A stretch of DNA of 64,000 bases, from contig CACJHW010000002.1 of assembly GCA_902593285.1 (NCBI GenBank), forward strand, positions 186,001-250,000, written 5' to 3'. The stretch is from an uncultured Pelagibacteraceae bacterium. GTDB taxonomy: Bacteria > Pseudomonadota > Alphaproteobacteria > Pelagibacterales > Pelagibacteraceae. The notes under the pieces are model-generated. The model did not search any database. It was not told the DNA's origin and was given only the letters and a program-made list of their open reading frames with translations. Positions 1 to 64,000 of the stretch are shown here, one piece after another; the stretch's first letter is position 1; every line of letters begins with the position of its first letter. The position numbers and the translations under genes are program-made.

Positions 1-53
1 GAATTTATTATTTTAATATCCATGATATTAGGATAAAATATAGTTTTAATTAA

Positions 54-1676
54 ATGAAAGTAATTAGCAAACTAGAAAACATCAAAACGCAGAACGAGAC
101 AGAAGACTATAAAAATAAATTTCATGTTACTCTTATTAGAATACCTATAGTCTCTGCTGCTGGAAGTTTATCATTCTCCTCAATAGTTCCACCAATTACT
201 TTAGCAATTTTGTCGGCTAATCTTAGAGCTGCAAATATTGCTGTAACAAATATTGATGGTGTAGGAGAAAATTTGAATAATATTGCTCCTGTTCCGAGAA
301 ATCCAAAGTTTAATTATCAAGGGCTTTCAACAGATGAAATTATTAAGAGAATTCCTTTTAGTACTAATTTAATTGCAGTTTCATGTATGTTTTCAAATGA
401 ATGGCCTTTTACCAGAGATGTTATTAAATTAATCAAAAAGGCTCGACCAGAAGTTCCAATAATTGCAGGAGGTGAACATGTTTCTGCACTTCCAGAATAT
501 TCTTTGAAAGATTGTCCCGAACTAGAATTTATTGCAATTGGGGAAGGTGATGAAACAATTACAGAGATAGCCAATGCCTATAAATTAAAAACTCCCATAG
601 AAAAAATTGATGGTATTGCGTATATTAAAAATAACGAGTTAATTAAAACTTCAAAAAGAAAACGTCTTCGTACTATAGATATGCTGCCTTGGCCAGCATG
701 GGATTTAGTTCCACTAGAAAATTATTTTGAATTAAGATCTTCTCATGGTCCATATAGGGGCAGAACAATGCCAATAATTGCCAGTAGAGGATGTCCATAT
801 GATTGTTCTTTTTGTTCTAACGCAGATATGTATGGAAGGAGTTATTTTACAAGAGATGTAAAATGTATAGTTGATGAAATAGAATTTTATATAGAGAAAT
901 ACAATATCAAATGTATAGATTTTTTTGATTTAACAATATTTATTAATCGTAAATGGACCATAGATTTTTGTAAAGAATTGATAAAAAGGAATATTAAAAT
1001 TGTGTGGCAGGTTTCAGGAGGAACAAGGACAGAGCCAATTGATGAAGAGGTAATAAGTTATCTCAAAAAAGCTGGATGTGAATATTTGTGCTTTGCTCCA
1101 GAGACAGGATCAAAGGAAGTTTTAAAAATGATAAGAAAAAGATGTGATTTAGATCGTATGGTTTATTTATTTAAAATTGCAAAAAAATATAAATTAGACA
1201 CTAGGGCCAATTTAATAATTGGCTTTCCAAATGAAACACGAAAACAAATTTTAGAAACTATTTTTTTTCAAATTAAATTAGCATTTTTAGGTGTTTTAGA
1301 CGCACCAGTTTTTATATTTAGCCCGTACCCGGGCACAGATGATTTTAGACTATTGCAAAAAAAAGGAGTTATAGCAAAAGATGCTGATTTAAAAGATGAA
1401 TTTTTCGAAGGTCTAGGTGTAGAAGGAAAGAAAAAAAAGGAACGCGTTTGTGAAGCAGTTGGTAATTCTGAATTAAAATTCTATCAATTTTTTGGCATGA
1501 TAATGTTTTATGGAATTTATTATATAAAGCATCCACTTTTTTTATTTAAGTTTGTGAAAAATTTATTTGTAGGTAATATTTCTCATTCAGTATTTGAGCA
1601 TAGAATTATACAAGCTTTAAGAAATTTCTTTATGAAATCAGGTATAAAAAAATTGAATATTAAAGAAAATAAATAG
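54..1676 (+). CDS. B12-binding domain radical SAM protein
   Basis: 540-aa ORF; N-terminal B12-binding-like region (IIAGGEHVSALPEYSL) followed by radical SAM motif RGCPYDCSFCSNAD (CxxxCxxC). Confidence 0.85.
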   Translation: MKVISKLENIKTQNETEDYKNKFHVTLIRIPIVSAAGSLSFSSIVPPITLAILSANLRAANIAVTNIDGVGENLNNIAPVPRNPKFNYQGLSTDEIIKRIPFSTNLIAVSCMFSNEWPFTRDVIKLIKKARPEVPIIAGGEHVSALPEYSLKDCPELEFIAIGEGDETITEIANAYKLKTPIEKIDGIAYIKNNELIKTSKRKRLRTIDMLPWPAWDLVPLENYFELRSSHGPYRGRTMPIIASRGCPYDCSFCSNADMYGRSYFTRDVKCIVDEIEFYIEKYNIKCIDFFDLTIFINRKWTIDFCKELIKRNIKIVWQVSGGTRTEPIDEEVISYLKKAGCEYLCFAPETGSKEVLKMIRKRCDLDRMVYLFKIAKKYKLDTRANLIIGFPNETRKQILETIFFQIKLAFLGVLDAPVFIFSPYPGTDDFRLLQKKGVIAKDADLKDEFFEGLGVEGKKKKERVCEAVGNSELKFYQFFGMIMFYGIYYIKHPLFLFKFVKNLFVGNISHSVFEHRIIQALRNFFMKSGIKKLNIKENK

Positions 1677-1828
1677 AATAGACCATATTGTTATTGAATA
1701 AATAATCAATTTTAACTAAGCATTGCAAATAAGGATAGAATTAGAGAATTTAAAAATATAAAAAAATTAATTTATTTTTGTTCACTTGTAAGACATCAAA
1801 AAGTATTGTATTCACTTATAAATTTAAT

Positions 1829-1905
1829 GGGCCTGTAGCTCAGTTGGTTAGAGCAGTACACTCATAATGTATTGGTCCCAGGTTCGAGTCCTGGCGGGCC
1901 CACCA
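1829..1905 (+). tRNA. tRNA with CAT anticodon (tRNA-Ile2 or elongator tRNA-Met)
   Basis: Cloverleaf GGGCCTG/CGGGCCC acceptor, anticodon loop CTCATAA, T-loop GGTTCGAGTCC, encoded CCA. Confidence 0.9.
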
Positions 1906-2032
1906 AATTTAATAAAATCAATCTTTAGAAATTACTATTTTTTAAAACTTAGTAAAAAAACACCACAAAAATTTTTTCGTTGTAGTCCACAAATAGAATC
2001 CAATCTTTTTAAATAATGCACATGTGAATCAA

Positions 2033-2623
2033 TTATTTATTGGAGAATTCCTCTAATGTTTTAAATAGGGCATTAATATCTCCATTGTTTGAATTTAAAA
2101 TTGAAGAGAACTCTTCTTTTTGAGTTCTTGCCAGACTTAGACCTTCAATTATTAGATCTCTTACCAAGGGATTATTTGGATCTTTAGTATAAATTCTCCA
2201 ATCAATTTTTACTTCAGGTCTATTTGAAGTGCCTATTAATAAGCTATTAACAATTGTATAATTTTCACTTAAAACTTTTTTACTATATACCTCAATTTCT
2301 GGATTTGTGTATTCAGCCAATCTACTAGAGAAACTTTTTAAAAAGTAAGATTCAAATAATTCTGAATACTTGATTTTTTGATTTTTATCTAAATTTTTTC
2401 TTGCTGATCCTAGCGAATAAAAACCAACACCTCTTATATCAACGGTTTCTTTAGCAATTAATTTTAGTTCATTAATTTTTTCCTCTTTAGAAATATCTTT
2501 TGATAAAATATTTGATGCTCTATTTACTGTAGATTGAACGAAAACATCTGGTTCTATTGAATAGGAATTTGAAAAAGTTAACGTATAACAAACTAAAACT
2601 AATAAAAATTTTTTAAATCTCAT
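2033..2623 (-). CDS. mlaC: MlaC/Ttg2D-family phospholipid-binding protein; start probably the internal Met (MRFKKFLLVL)
   Basis: Signal-peptide-like N-terminus; MlaC-like sequence (TVDIRGVGFYSLG..., IDWRIYTKDPNNPLVRDLIIEGLSLARTQKEEFSSIL); directly after mlaA. Confidence 0.8.
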   Translation of the reverse strand: MRFKKFLLVLVCYTLTFSNSYSIEPDVFVQSTVNRASNILSKDISKEEKINELKLIAKETVDIRGVGFYSLGSARKNLDKNQKIKYSELFESYFLKSFSSRLAEYTNPEIEVYSKKVLSENYTIVNSLLIGTSNRPEVKIDWRIYTKDPNNPLVRDLIIEGLSLARTQKEEFSSILNSNNGDINALFKTLEEFSNK

Positions 2624-2637
2624 TAAAATAGTTTGAA

Positions 2638-3426
2638 TTACTGAGTTTCTATTTCTTCCCAATCACTATCATCTTGGGTTTCGATAATTTTATTAGTATT
2701 TAGTATTTTCTGTTGTCTATCTTGTAAATATAAACTTTTTACTGAAGCATAAAAATCAATTGAATTCTTTTCTAAATTTTCTATAGCATCATAATTTTTT
2801 GCCCTAAAATCTATGCCAGATGTAACTCTTGATGCATAATAATCAAAGTCAGTAAAATGCTGAGTGTCATTTGCAACCGTAACATTATACCAAGCGTCTC
2901 CACCAATTAGGTTTATAGCAGATGCGGTAGCATCTCTAACTGTACTTGGTCCTAAAACAGGTAAAACTAAATAGCACCCAGGTCCAACACCCATTGTTGC
3001 TAAAGATTGACCATAATCCTCTTTCTCATATTCAGGAAATCCCAAATGTTGGGCTACATCAATGAAACCTAAAATACCAACTGTTGTGTTTATAATAAAT
3101 CTACCCGAATTAACTCCTGCCTTTCTTAACTCTCCTTGCAAAATATTATTAGGAATTGTTACTAAAGTAGATAAATTATCTAGAGAGTTACTCACCCCAG
3201 TCTTAACTGGAGAAGGCAAGACTCTATAGGCGCTCGCAACAGGTTGAAATAGTATTCCGTCCAAAGCTTGGTTAAAAGAAAAAGTTACTCGATTCAAAGG
3301 TTCAAAGCAGTCTTTAATTTCAGTTGGCTGATTTTTTTTTATAATTAATTCACCGTCTGATCCAGCATTTGCGCTTAATGCTGAAAACAAAATTATAGTT
3401 GTAATTAATATCAATTTTCTAAACAT
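2638..3426 (-). CDS. mlaA: MlaA/VacJ family outer membrane lipid asymmetry lipoprotein
   Basis: DCFEPLNRVTFSFNQALDGILFQPVASAYRVLPSPVKTGVSN and GFIDVAQHLGFPEYEKEDYGQSLATMGVGPGCYLVLPVLGPSTVRD motifs. Confidence 0.92.
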   Translation of the reverse strand: MFRKLILITTIILFSALSANAGSDGELIIKKNQPTEIKDCFEPLNRVTFSFNQALDGILFQPVASAYRVLPSPVKTGVSNSLDNLSTLVTIPNNILQGELRKAGVNSGRFIINTTVGILGFIDVAQHLGFPEYEKEDYGQSLATMGVGPGCYLVLPVLGPSTVRDATASAINLIGGDAWYNVTVANDTQHFTDFDYYASRVTSGIDFRAKNYDAIENLEKNSIDFYASVKSLYLQDRQQKILNTNKIIETQDDSDWEEIETQ

Positions 3427-3525
3427 TTTGATCTGTATAATATATAAATTTTGAAAGTAAATTAAGAATTATTTTATAAAAATGACAATAAAATGTCTGC
3501 AAAGTAGCCAAATTTAATTGATAAA

Positions 3526-4269
3526 ATGAGTATAAATACAACTCTGAATTACTCACCCAATTTTGATCCAAAAAAAAGAAAATTTAGTCAAATTAAATTT
3601 ATTATTTTCCATTACACAGGAATGAAGAATGAAAAAGATGCAATTAACCGTTTAACAGAAATTAGTTCAAAGGTCAGTAGTCATTATTTTATAAAAAATA
3701 ATGGGGAAATTATAACTTTAGTTCCCGAATCATATATTAGCTGGCATGCAGGAATTTCGACTTGGCAAAATTATAAATCAATTAATAAATACTCAATTGG
3801 TATAGAAATAAGTAATCCAGGTCATAATTATAATTATAAAAAATTTTCAAAAAAACAAATTCATTCAATATTAAAATTGACTAAATATTTAATTAAAAAA
3901 TATAAAATTAAAATTAAATTTATTTTAGGACATTCTGATATTGCACCTTATAGAAAAAAAGATCCTGGTGAAAAATTTCCTTGGAAATATTTATCAAAAC
4001 AAAAAGTTGGTTTGTGGCATAATTTAAATGAAAAAAAACTTTTCAAATTGAGAGAAAAAAAAATATATGAATACGACAAAATTAATTTTCTTAAAAATGT
4101 ATATAAAATTGGTTACTCGAGAGTATTAAATAAAAACAAAAACAAAAATAAAAATATCAAATTGCTCACAAAAGCTTTCCAGAGAAGATTTAGACAAGAT
4201 TTAGTTAATGGAATAATTGATGAAGAGTGTTTATTAATAAGTCAAAAACTTGCTAAAAATCTAAAATAA
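3526..4269 (+). CDS. N-acetylmuramoyl-L-alanine amidase (Amidase_2, AmiD-like)
   Basis: IIFHYTGM, SSHYFIKNNGEI, WHAG, IGIEISNPGH and GHSDIAPYRKKDPGEKFPW motifs. Confidence 0.9.
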   Translation: MSINTTLNYSPNFDPKKRKFSQIKFIIFHYTGMKNEKDAINRLTEISSKVSSHYFIKNNGEIITLVPESYISWHAGISTWQNYKSINKYSIGIEISNPGHNYNYKKFSKKQIHSILKLTKYLIKKYKIKIKFILGHSDIAPYRKKDPGEKFPWKYLSKQKVGLWHNLNEKKLFKLREKKIYEYDKINFLKNVYKIGYSRVLNKNKNKNKNIKLLTKAFQRRFRQDLVNGIIDEECLLISQKLAKNLK

Positions 4270-4309
4270 TATTCCTTGAAAATTTATTTTTAAGTAATAA
4301 ATTAATTCC

Positions 4310-4664
4310 GCCAGATAAATGACTTATCGCTTTAAGTTTGCTTAAAGAGGAAAGTCCGGGCTCTACAAGGACACAGTGCCAGGTAATGCCTGGCGGGGGA
4401 AACCCTAGGGATAGTGCCACAGAAAATAAACCGCCATAACATGGCAAGGGTGAAAAGGTGTGGTAAGAGCACACCGGTTCTATTGGTAACAATGAACGCT
4501 GGAAAACCCCACTGGGAGCAAGACTAAGTAGAGATGACATTGTTTAATAACTAAAAGCCGTCCTTGGCTAGTCATCAGGGTTAGTTGCTTGAGCTTAAGA
4601 GTGATCTTGAGCCTAGATAAATGATAAGTTTAAACGACAGAACCCGGCTTATAGTTTATCTGGC
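4310..4664 (+). ncRNA. rnpB: RNase P RNA (bacterial class A)
   Basis: Conserved GAGGAAAGTCCGGGCTC, ACAGAAAATAAACCGCC, and 3' GACAGAACCCGGCTTATAG; terminal helix GCCAGATAAA...TTTATCTGGC. Confidence 0.95.
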
Positions 4665-4847
4665 AAACTTATTCACACTATAAAATTTTACATTAATCAA
4701 ATGTTCTTATTTAGATTGAATATTGAGTCTCTTATGTTTTTTTTTAATTTTTAATAGAAAGCAAATCCTCTTAGAAAAGAGGTCTCTAATAAATTTTAGT
4801 ATTAAAAAAACCTCTATCTATAGGCAGAATTTAACTAAATTCAGAGT

Positions 4848-4876
4848 TTGACTATCATTTCAAATACCCATATATT
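4848..4876 (+). promoter_or_regulatory. Predicted mraZ promoter (-35 TTGACT, 17-bp spacer, -10 TATATT)
   Basis: TTGACT at 4848-4853 and TATATT at 4871-4876, upstream of mraZ ATG at 4919. Confidence 0.6.
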
Positions 4877-4890
4877 CCCATATATTCCCA
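4867..4890 (-). promoter_or_regulatory. MraZ-box-like operator: three TGGGW repeats at exact 10-bp period (CCCA on + strand)
   Basis: cccatatattcccatatattccca; CCCA at 4867, 4877, 4887, just upstream of mraZ. Confidence 0.7.
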
Positions 4891-4918
4891 ATTATGGAAT
4901 TAATAAAATTAAAATTAT

Positions 4919-5386
4919 ATGTTTTTATCTACTTACGAAAACAAATTAGACAAAAAGGGGAGAGTGTCTGTGCCTGCTAGTTTCAGGTCATATGTATCAA
5001 ATTTAGGATACAATGGTGTTATTTGTTATCCATCTTTTAATAACCCCTCAATAGAAGCATGTTCTCAAGATAGAATTGAAAAAATTTCTTCAGCAATTGA
5101 CACTTTAAATCCTTTTGAGGAAAAAAGAGATTACTTTGCTACATCAATATTAGCCGAAAGTACTAATTTACAATTCGATAGTGAAGGTAGAATTTCACTT
5201 TCATCAAAATTATTAAAACATGCAAAAATAAAAAATAGCATGTTATTTGTTGGTCAAGGTCAAACATTCCAAATATGGGAACCAGCAGCATTTGAAAAAT
5301 TTAAGACATCAGCAAGAAAAAAAGCAAATATAAATCGAGCAAGTCTTAAATGGGAAAAACACTTAAACAACAATGAGGGGAAATAA
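4919..5386 (+). CDS. mraZ: Transcriptional regulator MraZ
   Basis: [24 protein letters not shown]-terminus; position at head of dcw cluster. Confidence 0.95.
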
Positions 5387-5387
5387 G

Positions 5388-6872
5388 ATGACAATTAACT
5401 TTAAAGCACCAGAAATTAAAGAGTTACAGCCACGACTATTAGTATTGGGAGTTGGTGGAGCAGGCGGAAATGCAATCAATGAAATGATAGAAAATAATCT
5501 ACAAGGGGTAGAATTTATTGCTGTAAATACTGATGCTCAAGACTTAAAGCTAAGTAAAGCAAAAACAAGAATTCAAATTGGTTTAAATTTAACAAAAGGT
5601 TTAGGAGCAGGAGCAAAACTTGACATTGGTCAGGCTGCTGCTGATGAATCTTTAAATGAAATTGTAAATACACTTCAAGGTGCAAATATGGTTTTTATTG
5701 CAGCTGGTATGGGTGGTGGAACGGGCACTGGTGCTGCACATGTCATCGCGAGAGCTGCTAAAGAATTAAATATCTTAACTGTGGGTGTTGTGACTCTTCC
5801 ATTTTTATATGAAGGCCCCTCTAGAATGAGAAGAGCACAACAAGGTTTGGAAGAACTAAGAAAACATGTTGATACCATAATTGTTATTCCTAACCAAAAC
5901 CTATTTAAAATAGCTAATGAACAGACAACTTTTGAAGAGTCATTTAACTTATCAAATAATGTTTTAATGCATGGTGTTCAAAGTATCACTGATTTGATGG
6001 TTAGACCCGGATTAATCAATTTAGATTTTGCTGATGTTGAAACTGTTATGGCAGCAATGGGTAAAGCCATGATGGGAACTGGTGAAGCGGAAGGAGAAGG
6101 TAGAGCTCTTAAAGCAGCAGAGATGGCAATCAGTAATCCATTAATAGATGATTATACTTTAAAAGGTGCAAAGGGTTTATTAGTAAATATTACTGGTGGT
6201 AAAGATCTTAAACTTTTTGAAGTTGATGAAGCTGTAAATAAAGTAAGAGCAGAAGTTGATCCTGAAGCAGAATTAATTATTGGTGCGATTACTGACACAG
6301 AACTTGATGGAAAAATGAGAGTTTCAATTGTTGCAACTTCTTTAGACGGTCAGCAGCCTGAGTCTAAATCAGTTGTGAATATGGTTCACAGAATCCAAAA
6401 CCGTAATCCAGGTTACTCTGATTTTTCAAACATAGGATCATCTCAATCATTCAATTTTTCAAATACAATAACAACAAACCCAATTACACATGGCGCCAAT
6501 GCTTTAAAACTTGAAAATGAGATTATCCAAGAGCAACATGCTGAAAGTTCTCATAATCAAATTATGAATGAAGAGGTTGTTCAAAATACTAGCATGGATA
6601 CTGAAAGTATAGTTGAAGACAATTCAGTTAATGAAATGGAAAAATCTTTTGCACAAGAGGCTTTGGAAACTAATCATGAAGAAACCCAAGAGAATAATAT
6701 TGATGAAAAGGTTTCTAATGATCTTAAAGAATTCGGAGTTGATTCTGATGCGCCAGATTTATTTAGTTCAGAAACCGAAACCTCAAGTTCAGATGAACTT
6801 TTATCTTCTGACAATGAGGAAGAAGAAGATGATCTTGAGATACCAGCATTCTTAAGAAGACAAAAAAATTAA
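5388..6872 (+). CDS. ftsZ: Cell division protein FtsZ
   Basis: Tubulin signature [19 protein letters not shown]-terminal conserved peptide [11 protein letters not shown]; start taken as MTINFKAPE. Confidence 0.98.
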
Positions 6873-6890
6873 TGGTCTTCCAAGAGATAA

Positions 6891-7901
6891 ATGGACGCCA
6901 CCATAGTACCGAAAATGCAAAAGCATTATCCGGTACTGCTAAAAGAAATTATTAGCGTTATTTCCCCTCAACATGGTGGCACATTTATTGATTGTACTTT
7001 CGGTCAAGGCGGTTATTCCAAAAAAATTTTAGATTTTAAAAATACAAAAGTTGTAGCTTTAGATAGAGATTTAGAGAGTGCAAAAATTGCTAATCAATTT
7101 AAAGAAAATTTCGATGATAGATTTATATTTAAAAATATTAAATTTAGTCAGTTAAGTAATTTAAAACTCAAAAACGAAAACATAAGAGGAGTAATTTTTG
7201 ATCTTGGTTATTCCTACACTCAAATAAAAGACCCTCAAAAAGGATTATCATTCAATAATAGTGGTAAATTAAATATGCAGTTAGGATTAAATAATTATTC
7301 AGCAGAAGATGTAATCAATAAACTCGATGAAAAAGAATTAGAAAGGATTTTTAAATTTTTTGGAGATGAAAAAGAAGCAAAATTTATTGCGCGAAATATC
7401 ATAAAAGAAAGATCTAAAAATCAAATTGATACTAAATCTTTAGTAGAAATTATTGACAAATCAAAAAAAAGGAAAAATTTCAAAGTTCATAATGCAACCA
7501 AGGTGTTTCAGGCACTTAGAATATTCGTAAATAAAGAAATAAGCGAATTAATTTATGGACTTATAAACGCCACTAAAGTTTTAAGAAAAGGGGGGGTTTT
7601 AGGGGTAGTTACATTTCATTCTTTAGAGGATAAAATAGTAAAGTATTTTTTTAAAAGTCTTTCTGAAAATAAAAGTATTTCACGATATAGTCCTGTTGTA
7701 AAACAAGCAGATACATTATTTAATTTGATTCAAAAAAAACCAATAACTCCTTCGGATGAAGAGTTAAGAGAAAATCCACCATCTAGATCTGCTAAATTTA
7801 GATACGCAATAAAAAAAACTGATTTTTATAATTTTGATACTGATATAAAGGAGCAATTTAGAAATTATATTGAAATTGAAAACTATGGAGACAAACTGTG
7901 A
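6891..7901 (+). CDS. rsmH: 16S rRNA (cytosine(1402)-N4)-methyltransferase RsmH/MraW
   Basis: [65 protein letters not shown]. Confidence 0.96.
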
Positions 7902-8203
7902 AAAAGTTTGCTTTAGCAATAGTGATTTTTTTTTTAGTCTTATCAACTGCAATAATAAAAAATACAACTAAAAAGATTGAAGATGAAATATTTACTGCAA
8001 AAGAGAATATTAGAGTTTTAAGGTCTGAATTTGAAAATGTATCCTTGGAGTATGATTATTTAAGTTCTTCAGAAAGATTACTTGAATATCAATCTCAGTA
8101 TTTTGAGAATGATTTAATTCAAAAGAATATAGACGACATAAAAATCTACAATATTTCAAAAGATATTAATAAAATTCAAAACTTTAAAATAATTAAAGAG
8201 TAA
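7898..8203 (+). CDS. ftsL: FtsL-like small bitopic division protein
   Basis: 101 aa, N-terminal TM, coiled coil, located between rsmH and ftsI. Confidence 0.7.
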
Positions 8204-9891
8204 TGACTGATAAATCAAAATTAACCATAGAAGATTATAAAAGTGATTTTATATTTAAGAAAAAAGAGAATGGATTAAATATTCAATTTAATCGTGTAGC
8301 TTTTATTTTCTTTGTTTTTTTTATTATCTATTTAATTTATGCAATACACCTAGTTCATTTAGGTTCACGAAAGAATAAATTAGAAAAAATAAATAATCTT
8401 CCTATATCTAAAAATCGGCTTTATCGAGCAGACATCATGGATGTTAATGGAAATTATTTAGCAAAGACAGTTAAATCGATTGATATTGGTTTAAAAACTT
8501 CAGATATAATCAATGAAAAAAAATTACTTCTAAGTTTAAATATTATTTTTCCTGATAAAAATTTTAATGAAATTAAAAAAAAAATAAAAACTAAGAAATT
8601 TTTTTATTTAGAGAAGAAAATTTCTGAGGAAAATTATGAAAAAATAATGAAACTAGGGGATAAATCTTTAGTCCCAGAAGAAAGAGTTTTAAGAATGTAT
8701 CCGCAAAAAAATCTTTTTAGTCATGTTTTGGGTCAGATAGATGATGACAATAACGGTATTTCGGGATTGGAAAAATCATTGAACGAGGAACTTAGAGAAT
8801 CAAAAAAACCCATTAGACTCACTCTAGATAAGGATATTCAGTTTTTAATAAGAAAAGAATTAATTAAATATCAGGAAATTTTTAAAAGCAAAGGTAGTGC
8901 AGCCATTTTAATGGATGTTAATAATGGCAATATTTTATCATTAGTTTCTTTGCCAGATTTTAATCCAAATGAAAGACAAAATATTACAGATGTAAATTAT
9001 ATTAACAGGGTAACTAAAGGAACATATGAACTCGGTTCTGTATTTAAAGCATTTACTTTTGCTAGCGCCTTAAATGAAAAGGTAATTAAACCAGACACTG
9101 AATTTTTAGATTTACCCAAATCAATTAAATGTGACAAATACAGAATAAGTGAGTACGACAATGAAATACCATCAGATTTAACTGCAGAGCAAATTTTAGT
9201 TAGATCCGGAAATATAGGATCAGTAAGAATTGCTCAAAAAGTTGGTTCAGAAAAATTTAAATTATTTTTAGAAAAAGTTGGTGTGTTAAGTGATATTGAT
9301 TTTGATATTGAAGAAGTTGCTCCTCAAAAAAATTATGATTTTGGAAAATGTAGATTAGCCACAGCTTCTTTTGGACATGGAATAGCAACTACAATTCTTC
9401 AATTAGCAAAAGGTTATTCTGTTTTATCAAATGGTGGTTATGAAATTAAGCCAACATTAATTTATAAAGAAAATAATTTTAATAAAAAAAATAAAAGAAT
9501 ACTAAACAAAGGTATTTCAGAACAAGTTGTTAGCGCTTTAAGAAAAATTGTAAATACTGAGGAAGGTACAGCTAAATTTGCAAATGTTCAAAATTATGAA
9601 ATTGGTGGAAAAACAGGAACTGCTGATCAACCTGAGGGGGGATCATATTCTGAGGCAAAAATAAATACTTTTGCTTCGATTTTCCCAACATCAAATCCAC
9701 AATTTGTTTTTGTTGTAATGTTAGATACTCCAAAAAAATCTAATGATTATTATTATAAGTATAGACATCGAAAAGGAGGGTGGAAGGGTACACTTTATAA
9801 TACTGCTGGCTGGACCTCAGTAGAGGTAGCTGGAAAAGTTATAGATAAAATTGGGCCTATTTTAGCCACAAAATATATAGAGGTTAATTAA
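8203..9891 (+). CDS. ftsI: Peptidoglycan transpeptidase FtsI (PBP3)
   Basis: Transpeptidase motifs YELGSVFKAFT (SxxK), SGN, GGKTGTA. Confidence 0.95.
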   Translation: MTDKSKLTIEDYKSDFIFKKKENGLNIQFNRVAFIFFVFFIIYLIYAIHLVHLGSRKNKLEKINNLPISKNRLYRADIMDVNGNYLAKTVKSIDIGLKTSDIINEKKLLLSLNIIFPDKNFNEIKKKIKTKKFFYLEKKISEENYEKIMKLGDKSLVPEERVLRMYPQKNLFSHVLGQIDDDNNGISGLEKSLNEELRESKKPIRLTLDKDIQFLIRKELIKYQEIFKSKGSAAILMDVNNGNILSLVSLPDFNPNERQNITDVNYINRVTKGTYELGSVFKAFTFASALNEKVIKPDTEFLDLPKSIKCDKYRISEYDNEIPSDLTAEQILVRSGNIGSVRIAQKVGSEKFKLFLEKVGVLSDIDFDIEEVAPQKNYDFGKCRLATASFGHGIATTILQLAKGYSVLSNGGYEIKPTLIYKENNFNKKNKRILNKGISEQVVSALRKIVNTEEGTAKFANVQNYEIGGKTGTADQPEGGSYSEAKINTFASIFPTSNPQFVFVVMLDTPKKSNDYYYKYRHRKGGWKGTLYNTAGWTSVEVAGKVIDKIGPILATKYIEVN

Positions 9892-9893
9892 TT

Positions 9894-12737
9894 ATGCTTC
9901 TAGGAAACTACTTTGATAACATAAATAAAAATTATAGAAAATTTTCTTTTTCAGGAATTTCATTTGATACGAAGAGTATTAAAAAAAATAATATTTTTTT
10001 TGCAATCAAAGGAAATACTATTGATGGTAATAAATTTATTCCCAAAGCAATAAAAAAAGGATCTAAAATTATTGTAACTGAAAAAAAAGTAAATTTACTC
10101 CAAAATGGAATTTTATATATTCACGCAAAGAATATAAGAAAATTATTAGCTGAAACAGCTTTTAAAATTTATAATAAAAAACCAAAAAATTTAATCGCAG
10201 TTACAGGTACAAATGGAAAATCGTCAGTTTCTGATTTTTACTATCAAATATTAAAATTAAATAATAAAAAAGCTGCTTCAATTGGCACATTAGGTGTTAA
10301 ATCAAAAAGAATTAATTTGAATTTATCTAATACCACAATAGATCCAATTAAATTGGCTAAAATTTTGACTAAGTTAAAAGCCCAAAAAGTAGAAAATGTT
10401 ATTATGGAAGCCTCAAGTCATGGTTTAAAACAAAATAGATTAGATGGTTTGAAGTTTAATTCGGCTATATTTACTAATCTATCCCAGGATCATCTTGATT
10501 ATCATAAAAATTTAAAAAATTATTTAAAAGCAAAACTTTATTTATTTGAAAACTTAATTCAAAAAAAAGGCAATGTAATTACAGATCAATTAATACCAGA
10601 GTTTAAAAACATAAAAAAAATTACAATTAATAAGAAATTAAAATTGCATACACTAAATGATAAGAAAAATAATCTAGAGCTTTTATCTCATAACTTTAAA
10701 GGAGAGGGGCAAGTTTTCAGAATTAAATTAAATAGTTTAATACTGGATCTGAATTTAAATTTAATAGGAAAAGTACAATTAAAAAATGTTTTAATGGCAA
10801 TAATTGCAGCAAAATATAGCGGTGTTAGTTTAAATAAAATTTTAAATACAATTCCAAAATTGAAATCAGTTGAAGGAAGATTTGAAAAAATAGGTAAAAT
10901 TAAAAATCAATCAAAAGTAATTCTCGATTATGCTCATACGCCTGATGCTTTAAAAACGTGTCTTTTAAATCTTAGAGAACAATTTCCTACTAAAGCAATC
11001 TCAGTGCTATTCGGTTGTGGTGGAAATAGAGATCAAAATAAAAGATCAAAAATGGGGAAAATAGCTAGTGATTTTGCAGATAGTATCATTCTTACAAATG
11101 ATAACCCTAGATTTGAAAATCCTCAAAAAATAAGAAGAGATATAAAAAAAGGGATCAAAAAAAAAAAAATTACCGAAACTTCTAATAGAGCAATAGCAAT
11201 AAATCAAGCTATTCATAATTTGAATTCAGGTGATATTTTATTAGTCGCTGGAAAAGGCCATGAGAAAACACAAGATATTGGAAATAAGAAAATTTTTTTT
11301 TCTGATAGAAAAGTAATTTTAAATGCTATTAAGAATAAAAATAATAATTTATCAAATAATTTAAAATTAAATGTGGTTAAAGAGGCAGTTAAAAATAAAA
11401 AATTATCTCTCTCCACATCTTTAAAAACGGCAAGAATTAATTCTCAAGAAGTTATTAAAAATGATATTTTTTTTGCTATTAGAGGAAAAAAAAATGATGG
11501 TAATAAATATGTTGCACAATCATTCAAGAGAAAAGCATCGTTAGCTGTAGTAAACAAAATTCAAAATAAATTAAATAAAAGTCGTCAGATTAAAGTTAAA
11601 GATACTTTAAAATTCTTAACAGATGTTTCAAAAACTTTTAGAAAAAGTATTGATACAAATATTATAGCTATCACAGGTAGTTGTGGCAAAACTACACTTA
11701 AAGAATTATTGGGCAATGTATTAAGTAAAATTACGAAAGTAAGTATTTCTCCAAAATCTTATAATAATAAATTTGGGGTACCTTTGAGTCTTTTTAATTT
11801 AAAACAAAATGATGAATTTGGAATTTTAGAAGTTGGAATGGATAAAAAAGGTGAAATTGATTATTTATCAAATATTATAGAACCAGATGTTGGAGTAATA
11901 ACAAATATAAATTATGCACACGCTAAAAATTTTAAAAATATTAAACAAATTGCTTTAGCAAAATCTGAAATTATTAACAACATTAAACCTAACGGGTATG
12001 TTGTGTTGAATGCAGATGATAGTTTTTTTCAATTACATAAAAAAATTGCCAAAAAAAAGAAAATTAAAGTTATTTCTTTTGGTATTAAAAGTCAGAAAGC
12101 AGATATTAAATTAATTAATATAAAGATTTTTGGAAAAAAATTTAAACTTAATATTAAGTTAAATAATAAAAAAAAGCATTTCATATTATCAAACGATTTT
12201 CAAAACAATATATACAATACACTTGCCGCTTTAGCAGTTATCAGTATTTATAAAAATATATTTAAATTAAATGAAAATATTTTTCTCAATTTCAAAATTC
12301 CTGAGGGAAGAGGGGATTATTCTGTATTAAAAATTAATAATAAAAAAATTAATTTAATTGATCAAAGTTATAATTCGAATCCTCTATCATTAAAATCAGC
12401 AATAAAAAATTTCGACAAAATAAACTCCAAGAAATCAAATAAATATTTACTAATTGGCGACATGTTAGAGCTAGGTAGTCATTCTAAAAAACTTCACAAA
12501 TCTATTGCCCCAATAATAAATCAAACCAAGATAGATAAGGTATTTGTAAAAGGAAAATTGGCTTCAATAATATTTGAAAATATCTCAAAAGCTAAAAAAG
12601 GCAGGATTTTATTTAACAAATCTCAAATTATTGAATTGATTAGAAAAGATTTAAACAATAATGATTATTTAATGATTAAAGCCTCACTTGCGACAGGTTT
12701 CAACGACATAGTGAAAGATCTGAAAGGGTTACATTAA
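9894..12737 (+). CDS. murEF: Fused MurE-MurF: UDP-MurNAc-tripeptide synthetase / UDP-MurNAc-tripeptide:D-Ala-D-Ala ligase
   Basis: Single 947-aa ORF with two ATP-binding Mur ligase modules (VTGTNGKSS and ITGSCGKTT); MurE DNPR motif (meso-DAP type); MurF N-terminal domain DIFFAIRGKKNDGNKYV in the middle. Confidence 0.93.
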   Translation: MLLGNYFDNINKNYRKFSFSGISFDTKSIKKNNIFFAIKGNTIDGNKFIPKAIKKGSKIIVTEKKVNLLQNGILYIHAKNIRKLLAETAFKIYNKKPKNLIAVTGTNGKSSVSDFYYQILKLNNKKAASIGTLGVKSKRINLNLSNTTIDPIKLAKILTKLKAQKVENVIMEASSHGLKQNRLDGLKFNSAIFTNLSQDHLDYHKNLKNYLKAKLYLFENLIQKKGNVITDQLIPEFKNIKKITINKKLKLHTLNDKKNNLELLSHNFKGEGQVFRIKLNSLILDLNLNLIGKVQLKNVLMAIIAAKYSGVSLNKILNTIPKLKSVEGRFEKIGKIKNQSKVILDYAHTPDALKTCLLNLREQFPTKAISVLFGCGGNRDQNKRSKMGKIASDFADSIILTNDNPRFENPQKIRRDIKKGIKKKKITETSNRAIAINQAIHNLNSGDILLVAGKGHEKTQDIGNKKIFFSDRKVILNAIKNKNNNLSNNLKLNVVKEAVKNKKLSLSTSLKTARINSQEVIKNDIFFAIRGKKNDGNKYVAQSFKRKASLAVVNKIQNKLNKSRQIKVKDTLKFLTDVSKTFRKSIDTNIIAITGSCGKTTLKELLGNVLSKITKVSISPKSYNNKFGVPLSLFNLKQNDEFGILEVGMDKKGEIDYLSNIIEPDVGVITNINYAHAKNFKNIKQIALAKSEIINNIKPNGYVVLNADDSFFQLHKKIAKKKKIKVISFGIKSQKADIKLINIKIFGKKFKLNIKLNNKKKHFILSNDFQNNIYNTLAALAVISIYKNIFKLNENIFLNFKIPEGRGDYSVLKINNKKINLIDQSYNSNPLSLKSAIKNFDKINSKKSNKYLLIGDMLELGSHSKKLHKSIAPIINQTKIDKVFVKGKLASIIFENISKAKKGRILFNKSQIIELIRKDLNNNDYLMIKASLATGFNDIVKDLKGLH

Positions 12738-13823
12738 ATGCTTTATCAATTTTTATTAAATTTTGTTGATACTTTTAGTTTTTTAAACGTATTTAAATAT
12801 TTAACTTTTAGAACAGGTTTATCTTTTTTTACCTCATTGGTTATTGTGCTGGTTATTGGAGGTCCTTTTATTAAATTTTTTTCAAAACAAAAAATTTTAA
12901 ATCCAATCCGGGACGATGGACCTGAAGATCATATAGTTAAAAAAATTGGTACACCAACAATGGGAGGTTTAATAATTTTATTCGGCTTATTGGTATCAGT
13001 AATATTTTGGGCAGATTTATCAAATATTAATATTTTATTTTGTATCTATATAGCAATTACTTTTGGTTTATTGGGAGCATATGATGACTTTAAGAAGATT
13101 AAATATAGCAACTCATCAGGGATTTCATCAAAGTTTAAAATAACTTCACAAATAATTTTAGCAATTATTGGTGTAAGTTTTTTTGTTTATTTTAATGATT
13201 ATCAAGATTTAAATAATTTATACTTTCCATTCTTTAAAAATTTAATCATAAACCTTGGATGGTTTTTTATACCATTTGCAATATTCGTAATTATTGGTTC
13301 GTCAAATGCTGTAAACCTTACGGATGGATTAGATGGTCTAGCAACAGTGCCTGTAATATTAGTTGCAGCATGTTTTGCTTTTATAAGTTATGTTACTGGA
13401 AATATCGTATTTTCAAATTATTTACAAATACCCTACATAGAAGGAACTGGTGAAGTATCAATTTTTTGTGGTGCAATTATTGGCTCTTGTTTAGGTTTCT
13501 TATGGTTTAATGCTCCACCTGCTAAAATTTTTATGGGCGACACAGGCTCTTTATCTCTTGGAGGATCTTTAGGTGCAGTAGGAATTATCACAAAGCATGA
13601 AATTGTTTTAGCTATTACCGGAGGTCTTTTTGTACTAGAGGCAGTTTCAGTAATGGTACAGGTAATCTCTTTTAAACTTACAGGAAAAAGAATTTTTAAA
13701 ATGGCACCTATTCATCATCATTTTGAGAAAAAAGGATGGCCAGAGTCTACAGTTGTGATTAGGTTTTGGATTATCTCTATCATTTTAGCAATGATTGGTT
13801 TAGCTACTTTAAAATTAAGATAA
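12738..13823 (+). CDS. mraY: Phospho-N-acetylmuramoyl-pentapeptide-transferase
   Basis: KIGTPTMGG, NAVNLTDGLDGLA, FMGDTGSLSLGG, MAPIHHHFEKKGWPE. Confidence 0.97.
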   Translation: MLYQFLLNFVDTFSFLNVFKYLTFRTGLSFFTSLVIVLVIGGPFIKFFSKQKILNPIRDDGPEDHIVKKIGTPTMGGLIILFGLLVSVIFWADLSNINILFCIYIAITFGLLGAYDDFKKIKYSNSSGISSKFKITSQIILAIIGVSFFVYFNDYQDLNNLYFPFFKNLIINLGWFFIPFAIFVIIGSSNAVNLTDGLDGLATVPVILVAACFAFISYVTGNIVFSNYLQIPYIEGTGEVSIFCGAIIGSCLGFLWFNAPPAKIFMGDTGSLSLGGSLGAVGIITKHEIVLAITGGLFVLEAVSVMVQVISFKLTGKRIFKMAPIHHHFEKKGWPESTVVIRFWIISIILAMIGLATLKLR

Positions 13824-15121
13824 TGAAAATATTTAATAATATTTTTTTAAGAAAAAAAATATTAATTTATGGTTTAGGAAAGAGTGGCATTTCATCTTAT
13901 AAGTTTTTAAAAAACAAGTCTGATGTATATTTGTTTGATGATAATCAAAAAATTAAATTAAAACATAAAAAAAAAATTGTTAGACTAGAGCAAATTCAAA
14001 AAATAAAATTTGATAGAATTATTATTAGTCCTGGAATTGATATTTCAAATTGTAAATTATCAAGATTTTTAAAGAAAAATCATAAAAAAATTCATACCGA
14101 CCTTGATGTGTTGTTTTCATTTTATAACAATGAAAGTATTACGATTACGGGAACTAACGGTAAATCTACAACTGCAAAAATTTTACATGATGCATTAATC
14201 GATCAAAAAAGAGACTCAAGACTTATTGGAAATATTGGTAATCCAGCATTATCAGAAAAAAATATTACAAAAAAAACAATCTTTGTAATAGAGGCTTCTT
14301 CTTATCAGCTAGATTACAGTAGTGTATTTAGATCAAAATATGCGTTAATTTTAAACATAACCGCAGACCACATTGAGAGACATAAAAGTTTGAAGAATTA
14401 TGTAAATGCAAAATTTAAATTATTAAAATCTCAAATAAGAGGATCTTTTGCATACGTAAAAAAAGAGGATGAACTTATAACTAAAAAATTAAATAAAAAT
14501 AAATATAGTTCAAAAATCTATAGAGTACAGACCTCAAGTATAGATAAAAAGTTTAATAAAATTACTAATAAATATTTTATATCTGATGGCAATAAAGAAA
14601 ATTTATCATTTATATTAAAAATTGCTCCAAGATTAAAACTTAATTACAAAAAATTAATTAAGACTATTAACAAATTTAAAGGCCTAGATTTCAGACAACA
14701 AATTATATTTGATAAAAAAAATCTTACAATAATTAATGACTCTAAATCTACAAGCTTTGCTTCCTCGGAAAATATATTAAAAAATTTAAATGATGCATAT
14801 TGGATCTTGGGAGGAATTCCCAAAAAGGGAGATAAATTTAAACTTTCAAAAATAAAGTGTAAAAATATCAAAGCTTATATTTTTGGATCACATCATGGAA
14901 AATTTTTAAAAATTTTAAAAAATAGATTAAAAATTAAAAATTTTAAAAATTTACAAGAAACTCTTAAAGTTATTTTTTCAGAAATTAATATTCAACAATC
15001 TAAAAAAAATATTATTTTTTTCAGTCCAGCTGGAGCATCATTTGATAGTTTCAAAAATTTTGAAGAAAGAGGTTATTATTTTAATCAAATAATTAAAAAG
15101 TATATAAATGCAAAGCAATAG
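13823..15121 (+). CDS. murD: UDP-N-acetylmuramoylalanine--D-glutamate ligase
   Basis: GLGKSGISS, ITGTNGKSTTAKI, NDSKSTSFAS; start overlaps mraY stop (TAATG). Confidence 0.93.
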   Translation: MKIFNNIFLRKKILIYGLGKSGISSYKFLKNKSDVYLFDDNQKIKLKHKKKIVRLEQIQKIKFDRIIISPGIDISNCKLSRFLKKNHKKIHTDLDVLFSFYNNESITITGTNGKSTTAKILHDALIDQKRDSRLIGNIGNPALSEKNITKKTIFVIEASSYQLDYSSVFRSKYALILNITADHIERHKSLKNYVNAKFKLLKSQIRGSFAYVKKEDELITKKLNKNKYSSKIYRVQTSSIDKKFNKITNKYFISDGNKENLSFILKIAPRLKLNYKKLIKTINKFKGLDFRQQIIFDKKNLTIINDSKSTSFASSENILKNLNDAYWILGGIPKKGDKFKLSKIKCKNIKAYIFGSHHGKFLKILKNRLKIKNFKNLQETLKVIFSEINIQQSKKNIIFFSPAGASFDSFKNFEERGYYFNQIIKKYINAKQ

Positions 15122-16229
15122 TATTGTTTACAAATTTTATTATCAATGGTGGAAAAACATCGATAAACCTATTTTTCTACTAATAAGTTTATTATTTGTT
15201 ATTGGATTATTTTTTTCTTTAGTTTCAACTTCTCTAATTGCTTCTGATAAGTTAGATACCAACAGTTATTTCTTCTTTTTTAAACATTTGATTTATGTGT
15301 TAATTGGAATATCTCTTATTTTTATATTTTCCTCATTAAATTCAGATCAATTATATAAATACTCTATTTTTCTTTTTTTTATTTCACTTATTTCTTTATT
15401 TTTAGTGCCATTCGTTGGTGTTGAGGTTAAAGGTTCTAAAAGATGGATAGACTTATTTTTCTTACCAAGATTTCAGCCTATAGAAGTTTTAAAACCATTT
15501 TTGATAATAATTTTAGCAACCATTTTTTGTGATATTAAATCAAATATTTTATTTAAGTATTTGTTATCTATTATTTTAATATCAGTTATTTCTTTACTTT
15601 TAATAGCCCAACCTGATATTGGCCAAACTTTATTAGTAGTATTTTGTTGGGCAGCTCTTATTTTCACATCAGGAATTAATATATATATTCTTTTAGCAAT
15701 ATTTGTTGCTGGTGCATCTTTGCTTGCTTATCTTATTATTTTTTTTCCTAAGTTTAATTACATCCAAGGACGAATTTTTTCTTTTTTTAATAGAGAAACA
15801 GGTACTCATAATTTTCAATCTGATAAAGCAATAGAGTCAATTACAAGTGGAGGTTTTTTTGGAAAAGGTATAGGTGAAGGAGTCCTTAAAAATAGAGTTC
15901 CAGAAGCCCATACTGATTACATTATTTCAGTAATTTCTGAGGAGTTTGGTGTTGTTGCCATAATGTTAATATTATTATTGTTTTTAATTTTAATTTATAT
16001 GGTTTTCAAAAAAATAAGTTTTGAGACAAATGATAAAGCTAAACTTATTTTAATCGGATCTATTAGTTTAATATTAATGCAGGCCACAATTCATATTGGA
16101 GTTAATATAAGATTATTTCCAACCACTGGAATGACATTACCTTTTTTAAGTTATGGTGGTTCATCAATAATAAGTACATCAATATTAGCTGGTATAATTT
16201 TAAATTTAACAAAAAGAAAAATAACTTAA
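15108..16229 (+). CDS. ftsW: SEDS glycosyltransferase FtsW
   Basis: VKGSKRWIDLFFLPRFQPIEVLKPF, GGFFGKGIGEGVLKNRVPEAHTDYIISVISEEFG, LPFLSYGGSS. Confidence 0.95.
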   Translation: MQSNSIVYKFYYQWWKNIDKPIFLLISLLFVIGLFFSLVSTSLIASDKLDTNSYFFFFKHLIYVLIGISLIFIFSSLNSDQLYKYSIFLFFISLISLFLVPFVGVEVKGSKRWIDLFFLPRFQPIEVLKPFLIIILATIFCDIKSNILFKYLLSIILISVISLLLIAQPDIGQTLLVVFCWAALIFTSGINIYILLAIFVAGASLLAYLIIFFPKFNYIQGRIFSFFNRETGTHNFQSDKAIESITSGGFFGKGIGEGVLKNRVPEAHTDYIISVISEEFGVVAIMLILLLFLILIYMVFKKISFETNDKAKLILIGSISLILMQATIHIGVNIRLFPTTGMTLPFLSYGGSSIISTSILAGIILNLTKRKIT

Positions 16230-16232
16230 TAA

Positions 16233-17297
16233 ATGAAAACAAAAATCTTAATTTCCACAGGTGGATCTGGAGGTCACGTAACACCAGCAATTACAATTTA
16301 CAATCATTTAAAGAATACACATGAAACCTTGATTTCTACTGATAAAAGAGGTCTTGCATATTTAGATAAGAATTATAAAGCATTTGTAATCAACACTCCA
16401 AAATTAAATAATTATTTTTTACTTCCTTTTTCATTTTTAAAAATATTATTTCTAACTCTTAAATCTTTTTTTCTTTTAAAAAAAAATAATATTTCAATTT
16501 TAATTTCTACAGGTGGCTATATGTCTTTACCACTATGTTTAGCAGCAAAAATATTGAGAATTAATATTTTTTTAATTGAACCAAATATGGTCCTTGGAAG
16601 AGCAAATAAATTTTTTTTAAATTTTTCTAGAAAACTAATATGTTATTCAAAGAATTTAATTAATTTACCATCTGGATTTAATCACAAATTAACTACTATT
16701 AAACCTCTCATAAGAAAAGAATATTATGAAACCAGTGGGTATCAAAAAAATGATAATTTATTCACAATTATAATAATAGGGGGTAGTCAAGGTGCAAAAA
16801 TCTTTGACGAGCTCTTAAATAAATCTTTTGTGAGTATTGCAAAAAAGATATCTATAAAAATTATTCATCAAACAAGTGAGAAAAATATCAATTTTTTAAA
16901 AAATTTTTACTCTCAAAATGATATTGAAAGTAGTGTTTTCAGTTTTGATCACAATCTTAATGAAGTTTTAAAACAGGGAGATTTATGTATAACAAGAGCA
17001 GGTGCCTCAAGTTTAGCTGAACTATCTATATTGAATATTCCATTTGTAGCAATACCACTTCCGTCATCAAAAGATAATCATCAGTATGAAAATGCTAAAT
17101 ACTACAAGGAACAGGATTGTTGTTGGATAATTGATCAAAAGAATTTTGATGACCAAAAATTTGAGAGATTTTTACTGGAATTGATAAATAAAAGTCAGGA
17201 TTACAAGACAAAAAAAAATAAATTACAGAAATTAAATTATCAAAATACATGGAATAATGTTAATCAAAAAATATTAAAAATTATTAATGAAAATTAA
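16233..17297 (+). CDS. murG: UDP-N-acetylglucosamine--undecaprenyl-pyrophosphoryl-MurNAc-pentapeptide GlcNAc transferase
   Basis: STGGSGGHVTPA, STGGYMSLPLCLAAKI, GGSQGAKIFDE, CITRAGASSLAEL. Confidence 0.95.
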   Translation: MKTKILISTGGSGGHVTPAITIYNHLKNTHETLISTDKRGLAYLDKNYKAFVINTPKLNNYFLLPFSFLKILFLTLKSFFLLKKNNISILISTGGYMSLPLCLAAKILRINIFLIEPNMVLGRANKFFLNFSRKLICYSKNLINLPSGFNHKLTTIKPLIRKEYYETSGYQKNDNLFTIIIIGGSQGAKIFDELLNKSFVSIAKKISIKIIHQTSEKNINFLKNFYSQNDIESSVFSFDHNLNEVLKQGDLCITRAGASSLAELSILNIPFVAIPLPSSKDNHQYENAKYYKEQDCCWIIDQKNFDDQKFERFLLELINKSQDYKTKKNKLQKLNYQNTWNNVNQKILKIINEN

Positions 17298-18684
17298 ATT
17301 AGCAAAAACAGAACTGATACATTTCGTTGGAATAGGTGGAATAGGTATGAGTGGCTTAGCACTAATAATGAAAGGTAAAGGTTTTAAAGTTCAAGGAAGC
17401 GATATAGCAAATAATAAAAATATTGAAAGATTAAGAAAAGAAAAAATAAAAGTTTTCATTGGACATAAGAAACAAAATATAAAAAAGGGAACTATCCTAG
17501 TTATATCTTCAGCTATTAAAAAAAATAATCCCGAGCTTGCTGCGGCAAAAATAAAGCAATTACCAATTTATAAAAGAGGCGAAATGCTCGCTAATATTGT
17601 TTCTTTAACAAAAAATATTGTAGTAGTTGGGTCACATGGTAAAACCACAACGACGTCTTTGATAGCTTCTATATTTCAAGAAACAAAAATTGATCCTACA
17701 ATAATCAATGGTGGAGTCATTAACTCAATAAATAATTCTGCAAAGCTTGGAAAAAGTGATTGGTCTATATTAGAGGCAGACGAGTCTGATGGAAGTTTTG
17801 TTTTTATACCTCCTACATATTCAATCATCACTAATATAGATCGAGAGCATATGGATTATTATGGCACTATGGACAAACTAAATAAATATTTTGAAAATTT
17901 TGTAAATAAGGTTCCTTCATTTGGAAAATCATTTATTTGTTTGGATGATAAAAATAACAAAAATTTAATTAAAAATATTAAAAATAAAAACTTTTATACA
18001 TATGGCTTAGATACAAAATCAAATTTTTGTATTAAAAATATAAAACAATTAAAAGAGTATTCTGAGTTTGACTTAAATATAAAATTACCTAACAAAAAAA
18101 ATCAATTAATTAAAAAATTTAAAATTCCTTTATTAGGAACACATAATATTAAAAATTCTGTAGCTGCAGCAGCACTAGCGTTAACAGTGGGTCTTCCAAT
18201 CAAAAACATTAAAAAAGGACTTAAAAATTTTAAAGGAGTTCAAAGAAGATTTAATAAAATTTTCAATTTTAATAATGTAGATTTTTATGATGATTATGCC
18301 CACCATCCTACAGAAATTAAAGAAGTACTGGATGGTGTAAAAAAAGTTTATAAAGATTATGAGAAGATATGTATTTTTCAACCACATAGAATATCAAGAC
18401 TAAAAGATTTAAAAAAAGAATTTACTTTTGCTTTTATAAATGCAGATAAAGTAATTTTGTTTCCAATTTATACCGCTGGAGAAAAATTAAAGCTTGGATT
18501 TAGTTATATAAATTTTGCGAGAGAGATTATTAAAAACTCTAGAGTTCAGCTATTTTTAGTAGATGATAAATTTCAATTAGCAAAATTTATTAAAGCAAAC
18601 ATACATGGAAAAAAAATAGTTATAGGAATGGGCGCAGGAACTATTTCAAGTTGGATGCGAGAATTACCTAAATTGTTATCATGA
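17287..18684 (+). CDS. murC: UDP-N-acetylmuramate--L-alanine ligase
   Basis: HFVGIGGIGMSGLA, VGSHGKTTTTS, DDYAHHPTEI, FQPHRISR. Confidence 0.96.
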   Translation: MKIKLAKTELIHFVGIGGIGMSGLALIMKGKGFKVQGSDIANNKNIERLRKEKIKVFIGHKKQNIKKGTILVISSAIKKNNPELAAAKIKQLPIYKRGEMLANIVSLTKNIVVVGSHGKTTTTSLIASIFQETKIDPTIINGGVINSINNSAKLGKSDWSILEADESDGSFVFIPPTYSIITNIDREHMDYYGTMDKLNKYFENFVNKVPSFGKSFICLDDKNNKNLIKNIKNKNFYTYGLDTKSNFCIKNIKQLKEYSEFDLNIKLPNKKNQLIKKFKIPLLGTHNIKNSVAAAALALTVGLPIKNIKKGLKNFKGVQRRFNKIFNFNNVDFYDDYAHHPTEIKEVLDGVKKVYKDYEKICIFQPHRISRLKDLKKEFTFAFINADKVILFPIYTAGEKLKLGFSYINFAREIIKNSRVQLFLVDDKFQLAKFIKANIHGKKIVIGMGAGTISSWMRELPKLLS

Positions 18685-19586
18685 AAATTGATTTTAAAGA
18701 GTTAATTCCTGAATTTAATAATAATTTAAAATTAGATTATGATCTTAAAAAAAAAAATTGGTTTAACATAGGAGGTAAAACTAAAGCTTTTTATAAAGCA
18801 GATAATTTAAAAGAATTAATTAAATTTCTCAAAAAAATACAAAATCACGAAAAGATATTTGTGTTAGGGGCAGGTTCAAATACATTAATTTCTGATAAAC
18901 AATTTAATGGTGTTGTAATTAAGCTTTCAAAAAATTTTAATAATATTTCTTTGCTTAATAATGAAATCATAATAGCAGGAAGTGCAGTTACTGATAAATC
19001 ATTATCTGATTTTGCAATGGAGAACAGTTTAGGAGGTTTTGAGTTTTTATCTTGTATACCTGGAACTGTTGGAGGTGGAATCAAAATGAATGCAGGTTGT
19101 TTTGAAAGGGAGTTTAAAGATATTTTGGTTTCTATTCAGGCCATAGATAAATTTGGACAAGTTATAACTATTCCGACAAAGGAAATAAATTTCAAATATA
19201 GAGACAGTAGTTTGTCAGATGAGCTTATTTTTTTAAGTGCTTCTTTCAAAGGGTTTAAAAAAAATAAAGATTTAATTCAGAACGAAATGAAGATAATGAA
19301 AGAAAAAAAAGAAAAAGCTCAACCAACTAGAATCAAAACTAGTGGAAGCACATTTAAAAACCCTATAAATCAATCAGATAAGAAAGTTTGGCAATTAATT
19401 AAAGAGTCTGTACCACTTGAAAAATCATTTGGCGATGCTTCAATTTCTGAAAAACACTGTAATTTTTTTGTAAACAAAGGTAATGCTAAGTTTGAAGATA
19501 TGAAAAAATTAATAAATTTTGTATCCGATAGTGTCTTTAAAAAAACAGGTATTAAATTAGAAACAGAAATAAAAATTTTAGAATAA
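18681..19586 (+). CDS. murB: UDP-N-acetylenolpyruvoylglucosamine reductase
   Basis: LGAGSNTLISD, IPGTVGGGIKMNAGCF, KFRYRDS-like FKYRDSSL, TSGSTFKNP. Confidence 0.95.
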   Translation: MKIDFKELIPEFNNNLKLDYDLKKKNWFNIGGKTKAFYKADNLKELIKFLKKIQNHEKIFVLGAGSNTLISDKQFNGVVIKLSKNFNNISLLNNEIIIAGSAVTDKSLSDFAMENSLGGFEFLSCIPGTVGGGIKMNAGCFEREFKDILVSIQAIDKFGQVITIPTKEINFKYRDSSLSDELIFLSASFKGFKKNKDLIQNEMKIMKEKKEKAQPTRIKTSGSTFKNPINQSDKKVWQLIKESVPLEKSFGDASISEKHCNFFVNKGNAKFEDMKKLINFVSDSVFKKTGIKLETEIKILE

Positions 19587-19587
19587 A

Positions 19588-20502
19588 TTGAAAAAAAAAG
19601 TACTTATACTATCAGGTGGAATTTCTAAAGAGAGATTAATTAGTCTTGATACAGGAAGTCAAGTTTTTAAAGAATTAAAAAAAAATGGTTATAGAGTAAA
19701 AATTTCTGAACCGGATAATAATTTAGAAAAAAATATAAAGATATTTAAGCCAAATGTGATCTTTAATGCTTTACATGGTCAATTTGGGGAGGATGGATAT
19801 ATTCAAACTATATTAGATAAATTTAAAATTCCATATACTCATTCAGGTGTAATAGCATCTTCAATAGCTATGGATAAAGAAATTTCAAAAAAATTATTTA
19901 TTAAAAATAAAATTAAAACCCCAAAATTTTTTACATATTCTTATGACATTGCAAAATCTAATTTATTAAAGAAAATCAACAAAGACTTAAGATTTCCAGT
20001 TGTAATTAAACCTTTGAATGAAGGCTCGAGTGTAAATGTCTATATAAGTAGTAAAAAGACTTTAAATAAAATTCTTTACAAACTGAAAGTTTATAAAAAA
20101 GTATTAATTGAGGAATTTATTGGAGGAAGAGAAATACAAGTTGCGATTATGGGTGATAAAAAATTAGGAGCAATTGAACTGAAACCCAAAAGAAAATTTT
20201 ATGATTACCAAGCAAAATATGACTCAAAATCTAAAACACAACACATTATCCCTGTAGATTTATCTAAATCTAAGTTTAATAAGGTAATGGATATAGCTTA
20301 TAAAGCTCATAAAATTATTGGCTGCAGAGGAGTAACCAGGTCAGATTTTAAATTTTTCAATGGAAATTTTTATTTACTAGAACTTAATACACAGCCAGGA
20401 ATGACTAAATTATCATTAGTGCCAGAAATAGCATTATACAAAGGTATAAGCTTTTTAAAATTAATTGAATGGATGTTGAAAGATGCATCAAAGAAAAAAT
20501 AA
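19588..20502 (+). CDS. ddl: D-alanine--D-alanine ligase (TTG start)
   Basis: ALHGQFGEDGYIQTILDKFKIPYTHSGVIAS, LLELNTQPGMTKLSLVPE. Confidence 0.94.
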   Translation: MKKKVLILSGGISKERLISLDTGSQVFKELKKNGYRVKISEPDNNLEKNIKIFKPNVIFNALHGQFGEDGYIQTILDKFKIPYTHSGVIASSIAMDKEISKKLFIKNKIKTPKFFTYSYDIAKSNLLKKINKDLRFPVVIKPLNEGSSVNVYISSKKTLNKILYKLKVYKKVLIEEFIGGREIQVAIMGDKKLGAIELKPKRKFYDYQAKYDSKSKTQHIIPVDLSKSKFNKVMDIAYKAHKIIGCRGVTRSDFKFFNGNFYLLELNTQPGMTKLSLVPEIALYKGISFLKLIEWMLKDASKKK

Positions 20503-21154
20503 AAAAATTCTAATTTATTTCTTTTTATTAATAATTTTTTCGTCAATTGGTAACGACAAAATTAATAATTTTAAATTTAAAAAAATAGAAAATATAAATA
20601 TTTTTGGATTAGATGAAAAAAATAATCAAATTCTTTTGAATAAATTGAAAGATTTGAATTTAGGAAATATTTTTTTTATTAATAAAAAAAAAATTGAAAA
20701 ATTGATTAATTCAAACTCTTTAATTGAGAGCTATATAGTATTTAAAGAATATCCATCCACTTTAAATATTAGAATTGATAAAACGAAATTTTTTGCAAAA
20801 ATAAATGATAATGGTAAAAATTATCTCATTGGATCAAATGGTAAATTAACCCTAATTGACTCTGGTTACAATCAATTACCTTATATTTTTGGTAAACCTA
20901 ACGTTCAAGAATTTTTAAAATTTAAAAAAATTATTGATAGGTCTAAATTTTCATATAATGAAATAAAAAATATATATTTTTTTTCATCAAAAAGATGGGA
21001 CTTAAAGTTTCATGACAATATTTTATTAAAATTACCAAATAGTTTAACACAAGAAACTTTGGATAATTTGTATGATTTTTTAGAAAATTATAATGGAAAA
21101 AACTTTAATATTGTTGATGCAAGATTGGAAAATAAGATTGTTTTAGATGAATAA
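20483..21154 (+). CDS. ftsQ: Cell division protein FtsQ
   Basis: N-terminal TM, POTRA/FtsQ-like region (IENINIFGLDEKNNQ...), located after ddl. Confidence 0.75.
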   Translation: MHQRKNKKILIYFFLLIIFSSIGNDKINNFKFKKIENINIFGLDEKNNQILLNKLKDLNLGNIFFINKKKIEKLINSNSLIESYIVFKEYPSTLNIRIDKTKFFAKINDNGKNYLIGSNGKLTLIDSGYNQLPYIFGKPNVQEFLKFKKIIDRSKFSYNEIKNIYFFSSKRWDLKFHDNILLKLPNSLTQETLDNLYDFLENYNGKNFNIVDARLENKIVLDE

Positions 21155-21848
21155 AGAGAATGAATTACAATGTTACTTAAGTGTTTCTCCAAATAAATAT
21201 GGAATATATTTGTTTGATACAAAAAATTTAACAAATTTATATAAAGAGGAAATTATCTTGAATAATGATACGAACTATCAAAATCATGATAAATTAAAAA
21301 AATTTCTTGATGATAATATATTTAAAATTGAAAAATTAAGCGGAAAATTTATAGAAAGTATATATCTTGTACTTGAAGATAAAAAAATTTTTAATCTAGA
21401 AATTGGAATTAAAAAAAAAAATTACAATATTTCAGTCACAAAAGAATATTTAGAAAATTCACTTGTTGAAGTTAAAGATTTATTTAGAGAGAGTTATCAT
21501 AACCAAGAAATTCTTCATATGATGATAAATAAATATTTTATGAATGGTGAGCCTTATTCATTATTTGTAGAAAATTTAAAAACTGACAATTTTGGTTTGG
21601 AAATTAATTTTAAATCAATTTCAAGAAATACTATTTATGATTTAAATAAAATTTTAGAAAATTATCAAATTAAAATAACAAAATTTCTAGACGGAAGTTA
21701 TGTTAAAGCTAATTTTTCAAAGGATATAGAGTTAGCAGAAATGTCTTATAAAATTTTGAGTGGCTATAATCAAAATGAAGTTATTTTTGTTCCAAAAAAT
21801 ACTAGAAAATTAGCTTTTTTTGAAAAATTTTTTCAACTATTTAGTTAA
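21147..21848 (+). CDS. Short FtsA-like protein (233 aa) in ftsA position
   Basis: Syntenic ftsA slot between ftsQ and lpxC; N-terminal and 1C-like pattern (KLSGKFIESIYLVLEDKKI, YHNQEILHMMINKYFMNGEPYS); C-terminal amphipathic helix RKLAFFEKFFQLFS; lacks most of the ATPase core. Confidence 0.55.
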   Translation: MNKENELQCYLSVSPNKYGIYLFDTKNLTNLYKEEIILNNDTNYQNHDKLKKFLDDNIFKIEKLSGKFIESIYLVLEDKKIFNLEIGIKKKNYNISVTKEYLENSLVEVKDLFRESYHNQEILHMMINKYFMNGEPYSLFVENLKTDNFGLEINFKSISRNTIYDLNKILENYQIKITKFLDGSYVKANFSKDIELAEMSYKILSGYNQNEVIFVPKNTRKLAFFEKFFQLFS

Positions 21849-21912
21849 AACTGTTTTTTTCAGTAATATTAGGTGTTTTCATAATTTTTGAAAATCAAGT
21901 TAAAACTTAATT

Positions 21913-22833
21913 GTGTCTTATTTAACTCAAAAAACCATTAAAGAAAATGTTTCCTTTAGTGGAATAGCTCTTCATACTGGTATAAATGTAAATCTATGCA
22001 TCAAACCTGCTGAGATTAATCATGGTATAGTTTTTAAAAGAATTGATTTAAAACAGAATAATTTGGTTTATCCAAATTTCATGAATGTAACCAACACATC
22101 ACTAAACACTACTATTGAAAATGAGTTTGGAGCAAAAGTTTCAACTATTGAACATTTAATGGGAGCTTTGTTTGGTTTGGGAATAGATAATGCTTTAATT
22201 GAAATTGATAATGAGGAAGTTCCAATACTTGATGGATCTGCTATCGAGTTTATAAGAAAAATAAAGTCAGTGGGATTAAATATTAGCAACGCACCCATAA
22301 AAATTATTAAAATAAATAAAGAAGTTAATTATTCCGATGGTAGTAGATATATTTCCATAAAACCTTCTACATTGAGTTTAGATATTGATTTTGAACTTAA
22401 ATATCAAAATGAAATTATAGGAAATCAGAGAAATAAAGTAAAAGTATATGAGGATGACTTAACTGATATTTATAATTCAAGAACTTATTGTTTGTATGAG
22501 GATATTGAAATGATAAAAAAAAATGGATTAGCAAAGGGTGGAAGTTTAGATAATGCAGTGGTTGTTAAGGGTAAAGATATTTTAAATCCAGAAGGATTAA
22601 GAAATAAGAAAGAATTTGTGAATCATAAAATATTAGATTGCATTGGAGATCTGTATACATGTGGATACAGATTAGTAGCGAGCATCAAGTGTTCACAAGG
22701 CGGTCATTATCTAACTAATCAATTATTAAGAAATATTTTTAAGCATAAAGAAAATTTTTCAATTTTAGAAATTAAAGAAAAAAATCTTCCCCAAACGCTC
22801 ATAAATAAAAGTCTTCTAAAAGAAATTGCTTAG
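21913..22833 (+). CDS. lpxC: UDP-3-O-acyl-N-acetylglucosamine deacetylase (GTG start)
   Basis: TIKENVSFSGIALHTGINVNL, STIEHLMGAL, EFVNHKILDCIGDLYTCGYRL. Confidence 0.95.
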   Translation: MSYLTQKTIKENVSFSGIALHTGINVNLCIKPAEINHGIVFKRIDLKQNNLVYPNFMNVTNTSLNTTIENEFGAKVSTIEHLMGALFGLGIDNALIEIDNEEVPILDGSAIEFIRKIKSVGLNISNAPIKIIKINKEVNYSDGSRYISIKPSTLSLDIDFELKYQNEIIGNQRNKVKVYEDDLTDIYNSRTYCLYEDIEMIKKNGLAKGGSLDNAVVVKGKDILNPEGLRNKKEFVNHKILDCIGDLYTCGYRLVASIKCSQGGHYLTNQLLRNIFKHKENFSILEIKEKNLPQTLINKSLLKEIA

Positions 22834-22879
22834 TTAAAGATAGCTTTAAAATATTGCTTCAATTAAGTATAAACTAATT

Positions 22880-23719
22880 ATGAAAATTTTAAGGTTTTTT
22901 ATAATCATACTTGTAAGTTCATATTTAATTTCGTGTTCGAAAAATAATACAAAGGTATCTGAAATAAATGAAAAAAGTTTAGATCTTCAGGTATTAGAGG
23001 CATACAAAGAAGGGAAAGAGTCTTTAGAATTAGGTGATGTACTTTATGCAGCAAAAAAATTTAATGAAGCTGAAATTTTATATCCTCAGTCTGAGTGGGC
23101 ACCTAGATCCGCTTTAATGGCAGCATACTCATACTATCTCCAAGATTATTATATAGATGCAGAAGCAGAATTGCTAAGATTTCTAAAAATTTATCCAAAA
23201 AGTAAAAATCAAGATTATGCAAATTATTTGTTAGCAATTACTTATTTTGAACAAATAGTAGATGAAAAAAAGGATTTACAATCAATTATTAATGCAAAAA
23301 AATATTTTGAAATAGTTATTAATAATTATCCAAGTACAAATTATGCCCTAGATTCAGAATTTAAACTTGATCTAATAAATGACATTTTAGCCTCAAAAGA
23401 AATGTATGTTGGTAGATATTATTTTGAAAGAAAAAAATGGATTGCCGCTATAAATAGATTTAAAAAAATAATCGATGATTATGATACTACAATTTATGTC
23501 GAGGAGGCTCTTCATAGACTTGTTGAAGTTCATTATACGATAGGACTTGAGGACGAAGCTCAAAAATATGCTCAAGTTCTAGGTTATAATTATGAGTCCT
23601 CACAATGGTATGAAAACTCATATAGTGTTTTTAATAAAAAATATAAAAAAAAGAGAGAAGGTAAGAAAAAACAGTTCTTTTTGAAAAAAGTAAAATCTCT
23701 TTTTGATCAAGATGAATAA
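22880..23719 (+). CDS. bamD: Outer membrane assembly lipoprotein BamD (YfiO/ComL)
   Basis: Lipoprotein signal (SSYLISCSK), TPR-like AKKFNEAEILYPQSEWAPRSALMAAYSYY. Confidence 0.9.
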   Translation: MKILRFFIIILVSSYLISCSKNNTKVSEINEKSLDLQVLEAYKEGKESLELGDVLYAAKKFNEAEILYPQSEWAPRSALMAAYSYYLQDYYIDAEAELLRFLKIYPKSKNQDYANYLLAITYFEQIVDEKKDLQSIINAKKYFEIVINNYPSTNYALDSEFKLDLINDILASKEMYVGRYYFERKKWIAAINRFKKIIDDYDTTIYVEEALHRLVEVHYTIGLEDEAQKYAQVLGYNYESSQWYENSYSVFNKKYKKKREGKKKQFFLKKVKSLFDQDE

Positions 23720-25742
23720 AAGTAAAATACGAGAACTCTACAATCAAAAGATAAAATTAATTAAAAAATTTAATAAATTTTATTATGATAAAAATAAATC
23801 AATTATATCTGACGGTAAATATGATGAATTAAAAAAAGAGATAATTTTTTTAGAAAGTAAATATAATTTTTTAAAATCTAAAAGTTCTCCATCTGAAAAT
23901 GTAGGATATAAACCCTCTAAAAATTTTAAAAAATTACCTCATAAAGCTCCAATGCTCTCTCTCGCGAATGCATTTACCGAGGAGGATCTAATAAATTTTG
24001 AAAAGAAAATATTTAATTTCTTATCTTTAGAGCATGATCATCAAATTCTTTATAGCGCTGAACCAAAAATAGATGGAATATCAGCATCAATTACCTATAA
24101 AAATTCTCAGCTTTTTAAAGGTTTGTCCAGAGGAGACGGCAAAGAAGGGGAGGACATTACTATGAATTTGGCTACGATTAATGATATTCCAAAAAAAATA
24201 TTATCAAAAGATTTTCCTGAGGAAATAGATATTAGAGGGGAAGTTTTTATCACAAATAGTGATTTTGTAAATTTGAGAGAAAAATTTGCAAATCCAAGAA
24301 ATGCAGCATCAGGATCTTTAAGACAAAAAAACCCTAACGATACAAAGAAAATACCCTTAAAGTTTATTGCTTACGCTTATGGCTTTGAAAAAGGTTTGAA
24401 AATTGAAAAACAATCTGATTTTTTAAAAAAACTTAGCGAGTGGGGATTTAAAACAAATCCTCTTAACAAATCAATTAGTGGAATTAAAAATTTGTTTAAA
24501 AACTATAATGAAATAGAAAAAAAAAGAGCTAATTTAGATTTTGATATAGATGGAATAGTTTACAAAGTTAATGATTTTGCAACACAAAAAAGATTAGGAA
24601 ATGTTGCTAATGCTCCTAGGTGGGCCATTGCTCACAAATTTTCATCTAATAAAGCTATTTCTAAAATTTTAGAGATAGAGATTCAAGTGGGAAGAACTGG
24701 CGCCCTAACGCCAGTTGCAAAGATAAAGCCAATTAATATTGGTGGAGTTGTAGTTTCAAATGCAACATTGCATAATGAAGATGAAATCAATAGAAAAGAT
24801 ATCAGAGTAGGTGATACAGCTGTTATAGAGAGAGCAGGAGATGTCATCCCGCACATACTTTCTATAGATACAAAAAAAAGATTAAAAAATTCCAAAAAAT
24901 TTATTTTTCCAGAAAATTGTCCTTCCTGCGGATCAAAAACAATCAAAGAATTTAACAAGATAACAAAAAAAGTTGATGCAGTTAGGAGATGTTCTAGCGA
25001 AGATTATTATTGTGATAAAATATCGATTGAAAAATTAAAACATTTTGTTTCAAAAGAGGCTTTTAATATAGACGGTTTTGGAAAAAAAATAGTGGAAAAT
25101 TTTTGGAAACTAAAATTTATAAAATATCCTCAGGATATATTTAAATTAGATTATTCAAAAATTGAGAAACTAGATGGCTGGGGTCAATTATCCGTTAAAA
25201 ATTTAATATATTCAATTAATCAAAAAAAAAATATTTCTTTAGAAAGATTAATTTACTCGTTAGGAATTAGACATATAGGATTAGAGAATGCAAAACTGTT
25301 GTCAAAACATTTTACATCATTTTCAAAATTTAAAAATTTATCTGTGCAAAGTGATTACGAAGATTTGTTAAACATTGATGGTATTGGTGAAACACAAGTA
25401 AATTCTATTAAAAGTTTTTTTTCAAATAAAACTAACATAAGAGTTTTAAATGAATTAGAAAAAGTTTTAGTAGTTAAAAATGCTATTCAAAATTCTGATG
25501 ATGGTTTATTAAAAAATAAAACCTTTTTAGTTACTGGAAAATTAAATGGTATTAGTAGAGCAGAATTAAAATCCTTGATTGAAGAAAATTCGGGCAAAAT
25601 AGTTAGCGGTGTCTCTAAGAAATTAAATTATTTAATAATTGGAGACAAGCCAACCAAAAAGAAAATAGAAAATGCTAAACAGTTAAGAATAAATGTTATA
25701 GATCAAGCTGAATTTATGAGAATGCTAAATAAAACTAGCTAA
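23712..25742 (+). CDS. ligA: NAD-dependent DNA ligase LigA
   Basis: EPKIDGISASITY (KxDG), PRNAASGSLRQ, zinc finger CPSCGS...RRCSSEDYYC, HhH repeats and BRCT domain. Confidence 0.97.
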   Translation: MNKSKIRELYNQKIKLIKKFNKFYYDKNKSIISDGKYDELKKEIIFLESKYNFLKSKSSPSENVGYKPSKNFKKLPHKAPMLSLANAFTEEDLINFEKKIFNFLSLEHDHQILYSAEPKIDGISASITYKNSQLFKGLSRGDGKEGEDITMNLATINDIPKKILSKDFPEEIDIRGEVFITNSDFVNLREKFANPRNAASGSLRQKNPNDTKKIPLKFIAYAYGFEKGLKIEKQSDFLKKLSEWGFKTNPLNKSISGIKNLFKNYNEIEKKRANLDFDIDGIVYKVNDFATQKRLGNVANAPRWAIAHKFSSNKAISKILEIEIQVGRTGALTPVAKIKPINIGGVVVSNATLHNEDEINRKDIRVGDTAVIERAGDVIPHILSIDTKKRLKNSKKFIFPENCPSCGSKTIKEFNKITKKVDAVRRCSSEDYYCDKISIEKLKHFVSKEAFNIDGFGKKIVENFWKLKFIKYPQDIFKLDYSKIEKLDGWGQLSVKNLIYSINQKKNISLERLIYSLGIRHIGLENAKLLSKHFTSFSKFKNLSVQSDYEDLLNIDGIGETQVNSIKSFFSNKTNIRVLNELEKVLVVKNAIQNSDDGLLKNKTFLVTGKLNGISRAELKSLIEENSGKIVSGVSKKLNYLIIGDKPTKKKIENAKQLRINVIDQAEFMRMLNKTS

Positions 25743-27419
25743 CCATTTTTTCTCATTTGGATTTAAATATTTTGATATCTTTGAATAAACTTCTAAATGA
25801 TATTTAAATAGATAGTTTTTTTCATTAACTGTTAATAAATTAAAATTGATTAAATCTTTTTCTATTGGTGCCATAGTAAAATTTTGGAATGATAATTTTT
25901 TATTTACCTTTTTTACATAAACTAAATTTTCAATCCTAATTCCATATTCATTAGTTTTATAATAACCAGGTTCATTACTTAATATCATGCCTTCTCTTAT
26001 TTTTACTGCGTTTATTTTTGTAATTGATTGAGGTCCTTCATGAACATTAAGAAAAAAACCAACACCATGTCCAGTACCATGTGCATAATCTAAGTTACTT
26101 TCATTTAAAAATTTTCTCGCTCTTTTATCAATTTTTTTACCAATATCATCTTTACTTATGTTAGTTGTAGCTACAGCAATATGACCTTTTAAAACTTTAG
26201 TGAAAATATTTTTAATTTTTTGTTTTTGTTTTGAAAAACAAATTGTTCTTGTAACGTCGGTCGTACCATATTTATATTGCCCACCAGAGTCGCAAAGCAA
26301 AATATCTTTTTTATTAATAGTTCTGCAATTTCCTTTTTTAGCACGGTAATGTACAATAGCACCATTTTTACCTGAACCTGCAATTGTATCAAAACTAGGA
26401 TAAAGAAAGTTCTTATTTAATTTTCTAAAATTTTCTAATTTCTTAGCAGCCTCAACTTCAGTAATTTTTTTTTTATTAATTTTTTTTATCCAGAATAAAA
26501 ATTTTGTTAATGCCACCCCATCAGAGATATGAGCATTTGTCATATTCTTAATTTCAGTTTTATTTTTAATTGCCTTTAAAAGATAAGTAGGATCTTCTCT
26601 ATTTATAATTTTGAATTTTGATTTAATTAAATTTTCATAAAATATTGAACAAGATTTATCATCTACAATAAAGTTTTTTCCTTTAAGATGTAGTATTTTA
26701 CTTGGTAAATAATTTACATCTAAAAATTCTTCTTTCTTAATAATTTTATTTTTTAATAATTGCTTACACTTTTTAAGATTACTTATAAGTAGTATTTTTT
26801 TTGATTTACTTACTATCAATCTCGAATTGGGAATTGGACTGTTGGGGCCATCTCCACCCCTTATATTTAAAGTCCACGCAACATTTTCTGGTGCACTAAT
26901 AAAAATATAATCACATTTATTTTTTTTTAAGTATTTAGTTATTTTATTTAATTTAGAATTTATACTTTCACCAACAATATTTTTGTCTAACGAAAAAAAT
27001 GGGATTGAAGAATGTTCCCTCTGTTTTTTGATATCATCAATGAGATTTTTTTCGACATATTTGATATTATTGTGTTTTAAAAAATAATTTTTAATTTGAG
27101 TATTTGTAAATAACTTTGGATCTATTCCAAGTGTAAGATTTTTAAACAAACTACAATTTATTAGTTTTTCAAATCCATAAATTTTAAAATTTTTTCCACT
27201 CTCGATTTTACTTTGAATTGTATATCTTCCATCAGTAAACAAATAATTTTTCTTTTTAAGAATTATGGCTAAACCAGCGGATCCACTAAAGTTTGAGATT
27301 ACTTCTAATCGATTTAATTTTGAATATTCTGTAAAATAATCGTCATTTTTTGGAATTACATATCCATCAATTTTATATTTCTTAAATTTACTTCTTAATT
27401 CTTTTATGTAATTTTTCAT
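25725..27419 (-). CDS. pepP: Xaa-Pro aminopeptidase (M24B)
   Basis: LLCDSGGQYKYGTTDVTRT, YAHGTGHGVGFFLNVHEGP, LSNEPGYY. Confidence 0.93.
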   Translation of the reverse strand: MKNYIKELRSKFKKYKIDGYVIPKNDDYFTEYSKLNRLEVISNFSGSAGLAIILKKKNYLFTDGRYTIQSKIESGKNFKIYGFEKLINCSLFKNLTLGIDPKLFTNTQIKNYFLKHNNIKYVEKNLIDDIKKQREHSSIPFFSLDKNIVGESINSKLNKITKYLKKNKCDYIFISAPENVAWTLNIRGGDGPNSPIPNSRLIVSKSKKILLISNLKKCKQLLKNKIIKKEEFLDVNYLPSKILHLKGKNFIVDDKSCSIFYENLIKSKFKIINREDPTYLLKAIKNKTEIKNMTNAHISDGVALTKFLFWIKKINKKKITEVEAAKKLENFRKLNKNFLYPSFDTIAGSGKNGAIVHYRAKKGNCRTINKKDILLCDSGGQYKYGTTDVTRTICFSKQKQKIKNIFTKVLKGHIAVATTNISKDDIGKKIDKRARKFLNESNLDYAHGTGHGVGFFLNVHEGPQSITKINAVKIREGMILSNEPGYYKTNEYGIRIENLVYVKKVNKKLSFQNFTMAPIEKDLINFNLLTVNEKNYLFKYHLEVYSKISKYLNPNEKKWLASFI

Positions 27420-29452
27420 TTAATTCTCTTTTGATATCTTATCCAGCCGGGACTTCTTGTACCTTCCTCAATTTCAAAATCTTGATTAAACTCAAAATCT
27501 TCCTCATCATTTGTTTCTTCATCAAAAAAAGAATTTTTTTCAACGTTTTTTTCAGGTAATTCATCTATAAACCTTGAGGCCATACTGTCTATCCAGTCTC
27601 CTTGATAAAACCTATTCATAGAAAAAGATATTATAGCTTTTTTCTTCGCTCTAGTAATTCCTACATAAGCCAAGCGTCTTTCTTCCTCTAGTCCATTTTG
27701 TCCTTTTTCTTCAATAGATTTTTGATGTGGAAATAAACCTTCTTCCCAGCCTGGTAAGAAAACAACATCAAATTCCAAACCTTTTGCAGCGTGCATTGTC
27801 ATCATGTTAATTTTTTCGCCATCCCATTCTTGATCTACTGAGGTTGCTAAAGACACATGTTCTAAAAAACTCTCTAAATTATCAAATTCTTTCATAGCGC
27901 TTAATAACTCTTTAATATTTTCTAATCTATTTTCGTTATCAATATCTTTTTTATTTTTCAACATTGCTGAATATCCAGACTCATCTAGAACAATTTGTAA
28001 TAATTTGATGTGATTTGATTTTTTTATTATCAAATCATTTCTCCACTTAGATAAAGAATTTATAAATAAATTTAAACCAATTTTAGCTTTTGGTTTTATT
28101 AAATTATTTTCAAGCATTTTGATTGATGCTCTTTCTAAATTTAAATTATTTTGTTTTGCAAATTCATGAATATTTTTTAAAGTAGTATCACCGATTGATC
28201 TTTTTGGGTTATTTACAATTCTTTCAAAAGCAAGATCATCTTTATCTTGGTAAATTAATCTAAGATAAGCTACACAGTCTTTTATTTCAGCTCTTTCATA
28301 AAATTTTGTTCCACCTAAAATCCTATAAGGCATTCCAATTTTAAGGAAACGTTCTTCAAACTCACGAGTTTGAAAAATAGCTCTTACAAGGATCGCGATG
28401 TTATTATAAGAAAAATCTTTTTTGATATTTTTTTCTATTTCATCTGAAATTCCAACTGCTTCATCTTTTCCATTTTTAAAGCAGTTTAATTTAACCAAAT
28501 CACCCTCATCCATATTAGTAATTAATGTTTTACCAACTCTATTTTGATTATTAGAAATAAGATTTGAGGCTACAGATAAAATATTCTGAGATGATCTATA
28601 ATTTTGTTCTAATCTTATTACTTTAGTATTTTCATAAACTTGATCAAATTCTAAAAAATTTTTTATTTCTGCACCTCTCCAACTGTAAATCGATTGATCA
28701 TCATCTCCAACACAGCAAATATTTTTGTTTTTTTCTGATAGAAGATTAAGCCATTTACTTTGTATAAAATTTGTATCTTGATATTCATCTACAAGAATAT
28801 ATTTAAAATTTTTTGAATATATTTCTCTAATATCAGAGTTGAATTCTAAAATTTTTACAGTGTGTAAGATAAGGTCACCAAAGTCACAAGAGTTTAGATC
28901 AATCAATTTTTGTTGATAAATTTTATAAAGTGGAAGAATTGTTCTTTCGTAAAGATCTTTTTTGTCTATTACTACTTCATTAGGATAAAATCCTTTATTT
29001 TTCCAACGATCAATTATTGCTAATATAAATCTTGGAGATAATTGTTTGATGTCAATATTTTCAGCTTTACAAATGTTCTTGATAAGTCTTATCTGATCAT
29101 CAGTATCCACAATAGTAAAATTAGAATTAAGATTTGCAGCAGATGCATGTTTTCTTAATAATTTTGCACAAATTGAATGAAAAGTGCCAAGCCAAGAAAG
29201 CCCAACAGCTGCAGAGCCAAGTATTTTGCTAACTCTGTTTTGCATTTCTTTAGCAGCTTTATTAGTAAACGTGACTGCTAAGATTTGATTTGGGAATGCT
29301 TTTTTTTCTTTAATAATATTGGCAATTCTAGAGGTTAAAACTTTTGTTTTGCCAGATCCAGCTCCAGCAACGATTAAAAGAGGACCATCTAGATGCAGAA
29401 CAGCTTCTTTTTGTGCATCATTTAAATTTTTTAAATAATCTTTGTTTATCAT
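27416..29452 (-). CDS. uvrD: UvrD/PcrA-family ATP-dependent DNA helicase
   Basis: LNDAQKEAVLHLDGPLLIVAGAGSGKTKVL, CVGDDDQSIYSWRGA, MTMHAAKGLEFDVVFLPGWEEGLFPH. Confidence 0.95.
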   Translation of the reverse strand: MINKDYLKNLNDAQKEAVLHLDGPLLIVAGAGSGKTKVLTSRIANIIKEKKAFPNQILAVTFTNKAAKEMQNRVSKILGSAAVGLSWLGTFHSICAKLLRKHASAANLNSNFTIVDTDDQIRLIKNICKAENIDIKQLSPRFILAIIDRWKNKGFYPNEVVIDKKDLYERTILPLYKIYQQKLIDLNSCDFGDLILHTVKILEFNSDIREIYSKNFKYILVDEYQDTNFIQSKWLNLLSEKNKNICCVGDDDQSIYSWRGAEIKNFLEFDQVYENTKVIRLEQNYRSSQNILSVASNLISNNQNRVGKTLITNMDEGDLVKLNCFKNGKDEAVGISDEIEKNIKKDFSYNNIAILVRAIFQTREFEERFLKIGMPYRILGGTKFYERAEIKDCVAYLRLIYQDKDDLAFERIVNNPKRSIGDTTLKNIHEFAKQNNLNLERASIKMLENNLIKPKAKIGLNLFINSLSKWRNDLIIKKSNHIKLLQIVLDESGYSAMLKNKKDIDNENRLENIKELLSAMKEFDNLESFLEHVSLATSVDQEWDGEKINMMTMHAAKGLEFDVVFLPGWEEGLFPHQKSIEEKGQNGLEEERRLAYVGITRAKKKAIISFSMNRFYQGDWIDSMASRFIDELPEKNVEKNSFFDEETNDEEDFEFNQDFEIEEGTRSPGWIRYQKRIK

Positions 29453-29486
29453 TTAAAATAATACTTTATAAGCTTTCCTGATTGAC

Positions 29487-30977
29487 ATGAGCAAAAAAAA
29501 TTTTTTTGTAAAATATATAAAAACCATTAATTATTTTATTAATAATCTTTTAGAGAAAAATTTAAACAAGTTAAATTTTAAAAATCTTACCTATTTATTT
29601 AAAAATAATAAAATAATTTTAACATTTGTCGCACTTTTTGTTATTTTAATATCTTATTTATTATTACCAACTTTTTATAATCAAAGTGATATCGTTAAAG
29701 AGTTAAAAAATGGGCTACAAAGTAAATTTGACTTAAATTTTAAATTTTCTCAAAATATAAAATATAATTTTTTTCCAAGACCTCATTTCACAACCATAGA
29801 TACAACAATTCTTGATAATGAAGAGGAAATTTTAAAAATTAGTAAATTAAAAATTTTCATCTCGTATGACAATCTTTTCTCATCACAAAATATTAAGATA
29901 AAGGATATAATTTTAGAAAATGGTAATTTTAACATTAATGTAGAAAATTATAATTTCTTTCTAGAGCTATTAAATAAAAGTTTCATGAACGGAAGTTTGA
30001 TAATTAAGGATAGCAATATTTTTTTTAAACATAATGATGGTGAAGTTTTATTTATAAACAAAATTTTTAAAATGAAATATTATTATGAGCCAAAAGAACT
30101 AAAAAATATTCTATATTCAGAAAACGAAATATTTAACATACCTTACTCAATAGAGTCTTTTTTTAGTCAAGATAAAAATAAAATTTTTTCTGTGTTTAAT
30201 TTTAATTTAATGAAACTTAAAATTGAAAATGAATTAATTTTTGAAAATGAAAGAAAAAGAGGCAACTCTTTGCTTACTTTAAATAAAGAAAAAATAATTT
30301 TAGATTATCAAATTGAAAAAAATTCTTTCAATTTTAATATTTTTGATAAAGCAGATCAACCAAAGACTAATTTTAAAGGAAAATTTAATTTCAAACCTTT
30401 TTTTTCAAATATTGAGGGTAATTTGGATGAAATAAATTTAAATTATCTACTTGGTTCTAATGCGATAATTGCAGAACTTTTGAAAACTGAAATATTTAAT
30501 AATAAAAATATAGATTTTAATTTAAATATAAAGGCTGATAAAGTTTATGATAATTCAAACTTTAGAAAAATTGATTTAAGTTCAAAAATTCAAGAGGGAT
30601 TAATTGATACAGATAATACAAAATTTGAGTGGAGAGATATTGCAGCTTTTGAATTACTGGAAAGTTTAATTTTCGTTAAAAATGGAGAATTAATTTTGGA
30701 TGGAAAACTTCAGATTAATGTCAAAGATTATAACAAGATATATAAATTTCTTTTAACACCAAAAAATTATAGAAATGAAATTAAACAAGTTGATTTCAAT
30801 TTTACTTATAATTTTGATCAAAATATAGCTGAATTAAAAGATGTTAAAATTGATAACAAAATTAACAAGAATGTTAACAGCATTTTAAATAATGTAATTT
30901 TCAATAAGGAGGATTTGCAAAATAAAATTTATTTTAAAAATCTATTAAATGAAGCAATTAAAAGTTACGCAGGATAG
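29487..30977 (+). CDS. AsmA-like family protein
   Basis: N-terminal TM then [13 protein letters not shown]-like AsmA start; long beta-rich repetitive region. Confidence 0.6.
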
Positions 30978-32353
30978 ATCATTTTTTTAGGATCAACTAT
31001 CTTATTGTAATCTTTTTCGTTTATTAATCCTGTTTTTAAAGTCTCATATTTTAAAGTAGTGTTATTTTTTAGTGCTGTTTTTGCAATTTTTGCGGCATTA
31101 TCGTATCCAATATGTGGAGCTAGCGCAGTAACAAGCATTAATGAATTATCAAGATGCTCCTGTATTTTCTTTTTATTAGCTTTTATTCCTTTAACACAAT
31201 AAAGAGCAAAATTTTTTGTACTATCTGCAATTAAATCAATTGATTGCAAAATATTATGAGCAATTAAGGGTTTAAAAACATTTAGTTCAAAATGGCCATG
31301 AGATCCAGCCATAGTTATACCATTATGGTTTCCAATAACTTTTACACAAACCATTGTTACAGCTTCACATTGAGTTGGGTTTACTTTACCAGGCATTATA
31401 GATGAGCCAGGTTCATTTTCAGGTAAAATTAATTCTCCATATCCTGCTCTTGGACCAGATCCCAAAAATCGAATATCATTTGATATTTTCATTAATGCCA
31501 CAGCACATGTATTCAACGCACCAGAAAAATTAACAATTGCATCATGAGCAGCAAGTTCAGCAAATTTATTTGGAGCTGGTTTAAATTTTATTTTTGTAAA
31601 TTTAGCAATTTCTTTAACAATTTTTTTGTCGAAATTTTTTTTTGAATTTATTCCAGTGCCTACAGCTGTACCACCTTGTGCAAGAAATAAAATTTCTTTT
31701 AAAGCATACTCTATTCTTTCGATACTTTTTTTTACTTGAAAATGATATCCTGAAAATTCCTGTCCAAGAGATAATGGGGTTGCATCTTGCAGATGAGTTC
31801 TTCCAATTTTTACAATATTTTTAAATTGATTAGATTTTCTTTTTAACTCTTTCTCCAATATCTTTAAACCAGGTAGCATTTTACTTAATGTCTCTTTAGC
31901 TATTGAAATATGCATTGCAGTTGGAAAAACATCATTTGTAGATTGAGATTTGTTTACGTGATCATTTGGATGAACAGGCTTTTTGGATCCCTTTTTTCCA
32001 CCCAAAATTTCTATAGCTCTGTTAGCAATAACCTCATTTACATTCATATTTGTTTGCGTTCCCGAACCTGTCTGCCAAACTTTTAAAGGAAAGTTTTCAT
32101 CTAATTTGCCTTTAATCACCTCATCTGAAGCTTTGATTATTGCTTTAGAAATTCTTCCATCAATTAACTTATCTTGTGCATGAACTATTGCTGCTGCTCT
32201 CTTAATAATTGCAATTGATTTTATTATTGAAATATTGACTAAAATTTTACCAATATTAAAAAATTTATTAGATCTTTGAGTTGAAGCACCCCAATATTTA
32301 TCATTTGGGACATTTATACTTCCAATACTATCGAATTCTTTTCTTAATTTCAT
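30965..32353 (-). CDS. fumC: Class II fumarate hydratase
   Basis: [34 protein letters not shown]. Confidence 0.96.
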
Positions 32354-32420
32354 TGATTAATTTCTAAGTAACAAATAATTGTTATCATACAATAATTTTT
32401 AAAAAACATACAGGAGCATT

Positions 32421-32792
32421 ATGTCGAATTTTAGCAAAGTGGGCACTTTCATGAAAACTTTTGGTCAGGAGGTTAAAACTAAACCTTCATTTAGTACTGA
32501 TAAAATAAATAAATTAAGGTTAGACCTAATTAAAGAGGAACTAGAAGAGCTTACAGAAGCGATGAATAACAAGGATTTATTAGAAGTAGCTGATGCGCTA
32601 ACAGATATATTATATGTTACTTATGGAGCAGGACATGCATTTGGAATTGATCTAGATAAATGTTTCGATGAAGTCCAAAATTCAAACATGAGCAAGTTAG
32701 ACGAAAATGGTAAACCTATTTACAATGACTCTGGAAAAGTCATGAAAGGTCCAAACTATTTTAAACCTGATCTTTCTAAATTCGTAAATTAG
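32421..32792 (+). CDS. MazG-like/PRA-PH-type nucleotide pyrophosphohydrolase
   Basis: LIKEELEELTEAMNNKDLLEVADALTDILYVTYGAGHAFGIDLD (EExxE...D). Confidence 0.8.
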   Translation: MSNFSKVGTFMKTFGQEVKTKPSFSTDKINKLRLDLIKEELEELTEAMNNKDLLEVADALTDILYVTYGAGHAFGIDLDKCFDEVQNSNMSKLDENGKPIYNDSGKVMKGPNYFKPDLSKFVN

Positions 32793-33622
32793 ATTTCTAA
32801 CTTAAAGTCAACACCAGGAGCGCTATGTGTAATACTGCCAACAGAAATTCTATTAACTCCAGTAGATGCAATAGCTTTAACAGTTTTTAAACTAACATTT
32901 CCAGAGGCTTCAGTTTCATAAAGTTTTTTAACTATTTTAACACTTTCTCTTAAATTTTTTAAATTCATGTTGTCGAGCAGAACAGTATTAAATCTTAGAC
33001 CTAAAATTGATTTAAGTTGTTTGATTGTATCAACCTCTACCGTAATTTTTTTTCCTTTTTTATTTTTAATAGCTTTTAATACGATACTCTTTAAATCTGA
33101 ACTCGCGATATGGTTATCTTTAATTAGATACTCATCACTTAAATTAAATCTATGATTTGTACCTCCTCCTAATTTAACAGCATATTTTTGGATAACTCTT
33201 AAATTTGGAATTGTTTTTCTTGTACAACAAATTTTAGTTTTTTTACCAGCTAATCTAACAAATTCATTTGTTTTAGTTGCTATTCCAGAAATATGAGACA
33301 AAAAATTTAAAGCAACCCTCTCTGCAATTAAAATATTTTTTACTTTTCCTTTAATTAAAGCAACTAAAGAACCTTTTTTTACTCCTGTACCATCTTCTTT
33401 CTTAACAATAAATTTTATTTTATTATCAATTAACGAAAATGCTTCTTTTGCAAACAACAGTCCTCCAACAATTGCTTTTTGATTTGAAATTAATTTAACA
33501 GTAACAATATTGTCTTTATTAATTAAACTTGAAGTAATATCTCCTGAAGGATAAAGATCTTCATTCAATGCTAGCTTAACCGTACTTTTAATAAATTCTT
33601 TGCTTAATTTAATTTTTGACAC
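32789..33622 (-). CDS. nadC: Nicotinate-nucleotide pyrophosphorylase (carboxylating)
   Basis: LNFLSHISGIATKT, CTRKTIPNLRVIQKYAVKLGGGTNHRFNLSD. Confidence 0.95.
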   Translation of the reverse strand: MSKIKLSKEFIKSTVKLALNEDLYPSGDITSSLINKDNIVTVKLISNQKAIVGGLLFAKEAFSLIDNKIKFIVKKEDGTGVKKGSLVALIKGKVKNILIAERVALNFLSHISGIATKTNEFVRLAGKKTKICCTRKTIPNLRVIQKYAVKLGGGTNHRFNLSDEYLIKDNHIASSDLKSIVLKAIKNKKGKKITVEVDTIKQLKSILGLRFNTVLLDNMNLKNLRESVKIVKKLYETEASGNVSLKTVKAIASTGVNRISVGSITHSAPGVDFKLEI

Positions 33623-33626
33623 CTAA

Positions 33627-34631
33627 TTATCTGCCAATAGCTGCCATTCTCTCTACAGATATTCTGGCTTTATCAATTGTTTCTTTGTCCATGATAATTT
33701 CACCCGTTTCATTTTCTAAACAATCTAATATTTTTGGTAGTGTAATTTTTTTCATATGAGGACACATATTACATGGTTTAACAAAGTCTACATTTGGATT
33801 TTCTATTTGAATATTGTCACTCATTGAACACTCTGTAACCATCATAACTTTTTTTGGTTGATTATCTTTTACATATTTAATCATTCCAGAAGTAGATCCA
33901 GCAAAATCACTGGCTTCAATTACATCAGGAGGACATTCTGGGTGTGCAATAATTTTTATTCCTGGATTATTTTTTCTTATATCTTCTATTTCTTTTTTAT
34001 TAAATTGGTCATGGACAATACAAATTCCTTTCCAGGATATAATTTCTACATCAGTCTGAGATGCAACATATTTTGCAAGATAATCATCAGGTAAAAATAT
34101 CACTTTTTTTACACCAAGTGATTTAACAATTTTGACTGCATTTGCTGATGTGCAACAAACATCAGTTTCAGCTTTTACTTCAGCAGAAGTATTTACATAA
34201 GATACAACAGGTACTCCTGGATATTTTTCTTTTAATAATCTCACATCTTTACCAGTAATTGAGGATGATAAAGAACACCCGGCATCCATATCAGGAAGAA
34301 TAACTTTTTTATCAGGGCTCATTAATTTTGCAGTCTCAGCCATAAAGTGTACTCCAGCCATTAAAATAATATCAGCTGAAGTTTTTGAAGCTTCAATTGC
34401 TAATGCAAGAGAGTCTGCAGAAAAATCTGCAACACCATGATAAATTTCTGGTGTTTGATAATTGTGAGCTAGGATTACAGCATTTTTTTCTTTTTTTAAT
34501 TTATTAATTTTATGAATATACGGAGCATGCACTGACCATTCAATTTCAGGAATAACCTTAGAAATTTTTTGATAAATAGGATCTGTCGCTTTACGCACTT
34601 CTTGTGTAAATTCCATGAGGTTTTTTACCAA
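33627..34631 (-). CDS. nadA: Quinolinate synthase A
   Basis: [28 protein letters not shown], conserved Cys ([25 protein letters not shown]). Confidence 0.95.
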
Positions 34632-34671
34632 TTTGAAACATACTTGTCATTCATTTATTATAGGACATATT

Positions 34672-34757
34672 GCGGTCGTGCTGAAATTGGTAGACAGGCA
34701 CGGTTGAGGGCCGTGTGGACCTAGTCCATGAGAGTTCGAGTCTCTCCGACCGCACCA
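34672..34757 (+). tRNA. tRNA-Leu (GAG anticodon)
   Basis: GCGGTCG...CGACCGCACCA acceptor, anticodon loop TTGAGGG, long variable arm. Confidence 0.95.
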
Positions 34758-34783
34758 AAGTGAATTTTATATAGGAGTTTTTG

Positions 34784-34945
34784 ATGGATAAATTACTTTC
34801 AGTAATATTTATGGTCGGGGTTTTGCTTTTAGTTCTACCAAATTTTTTAAAATCAAATTCTCATTTAAAGCAATTTCTTAAAAATCTAAGTATTTGGATT
34901 ATTGTAGTTTTTATAATTTTAATGATTATATATTTATTTAAATAA
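34784..34945 (+). CDS. Small membrane protein, 53 aa (MDKLLSVIFMVGVLLLVLPNFLKSNSHLKQFLKNLSIWIIVVFIILMIIYLFK)
   Basis: Own translation; two hydrophobic segments; SD-like TAGGAG upstream; below the ORF-track length cutoff. Confidence 0.6.
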   Translation: MDKLLSVIFMVGVLLLVLPNFLKSNSHLKQFLKNLSIWIIVVFIILMIIYLFK

Positions 34946-34950
34946 GAAAA

Positions 34951-35841
34951 TTAGTTTTTTATCCAATCAGGTTTATTGACATTTATTGAAGCTTCTTTAG
35001 TTTTTAAATTCGCATTTTCATCGAAGTTTTCGTTTAAGTATTTAATTAATGCAAATGGGTAGTCGCTATCAATCAAAACCTTACCTATTTCAATTTCATT
35101 ATTAAAAATACTTTCGCCTTCGTGTATTTTTCCATTAATTACATTTATTGGAAATAATCTTTTTGAAAGCTTGTTCTTTAATTTAATTCTTGCTGTATTT
35201 TCTTGGCCAACATAACAGCCTTTTTTGAAATCAATTCCATTTAATTCCTCAAAATTACATTCAATACCAAACAATTTGTCTTTCAATTTGTTTAAATCTT
35301 TTGGAACTATTCCAAGGCTATGACTTAATGAATAATATTCTTTCAAGTTGGCATCATGAAGATCTAGTTTTTTTAAAGATAAATAAAGTTTTTCTAAATT
35401 AATAATTAATCTAGCACCCAAATCCTTATTTCTTGGATCTAAAAAAATTGGATCTTCTCTATATTTAATTGTGCATCCAGGTTGATCTTTTGCAGTATCA
35501 AAAGTTAAGAATTTTTCATGGGAAAATGCTGCTACAACAAATTCATTACTTAAATTTAGAATTTCAACTTTTGATCTTAGCTTATATAGGGATAATTGTT
35601 TGAATAACTCTTCTGCCTGAGGTTTTTCACAATCTAAGAGATATCCAGACTTATGTTTTACAATTATAAATTCATATAAAAATTTACCTTGGGGTGTAAG
35701 TAATGAACTAAAACAACTATTTACATCATTTACTTTGTTTATATCGTTACTAATAAGATTTTGAAGAAACTCTTTTGCATCTTCTCCGTTAATATAAAGA
35801 ATTGCTCTGTCATCTAAAATGTAAACGTTTTTGATATTCAT
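34951..35841 (-). CDS. ygfZ: Folate-binding YgfZ/GcvT-domain protein
   Basis: LLTPQGKFLYEF, FKKGCYVGQENTARIK (K-G-C-Y-x-GQE motif). Confidence 0.93.
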   Translation of the reverse strand: MNIKNVYILDDRAILYINGEDAKEFLQNLISNDINKVNDVNSCFSSLLTPQGKFLYEFIIVKHKSGYLLDCEKPQAEELFKQLSLYKLRSKVEILNLSNEFVVAAFSHEKFLTFDTAKDQPGCTIKYREDPIFLDPRNKDLGARLIINLEKLYLSLKKLDLHDANLKEYYSLSHSLGIVPKDLNKLKDKLFGIECNFEELNGIDFKKGCYVGQENTARIKLKNKLSKRLFPINVINGKIHEGESIFNNEIEIGKVLIDSDYPFALIKYLNENFDENANLKTKEASINVNKPDWIKN

Positions 35842-35884
35842 AATTGATTAATTATAGAATGTAATATAATAACAATTTCTCAAA

Positions 35885-37192
35885 ATGTTAGATCTTATAA
35901 TTAAAAATGGACAATGTTACATTGATGGTGAGTTAAAAGATGTTGATGTTGCTATAAAAGATGGAAAAATTCAACAGATTGGACAAATTTCAGAAGAAAC
36001 AAAAGAGACAATTGATGTAGAAGGCCATACAGTTTTACCTGGTTGCATAGATACCCAAACCCATTTTAGAGAACCGGGTTCAACAGATACTGAAGATCTT
36101 CATTCAGGTAGTAGAGCGGCAATAGCAGGAGGAATCACAAGTGTATTTGAAATGCCTAATACTAATCCACCAACCTCAAATATGAAAGAGTTTCAAAGAA
36201 AACTAGATTTAGCTAAAAACAGAATGTATTCCAATTATGCTTTTTATTTTGGAGCAACAGCTGACAATGCGGATGATTTAGCAAGTCTAGAGGGTTTAGA
36301 AGGTTGTTGTGGTATTAAACTTTTTGCAGGATCTTCAACTGGTAATTTATTAGTTGCTGAAGAAGACGATATAGATAAGGTTTTTCAAAATGCTTCAAAA
36401 GTAGTAGCAGTTCATTCTGAAGATGAAGCAATTTTAAAAGTAAATAAGAAATTAATAAAAGAGGGTGATGTTCATACCCATCCAGTATGGAGAAGTGCAG
36501 AATGTGCAATAGCATCTACTAGAAGAATTGTTAGAATTGCGGAAAAGCATAATAAAAAAGCTCATGTACTTCATATTACAACAAAAGAAGAAATTGATTT
36601 TCTGTCACAACATAAAGGAAATATTACATTTGAGATTACTCCCCAGCATTTAACTCTTTATGCTCCGGATTGTTACGACAAGCTTGGAACTTATGCTCAG
36701 ATGAACCCACCATTAAGAGATAAATCTCATTACGATAGATTATGGTACGGGGTCAGGAATAACTTTAATGATACAATCGGTTCAGATCACGCACCTCATT
36801 TAAAAGAAAATAAAGATAAGGTGTATCCAAATACTCCATCAGGAATGCCAGGGGTTCAAACTTTAATACCAGTAATGTTAAATCATATTAATGATGGAAA
36901 ATTATCTCTTAATCAATTGATGAATTTTGTTTGTGAAAATCCAGTGAAAATCTTTGGAATAAAAAACAAAGGATTTATTAAAGTAGATTATGATGCAGAC
37001 TTTACTATTGTAGATATGAATAAAACAATTGAAATTAAGAATGAAAATATTGAGAGCAAATGTAAATGGTCACCTTTTAATGGATTTAAATTTAAGGGAA
37101 CACCTACCCATACGATTATTGCAGGAAAAATAAAAATGCAGGATGGAAAAATTTTAGGAGATCCTGATGGAACACCTTTGCAGTTTAGCTAA
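35885..37192 (+). CDS. pyrC: Dihydroorotase-family amidohydrolase
   Basis: DVEGHTVLPGCIDTQTHFREPGSTDTEDLHSGSRAAIAGGITSVFEMPNTNPPT, IGSDHAPH. Confidence 0.88.
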   Translation: MLDLIIKNGQCYIDGELKDVDVAIKDGKIQQIGQISEETKETIDVEGHTVLPGCIDTQTHFREPGSTDTEDLHSGSRAAIAGGITSVFEMPNTNPPTSNMKEFQRKLDLAKNRMYSNYAFYFGATADNADDLASLEGLEGCCGIKLFAGSSTGNLLVAEEDDIDKVFQNASKVVAVHSEDEAILKVNKKLIKEGDVHTHPVWRSAECAIASTRRIVRIAEKHNKKAHVLHITTKEEIDFLSQHKGNITFEITPQHLTLYAPDCYDKLGTYAQMNPPLRDKSHYDRLWYGVRNNFNDTIGSDHAPHLKENKDKVYPNTPSGMPGVQTLIPVMLNHINDGKLSLNQLMNFVCENPVKIFGIKNKGFIKVDYDADFTIVDMNKTIEIKNENIESKCKWSPFNGFKFKGTPTHTIIAGKIKMQDGKILGDPDGTPLQFS

Positions 37193-37517
37193 GCTTTCCA
37201 GTAAAACTATTTACTAAAATTACACCAATAACAATTAAAAATAATCCCAATATTGCTTGCCATGCTAAAGTTTGTTTAAAAAAAATATAACCAAGAATTG
37301 CTATTGTAAAAATTCCAAGACCACTCCATGTTGCGTACACTATTGCTATAGGAAGTTTATTAACTACAAAAGTTAACAGATAAAAAGCTGTGAGATAAAA
37401 AGCAGATAGAGCAACTGTTGGTATAAGTTTTGTAAAGTTTTGTGAGACAGGAAGCAACATTGTTCCAGCAACTTCACAAAATATTGCAGCGATTAAAAAA
37501 ATATAAGTTTTAACCAT
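37185..37517 (-). CDS. Small multidrug resistance (SMR/EmrE) family transporter
   Basis: 110 aa, 4 TM, AIFCEVAGTMLL (E14-like), AIVYATWSGLGIF. Confidence 0.9.
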   Translation of the reverse strand: MVKTYIFLIAAIFCEVAGTMLLPVSQNFTKLIPTVALSAFYLTAFYLLTFVVNKLPIAIVYATWSGLGIFTIAILGYIFFKQTLAWQAILGLFLIVIGVILVNSFTGKLS

Positions 37518-39411
37518 TATTTAAGATTTTGTGATTAATTAAATCTTCTGTGATTTCAGTTAGAATTGCTGGATCATCAATTGTAGGTGGCACCTTATAA
37601 TCTACACCATCAGCAATTTTTCTAATTGTTCCTCTTAAAATTTTTCCTGATCTTGTTTTTGGTAATCTTTTTATAACAATCACAACTTTAAATGCAGCAA
37701 CAGGACCAATTTTGTCTCTTACCATCTGAACACATTCTTTTGATATTGTGTCATTATCTTTATCAACACCAGATTTTAATACTACCAGTCCAATAGGTAA
37801 TTGACCTTTTAATTTATCAGCTATTCCAAGCACCGCACATTCAGCAACAGATTGATTTTCCGACAATACTTCTTCGATGGCGCCAGTAGATAATCTATGA
37901 CCCGCTACATTAATGATGTCATCAGTTCTAGACATAATCCAAATATAACCATCATCATCAATATGACCTGCATCATATGTTTGGTAATATCCCTTATAAT
38001 TTGACATATAGTTTTCTTTATATCTTTGATCTGCATTCCAAAGAGTTGGGAATGTTCCTGGAGGCAAAGGTAATTTTACAACAATATCTCCCATTTCGTT
38101 TGGTTTAGCCAAAGATTGATCTGGTTTAATTATTTTGACATCATAACCAGGGACAGCTTTGCAGGCTGAACCATATTTTGTTTCCATCATTTCAATACCA
38201 GTACAATTTGAGCTAATTGCCCAACTAGTCTCAGTTTGCCACCAATGATCAATAACTGGAACTTTAAGCAAATTCTCAGCCCACTTTATAGTATCTGGAT
38301 CAGCTCTCTCTCCAGCAAGAAATAAGCTTTCAAAACTGCTGAGATCATATTTTGAGAAAAATTTACCCTCAGGATCTTCTTTCTTGATTGCTCTGAAAGC
38401 TGTCGGAGCTGTAAAAAGAGATTTTACTTTATAATCTGAAATGATTTTCCAGAAAGCTCCAGCGTCTGGTGTCCCAACTGGCTTTCCCTCAAACAAAACA
38501 GTTGTGCATCCCTTAAATAAAGGGGCGTAGACAATATATGAGTGTCCAACAATCCATCCAATATCACTTGCAGACCACCAAATATCATCAGCATCAATAT
38601 TGTAAATATTTTTCATAGTCCACTTGAGAGCAACAATGTGACCACCAATGTCTCTAACTATACCTTTGGGAGTTCCGGTTGTGCCTGATGTATATAAAAT
38701 ATATGCAAACTCATTAGAGTTCATCTCAACACAGTCTGCATCTTTAGCACTAGAGACAACTTCCTCCCAACTAACCTCATTTGGAGCATTTAATTTAACT
38801 TCATGACCAGGTCTTTGGAATAAAATCATCTTTTCAATTTTGTGATCCGCTATTTTTATCGCTTCATCAACAAGCGGTTTGTATTCAACAGTTCTTCCTG
38901 GCTCAAAACCACATGATGCAGTCACTAATAATTTTGCTTTACTGTCATCTATTCTGCTTGCTAGTTCATTTGATGCAAACCCACCAAAAACTACCGAGTG
39001 AATTGCACCAATTCTTGCACAAGCTAGCATTGCAACTACTGCTTCAGGTATCATTGGCATGTAAATAATCACTCGATCACCTTTATTTGTACCTTGAGCT
39101 TTCAATGCTCCTGCAAATTTAGAGACCTTTGACCTTAATTCTTCATAAGTGAACTTACTTTTGTTACCAGTGATGGGACTATCGTAGATTAATGCTGTTT
39201 TTTGGCCTCTTCCTTGATCAATATGGATGTCTAAAGCGTTATAGCAGGTGTTTGTGACCCCATCTTCGAACCATTTATAGAAAGGTGGGTTGGATTTATT
39301 TAAAATTTTTGTTGGTTTTTTAAACCAAAAGATATCTTCCGAGGCTTCTTGCCAAAATTTTTCAGGATTTTTTATAGATTTTTGGTAAATTTGATTAAAC
39401 TTAGATGACAT
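37510..39411 (-). CDS. prpE: Propionyl-CoA synthetase (PrpE-like acyl-CoA synthetase)
   Basis: YILYTSGTTGTPKGIVRD, TASCGFEPGRTVEYKPLVDEAI, KTRSGKILRGTIRKIADG. Confidence 0.88.
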   Translation of the reverse strand: MSSKFNQIYQKSIKNPEKFWQEASEDIFWFKKPTKILNKSNPPFYKWFEDGVTNTCYNALDIHIDQGRGQKTALIYDSPITGNKSKFTYEELRSKVSKFAGALKAQGTNKGDRVIIYMPMIPEAVVAMLACARIGAIHSVVFGGFASNELASRIDDSKAKLLVTASCGFEPGRTVEYKPLVDEAIKIADHKIEKMILFQRPGHEVKLNAPNEVSWEEVVSSAKDADCVEMNSNEFAYILYTSGTTGTPKGIVRDIGGHIVALKWTMKNIYNIDADDIWWSASDIGWIVGHSYIVYAPLFKGCTTVLFEGKPVGTPDAGAFWKIISDYKVKSLFTAPTAFRAIKKEDPEGKFFSKYDLSSFESLFLAGERADPDTIKWAENLLKVPVIDHWWQTETSWAISSNCTGIEMMETKYGSACKAVPGYDVKIIKPDQSLAKPNEMGDIVVKLPLPPGTFPTLWNADQRYKENYMSNYKGYYQTYDAGHIDDDGYIWIMSRTDDIINVAGHRLSTGAIEEVLSENQSVAECAVLGIADKLKGQLPIGLVVLKSGVDKDNDTISKECVQMVRDKIGPVAAFKVVIVIKRLPKTRSGKILRGTIRKIADGVDYKVPPTIDDPAILTEITEDLINHKILNNG

Positions 39412-39572
39412 AAAAATTTGATTCGAATTCCTTAATTTTTTTGGTTTTTAACTTATAAATTGTATTTAATTTTAAAAATTAAGTAAAATCAATGCTTATT
39501 AGTGACAATTAAGTCTTCATAAAACTAATTTAATTTGCTATTAACCGCGTCATTGGCTTAGGAAACTAAGTC

Positions 39573-39588
39573 TAGTTTATATAAACTA
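39573..39588. promoter_or_regulatory. Perfect 16-bp palindrome TAGTTTATATAAACTA upstream of proteorhodopsin; possible operator/promoter element
   Basis: Exact self-reverse-complement; 30 bp upstream of the start codon. Confidence 0.45.
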
Positions 39589-39618
39589 AAATAAAAACTA
39601 ACGAAGAGGGAGTTTTTT

Positions 39619-40392
39619 ATGAAAAAACTTAAACTGTTTGCTTTAGCAGCTATGGCCTTGATAGGTTTTTCAGGTATAGCTATTGCAGCAGACGCAACGA
39701 TGTTGAGCCAAGATGACTTCGTAGGAATTTCATTCTGGGTTATCTCTATGGGAATGTTAGCAGCTACTGCTTTCTTTTTCATGGAAGCGGGCAATGTCGC
39801 ATCAGGCTGGAGAACATCAGTTATTGTTGCTGGTCTAGTAACTGGTATTGCATTCATACACTACATGTACATGAGAGAAGTATGGGTTGCTACTGGAGAC
39901 TCGCCAACTGTTTACAGATACATTGACTGGTTAATCACTGTGCCATTACAGATGGTAGAATTCTATTTAATTCTAGCAGCTATTGGTAAAGCAAACTCTG
40001 GAATGTTCTGGAGATTGTTAATTGGTTCATTAGTAATGCTAATCGGTGGATACTTAGGTGAAGCAGGATACATTAATGCTACACTAGGTTTCATCATCGG
40101 AATGGCAGGTTGGGTATACATTCTTTATGAAGTATTCTCAGGTGAAGCTGGTAAAGCTGCACAGAAGAGCGGTAACAAAGCTCTTGTAACTGCATTCGGA
40201 GCAATGAGAATGATCGTTACAGTAGGTTGGGCAATTTACCCATTAGGTTATGTATTTGGTTACCTAACAGGTGGTGTAGATGCTGACTCACTAAACGTAG
40301 TTTACAACTTAGCTGACTTCATTAACAAAATTGCATTTGGTCTAGTAATCTGGGCTGCTGCAACTAGTTCAAGCGGAAGAAGAGCTAAGTAA
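39619..40392 (+). CDS. Proteorhodopsin (proton-pump type; Gln at tuning position)
   Basis: RYIDWLITVPLQMVEFYLIL (acceptor Asp, Gln tuning residue, donor Glu), VYNLADFINKIAFGLVIW (Schiff-base Lys). Confidence 0.97.
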   Translation: MKKLKLFALAAMALIGFSGIAIAADATMLSQDDFVGISFWVISMGMLAATAFFFMEAGNVASGWRTSVIVAGLVTGIAFIHYMYMREVWVATGDSPTVYRYIDWLITVPLQMVEFYLILAAIGKANSGMFWRLLIGSLVMLIGGYLGEAGYINATLGFIIGMAGWVYILYEVFSGEAGKAAQKSGNKALVTAFGAMRMIVTVGWAIYPLGYVFGYLTGGVDADSLNVVYNLADFINKIAFGLVIWAAATSSSGRRAK

Positions 40393-40412
40393 TTAGCTAA
40401 AATTTAAATTAA

Positions 40413-40448
40413 GGGCAGGTACAATTTTTGTACTTGCCCTTTTTTTTT
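40413..40448 (+). terminator. Rho-independent terminator after proteorhodopsin
   Basis: GGGCAGGTACAATTTTTGTACTTGCCC followed by a T9 run. Confidence 0.9.
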
Positions 40449-40493
40449 ACCTTTATTAAAATTATGTATAATAACTATACATAATTTTTATCT

Positions 40494-41495
40494 ATGGATG
40501 TGAAATTAGAAAAATGGCACAAGTGCCAAATTGATAAAGAAGTTCTGAAGGAGCTTTCAAAGAAATCTGATTTAAAAGGATTTCAACACGTATTAGTTTT
40601 TTTTGGACTATTATTAGTAACTGGAATTTTTGCTTATCAAACTTGGGGCACATGGTGGTCAGTGTTTTGGTTTTTAGTTTATGGAAATATTTATTCTTTC
40701 TCTAATCCATTATGGCATGAGACAGGTCACAAAACTGCTTTTCAAACTAAATTTTTAAACGAATTTTTTTATTATATCTCCTCTTACATGGCTAACTTTG
40801 AACCGACTAGATGGAGATACACCCACTTTGTTCATCATGGAAATACTTATTCAACTGAAAATCCTTTTGATCATGAAATTGAATATGGAAATGATTTAAA
40901 AGAAACACCAAAAAGATTAATCATAAACATAATTCCTTTTTTAGATTTAGTGTTTTTTAAAAAACATATTTCATTTGAAATAATTCAACATGCACTTGGA
41001 ATTAAAACAAAAGTTATGCAAGATAGCATTCCAGAAAATGCACAAGGAAAAGCAATTTTTATTTCAAGAATTTATGTTGCTATTTGGCTTTCAATTATTT
41101 TATGGTCTATACTAGTTTCTTCTTGGATGCCTTTATTATATTTTGTGTTACCACAATTTTATGGAAAAACTTTACACAAACTTGTTGCATTCACTCAACA
41201 TGCGGGACTTGCCAGAAACATTAAAGATCATAGAGTTACATCACGTGAAATGTATTTAAATCCAATACTAAGTTTTTTATATTGGAAAATGGAATATCAT
41301 TTAACTCATCATATGTTTCCAACAGTTCCATCATATAATCTTGATAAATTACACCATCATATAAAAGATCAATTGCCGAAGCCAAATGATGGATTAATAG
41401 ACGCATATAAAGAGATTATCCCTGCTTTAATGCAACAAAAAGAAGATGAAAGCTATTTTATAAAAAAAGAGCTACCTGGACCTCAAAATATTTAA
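40494..41495 (+). CDS. Membrane fatty acid desaturase-type diiron protein
   Basis: Histidine boxes HETGHK, HFVHHGN, HLTHHMFP; multiple TM segments. Confidence 0.88.
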   Translation: MDVKLEKWHKCQIDKEVLKELSKKSDLKGFQHVLVFFGLLLVTGIFAYQTWGTWWSVFWFLVYGNIYSFSNPLWHETGHKTAFQTKFLNEFFYYISSYMANFEPTRWRYTHFVHHGNTYSTENPFDHEIEYGNDLKETPKRLIINIIPFLDLVFFKKHISFEIIQHALGIKTKVMQDSIPENAQGKAIFISRIYVAIWLSIILWSILVSSWMPLLYFVLPQFYGKTLHKLVAFTQHAGLARNIKDHRVTSREMYLNPILSFLYWKMEYHLTHHMFPTVPSYNLDKLHHHIKDQLPKPNDGLIDAYKEIIPALMQQKEDESYFIKKELPGPQNI

Positions 41496-41556
41496 AAATA
41501 TACTAAGTATGATTTTACTTACTTGTTCTATTTAGATAAGAAACTATATATAACGC

Positions 41557-41877
41557 ATGGCAAAAATTACCTACCATACTTACGATAATAAAACTCACTC
41601 AATTGATGTTCAAAACGGTTTAACTGTAATGGAAGGTGCTATTCAAAACGATATTCCAGGAATTGATGCAGATTGTGGAGGAGGAATGGCATGCGCTACG
41701 TGCCACGTTTATGTCAAAGAAGATTGGTTAGACAAACTCCCAAATAAAGAAGACGGTGAAGAAGATATGCTTGATATGGCGTTTGAGCCAAAAAATAATA
41801 GTAGGTTGAGTTGTCAATTAATAGTTTCAGACGAACTAGATGGTTTAGAAGTAAATATCCCGTCAAAGCAAGGTTAA
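41557..41877 (+). CDS. 2Fe-2S ferredoxin
   Basis: [17 protein letters not shown]...[17 protein letters not shown] (adrenodoxin-type Cys spacing). Confidence 0.95.
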
Positions 41878-42894
41878 ATGAATAAAACAGATGTATTAAT
41901 TATTGGAGCAGGGCCCACAGGATTATTTTGTGCTCATCAACTTGGAATTATAGGTTTGAGCTGTGAGATAGTGGACAATCTTGATAAAGCAGGTGGTCAA
42001 TGTATCGAGCTTTACCCAGATAAACCAATTTATGACATCCCAGCTGTACCTGAATGCACTGGGGAAGAGCTAACTAATAATCTTTTGCAACAAATTAAAC
42101 CTTTCAATGTCAAATTTCATTTAAATGAAAGAGTAGAAGAACTTAAAAAAGTTGAAAATCGATGGAATGTTAAAACTTCAGGTGGGGTAGAATTTGATGT
42201 TGCAGCAATTGTTATAGCAGGTGGTGTTGGATCTTTTGAACCTAGAAAGTTTCCAGTAAAAGAATGTGAAAAATTTGAAGGAGATTCTTTATTTTATTCA
42301 ATAAAGGATAAATCAATATTTAAAGACAAAACCATTTCAATTTTTGGAGGAGGGGATTCCGCTTTAGATTGGGCTATTGAGCTATCAAACACTTCTAGTG
42401 TAAATTTAATTCATAGAAGAGATGGTTTTAGTGGAGCAGAGTCCAGTGTTCAAAAAGTAAAAGAGCTTAATGATCAAGGAAATTTAAATTTATTTACAAA
42501 ATACCAAATGGATTCGGTAAGTGGAGATAAACAAATTGAAACTATTAAAATAAAACATGATGAAGGTGAAATTAAAGAAATTAAATCTGATTATGTATTA
42601 GGTTTCTTTGGTTTAATTATGCAACTTGGCCCTATTTTAGATTGGGGATTAAATATTGATAAAAAAACTGTTCAGGTAAATACTGAAAACTTTGAAACCA
42701 ATGTACAAGGGATATTTGCAATTGGAGATATTTGTTCTTATCCAGGAAAATTAAAATTAATTCTTTCAGGATTCCATGAAGGTGCCTTAGCTGCAAGAGG
42801 TTGTTTTAAATACGCAAAACCAGATGAGAAATTAAGATTTGAATTCACTACAACATCTAAGGCCGCACAAGAAAGACTTGGAATTAAAAAATGA
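41878..42894 (+). CDS. Thioredoxin reductase-like ferredoxin--NADP reductase
   Basis: IIGAGPTGLFCAHQLGIIGLSCEIVDNLDKAGGQCIELYPDKPIYDIP; FGGGDSALDWAIEL; no CxxC redox pair typical of TrxB. Confidence 0.9.
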   Translation: MNKTDVLIIGAGPTGLFCAHQLGIIGLSCEIVDNLDKAGGQCIELYPDKPIYDIPAVPECTGEELTNNLLQQIKPFNVKFHLNERVEELKKVENRWNVKTSGGVEFDVAAIVIAGGVGSFEPRKFPVKECEKFEGDSLFYSIKDKSIFKDKTISIFGGGDSALDWAIELSNTSSVNLIHRRDGFSGAESSVQKVKELNDQGNLNLFTKYQMDSVSGDKQIETIKIKHDEGEIKEIKSDYVLGFFGLIMQLGPILDWGLNIDKKTVQVNTENFETNVQGIFAIGDICSYPGKLKLILSGFHEGALAARGCFKYAKPDEKLRFEFTTTSKAAQERLGIKK

Positions 42895-43517
42895 TAGAAC
42901 TTTTTTCTGCTAATACTCCTAATGGATGGAAAATTAGTATTATGCTTGAAGAAATTGGTTATGACTATAAAGTAACCAAAGTTGATCTTGGTAAAGATGA
43001 ACAATTCAAGCCAGAATTTATAAAGCTAAGCCCATTTGGAAAAATTCCTGTGATCATTGATCATGAAAACAATAAAAGCCTATTCGAGTCTGGTGCGATC
43101 TTAATGTATTTAGGTGATAAAAGTGGAAAACTTTACAATGAAAAATATAGACTTGTAATTAATCAATGGTTAATGGCTCAGATGGGCACTGTAGGTCCTA
43201 TGATTGGTCAACACCATCAGTTTCATCACTATAATCCTGGAAAAAGTGAGTTTGGTGAGGAACGATATTTTAAAATTACCAAAAGAATTTATGGAGAATT
43301 AGATGCTAGATTAAAGGAGTCCAAATTTCTCGCAGGTCACGACTATACAATTGCAGATATTGCAACGTGGCCATGGATAGCAAGACATGAATGGCATGAT
43401 ATTGGTTTAAAAAATTATAAAAATTTATCTAGATGGTATTTAGAAATAGCTGACAGAGAAGCTGTTATTAAAGGTTATGCTTTTATGGATAAGGAAGCCA
43501 AAATTCCTAAACCTTAA
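42891..43517 (+). CDS. Glutathione S-transferase family protein
   Basis: SANTPNGWKISIMLEEIGYDY, SPFGKIPVIIDHEN...LFESGAILMYLGDKSG. Confidence 0.93.
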   Translation: MIELFSANTPNGWKISIMLEEIGYDYKVTKVDLGKDEQFKPEFIKLSPFGKIPVIIDHENNKSLFESGAILMYLGDKSGKLYNEKYRLVINQWLMAQMGTVGPMIGQHHQFHHYNPGKSEFGEERYFKITKRIYGELDARLKESKFLAGHDYTIADIATWPWIARHEWHDIGLKNYKNLSRWYLEIADREAVIKGYAFMDKEAKIPKP

Positions 43518-43521
43518 AGAT

Positions 43522-43617
43522 TTATCCAAATAACCTATAAAGAGTGCTAAGAATTCCATAACCTGAAAATTCAATAGCTACAATAACAATAATTATTAAA
43601 ATTAATTTTTTATTCAT
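43522..43617 (-). CDS. Micro-ORF, 31-aa hydrophobic peptide (MNKKLILIIIVIVAIEFSGYGILSTLYRLFG)
   Basis: Own translation; ATG overlaps upstream micro-ORF stop (ATGA). Confidence 0.45.
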   Translation of the reverse strand: MNKKLILIIIVIVAIEFSGYGILSTLYRLFG

Positions 43618-43730
43618 TTCAGAAATAAATATATCAATAAGACAATCCAGAAAAAAGGATAGTAAAAATAAATATATTTCTTAGCAAATAGAAACGAGAT
43701 TGAATTTTTTTTAGATGATTTCTTTTTCAT
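43614..43730 (-). CDS. Micro-ORF, 38-aa membrane peptide (MKKKSSKKNSISFLFAKKYIYFYYPFFWIVLLIYLFLK)
   Basis: Own translation; positive N-terminus plus one TM; directly downstream of the dksA-like gene. Confidence 0.45.
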   Translation of the reverse strand: MKKKSSKKNSISFLFAKKYIYFYYPFFWIVLLIYLFLK

Positions 43731-43732
43731 TT

Positions 43733-44248
43733 TTAGTCATCTGCATGAACTTTTTCTTCTTTTTCATGCTTTTCTTGTGCCGCAATAGTGTATTTAGCAA
43801 CAGGTCTTGCCATCAATCTTTTTAATCCAATTGGCTCTGCTGTATCTAGACAATAACCATAAGTATCTTCTCTAATTCTTCTTAACGCTTTATCAATTTC
43901 TGAAATTAATTTAATCTGTCTGTTAATTGCTTTCATCTCTACATTGCTATCAATATAGGAGTTTGCTTGATCAACAATATCTGCAGAAATATTATTGTCA
44001 TCCATACCACCATTATATAGAGCATCATTATTAGCTTTGATTAGTTCTTTTTTCCATTCAGTTAGTTTCATTCTGAAAAATACTTTATGTTTTTCACACA
44101 TATATTTTTCAGTATCTTTTGGAACATAAGTTTTTGAAATTTTTACAGGACCTTTGGGCGCAACTTTAGCTGTAGTTGGTTTTGCTTTACTTACAACTTT
44201 AGTTTTTGGTTTTGATACTTTTTTCTTTACTTTAGCAGTCTTTGGCAT
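43733..44248 (-). CDS. DksA/TraR-family protein with basic Lys/Pro/Ala-rich N-terminal extension
   Basis: GYCLDTAEPIGLKRLMARPVAKYTIAAQEKHE motif; KAKPTTAKVAPKGPVK tail. Confidence 0.85.
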   Translation of the reverse strand: MPKTAKVKKKVSKPKTKVVSKAKPTTAKVAPKGPVKISKTYVPKDTEKYMCEKHKVFFRMKLTEWKKELIKANNDALYNGGMDDNNISADIVDQANSYIDSNVEMKAINRQIKLISEIDKALRRIREDTYGYCLDTAEPIGLKRLMARPVAKYTIAAQEKHEKEEKVHADD

Positions 44249-44326
44249 AGCGTAATTTTAATCGCTCGCAGTATATTCAGCAAATTAAGGGTGTCAAGCA
44301 AGCTTAATTGATATAAATATTTATAA

Positions 44327-45649
44327 ATGACCATTAATAACAAAAATATTGATAATGTTTTTTATATTTTTGTAACAGCTCATCTAATTTTTTGGACTTT
44401 GATTCCATCTCTTACAAATCATAATTTACCATTGGATACCATCGAAGCTTTAGCTTGGGGGAGTAATTTAGACTGGGGATTTAATAAACATCCACCGATG
44501 AGTGCTTTTGTTCCAGAAGTTTTTTATCAAATTTTTGGACCACAAGATTGGGTTTATTATTTATTAAGTCAAATTTTTGTAATTATATCTTTTTATTACG
44601 TTTTTAAATTTTCAAATGAAATATTTAACAATAAATTATTAGGTTTAATTTCTGTATTATTAATTGAAGCAATTTACTTTTATAACTTTACCACACCAGA
44701 ATTTAACGTAAATGTTTGTCAGTTACCCTTCTGGTCTTTAACAGTTTATTATTCATGGAAAATTTATAGCGGTAAAGAAATAAAGTTTATAGATTGTTTT
44801 TTGGTAGGTCTGTTCGCTGCTTTTGGGTTTCTATCAAAATATTTATTTATTTATTTGTTAGCGTCCATTGATCTTTTATTAGTTTATTTAATTTTTTTCA
44901 AAAAGGAGAGAAAGTTTGATTTTAAATATTTAATTACTGTTGAAGTTTTCTTAGTAGTTTTAGTGCCACATTTTATTTGGCTATATAATAATGATTTTAT
45001 TACTATTTCATATGGATTAGCTAGAACTGGCTTAGAACAATCTATTTTATTAGATCACATTAAATATCCATTAATCTTTTTGCTAAAACAATTAGGAATA
45101 TTAATTCCATTTTTTATTTTAATTTGGTTATTAGTAAAAAAAATTAGCTTTAAAATTAACCTTAAAGATAAAAATTTACTTTTTTTAATAGCTATTAATA
45201 TTTTGCCAATTATTTTAATGCTTTTAACATCGTTTATTACCGGTTCAAAAATTAGAACCATGTGGATGACACCCTTTTATTTATTTTTTGGTTCTTTATT
45301 TGTTTATTTATTCCAAGCACAAATTAATTTAAAAAAACTAAAAGCATTTGTGATTGGATTTATTTTCTTTTTCTTTTTATCACCAGTGCTTTACGCTTAT
45401 GTTTCAATCTCAAATGACGACAAAAGAACTGATTATATGGGCAAAGAAATTGCAGTGAAAACTCAATATGCATGGGACCAACAATTTAATTCAGCAATTA
45501 ATGTAGTTTTAGGTGACGAATGGAATGCTGGAAACTTATCTTATCATTTAAAATCAAGACCAGTTTGGGTAGGCTTTGTTGAAAGAGAAAAACTTGATCA
45601 TTTGAAAGACTATATGTGTCTTGATAGTGTCTGTGTAGGTTCAAGATAG
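44327..45649 (+). CDS. ArnT/PMT-like glycosyltransferase family 39 membrane protein
   Basis: DTIEALAWGSNLDWGFNKHPPMSAF motif; many TM segments. Confidence 0.8.
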   Translation: MTINNKNIDNVFYIFVTAHLIFWTLIPSLTNHNLPLDTIEALAWGSNLDWGFNKHPPMSAFVPEVFYQIFGPQDWVYYLLSQIFVIISFYYVFKFSNEIFNNKLLGLISVLLIEAIYFYNFTTPEFNVNVCQLPFWSLTVYYSWKIYSGKEIKFIDCFLVGLFAAFGFLSKYLFIYLLASIDLLLVYLIFFKKERKFDFKYLITVEVFLVVLVPHFIWLYNNDFITISYGLARTGLEQSILLDHIKYPLIFLLKQLGILIPFFILIWLLVKKISFKINLKDKNLLFLIAINILPIILMLLTSFITGSKIRTMWMTPFYLFFGSLFVYLFQAQINLKKLKAFVIGFIFFFFLSPVLYAYVSISNDDKRTDYMGKEIAVKTQYAWDQQFNSAINVVLGDEWNAGNLSYHLKSRPVWVGFVEREKLDHLKDYMCLDSVCVGSR

Positions 45650-46519
45650 ATGAAATACGTAGTTTTAATTCCAATTTATAACGACAGAGAGTCTTTAAAA
45701 TTACTTATTGAAAACATTAATCATGAAATAAAGGATTTAAATCATGAAATATCAATAGTTGTTATAAATGATGCTTCTTATCAACAGATAGTTGATACCT
45801 ACCAAAATATAGAAAATATCAATTCAATTGAGATAGTTAATATGAAAGAGAACAGAGGTCATGCAAGATGTATTGCATCAGGCTTAAAATATATCTTTGA
45901 GAAAAAAGAATTTGATTTTGTAATTCCCATGGATGGTGATGGCGAAGATAGACCCGAAGAAATCAAAAATTTCATTGAACTTACTGAACAATCTGCTGAA
46001 AAATCTTTAGTAGGTGAGAGAGTAAAAAGATCTGAAGGTTTAATTTTTAAAACTTGTTATCAATTTCATAAATTTTTGACTTTAGCGTTTACGGGACAAT
46101 CAATTAAATTTGGGAACTTTACTTGTTTATCTAAATCAACTGTAAAGAAACTGTTAGATGAAAAAGCTTCATGGAACAGTTTTTCTGGATCTTTAAAAAA
46201 AATAGAGAAAGATTTATTAAGCATTCCCTCAATTCGAGGTAGAAGATATTTTGGTCCATCTAAAATGAGTTTTTTTAATTTGTTAAAACATTCACTTTCA
46301 ATAATTAGTGTTTTTAGAAAAACAGTTTTAATTAGATCGGCTTTATTTATTATTTTTTATATTTTGCTAATTAAAAGTTATGCTTCAATAATAACTTCAA
46401 TACCTTTAGTTTTGTTATTAATAATGATTTATTCAATTTCTAGTTTAGCTTTAAGAGAAAATATTGAAGAATTTAATAATTCCTTAACAAACATTCACGA
46501 TATTGATAAAATAAAATAA
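45650..46519 (+). CDS. Glycosyltransferase family 2
   Basis: VVLIPIYNDRESLKLLIENI, NRGHARCIASGLKYI, FVIPMDGDGEDRPEEI; C-terminal TM segments. Confidence 0.88.
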   Translation: MKYVVLIPIYNDRESLKLLIENINHEIKDLNHEISIVVINDASYQQIVDTYQNIENINSIEIVNMKENRGHARCIASGLKYIFEKKEFDFVIPMDGDGEDRPEEIKNFIELTEQSAEKSLVGERVKRSEGLIFKTCYQFHKFLTLAFTGQSIKFGNFTCLSKSTVKKLLDEKASWNSFSGSLKKIEKDLLSIPSIRGRRYFGPSKMSFFNLLKHSLSIISVFRKTVLIRSALFIIFYILLIKSYASIITSIPLVLLLIMIYSISSLALRENIEEFNNSLTNIHDIDKIK

Positions 46520-46521
46520 AT

Positions 46522-47955
46522 ATGAAAAACTTTTTTAGAAAAGTTGCATATGGAATTGGAACTAATGAAGACATTCCATCAGATCCTTTAAAATGGGCGC
46601 TTGATCAAGTCAATGATATTCCAGAATTATCTTGGCAAGGCAAAATTTATACTGAAAAAGAACTTAGGGGTCATTATAGAGATTGGGTTTATACTGATAG
46701 AAAAAAATTAAGAAAAAAATATAAAGATAATAAAACGCTTTATAAAACTCACAAAGATATTTTGAGGCGGAATACAGGTCAAAAATTTTGGGAGTCTCTA
46801 GAAATTTCTATCAGGCACAACGAGGCCATTAATAGTCAACATCCTGTGCTTGCAAAACTTTGGATGTTTTGGGGAAATTTTTTTGCAATTAGTGAAAAAG
46901 ACTTTTTAGCAAATTATTCAACTGGTCCCTATCATAGAGAAATTATTAGACCAAACTTAAATCAAACATTTGAAAAAATGGTTTATGACGTGACTACTTC
47001 TTGGGCTATGATACATCATTTAGACAATAGCGAAAGTGCTGGCCCTAAAAGTGTTACTGCTAGTCAGGATTGGAGACGAAAAAAGAAAAGACCTGCAACA
47101 ATAAACGAAAACCACGCAAGAGAGCTTTTAGAGCTTCATACAGTTTCGCCAAAAGCAGGATACACTCAAGAAGATGTAATACAACTTGCATATATAATGA
47201 CTGGTTGGCAGCAAAGATGGAGTAAATCAAAATTAGAAACCGGAAATGTTTGGTTTAATTCTGAATACCATCAGCCTGGTAAAAAAAATGTTCTAGGAAA
47301 AGAATACAAAAGAGGAAAAAAATCATTAGCTGTAGTTATAAAAGATTTAGTAAATCATCCTAATTGTAGAGATTTTGTTGCTGAAAGACTTTGTAGATAT
47401 TTAATAACGGATGAACCTACAAAAGAAATGAAGCAACCAATTATAGATGCTTTTAAAAGGTCTGATGGAAATCTTACAGAGATACATAAAGCAGCTATAA
47501 AAGTTGCATTTGATTACAATGATAAATATAGAAAATTTCAAACTCCTGAAAATTGGTTTATTCAAGTTGCAAAATTAGGGGATTTACAATGGCCTCCATC
47601 GCCTGAATTAATGGCATCTTACGAATTAGGAACACAACCTACTAGAAAACAAAGATCGCCTGAAAGATTATTAAGAAATATTGGACATCACCCTTACAGA
47701 GCCAAACAACCAAATGGTTGGTCTGATCATTCTGACGATTGGATTTCACCTGAACTAATAATAAGAAGACTTGTTTATGCTAAGTTAAGTCATTCTTTTT
47801 CAAAAATGCAAAATAATAATGAAGGATATTATCAAAATATAGTTGAAAAAAATTTTGATAATCCTGATAAAATAATGAAATATTTAAATCAAAAAAATAG
47901 AATTGTTGAAAAACAGACTCTACTATTTAATCATCCGGAGTTCTTAAGATCATGA
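46522..47955 (+). CDS. DUF1800 family protein
   Basis: NENHARELLELHTVSPKAGYTQEDVIQLAYIMTGWQ. Confidence 0.9.
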   Translation: MKNFFRKVAYGIGTNEDIPSDPLKWALDQVNDIPELSWQGKIYTEKELRGHYRDWVYTDRKKLRKKYKDNKTLYKTHKDILRRNTGQKFWESLEISIRHNEAINSQHPVLAKLWMFWGNFFAISEKDFLANYSTGPYHREIIRPNLNQTFEKMVYDVTTSWAMIHHLDNSESAGPKSVTASQDWRRKKKRPATINENHARELLELHTVSPKAGYTQEDVIQLAYIMTGWQQRWSKSKLETGNVWFNSEYHQPGKKNVLGKEYKRGKKSLAVVIKDLVNHPNCRDFVAERLCRYLITDEPTKEMKQPIIDAFKRSDGNLTEIHKAAIKVAFDYNDKYRKFQTPENWFIQVAKLGDLQWPPSPELMASYELGTQPTRKQRSPERLLRNIGHHPYRAKQPNGWSDHSDDWISPELIIRRLVYAKLSHSFSKMQNNNEGYYQNIVEKNFDNPDKIMKYLNQKNRIVEKQTLLFNHPEFLRS

Positions 47956-49103
47956 AGATAACTAGAAGAGATTTTTTAAAAACTACAGCCCTTACTTCAT
48001 TATATTTTGCTGGTTTTGGTGGAACAGCTTATTCAAATACTGGAACAAAGAAAAACTTAGTTATCATAATGCTTCGTGGCGGAATGGATGGTCTGTGTGC
48101 TATTCCTATTAAAGGTGATAAAAATTTTGAAAAATTAAGAAGTAAAATAAATCTTGATAGGACTTTAGAACTCACATCAGATTTCGATTTACATCCAGCG
48201 CTAAAAACATTCAAAAATCTTTGGGATGAAAACTTAAGTGCTGTAGTTCATGCAACAAATATTCCTTATACAGGTAGATCACATTTTGATGGACAAAACT
48301 TAATGGAGTCAGGTGGTAAAATTCCATACCAAGAAAAAACTGGCTGGCTTGGAAGAGGAATGAAAATTGCTGGGCTAACTGGAAATGGATTAGCTTTAGC
48401 ATTACCCATGCCTTTACTAATCAGAGGTGTTCCAATGAATAACAATTATTTTCCAGTGGGTCATAAATTGCCATATCCATCAACTCTTAAGATGATCCAA
48501 GAAGTGTATAAAGAGTATGATGAAAAATTATTAAGTGAAAATTTAGAAATCATTCAAACAAGAGAATTAAGCAATACATCAACTGATAGCAGTTGGGTAC
48601 TTGCCTCAAATGCTGCTAATGAATTATCAAAAGCTGATGGACCAAGAGTAGCAGTATTTGAAGTTGATGGCTTTGATACCCATGCAGCTCAAGGTGCTAC
48701 CAATGGAGCTCATGCAGATTGTCTTTCAGATTACGATAACATTGTTAAATCTCTTAAATCTTCAATGAGCAAAGAGGCTTTTGATAACACTTTAATTTTA
48801 ACATTAACTGAGTTTGGAAGAACTATTAAACAGAACAGTAGTAATGGAACAGAGCATGGTTACGGTTCAGCTATCTTAATGGCAGGAGGACTTGTTAAAA
48901 AAGCACAAGTTCATACGGATTGGCCAGGATTAAAGAGAAAAGAATTATTTGAAGGAAGAGACTTAAATTCAACAATAGATTCAAGAGCAATTTATGCATC
49001 TGCTATGTCTACAGTCTTTGATGTAGATTTCAAAAAAATCACTAAAGAAGTTTTCTGGGGTGAAAATTTACCAAATTTCTCTGATAAGCTATTTAAAGCT
49101 TAA
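47952..49103 (+). CDS. DUF1501 family protein with Tat signal
   Basis: MKITRRDFLKTTALTSLYFAGFGGTAYS; LVIIMLRGGMDGLCAIPIKGD; RSHFDGQNLMESG. Confidence 0.9.
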   Translation: MKITRRDFLKTTALTSLYFAGFGGTAYSNTGTKKNLVIIMLRGGMDGLCAIPIKGDKNFEKLRSKINLDRTLELTSDFDLHPALKTFKNLWDENLSAVVHATNIPYTGRSHFDGQNLMESGGKIPYQEKTGWLGRGMKIAGLTGNGLALALPMPLLIRGVPMNNNYFPVGHKLPYPSTLKMIQEVYKEYDEKLLSENLEIIQTRELSNTSTDSSWVLASNAANELSKADGPRVAVFEVDGFDTHAAQGATNGAHADCLSDYDNIVKSLKSSMSKEAFDNTLILTLTEFGRTIKQNSSNGTEHGYGSAILMAGGLVKKAQVHTDWPGLKRKELFEGRDLNSTIDSRAIYASAMSTVFDVDFKKITKEVFWGENLPNFSDKLFKA

Positions 49104-49133
49104 CATTAATCAGATAAGTTATTCTTAATTTTT

Positions 49134-50717
49134 ATGAGTAAAATTAAGAACATACTTTTTATAATGGCTGATCAATTGAGGTGGGATTACTTATCTTGCT
49201 ATGGTCATCCTCATTTAAAAACTCCACATATTGATAGTTTAGCAAAAAAAGGAGTTCAATTTGACTCAGCATTTGTGCAATCGCCAGTTTGTGGCCCTTC
49301 AAGAGCATCTTATTACACTGGTAGAACAGTTTTTAGTCATGGCTCTACATGGAACCAGGTTCCACTTCCAATTGGGGAATTAACTATTGGAGACTATTTA
49401 AGACAATCCGGAATAAGAACCGGTGTAGTTGGAAAAACACACATGAGACCAGATTTAGATGGAATGAACAGACTTGGTATTACAAAAGACACTGAAATAG
49501 GATTGATTGTTAGCGAACCTGGATTTGAACCTTATGAAAGAGACGATGGACTTCATCCAAACAATCAAATTAAAAATTCAAAAAAAACTTTATCTTATAA
49601 TGAATGGTTAAATAAACTTGGATATGATGGACCCAATCCATGGAATGATTGGGCAAATTCTGCTGAGGGAGAAAATGGTGAAATATTAAGTGGTTGGAGA
49701 TTAAGAAATTCTAACAAGCCCGCAAGAATTCCAGAAGAGCATTCTGAAACAGCTTTTATGACTAATCGAGCAATGGAATTTATAGAAGAAAGTAAAGATA
49801 AACCATGGTTTTTACATTTATCTTATATCAAACCACATTGGCCTTATATGGCACCAGCCCCTTACCACAATATGTATTCTGCTAATGAATTCTATCCAGT
49901 TCACAGAAATGATGCTGAAAGAAATAATGATCACCCAGTTTATAAAGCATTTATGGAAAATAGTATTTCCAAAACTTTTTCAAAAGACGAAGTAAGAAAT
50001 ACAGTTCTTACTGGATATATGGGGTTGATAAAGCAAATTGATGACAATTTAGGAAGATTATTTAAATTTTTAGAAAGCTCAGGTCATATGGATGATACGA
50101 TGATTGTATTTACTTCAGATCATGGAGACTACCAAGGCGATCATTGGTTAGGAGAAAAAGAATTATTTCATGAGCAGTCAGTTAGAGTTCCAATGATTAT
50201 TTATGATCCAAGTGAATATGCGAATAAAACTAGAGGCATAAAAGAACAAAGATTTATTGAAGCAATAGATTTGCTACCAACTTTTTTGGATGCAGTAGAA
50301 AGTCCAGCAAGTAAACATAGGTTGGAAGGTAATTCATTAATTCCATTATTAAAAGGAGAAGAAACAAAAAATTGGAAAGAATTTGTTTTTAGTGAAATAG
50401 ATTATGCATTTAATGAAGCAAGAAAAATACTGAATATAGGAGCATCAGATGCAAGGGCTTTTATGATAAGGAATAGCGATTGGAAGTATATTTATTATAA
50501 AGGATTTGAACCACAATTGTTTGACTTAAAAAACGATCCTGACGAATTTAATGATTTAGGAAAATCAGAAAAACATTCAAAGATTAGAGAAAAAATGAAA
50601 GAATTACTTTTAAAGAGAATTATAGATAGAAAAAATAGAGTTGCAGTTACGGATGAGTTTGTAACTAAAGAAAGAGATTATACCAAAGATGATGGTATTA
50701 TGATTGGTGTTTGGTAA
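49134..50717 (+). CDS. Type I sulfatase / phosphonate monoesterase family hydrolase
   Basis: IMADQLRWDYLSCYGH, formylglycine-type VCGPSRASYYTGR (CxPSR), TSDHGDYQGDHWLGEK. Confidence 0.9.
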   Translation: MSKIKNILFIMADQLRWDYLSCYGHPHLKTPHIDSLAKKGVQFDSAFVQSPVCGPSRASYYTGRTVFSHGSTWNQVPLPIGELTIGDYLRQSGIRTGVVGKTHMRPDLDGMNRLGITKDTEIGLIVSEPGFEPYERDDGLHPNNQIKNSKKTLSYNEWLNKLGYDGPNPWNDWANSAEGENGEILSGWRLRNSNKPARIPEEHSETAFMTNRAMEFIEESKDKPWFLHLSYIKPHWPYMAPAPYHNMYSANEFYPVHRNDAERNNDHPVYKAFMENSISKTFSKDEVRNTVLTGYMGLIKQIDDNLGRLFKFLESSGHMDDTMIVFTSDHGDYQGDHWLGEKELFHEQSVRVPMIIYDPSEYANKTRGIKEQRFIEAIDLLPTFLDAVESPASKHRLEGNSLIPLLKGEETKNWKEFVFSEIDYAFNEARKILNIGASDARAFMIRNSDWKYIYYKGFEPQLFDLKNDPDEFNDLGKSEKHSKIREKMKELLLKRIIDRKNRVAVTDEFVTKERDYTKDDGIMIGVW

Positions 50718-52031
50718 TCAGGAAGATGCCATTAAACTTGGCAAATATAAACATATCGCAGGAAAAGCAATAATAAGAGCAACTCTAATTACATCGGTTA
50801 GTAAAAAAGGAATTGTTCCAAACCAAATAGTTTGTAGAGGTGTATTTTGCATCACACCTTTAATTACAAATAAATTCATTCCAACAGGTGGCGAGACTAA
50901 CCCAAACTCAACGACTATAACAGCAAATATCCCAAACCAAACAGGATCTATACCCGCATCAACTATCACTGGAAAAAAAACTGGAATTGTTAAAAATAAC
51001 ATTGCTAAAGAGTCCATAACAGTTCCAAGGACTAGATAGATTACACAGATAACTAATATAATTCCTAATGGTGTTAGTTCTAAATAATTTATAAAATCAA
51101 CAACAGCAAAAGGTAGTTGCGTAACAGTTATTAAGTAATTGAATATACTTGCTCCAATGACAATTAAATATAAAGAACCAACAGTTTTAATTGTTGTCCA
51201 CAAGGCTTCTTTTAATAAGTTTAAAGTCAGTTGCCCTCGAGCAAAAATAAATATCAAAACTAAGATAACTCCAACAGCTGCACTTTCTGTAGCTGTAAAG
51301 AAACCCAAGTAAAGACCACCCATAATAATTGCAAAAATTAAAAAAATTGGAAATACTTTTGAAATTGCTGAAATTCTCTCGTTTAAAGGCATCTTTTTTC
51401 CATAACCTCCCTGTGAGGGATAGATTATGAGATAAACTCTAATCGCAATCATATATAAAATTACTGCTATTAAACCTGGAATTAATGCTGCAAAGAAAAG
51501 TTCTTGAACTGATTGCTCTGTTAAATATGCATAAATGACTAAAATAACACTTGGTGGGATTATAATTCCAAGAGTTCCTCCAGATGCAATCGAACCGCTT
51601 ATTAAAGCATCACTATAACCATGTCTTTTCATTTCTGGTCCCGCCATTTGAGACATAGTTGCTGCAGTTGCAATAGAAGATCCACAAATCATTCCAAAAC
51701 CAGCACAAGCTCCAACAGTTGACATTGCCAAACCGCCTTTGTAATGACCAACAACTGCATAAGCAGCATCATATAAATTTCTTGATAAATTTGCACTATT
51801 AGCAAGGTTCCCCATTAAAACAAAAAGTGGAAGCACTGATAAAGTATACTTGGATACTGCATCAAAGGGTGCTGTGCCTAAAACAAAAATTGCAGGATCA
51901 AAACCTGATATTAATGCAAATCCAGTGAACCCAACAAGCAACATTGCAATACCAATTGGGATATTTAAAACCATAAGTACCAAGACAGCAGCAAATGCTA
52001 TACCGCCATTAATAATTGGACCCATTTCCAT
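50718..52031 (-). CDS. dctM: TRAP transporter large permease (DctM)
   Basis: SGGTLGIIIPPSVILVIYAYLTEQSVQELF; GLVSPPVGMNLFVIKG. Confidence 0.95.
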   Translation of the reverse strand: MEMGPIINGGIAFAAVLVLMVLNIPIGIAMLLVGFTGFALISGFDPAIFVLGTAPFDAVSKYTLSVLPLFVLMGNLANSANLSRNLYDAAYAVVGHYKGGLAMSTVGACAGFGMICGSSIATAATMSQMAGPEMKRHGYSDALISGSIASGGTLGIIIPPSVILVIYAYLTEQSVQELFFAALIPGLIAVILYMIAIRVYLIIYPSQGGYGKKMPLNERISAISKVFPIFLIFAIIMGGLYLGFFTATESAAVGVILVLIFIFARGQLTLNLLKEALWTTIKTVGSLYLIVIGASIFNYLITVTQLPFAVVDFINYLELTPLGIILVICVIYLVLGTVMDSLAMLFLTIPVFFPVIVDAGIDPVWFGIFAVIVVEFGLVSPPVGMNLFVIKGVMQNTPLQTIWFGTIPFLLTDVIRVALIIAFPAICLYLPSLMASS

Positions 52032-52510
52032 TAAAATTCCTCTGTTTTAGAATTTGTTAGAGACAATTCTTTAATAAACCAAAATATAATAGCTAATACA
52101 CTTAACCACATACCAAAAGCACAAATAAAATAAAATGGATAAAAATATAATTCTAAATCAATCGTAACTCTTTCATTAGACATAAATTTTAAAGATGTTT
52201 TCGTAGTTGCATAAGCCATTAGAGACATAATAATTATCATCAATATAAATTTAAAAATTATTAACCAAGTCTTAAACACTCCTAAATTTAAATTGTTAAT
52301 AAAATCAGCTGATACATTTGCGTTTAAAAAAAAAGCTCTAGGCATTGCTAAGAATGCAACTAAAGCCATTCCAATTTCAACTAATTCAATTGTTCCTGTT
52401 ACAGGTGAATTTAAAAATCTTCGACCAAATACGTCACAAAATGTTAAAATAGATAAAAATAAAAGTATCAAACCAGAGGCAATTGCAGAGTAATCAAATA
52501 TTTTATTCAT
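52031..52510 (-). CDS. dctQ: TRAP transporter small permease (DctQ)
   Basis: 4-TM, DVFGRRFLNSPVTGTIELVEIGMALVAFLAMP. Confidence 0.92.
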   Translation of the reverse strand: MNKIFDYSAIASGLILLFLSILTFCDVFGRRFLNSPVTGTIELVEIGMALVAFLAMPRAFFLNANVSADFINNLNLGVFKTWLIIFKFILMIIIMSLMAYATTKTSLKFMSNERVTIDLELYFYPFYFICAFGMWLSVLAIIFWFIKELSLTNSKTEEF

Positions 52511-52582
52511 ATTTTAAAAATCTATCTTCAAATATAATAAACATTAGCATATAAGGTTGGTTTAAAACAGAAAGTAATATTT

Positions 52583-53434
52583 ATGAAATTTATTTCTTAC
52601 ACACATAATGGTGAACATAAATTCGGTATTTTAAATAATGATTTAATTACAGATCTTACAGGAAAAATATCAGGCGCAACTTCTTTAAAAGATCTAATTT
52701 TAAAAAAAGGTATTTCGGAAGCAAAAAAATATGCTAGTGCGAATCCTGGTAATTTGAGTATAAATGATATTGAATATTTACCACTAATACCAAATCCTGG
52801 AAAAATTATTTGTGTAGGTTTAAATTATAGTGAGCATGTTAAGGAAACCAATCGAACTGTAGAGGAAAATCCTGTAATTTTTCATCGTTTTCCTGAAAGT
52901 CAAACAGCACATTTACAATCAATACAAAGGCCAATCGCTTCTGATAATTTAGACTTTGAAGGAGAGATGGCTGTAATTATGGGAGAAGCTGGCAAACATA
53001 TAAAACCTGAAGATGCTTTAAAACATATAGTTGGTTATTCTTGTTACAATGAAAGTACAATTAGAGATTGGCAAAGACATACTAGACAATTTGGAATGGG
53101 AAAAAATTTTGAAAAAACAGGTAGTTTTGGACCACACATGGTTCTTGCAGAAGATATTAAAGATTATAAAGAACTTACTCTTGAAACAAGATTAAATGGT
53201 CAAGTTATGCAAAACGCTAAACTGAGCCAACTAATTTTTGATATACCTATTCTCATCTCCTACGTTTCAAAAGCTATGGCTTGGAGAGCAGGAGATGTCT
53301 TGGTTACTGGAACGCCGGGTGGCGTTGGTTTTAAAAGAAACCCTCCAATTTTTATGAAACCAGGTGATAAAGTTGAGGTAGAAGTGACGCAAATTGGTGT
53401 TTTATCTAACACAATTAAAGATGAAATAATCTAA
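52583..53434 (+). CDS. Fumarylacetoacetate hydrolase (FAH) family protein
   Basis: PGKIICVGLNYSEHVKET, DFEGEMAVIMG, VLVTGTPGGVGFKRNPP. Confidence 0.93.
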   Translation: MKFISYTHNGEHKFGILNNDLITDLTGKISGATSLKDLILKKGISEAKKYASANPGNLSINDIEYLPLIPNPGKIICVGLNYSEHVKETNRTVEENPVIFHRFPESQTAHLQSIQRPIASDNLDFEGEMAVIMGEAGKHIKPEDALKHIVGYSCYNESTIRDWQRHTRQFGMGKNFEKTGSFGPHMVLAEDIKDYKELTLETRLNGQVMQNAKLSQLIFDIPILISYVSKAMAWRAGDVLVTGTPGGVGFKRNPPIFMKPGDKVEVEVTQIGVLSNTIKDEII

Positions 53435-53485
53435 ATTTCAAGTTACTATTTTATAATAATTTTAATCAACTAAGAGGGGTGTTTT

Positions 53486-54499
53486 ATGAAAAAGAAACTT
53501 ATTGGATTAGTAATTGGATTATTTTCATTAAGTATAGTTAGTGCATCCTCTGCTACAGAACTTAAATTAGCAACTTTTGAACCACCAAAAGCATTTATTG
53601 CAAGTAAAATTCTTGCTGGTTGGGCAAAAAAAGTTAACCAATGTTCAGCTGGGGAATTAAATGTAAAAATGTATGCAGGTGGAGTATTAGGAAGCCCTCC
53701 TAAACAGTACGACATCGTAACTTCAGGAGTTGCAGATATTTCTTGGGCTGTTTTAGGATATATCGGAGGCCAGTTTCCTTTAAGCTCAGTAATTGAATTA
53801 CCGTTTCTTACAAGAACTTCTAAAGCTGGAACTACAGCTTTAAATACTCTTTTTAATGAAGGGTATTTAGATAAAGAGATGGCAGGAATTAAAGTAATTG
53901 GACTTCACTCTAATCCTGGATATCAAATACACATGAAAGAAAAAAAAGTAGTTAGACCTGCTGATTTTAAAGGTATGAAAATGAGAGTGCCTAGTAAAAT
54001 TGCTGGAACTATTTTAAAAACTTTAGGTGCAACAGGTGTTAAAGTTCCTGCTCCAGGAACTTCTGAAGCGCTAAGCAAAGGGGTTGTTGATGGTACGCCA
54101 TTTCCATATACCGCAGTTGGATCTTTCAGATTGTTTGATGTAACAAAATATCATACTGAAGTTAATATCACTAATGCAACATTTGGTTTAATTATGAACG
54201 AAGATAAGTTCAATAGTTTATCATCAGGTGCACAGGCGTGTATAAATAAATTTAGTGGACATGCTTTTGGTGATTGGGCTTCAGGTTTAATCGATAATCA
54301 AAATGCGATGATGAAAAATGAAATCTCAAAAAGAGATGGTCATGAAATCATTATAGCATCAGATGATGTGATTGCTGAATATAAACAAATATTAGCACCC
54401 ATCGAGTCTGATTGGTTAAAAGAAATGAGTGGCAAAGGTCTAGATGGTGATGCTGTTCTTAAAAGAGCAAGAGAAATCATTACTGCAGTAGAAGGCTAA
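53486..54499 (+). CDS. dctP: TRAP transporter substrate-binding protein (DctP)
   Basis: Signal peptide; GVLGSPPKQYDIVTSGVADISWAVLGY; FKGMKMRVPSKIAGTILKTLGA. Confidence 0.93.
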   Translation: MKKKLIGLVIGLFSLSIVSASSATELKLATFEPPKAFIASKILAGWAKKVNQCSAGELNVKMYAGGVLGSPPKQYDIVTSGVADISWAVLGYIGGQFPLSSVIELPFLTRTSKAGTTALNTLFNEGYLDKEMAGIKVIGLHSNPGYQIHMKEKKVVRPADFKGMKMRVPSKIAGTILKTLGATGVKVPAPGTSEALSKGVVDGTPFPYTAVGSFRLFDVTKYHTEVNITNATFGLIMNEDKFNSLSSGAQACINKFSGHAFGDWASGLIDNQNAMMKNEISKRDGHEIIIASDDVIAEYKQILAPIESDWLKEMSGKGLDGDAVLKRAREIITAVEG

Positions 54500-54519
54500 A
54501 AATAACGCACAGTGTTTAT

Positions 54520-54541
54520 GAGCCCACATTTATGTGGGCTC
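54520..54541 (+). promoter_or_regulatory. Perfect 10-bp inverted repeat hairpin between dctP and the downstream dioxygenase gene
   Basis: GAGCCCACATTTATGTGGGCTC; only a weak T tract follows. Confidence 0.6.
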
Positions 54542-54562
54542 ATTTAATTTAAGGAATTCTAA

Positions 54563-55537
54563 ATGGCTATAAAAGCTCTAAGTTACATTGGAGTAAACTC
54601 AGACAAATTTGAAGACTGGTCAGATTACAGTCAAAAAAATTTAGGAATGCAACAAGTTGATAGGGGAAAAGATGTTTTATCTTTTCGAATGGATGATCAA
54701 AAACAGCGTCTGACTATAACTGGTGACAAAGGTGATAACCTTGGATTTTTGGGTTGGGAAGTGGAAAAAAAAGAAGACTTATCATTTTTTGCATCAAAAC
54801 TAGAAAAAAATAAAATAGAAGTTCATCAAGGAAAATCTTCATTTGCTGACATGAGATTTGTCGAGGACTTAATATATTTTGATGATCCACAAGGAAATAG
54901 AATTGAATTAGTTTATAATCCAATGAGTGATACTGATCCATTTAAACCAGGTCGTCCAATTTCAGGATTTAAAACTGGCGCATTAGGAATGGGTCATGCC
55001 GTAGTACATGTTAAAAAAATTGACGATTTAATTCCATTTTATACAGAGATTTTAGGTTTTAAAATTAGTGACTACAGTCACACACCTATTTCTCTATGTT
55101 TTTTTCATGTTAACGGAAGACATCATAGTTTAGCGTTATTTGGATCAGGAAGAACAGGCTTTCATCATTTTATGGTTGAATACAATAGCCTTGATGATGT
55201 TGGTCAAGGATATGACTTGTTACAGTATGAGGATAATAAAATTGCTTACACTTTAGGCAGACATACGAACGATTATATGACTTCATTTTATTCAATAACA
55301 CCATCTGGTTTTTTTATTGAAAATGGTTGGGGTGGAAGAATTATTGATCCAAAAACGTGGAAACCTATTGAAACTTTTGAAGGACCAAGTTTTTGGGGGC
55401 ATGAAAGATTATATTTGCCAGATGAAGAGAGAATGAAATTTAGAAATAAAAGATTAGAAACCGCTTCTGAAGGAAAACAAGCGCCACTTTTTATTGATTG
55501 CCCTTGGTTATATTCAAATACTATACACAAAAAATAA
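54563..55537 (+). CDS. Extradiol ring-cleavage dioxygenase (VOC/BphC type)
   Basis: Two VOC modules; ligand motifs MGHAVVHV (His), FHHFMVE (His), SGFFIENGWG (Glu). Confidence 0.88.
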   Translation: MAIKALSYIGVNSDKFEDWSDYSQKNLGMQQVDRGKDVLSFRMDDQKQRLTITGDKGDNLGFLGWEVEKKEDLSFFASKLEKNKIEVHQGKSSFADMRFVEDLIYFDDPQGNRIELVYNPMSDTDPFKPGRPISGFKTGALGMGHAVVHVKKIDDLIPFYTEILGFKISDYSHTPISLCFFHVNGRHHSLALFGSGRTGFHHFMVEYNSLDDVGQGYDLLQYEDNKIAYTLGRHTNDYMTSFYSITPSGFFIENGWGGRIIDPKTWKPIETFEGPSFWGHERLYLPDEERMKFRNKRLETASEGKQAPLFIDCPWLYSNTIHKK

Positions 55538-55556
55538 CAGGATTATTATTTTGTAA

Positions 55557-57014
55557 ATGAAAAAGTATGATGTTGTAATTGTAGGTTTAGGTCCAACAGG
55601 AGGAACTTTAGCCAATCTTTTAGCCTTACATGGTTTTTCAATTTTAGTTTTAGAGAAGGAAAAAAGTTTTTATCCATTACCAAGAGCAGTACATTTTGAT
55701 GACGAAATTATGAGAGTGTTTGAAACAATTGGTATAACTAATACTTTTTTAAAGCATACAATAATTAATAAAGGAACAAAGTTTGTTGATAAAAAAAATA
55801 GAGTAATTTTAGATTGGCCAAGACCAAGAGAAATCACAGAGAATGGATGGTATCCTAGTTATAGATTTAACCAACCTGATTTAGAAAGAGAACTTAGAAA
55901 GAAACTAAAATCTTACAAAAAGGCTGAAATTAAACAAAGTTCTAGCGTCAAAAAAATAAAGAATAACAAAAATGATGTTCATATCACTTTTGAAGACATT
56001 AATTCCAAAAAAATATTTGAAATAAAATCAAAATATTTAATTGGTTGTGATGGAGCTAATTCAACAACTAGATCGCAAATGAAAACAAAAATGAATAATC
56101 TTGGCTTTACCCAAAAATGGGCAGTCATAGATTTGATATTAAATAAAGATAAGAAAAATTTACCTGACAGAACTATCCAATATTCAAATCCTTCAAGACC
56201 AGCTACATATTGTAGAAATGTAGGCAAGAGAAGAAGATGGGAGTTTGCAATTAAAAAAACTGAAAAAATAGAAAAAATTCTTTCTGATAAATACATTTGG
56301 AATTTTTTAAAGCCTTGGCTTAAGAAAAAAGACGCTCGAATGGAAAGAAAAACAATCTATACATTCCAATCTGCATTAGCTAAAAAATGGAAAAAAGGCA
56401 GAATTTTTTTAGCTGGAGATGCTGCTCATTTGATGCCACCATTTATGGGTCAAGGAATGTGTGCTGGTATAAGAGATGTTTCAAATCTTGCATGGAAGAT
56501 TTCATATTGTTTAAAAAAAAAACATGATGATAAGCTTTTAAATACCTACCAATCTGAGAGATCTACAAATGTTAAAGAGTATATAGAAACTACAATGCGT
56601 ATGGGAGAATTTGTAAATGCAGTAGGAAAATCTCCAATAACTAATAATATTTCTGAAGATAGCAAAGGTAGAAAAAGTATGAAATCAATAAAACCTAAGC
56701 TTGGACGTGGTTTAGGAAAGCCAAAAGATAAATTTAGAGGGAAAATTTTTCCACAATTTAAAAATAACGGAAAAAATTTAGATATAAAATTTTCAAAAAA
56801 ACCAATTTTAGTTCTTTCAGACAAATTCAAACAATCATTATCAAATAAAATTAACTTTTATAGAAATAAAAGTAATACTAATCTTTCAAGATATTTAGAA
56901 AATGCAAATTGTGAAGGTCTAATTGTGAGACCTGATAGATTTATTCTTGCATCAATTAAAAACTTAAAAGATGTTAAATTAATAACAAAAAGAAATTTAA
57001 AATTATTAATTTAA
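55557..57014 (+). CDS. FAD-dependent aromatic hydroxylase (MhpA-like)
   Basis: VVIVGLGPTGGTLANLLALHGFSILVLEKE; IGCDGANSTTR; LAGDAAHLMPPFMGQGMCAGIRDVSNLAWK. Confidence 0.88.
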   Translation: MKKYDVVIVGLGPTGGTLANLLALHGFSILVLEKEKSFYPLPRAVHFDDEIMRVFETIGITNTFLKHTIINKGTKFVDKKNRVILDWPRPREITENGWYPSYRFNQPDLERELRKKLKSYKKAEIKQSSSVKKIKNNKNDVHITFEDINSKKIFEIKSKYLIGCDGANSTTRSQMKTKMNNLGFTQKWAVIDLILNKDKKNLPDRTIQYSNPSRPATYCRNVGKRRRWEFAIKKTEKIEKILSDKYIWNFLKPWLKKKDARMERKTIYTFQSALAKKWKKGRIFLAGDAAHLMPPFMGQGMCAGIRDVSNLAWKISYCLKKKHDDKLLNTYQSERSTNVKEYIETTMRMGEFVNAVGKSPITNNISEDSKGRKSMKSIKPKLGRGLGKPKDKFRGKIFPQFKNNGKNLDIKFSKKPILVLSDKFKQSLSNKINFYRNKSNTNLSRYLENANCEGLIVRPDRFILASIKNLKDVKLITKRNLKLLI

Positions 57015-57791
57015 ATTTAAAAGTTCTTTAACAGCCTTAACTTTTGTGTGATTATTTGGAGCTATTTCGCCATTTGGCATTAGCATTGAATTTTCAAATC
57101 CAATTCTAATTTTTCCATCTAAACTTATGGCTTTTTTTAAACAATCAATCTCTTCTTTGCCAAAAGCACAAACAGCCCAATCTGCATTCAAATTGTTATT
57201 ATTTAGTTTATCTAAAAATAATGGAATTTTATTTGGATCACTTATTTTTCCAGAGTAGTGACCAATAACAAATAAACACCATGTTCCATCTTTAGAAATT
57301 TTTCCTTTATTCAATACATCGGAAAGTAAATCTAAATCTTCTGGCTCATAACATATGTGTTGAATTTTTGTCCCATTTTCGGTTAGAGATTGATATAATT
57401 TAATATCTTCTTCAGTTGGATTCCTTGAAGGTATCATCTCTCTTATTCCAATAGAAATACCTGGAGGTGTTACCTCATATGCAAGTTTTCTCATTTCACT
57501 TGGCGAGTACCTCCCTACAGCTTCTGTAGTTACTTGAAGATGCATGTTAGGGACACTTAATTGTAAATCACTTAAAGCTTTTAAACACATTTCTGAACTT
57601 AATATATGATCACCTTTTTCATCCCTTAGATGAAAATGTATTCCTTCTGCCCCTTCATCAAAACATAATTTTGCTGTTTCTACTACCTCATCAATAGTTA
57701 CAGGAACCTCAATATGATCTTTTTTTTTAGGTCTTGCTCCATTAGGAGCTATCATAATTTTAGGTAATTTTTCTGGCTGATAAAAACCCAT
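57006..57791 (-). CDS. BKACE family (DUF849) beta-keto acid cleavage enzyme
   Basis: IMIAPNGARPKKKDHIEVPVTIDEVVETAKLCFDEGAEGIHFHLRDEKG. Confidence 0.88.
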   Translation of the reverse strand: MGFYQPEKLPKIMIAPNGARPKKKDHIEVPVTIDEVVETAKLCFDEGAEGIHFHLRDEKGDHILSSEMCLKALSDLQLSVPNMHLQVTTEAVGRYSPSEMRKLAYEVTPPGISIGIREMIPSRNPTEEDIKLYQSLTENGTKIQHICYEPEDLDLLSDVLNKGKISKDGTWCLFVIGHYSGKISDPNKIPLFLDKLNNNNLNADWAVCAFGKEEIDCLKKAISLDGKIRIGFENSMLMPNGEIAPNNHTKVKAVKELLNLN

Positions 57792-57858
57792 AGATTTATA
57801 TTAGTTTAACTTAGCTATATTGTAAAAAGATTTCTAGTTTTTGTGCTAGGATAACAGG

Positions 57859-58668
57859 ATGAATATAAGTCAAAAAAAACTAGAAAAATCCAAAGGCAGA
57901 TTAGAAATAAAAATAAAAGATCAAAATTTACAAAAACTTTATCAACAAGGATCTTTAAAAGCTTTGATGCCAGATTTTCATGAAAATTTAAAACAATTAA
58001 TGCTTATAAATACTGCTGGTGGAATTACTAGTGGAGATGAATATAATTACGATATAGAAATTAATAAATCAAATCTTTGTATTTCAACCCAGGCGGCAGA
58101 AAAAATTTACAGTGGGTTTGGCAATCCTGCTAATTTAGAAATTAATTTAAATTTATCAAACAATTCAAGTTTATTTTGGTTACCTAAAGAATTAATTTTA
58201 TTCAACAATTGTAATTTAAAAAGAAAAATAAATTTTAATTTATCTAAAGATTCAAATTTACTTCTTTGTGAAAATATTATTTTTGGACGTACTTCAATGA
58301 AAGAGACATTTGAAAAAGGATATTTTTCAGATTTTTGGAATATTAATATTGATAATAAATTAATTCATACTGAAGCCATAAATACAGATTTATTCGAGAA
58401 AAAATATTTGAATAGCTTTTCAACTTTAAATAACAATTCTGCAGTTGCGACAATTATTATTGTAGGAAATAAGTTTTTGAATAATCTTGATAATCTATCT
58501 GAAACTTTAACTAACAATGAAAATACAACTTCAAATTATTCTCAATGGGATAATAAATTGATCATAAGATTTTTATCTAAAGATAGTTATAATCTTAAAT
58601 TTGCAATTGATAAAATTTTATCATATTTTTTTGAAGGTTCAAAAATACCAAAAATATGGAATATATAA
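57859..58668 (+). CDS. ureD: Urease accessory protein UreD/UreH
   Basis: LMLINTAGGITSGDEYNYDIEI; STQAAEKIYSG; head of urease cluster. Confidence 0.92.
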   Translation: MNISQKKLEKSKGRLEIKIKDQNLQKLYQQGSLKALMPDFHENLKQLMLINTAGGITSGDEYNYDIEINKSNLCISTQAAEKIYSGFGNPANLEINLNLSNNSSLFWLPKELILFNNCNLKRKINFNLSKDSNLLLCENIIFGRTSMKETFEKGYFSDFWNINIDNKLIHTEAINTDLFEKKYLNSFSTLNNNSAVATIIIVGNKFLNNLDNLSETLTNNENTTSNYSQWDNKLIIRFLSKDSYNLKFAIDKILSYFFEGSKIPKIWNI

Positions 58669-58971
58669 ATGAAACTTACCCCCAGAGAAAAAGATAAACT
58701 TTTAATAAGTCTAGCAGCAATTGTTGCTAAAAATAGATTGTCAAAAGGTATAAAATTAAATTATCCAGAGGCTATAGCTTTAATAACTGATTTTGTTGTC
58801 GAGGGAGCTAGAGAGGGAAAAAGTGTTGCAGAACTGATGGAGGCAGGAGCTCATGTCATTAAAAAAAAGGATTGTATGGAAGGTATTCCAGACATGGTGA
58901 AGGAAGTTCAAGTAGAAGCTACTTTTCCAGATGGAACTAAATTAGTAACTGTGCACAAACCTATAAGGTAA
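58669..58971 (+). CDS. ureA: Urease subunit gamma
   Basis: [39 protein letters not shown]. Confidence 0.97.
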
Positions 58972-58979
58972 TAATTATT

Positions 58980-59285
58980 ATGAAGCCAGGCGAAGTAATT
59001 ACAAAAAAAGAGGAAATTAATCTAAATAAAGACTCCAAAATTACTAAAATTAAAATTTCTAATTCTGGAGATAGACCTGTGCAAGTTGGAAGCCACTATC
59101 ATTTTTTTGAAACAAATGAGTATTTAGTATTTGATAGGCAATTATCATATGGAAAGAGATTAAATATACCTTCAGGAACCGCTGTAAGATTTGAGCCAGG
59201 TCAATCTAAAGATGTTGAGCTTATAGAAATAAATGGATCAAAAAAAATATACGGGTTCAATAAGAAAGTTATGGGGAAATTATAA
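58980..59285 (+). CDS. ureB: Urease subunit beta
   Basis: [45 protein letters not shown]. Confidence 0.97.
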
Positions 59286-60991
59286 TGGCTAAAATTTCTA
59301 GAGCAGCTTATGCAGATATGTATGGGCCAACCACAGGAGATAAAGTAAGGCTTGCAGATACTGAATTATTTATCGAAGTTGAAAACGATCTAACCACATA
59401 TGGTGAAGAAGTAAAGTTTGGTGGTGGAAAGGTAATAAGAGACGGGATGGGTCAATCTCAAATTAGCAGAGAAAAAGGAGCTGCTGATACAGTTATAACT
59501 AATGCTTTAATAGTTGATGTAAATGGAATTTATAAAGCTGATGTTGGTTTAAAAGATGGAAAAATATTTGAAATCGGTAAAGCTGGTAATCCGGACACTC
59601 AATCTAAAGTAAATATTATTATTGGCCCAGGAACAGAGATAATTGCTGGAGAAGGAAAAATTTTAACAGCTGGAGGATTTGATAGTCATATTCATTATAT
59701 ATGTCCTCAACAAATTGATGACGCTTTGCACTCGGGTATTACAACAATGTTAGGAGGAGGTACTGGGCCTGCTCATGGAACACTTGCAACAACATGTACA
59801 CCTGGTCCATGGCATATACAAAGAATGATTCAATCTGCTGATGGTTTTTCTATGAATTTAGCTTTTGCAGGAAAAGGAAATTCTTCATTGCCAGAAGGTC
59901 TTGAGGAACAAATTCTAGCTGGAGCTTCAGCTCTTAAATTACATGAGGATTGGGGAACCACTCCTGGAGCAATTGATAATTGTTTGAATATTGCTGATAA
60001 AAATGATGTTCAAGTAATGATTCACACAGACACTTTAAATGAAAGTGGGTTTGTAGAAAATACTATCAAAGCAATTAATAAAAGAACTATTCACGCTTTT
60101 CACACAGAGGGCGCTGGTGGAGGACACGCACCAGATATAATCAAAGTTTGTGGAGAAGAGTATGTTATTCCTTCTTCAACAAATCCAACCAGACCATATA
60201 CGGTTAATACAATAGAAGAACATTTAGATATGCTAATGGTTTGTCACCATCTTGATAAATCTATTCCAGAGGATGTAGCATTTGCTGAAAGTAGAATAAG
60301 AAGAGAAACAATTGCAGCAGAAGATATTCTGCATGATATGGGAGCCTTTTCAATTATTGCATCAGATAGTCAGGCAATGGGAAGAGTTGGAGAAGTTATA
60401 ATTAGAACTTGGCAAACTGCACATAAAATGAAAGTTCAAAGAGGAAGTTTACCAGAGGAAAAAGGGGATAATGACAACTTTAGAGTTAAAAGATATTTAG
60501 CAAAATACACAATTAATCCTGCAATTGCTCATGGGATTTCAAAATATATTGGTAGTATTGAAAAAAATAAACGTGCAGATTTAGTTTTATGGGACCCAGC
60601 ATTCTTTGGTGCAAAGCCAGAGATGATTTTAATAGGTGGTAGTATAGCTTGTGCACAAATGGGAGACCCAAATGCATCAATTCCAACTCCGCAACCAGTG
60701 TACACCAGACCAATGTTTTCATCATTTGGAACTTCTTTAGAAAAATCTTCGGTAATTTTCACAAGTAAATTAGCTCTTGAAAAAAATTCTTTAAAAGATG
60801 CAAGCATAAGAAAAGATTTACTACCTGTTGAAAATACAAGATCCATTTCAAAAAAAGATATGATTTTAAATAATAAGTGTCCAAAGATTGAGGTTAACCC
60901 CGAGACATATGAAGTAAAAGCTGATGGTCAAATTATTACCTGTGAACCAGCTAAAGAACTTCCTTTGGCACAAAGATATTTTATGTTTTAG
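59285..60991 (+). CDS. ureC: Urease subunit alpha
   Basis: [50 protein letters not shown]. Confidence 0.98.
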
Positions 60992-60994
60992 CTT

Positions 60995-61438
60995 ATGGAT
61001 AATTGTTTTTTAATAGTAAATAAAATAGCCAAAAATAAAGCAAAAGATCATATTTCTTTGTCTTATGATGAGCGTTTTTTAAGAAGAAAAAAACTTGTTT
61101 CAGATAATGGTTTTGAATTTTTAGTCAATTTACCAGAGACAAAATCACTTTCAGAAAATCAAGCATTTAGACTTCAAAGTGGAAATTTGATTTTAATCAA
61201 AAATAAAAAAGAAAGTTTATTAGAAATAAAAGGAAAAAATTTAATGCAATTAATTTGGCATATTGGAAATAGACATATGCCATGCCAAATAGAAAAAGAT
61301 AAAATTTTTATTCAGTATGATGAAGTAATAAAAAAAATGATAATAAAATTAGGTGGAAAGGTTAAGAAAGTTTTAAGACCTTTTAAACCAGAGGGAGGAG
61401 CATATGGAATTGGTAGAACCCATAGCCATAAACACTAA
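60995..61438 (+). CDS. ureE: Urease accessory protein UreE
   Basis: WHIGNRHMPCQIEKDKIFI; C-terminal GRTHSHKH. Confidence 0.92.
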   Translation: MDNCFLIVNKIAKNKAKDHISLSYDERFLRRKKLVSDNGFEFLVNLPETKSLSENQAFRLQSGNLILIKNKKESLLEIKGKNLMQLIWHIGNRHMPCQIEKDKIFIQYDEVIKKMIIKLGGKVKKVLRPFKPEGGAYGIGRTHSHKH

Positions 61439-62084
61439 AATAAAAAGTAAAAAAGATTTAAAAGAAGCTTTACAAATTCTTCAAACTTGGTTTTCACCTT
61501 TATTTCCTATTGGAAGTTTTTCATATTCTCATGGTTTAGAGGCAATGATTAATGATAATTTTATTAAGTCAAAAGAAGATATTCTGGATTATTTAAAATG
61601 TATCTTAAAATATGGAACAGGTAAAAATGATATTATTTTAATGAAACATACTTATCAAGGAGAAGAGTTAAATGAACTGGCCTTATCTCTTTGTCCATCC
61701 AAAGAAAGAAAAATTGAGTCTATTGAAATGGGTAATGCTTTTAGAAAAGTGTTAGCTGATAGTTGGGATTTTAATATTAAAGAAAACACTGCTTATCCAA
61801 TCGCAATTGCTAAAGCAGCTAAACATTTTGATATACCGCTTAACTTAACAATAGTATCTTATCTACAATCCTTTGTATCAAATCTAATAAATGTTTGCAT
61901 TAAACATATACCAATCGGACAAAAAATCGGACAGGACTGTATAATTAAAACTTACGAATTAATAAGAGAAATAGAAAAAGAAAGTCAAAATTTAAATTTA
62001 GAAGACTTAGGTGGAATTTGTTTTAATAGTGATATCTACAGTATCAAGCATGAAAATCTGAAAACACGAATTTATAAAACATGA
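61404..62084 (+). CDS. ureF: Urease accessory protein UreF
   Basis: [21 protein letters not shown]. Confidence 0.95.
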
Positions 62085-62692
62085 AAAATATAAATGGACC
62101 ATTAAAAGTTGGAATAGGCGGACCCGTTGGTGCAGGGAAGACAAGTTTAACAGCTGAATTGTGTAAATTTTTATCAAAGAAAATTTCTATGGCTGTAATA
62201 TCAAACGATATTTATACAAAAGAGGATGCAGAATTTTTAATGAAAGTTCAAGCTTTACCTCTTGAAAGAATCAAAGGAGTTGAAACAGGAGGCTGTCCAC
62301 ATACAGCAATTCGTGAAGATGCTTCAATTAATATGCTTGCTGTAGAAAATATGAAAAAAAAATTTCCTGATCTTGATTTGATTTTAATCGAGTCTGGTGG
62401 AGATAATTTAGCAGCAACTTTTAGTCCTGAATTAGTTGATCTATCTATTTATGTTATTGACGTTGGTATGGGTGGAGATATTCCTAGAAAGGGCGGTCCT
62501 GCTATCCAAAAGTCAGATTTGTTAATTATTAACAAGACAGATTTAGCTCCTCATGTGGATGTTAATCTCGAAACCATGAAAGAAGATGTAAAAAAGGCTC
62601 GAAATGGCCTACCTTATGTTTTTTGTCAGATGAAAAAGCAAATTGGCGTTGAAGATGTTGCTAAATTTTTATTTTCATCAGGTGGACTATAG
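62081..62692 (+). CDS. ureG: Urease accessory GTPase UreG
   Basis: [53 protein letters not shown]. Confidence 0.98.
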
Positions 62693-62711
62693 AGCTTTTT
62701 ATTAAGCTCTA
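62690..62711. terminator. Bidirectional hairpin spanning the stop codons of ureG and umuC
   Basis: TAGAGCTTTTTATTAAGCTCTA, perfect 8-bp arms; contains ureG TAG and umuC TTA (TAA). Confidence 0.6.
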
Positions 62712-63979
62712 ATCGTTGGTAAACAATAAAAATCAGCTGTATCTATTTTAGAAGAATATTGCCTTCTCATATTCCATTTTTTATGAACTCCTGCACTAGC
62801 AACACTCAAGGTAGATCTTCCGTATCGATGATTAGTGTTATCAATTGATCGCATCAAGCTATTAATTTTTTCATCTTTTTCAGATGTAAATAAATTTGTT
62901 TTATCACTAGCATTCGACAATCCTGTTAGCATCACACCTGCTTTTTGATAACGATAACCATTTTTAAAAATACTTTCTAATATTGAAACTGCAGTTTTAA
63001 CTGTTTCGATACTGTTATTTGTTGCAATCGGAAAATCGACTGTCTTTGCATTTGAATAATAACCAAAGTTTCTTTGGAAAGGACTGGTTCTAACAAATAC
63101 TGTAATTGCTTTTGCAACTAAAGACTCTGATCTGATTTTTTCAGATGCATTTAAACAATAATTAGCAACTGCTTCTTTTAATTCTTGAAATGTTTCAATT
63201 CTTTTTCCAAATGATCTTGAAACCACACAACTCTTTCGTTTAGTTGTAGTTGTCTCTAACCCAATACAGGAAATTCCTCTAAGCTCCATTGCAGTTCTTG
63301 AACTTAAAACATTAGAAGATTTTTTGATCCAGGTATTAGACTTATTTTTTAATTGCTTAGCATTATAAATTCCATGTTTTTGATAAAACTTAGTTAGTTG
63401 CCTTCCAACACCCCAGATATCATTGATTTCGACTTTTTCTAAAATAGGATCTAAATTTTCTATTCCAATTAAACTTGTCACTCCTGATTGTTTTTTCTTT
63501 GCAATGTGATTTGCAACTTTACTTAAGGTTTTTGTATTTGCTATTCCAATACTTGTTGGAATACCAGTCCATTGTAAAACTGTTTCTCTAATTTCTTTTC
63601 CAACTTTTTCTACTTCACTATCAGGAAAATTTGATAAATCTAAAAATGCTTCGTCAATGGAGTAAACTTCTATTTCTGAATTAAATCTTTTAAGAGTTCG
63701 CATTACTCTTCTAGATAAATCTCCATATAAAGAATAATTCGATGAAAAAACTTCAACTTTATTTTTAAGAATAATATCTTTTGCTTTAAAGTAGGGTTCA
63801 CCCATTTTAATTCCTAAAGCTTTTGCTTCATTTGATCTTGAAATAATACAGCCATCATTGTTAGATAGAACGACAACAGGCTTTCTTCTTATTTTTGGAT
63901 TGAATAATCTTTCACACGAGACGTAAAAAGAATTACAATCAATTAATGCTATTTTTTTAGTACGTTGAATGGATGACAT
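62702..63979 (-). CDS. umuC: Y-family DNA polymerase UmuC
   Basis: [61 protein letters not shown]. Confidence 0.95.
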
Positions 63980-64000
63980 AAGTAACAACCCCCCAAATAA

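Follow-up and report, generated by a model that had tools for sequence, protein, structure and literature searches.

FtsA is regarded as an actin-like ATPase, and its filaments and grip on FtsZ as central to division. In E. coli, its 1C subdomain alone reportedly interacts with FtsN and late septation proteins, as work by Busiek in 2012 and by Corbin in 2004 is said to have found. Subdomain IIB binds the C-terminal peptide of FtsZ (PDB 4a2a). The longitudinal contact of FtsA filaments is formed between IIA and IIB, and the cleft between IA and IC binds the tail of FtsN in Vibrio FtsA and, likewise, PilN in PilM (PMC7613929). PilM, with its IC-like domain, and the cytoplasmic domain of GspL (EpsL) have folds related to that of FtsA and bind tails or partners at the membrane, albeit in other systems and other gene contexts.

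The SAR11 genus Pelagibacter is among the commonest bacteria of the ocean. Most of its genomes encode an FtsA of about half the usual size, a form that appears to be undescribed; no paper on FtsA in SAR11 was found in the literature searched. We came to it through a window of DNA, 64,000 nucleotides in length, from a Pelagibacteraceae assembly of 1.04 Mb (37 contigs, 79% complete). As an earlier interpretation made without database searches (hereafter the sequence-only reading) had claimed, with exact coordinates, a single ORF of 233 residues lies here between ftsQ and lpxC, both of which are identified by Pfam; its start codon is ATG. The locus comprises the following features, the domain boundaries being those of the predicted models and the alignment:

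5373..6872, + strand: ftsZ with intact C-terminal peptide (tail comparison with relatives)
20483..21154, + strand: ftsQ (Pfam POTRA_1 and FtsQ_DivIB_C)
21147..21848, + strand: mini-FtsA gene, 233 aa, FtsA domain I (IA and IC) and C-terminal membrane helix (ORF, alignment, AF2 model, PDB matches)
21165..21389, + strand: N-terminal part of IA, aa 7-81, three strands, helix, strand (AF2 model; profile match to E. coli FtsA 59-195)
21180..21194, + strand: eroded phosphate-1 loop, aa 12-16, SVSPN as against DxGSS in long relatives (alignment)
21390..21623, + strand: IC (SHS2-type) domain, aa 82-159 (boundaries from AF2 model; profile; PF02491 in relatives)
21624..21710, + strand: second part of IA, aa 160-188 (AF2 model; equivalent to long-form elements H154-165 to H177-188)
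21711..21731, + strand: junction, aa 189-195, marking the absence of some 140 residues of the long-form domain II (IIA/IIB) (alignment, AF2 models)
21732..21758, + strand: C-terminal IA helix, aa 196-204 (AF2 models; equivalent to long-form H329-340)
21816..21839, + strand: predicted amphipathic membrane-targeting helix, aa 224-231 (AF2 model, hydrophobic moment, conservation)
21913..22833, + strand: lpxC (PF03331, E 1.3e-92)

The mini-ftsA start overlaps the ftsQ stop by 8 bases, and lpxC begins 64 bases past the gene, a gap of 61-80 nt in almost every relative, whichever form it carries. Its place beside ftsQ in the dcw cluster is that of ftsA. The gap before lpxC contains no ftsA remnant, no canonical ftsA was found elsewhere in the source genome, and no frameshift is involved in the short length of the gene there, so that this part of the sequence-only reading holds, including against two of the findings that it had named as refuting it.

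Since the window protein alone matches nothing in Pfam, its relatives were needed to assign it to a family. A profile built from the mini proteins has FtsA structures as its four best PDB matches, over residues 59-195 of E. coli FtsA (E 0.0011), while 28 of 34 minis singly match the FtsA family TIGR01174 (best E 5.9e-13) and 14 of 34 match PF02491 (SHS2_FTSA). The AF2 model of the mini protein (pLDDT 87.7, pTM 0.81) points the same way: its 19 best PDB matches in Foldseek are all FtsA, headed by T. maritima FtsA with FtsZ peptide (E 3.9e-11), whereas PilM and GspL match more weakly (E 5e-6 and worse). The claimed kinship with FtsA is confirmed by these profile, family and model matches, the structural comparison being one of the checks that had been proposed and its outcome the opposite of the third refuting finding. 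With FtsA at large (TIGR01174; PDB 1e4f, 4a2a, 7q6d, 7q6i), mini-FtsA shares sequence and fold similarity across domain I, the position after ftsQ, a predicted IA domain with IC (SHS2) inserted and a C-terminal amphipathic helix. It differs in its length of 233 rather than about 400 residues and in having neither IIA/IIB nor the phosphate-1 motif nor an FtsZ-tail site of the known kind.

Other Pelagibacter genomes carry a long FtsA at the same place, which matches FtsA in Pfam and PDB and whose AF2 model (pLDDT 83.4, pTM 0.83) is likewise matched best by FtsA. Compared with it, the mini model contains 13 of 13 domain-I elements in the same order; the next 10 consecutive elements of the long form are absent, after which come the final IA helix and the membrane helix. 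In the alignment, the mini protein spans IA and IC; the residues preceding IIA are followed directly by the last IA helix, and the amphipathic helix at the end is shared with the long form. Judged by models and alignment, the missing block is exactly domain II, cleanly removed. The long Pelagibacter forms (e.g. L067, 369 aa) share the locus, the C-terminal motif, the membrane helix and about 28-32% identity in domain I with the mini, and unlike the mini they keep domain II and all three ATP motifs. The sequence-only reading was thus right about the retained 1A/1C region, and it overlooked two things, namely that the loss is exactly domain II and how widespread the mini is.

It had also claimed that the phosphate-binding loops of the ATPase site are lost, and this stands: none of 40 minis has the phosphate-1 D-x-G motif, as against 22 of 22 long Pelagibacter forms, and the phosphate-2 and adenosine motifs fall within the missing domain. 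In sister lineages within Pelagibacteraceae (L105-L108, L220, L221), a full-length FtsA of 394-405 aa retains domain II and has no recognisable phosphate or adenosine motifs; by sequence, these proteins are likely pseudo-ATPases. It therefore seems that the family has abandoned nucleotide binding on more than one occasion.

The C-terminal amphipathic helix, another element of the sequence-only reading, is upheld at a shorter length. For the C-terminus LAFFEKFFQLFS, the hydrophobic moment is 0.48, compared with 0.26 for shuffles (p 0.046), and F225 and F229 are invariant in 34 minis. The moment of the last 16 residues, the stretch originally proposed, is not significant (p 0.33), so the putative membrane helix is probably some 8-12 residues long, in agreement with the model (224-231).

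A search of 60 related genomes showed that, within a single genus, the same locus encodes proteins of two length classes, about 233 and about 370-400 aa; G066, for instance, has the long form and G067 the mini. Apparent forms of 169-179 aa in G176, G215 and G219 are due to contig ends and do not constitute a real length class. For a broader count by hand, we used the source genome and 114 Pelagibacter genomes at least 90% complete, applying the genus label on the strength of relatives that carry the same gene, located with LpxC as neighbour query and assigned to Pelagibacteraceae or Candidatus Pelagibacter, by which the source genome, too, counts as SAR11. A full-length mini (220-245 aa) is present in 65 of these 115 genomes, which answers the question of conservation that had been raised, a long FtsA (370-401 aa) in 30, and a cut or frameshifted mini in 13. 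The remaining 7 gave no match: 5 also have no lpxC, 1 is truncated where its contig begins, and G071 retains the final part of a long form. Chance is excluded, because the mini is conserved in at least 64 other species. Pairs of minis have dN/dS values of 0.11-0.26, compared with 0.21-0.28 for long pairs, and the outstanding conserved residues are E62, K63, H124, Y185, G206, N208, E211 and the phenylalanines of the membrane helix. Mini-ftsA is an intact, selected gene.

Nevertheless, the domain loss, the loss of motifs and the fast sequence evolution could suggest an FtsA that is decaying under genome streamlining and of which a remnant with little or no function is left, particularly as the ATP motifs are also lost in the full-length FtsA of sister genera. 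Two copies, moreover, carry a single frameshift in a run of eight to nine A in the region of the first helix (L204 in the complete genome G012, L203 in G185). These frameshifts could reflect sequencing error, transcript slippage or gene loss, and could mean that the gene is dispensable in those two genomes, which would also count against the explanation that we prefer below. However, an intact ORF of the same length in 65 genomes, purifying selection as strong as in the long forms, a confidently predicted fold and a conserved membrane helix make decay improbable, and the gene is absent only where a contig is cut or where the region including lpxC is missing. Still less probable is a two-piece FtsA whose domain II has moved to another gene, an idea with nothing beyond logic in its favour. 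We searched 24 mini genomes, of which five are single-contig and 99-100% complete, for the domain II family PF14450, which covers IIA/IIB. This gave only MreB- and DnaK-sized ORFs above threshold and a single weak match below it (32 positions, E 0.03, in a 1139-aa frame); we rejected these matches as a hidden domain II, as MreB and DnaK-sized frames explain them. The same search does detect FtsA in long-form genomes, and it is sensitive but imperfect, because three mini genomes gave no match at all, not even to MreB. The two-piece arrangement is thus nearly refuted and would survive only if the fragment had diverged beyond the reach of PF14450.

The explanation that we consider likely is that mini-FtsA is a derived FtsA minus domain II, which acts as a membrane-bound IA-IC receptor with no ATP bound and no actin-like filament. 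It would sit on the inner membrane via its last helix, as sequence and model suggest, and would bind no nucleotide; since the IIA-IIB longitudinal contact is absent from it, the known filament should not form. By analogy, its IA-IC cleft may hold the cytoplasmic tail of a bitopic division protein. A membrane-bound IA-IC unit seems reasonable as a minimal receptor because this cleft binds FtsN in Vibrio FtsA and PilN in PilM, and because 1C alone is reported to interact with its partners. We infer the adaptor function, the non-polymerisation and any binding of FtsZ from these comparisons. What counts against the receptor is that no candidate partner emerged: none of the complete Pelagibacter genomes tested, whether of the long or the mini type, has a clear FtsN, and the SPOR matches in mini genomes look like lipoproteins and were rejected as FtsN.

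FtsZ itself would be tied to the membrane either through a novel surface on mini-FtsA or through a different anchor that recognises the FtsZ tail. The sequence-only reading had pointed to a conserved FtsZ tail, and rightly so, as FtsZ ends in EIPAFLRRQ in 30 of 30 genomes examined, mini and long, and the 11-residue peptide of the source FtsZ is found in nearly all; something must therefore still read it. SepF, ZipA and FtsX gave nothing over the cut-off in the complete Pelagibacter genomes tested, mini or long. Those FtsX matches that fall below it, most of them of about 400 aa or more, are probably LolC/E. The anchor should consequently be a new surface of the mini or of an unfamiliar kind, and the divisome in Pelagibacter is possibly unusually reduced. 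That mini-FtsA is still the main anchor, with a new surface of IA or IC binding the tail, is an option to which we give somewhat less than even weight: the conserved tail in mini genomes, the lack of SepF, ZipA and FtsX matches in either group and the strongly conserved membrane helix argue for it, whereas IIB, the known tail-binding subdomain (PDB 4a2a), is absent and the tail may be conserved for ClpX or another anchor instead.

The receptor explanation is compatible with more than one origin of the short form. Five flanking proteins yield trees that require five changes and reject a single short-form clade (p 3.6e-59), which would imply at least five separate deletions. By contrast, the domain I tree places all short forms on one side of a branch, with weak support (44/40), and rejects the grouping of L072 with its species-tree partner L077 (p 0.02), and the junctions lie at the same place and leave nearly equal lengths. 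We therefore regard separate deletions only as a tentative proposal; domain II may have been deleted once, the allele later passing between lineages by exchange, or more than once at an identical domain border.

There is, in our estimate, an even chance that a free-living, abundant lineage relies for division on a single-lobe FtsA which does without ATP, polymerisation and the binding of FtsZ via IIB. If so, the irreplaceable job of FtsA would be that of a membrane-bound IA-IC receptor, and another route, one that still reads the conserved tail of FtsZ, would do the anchoring. A natural deletion separates the functions of FtsA here, and the half that was kept is under selection in numerous species of this dominant ocean genus. 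The deletion directly raises the question what ATP and polymerisation are for in FtsA. The mini-carrying bacteria are left without a known membrane anchor for FtsZ among the families sought (SepF, ZipA, FtsX and full FtsA).

The wider cluster runs in the order that we take, partly from general knowledge of the gene names, to be mraZ-ftsZ-rsmH-ftsL-ftsI-murEF-mraY-murD-ftsW-murG-murC-murB-ddl-ftsQ-mini-lpxC. Instead of following ftsA, ftsZ lies directly 3' of mraZ, about 15 kb upstream of ftsA, and relatives in which a single contig carries both genes keep this spacing. A class A RNase P RNA (4311-4667) lies shortly before mraZ in the window; it is overlapped by a minus-strand ORF (4253-4540) that is probably spurious.
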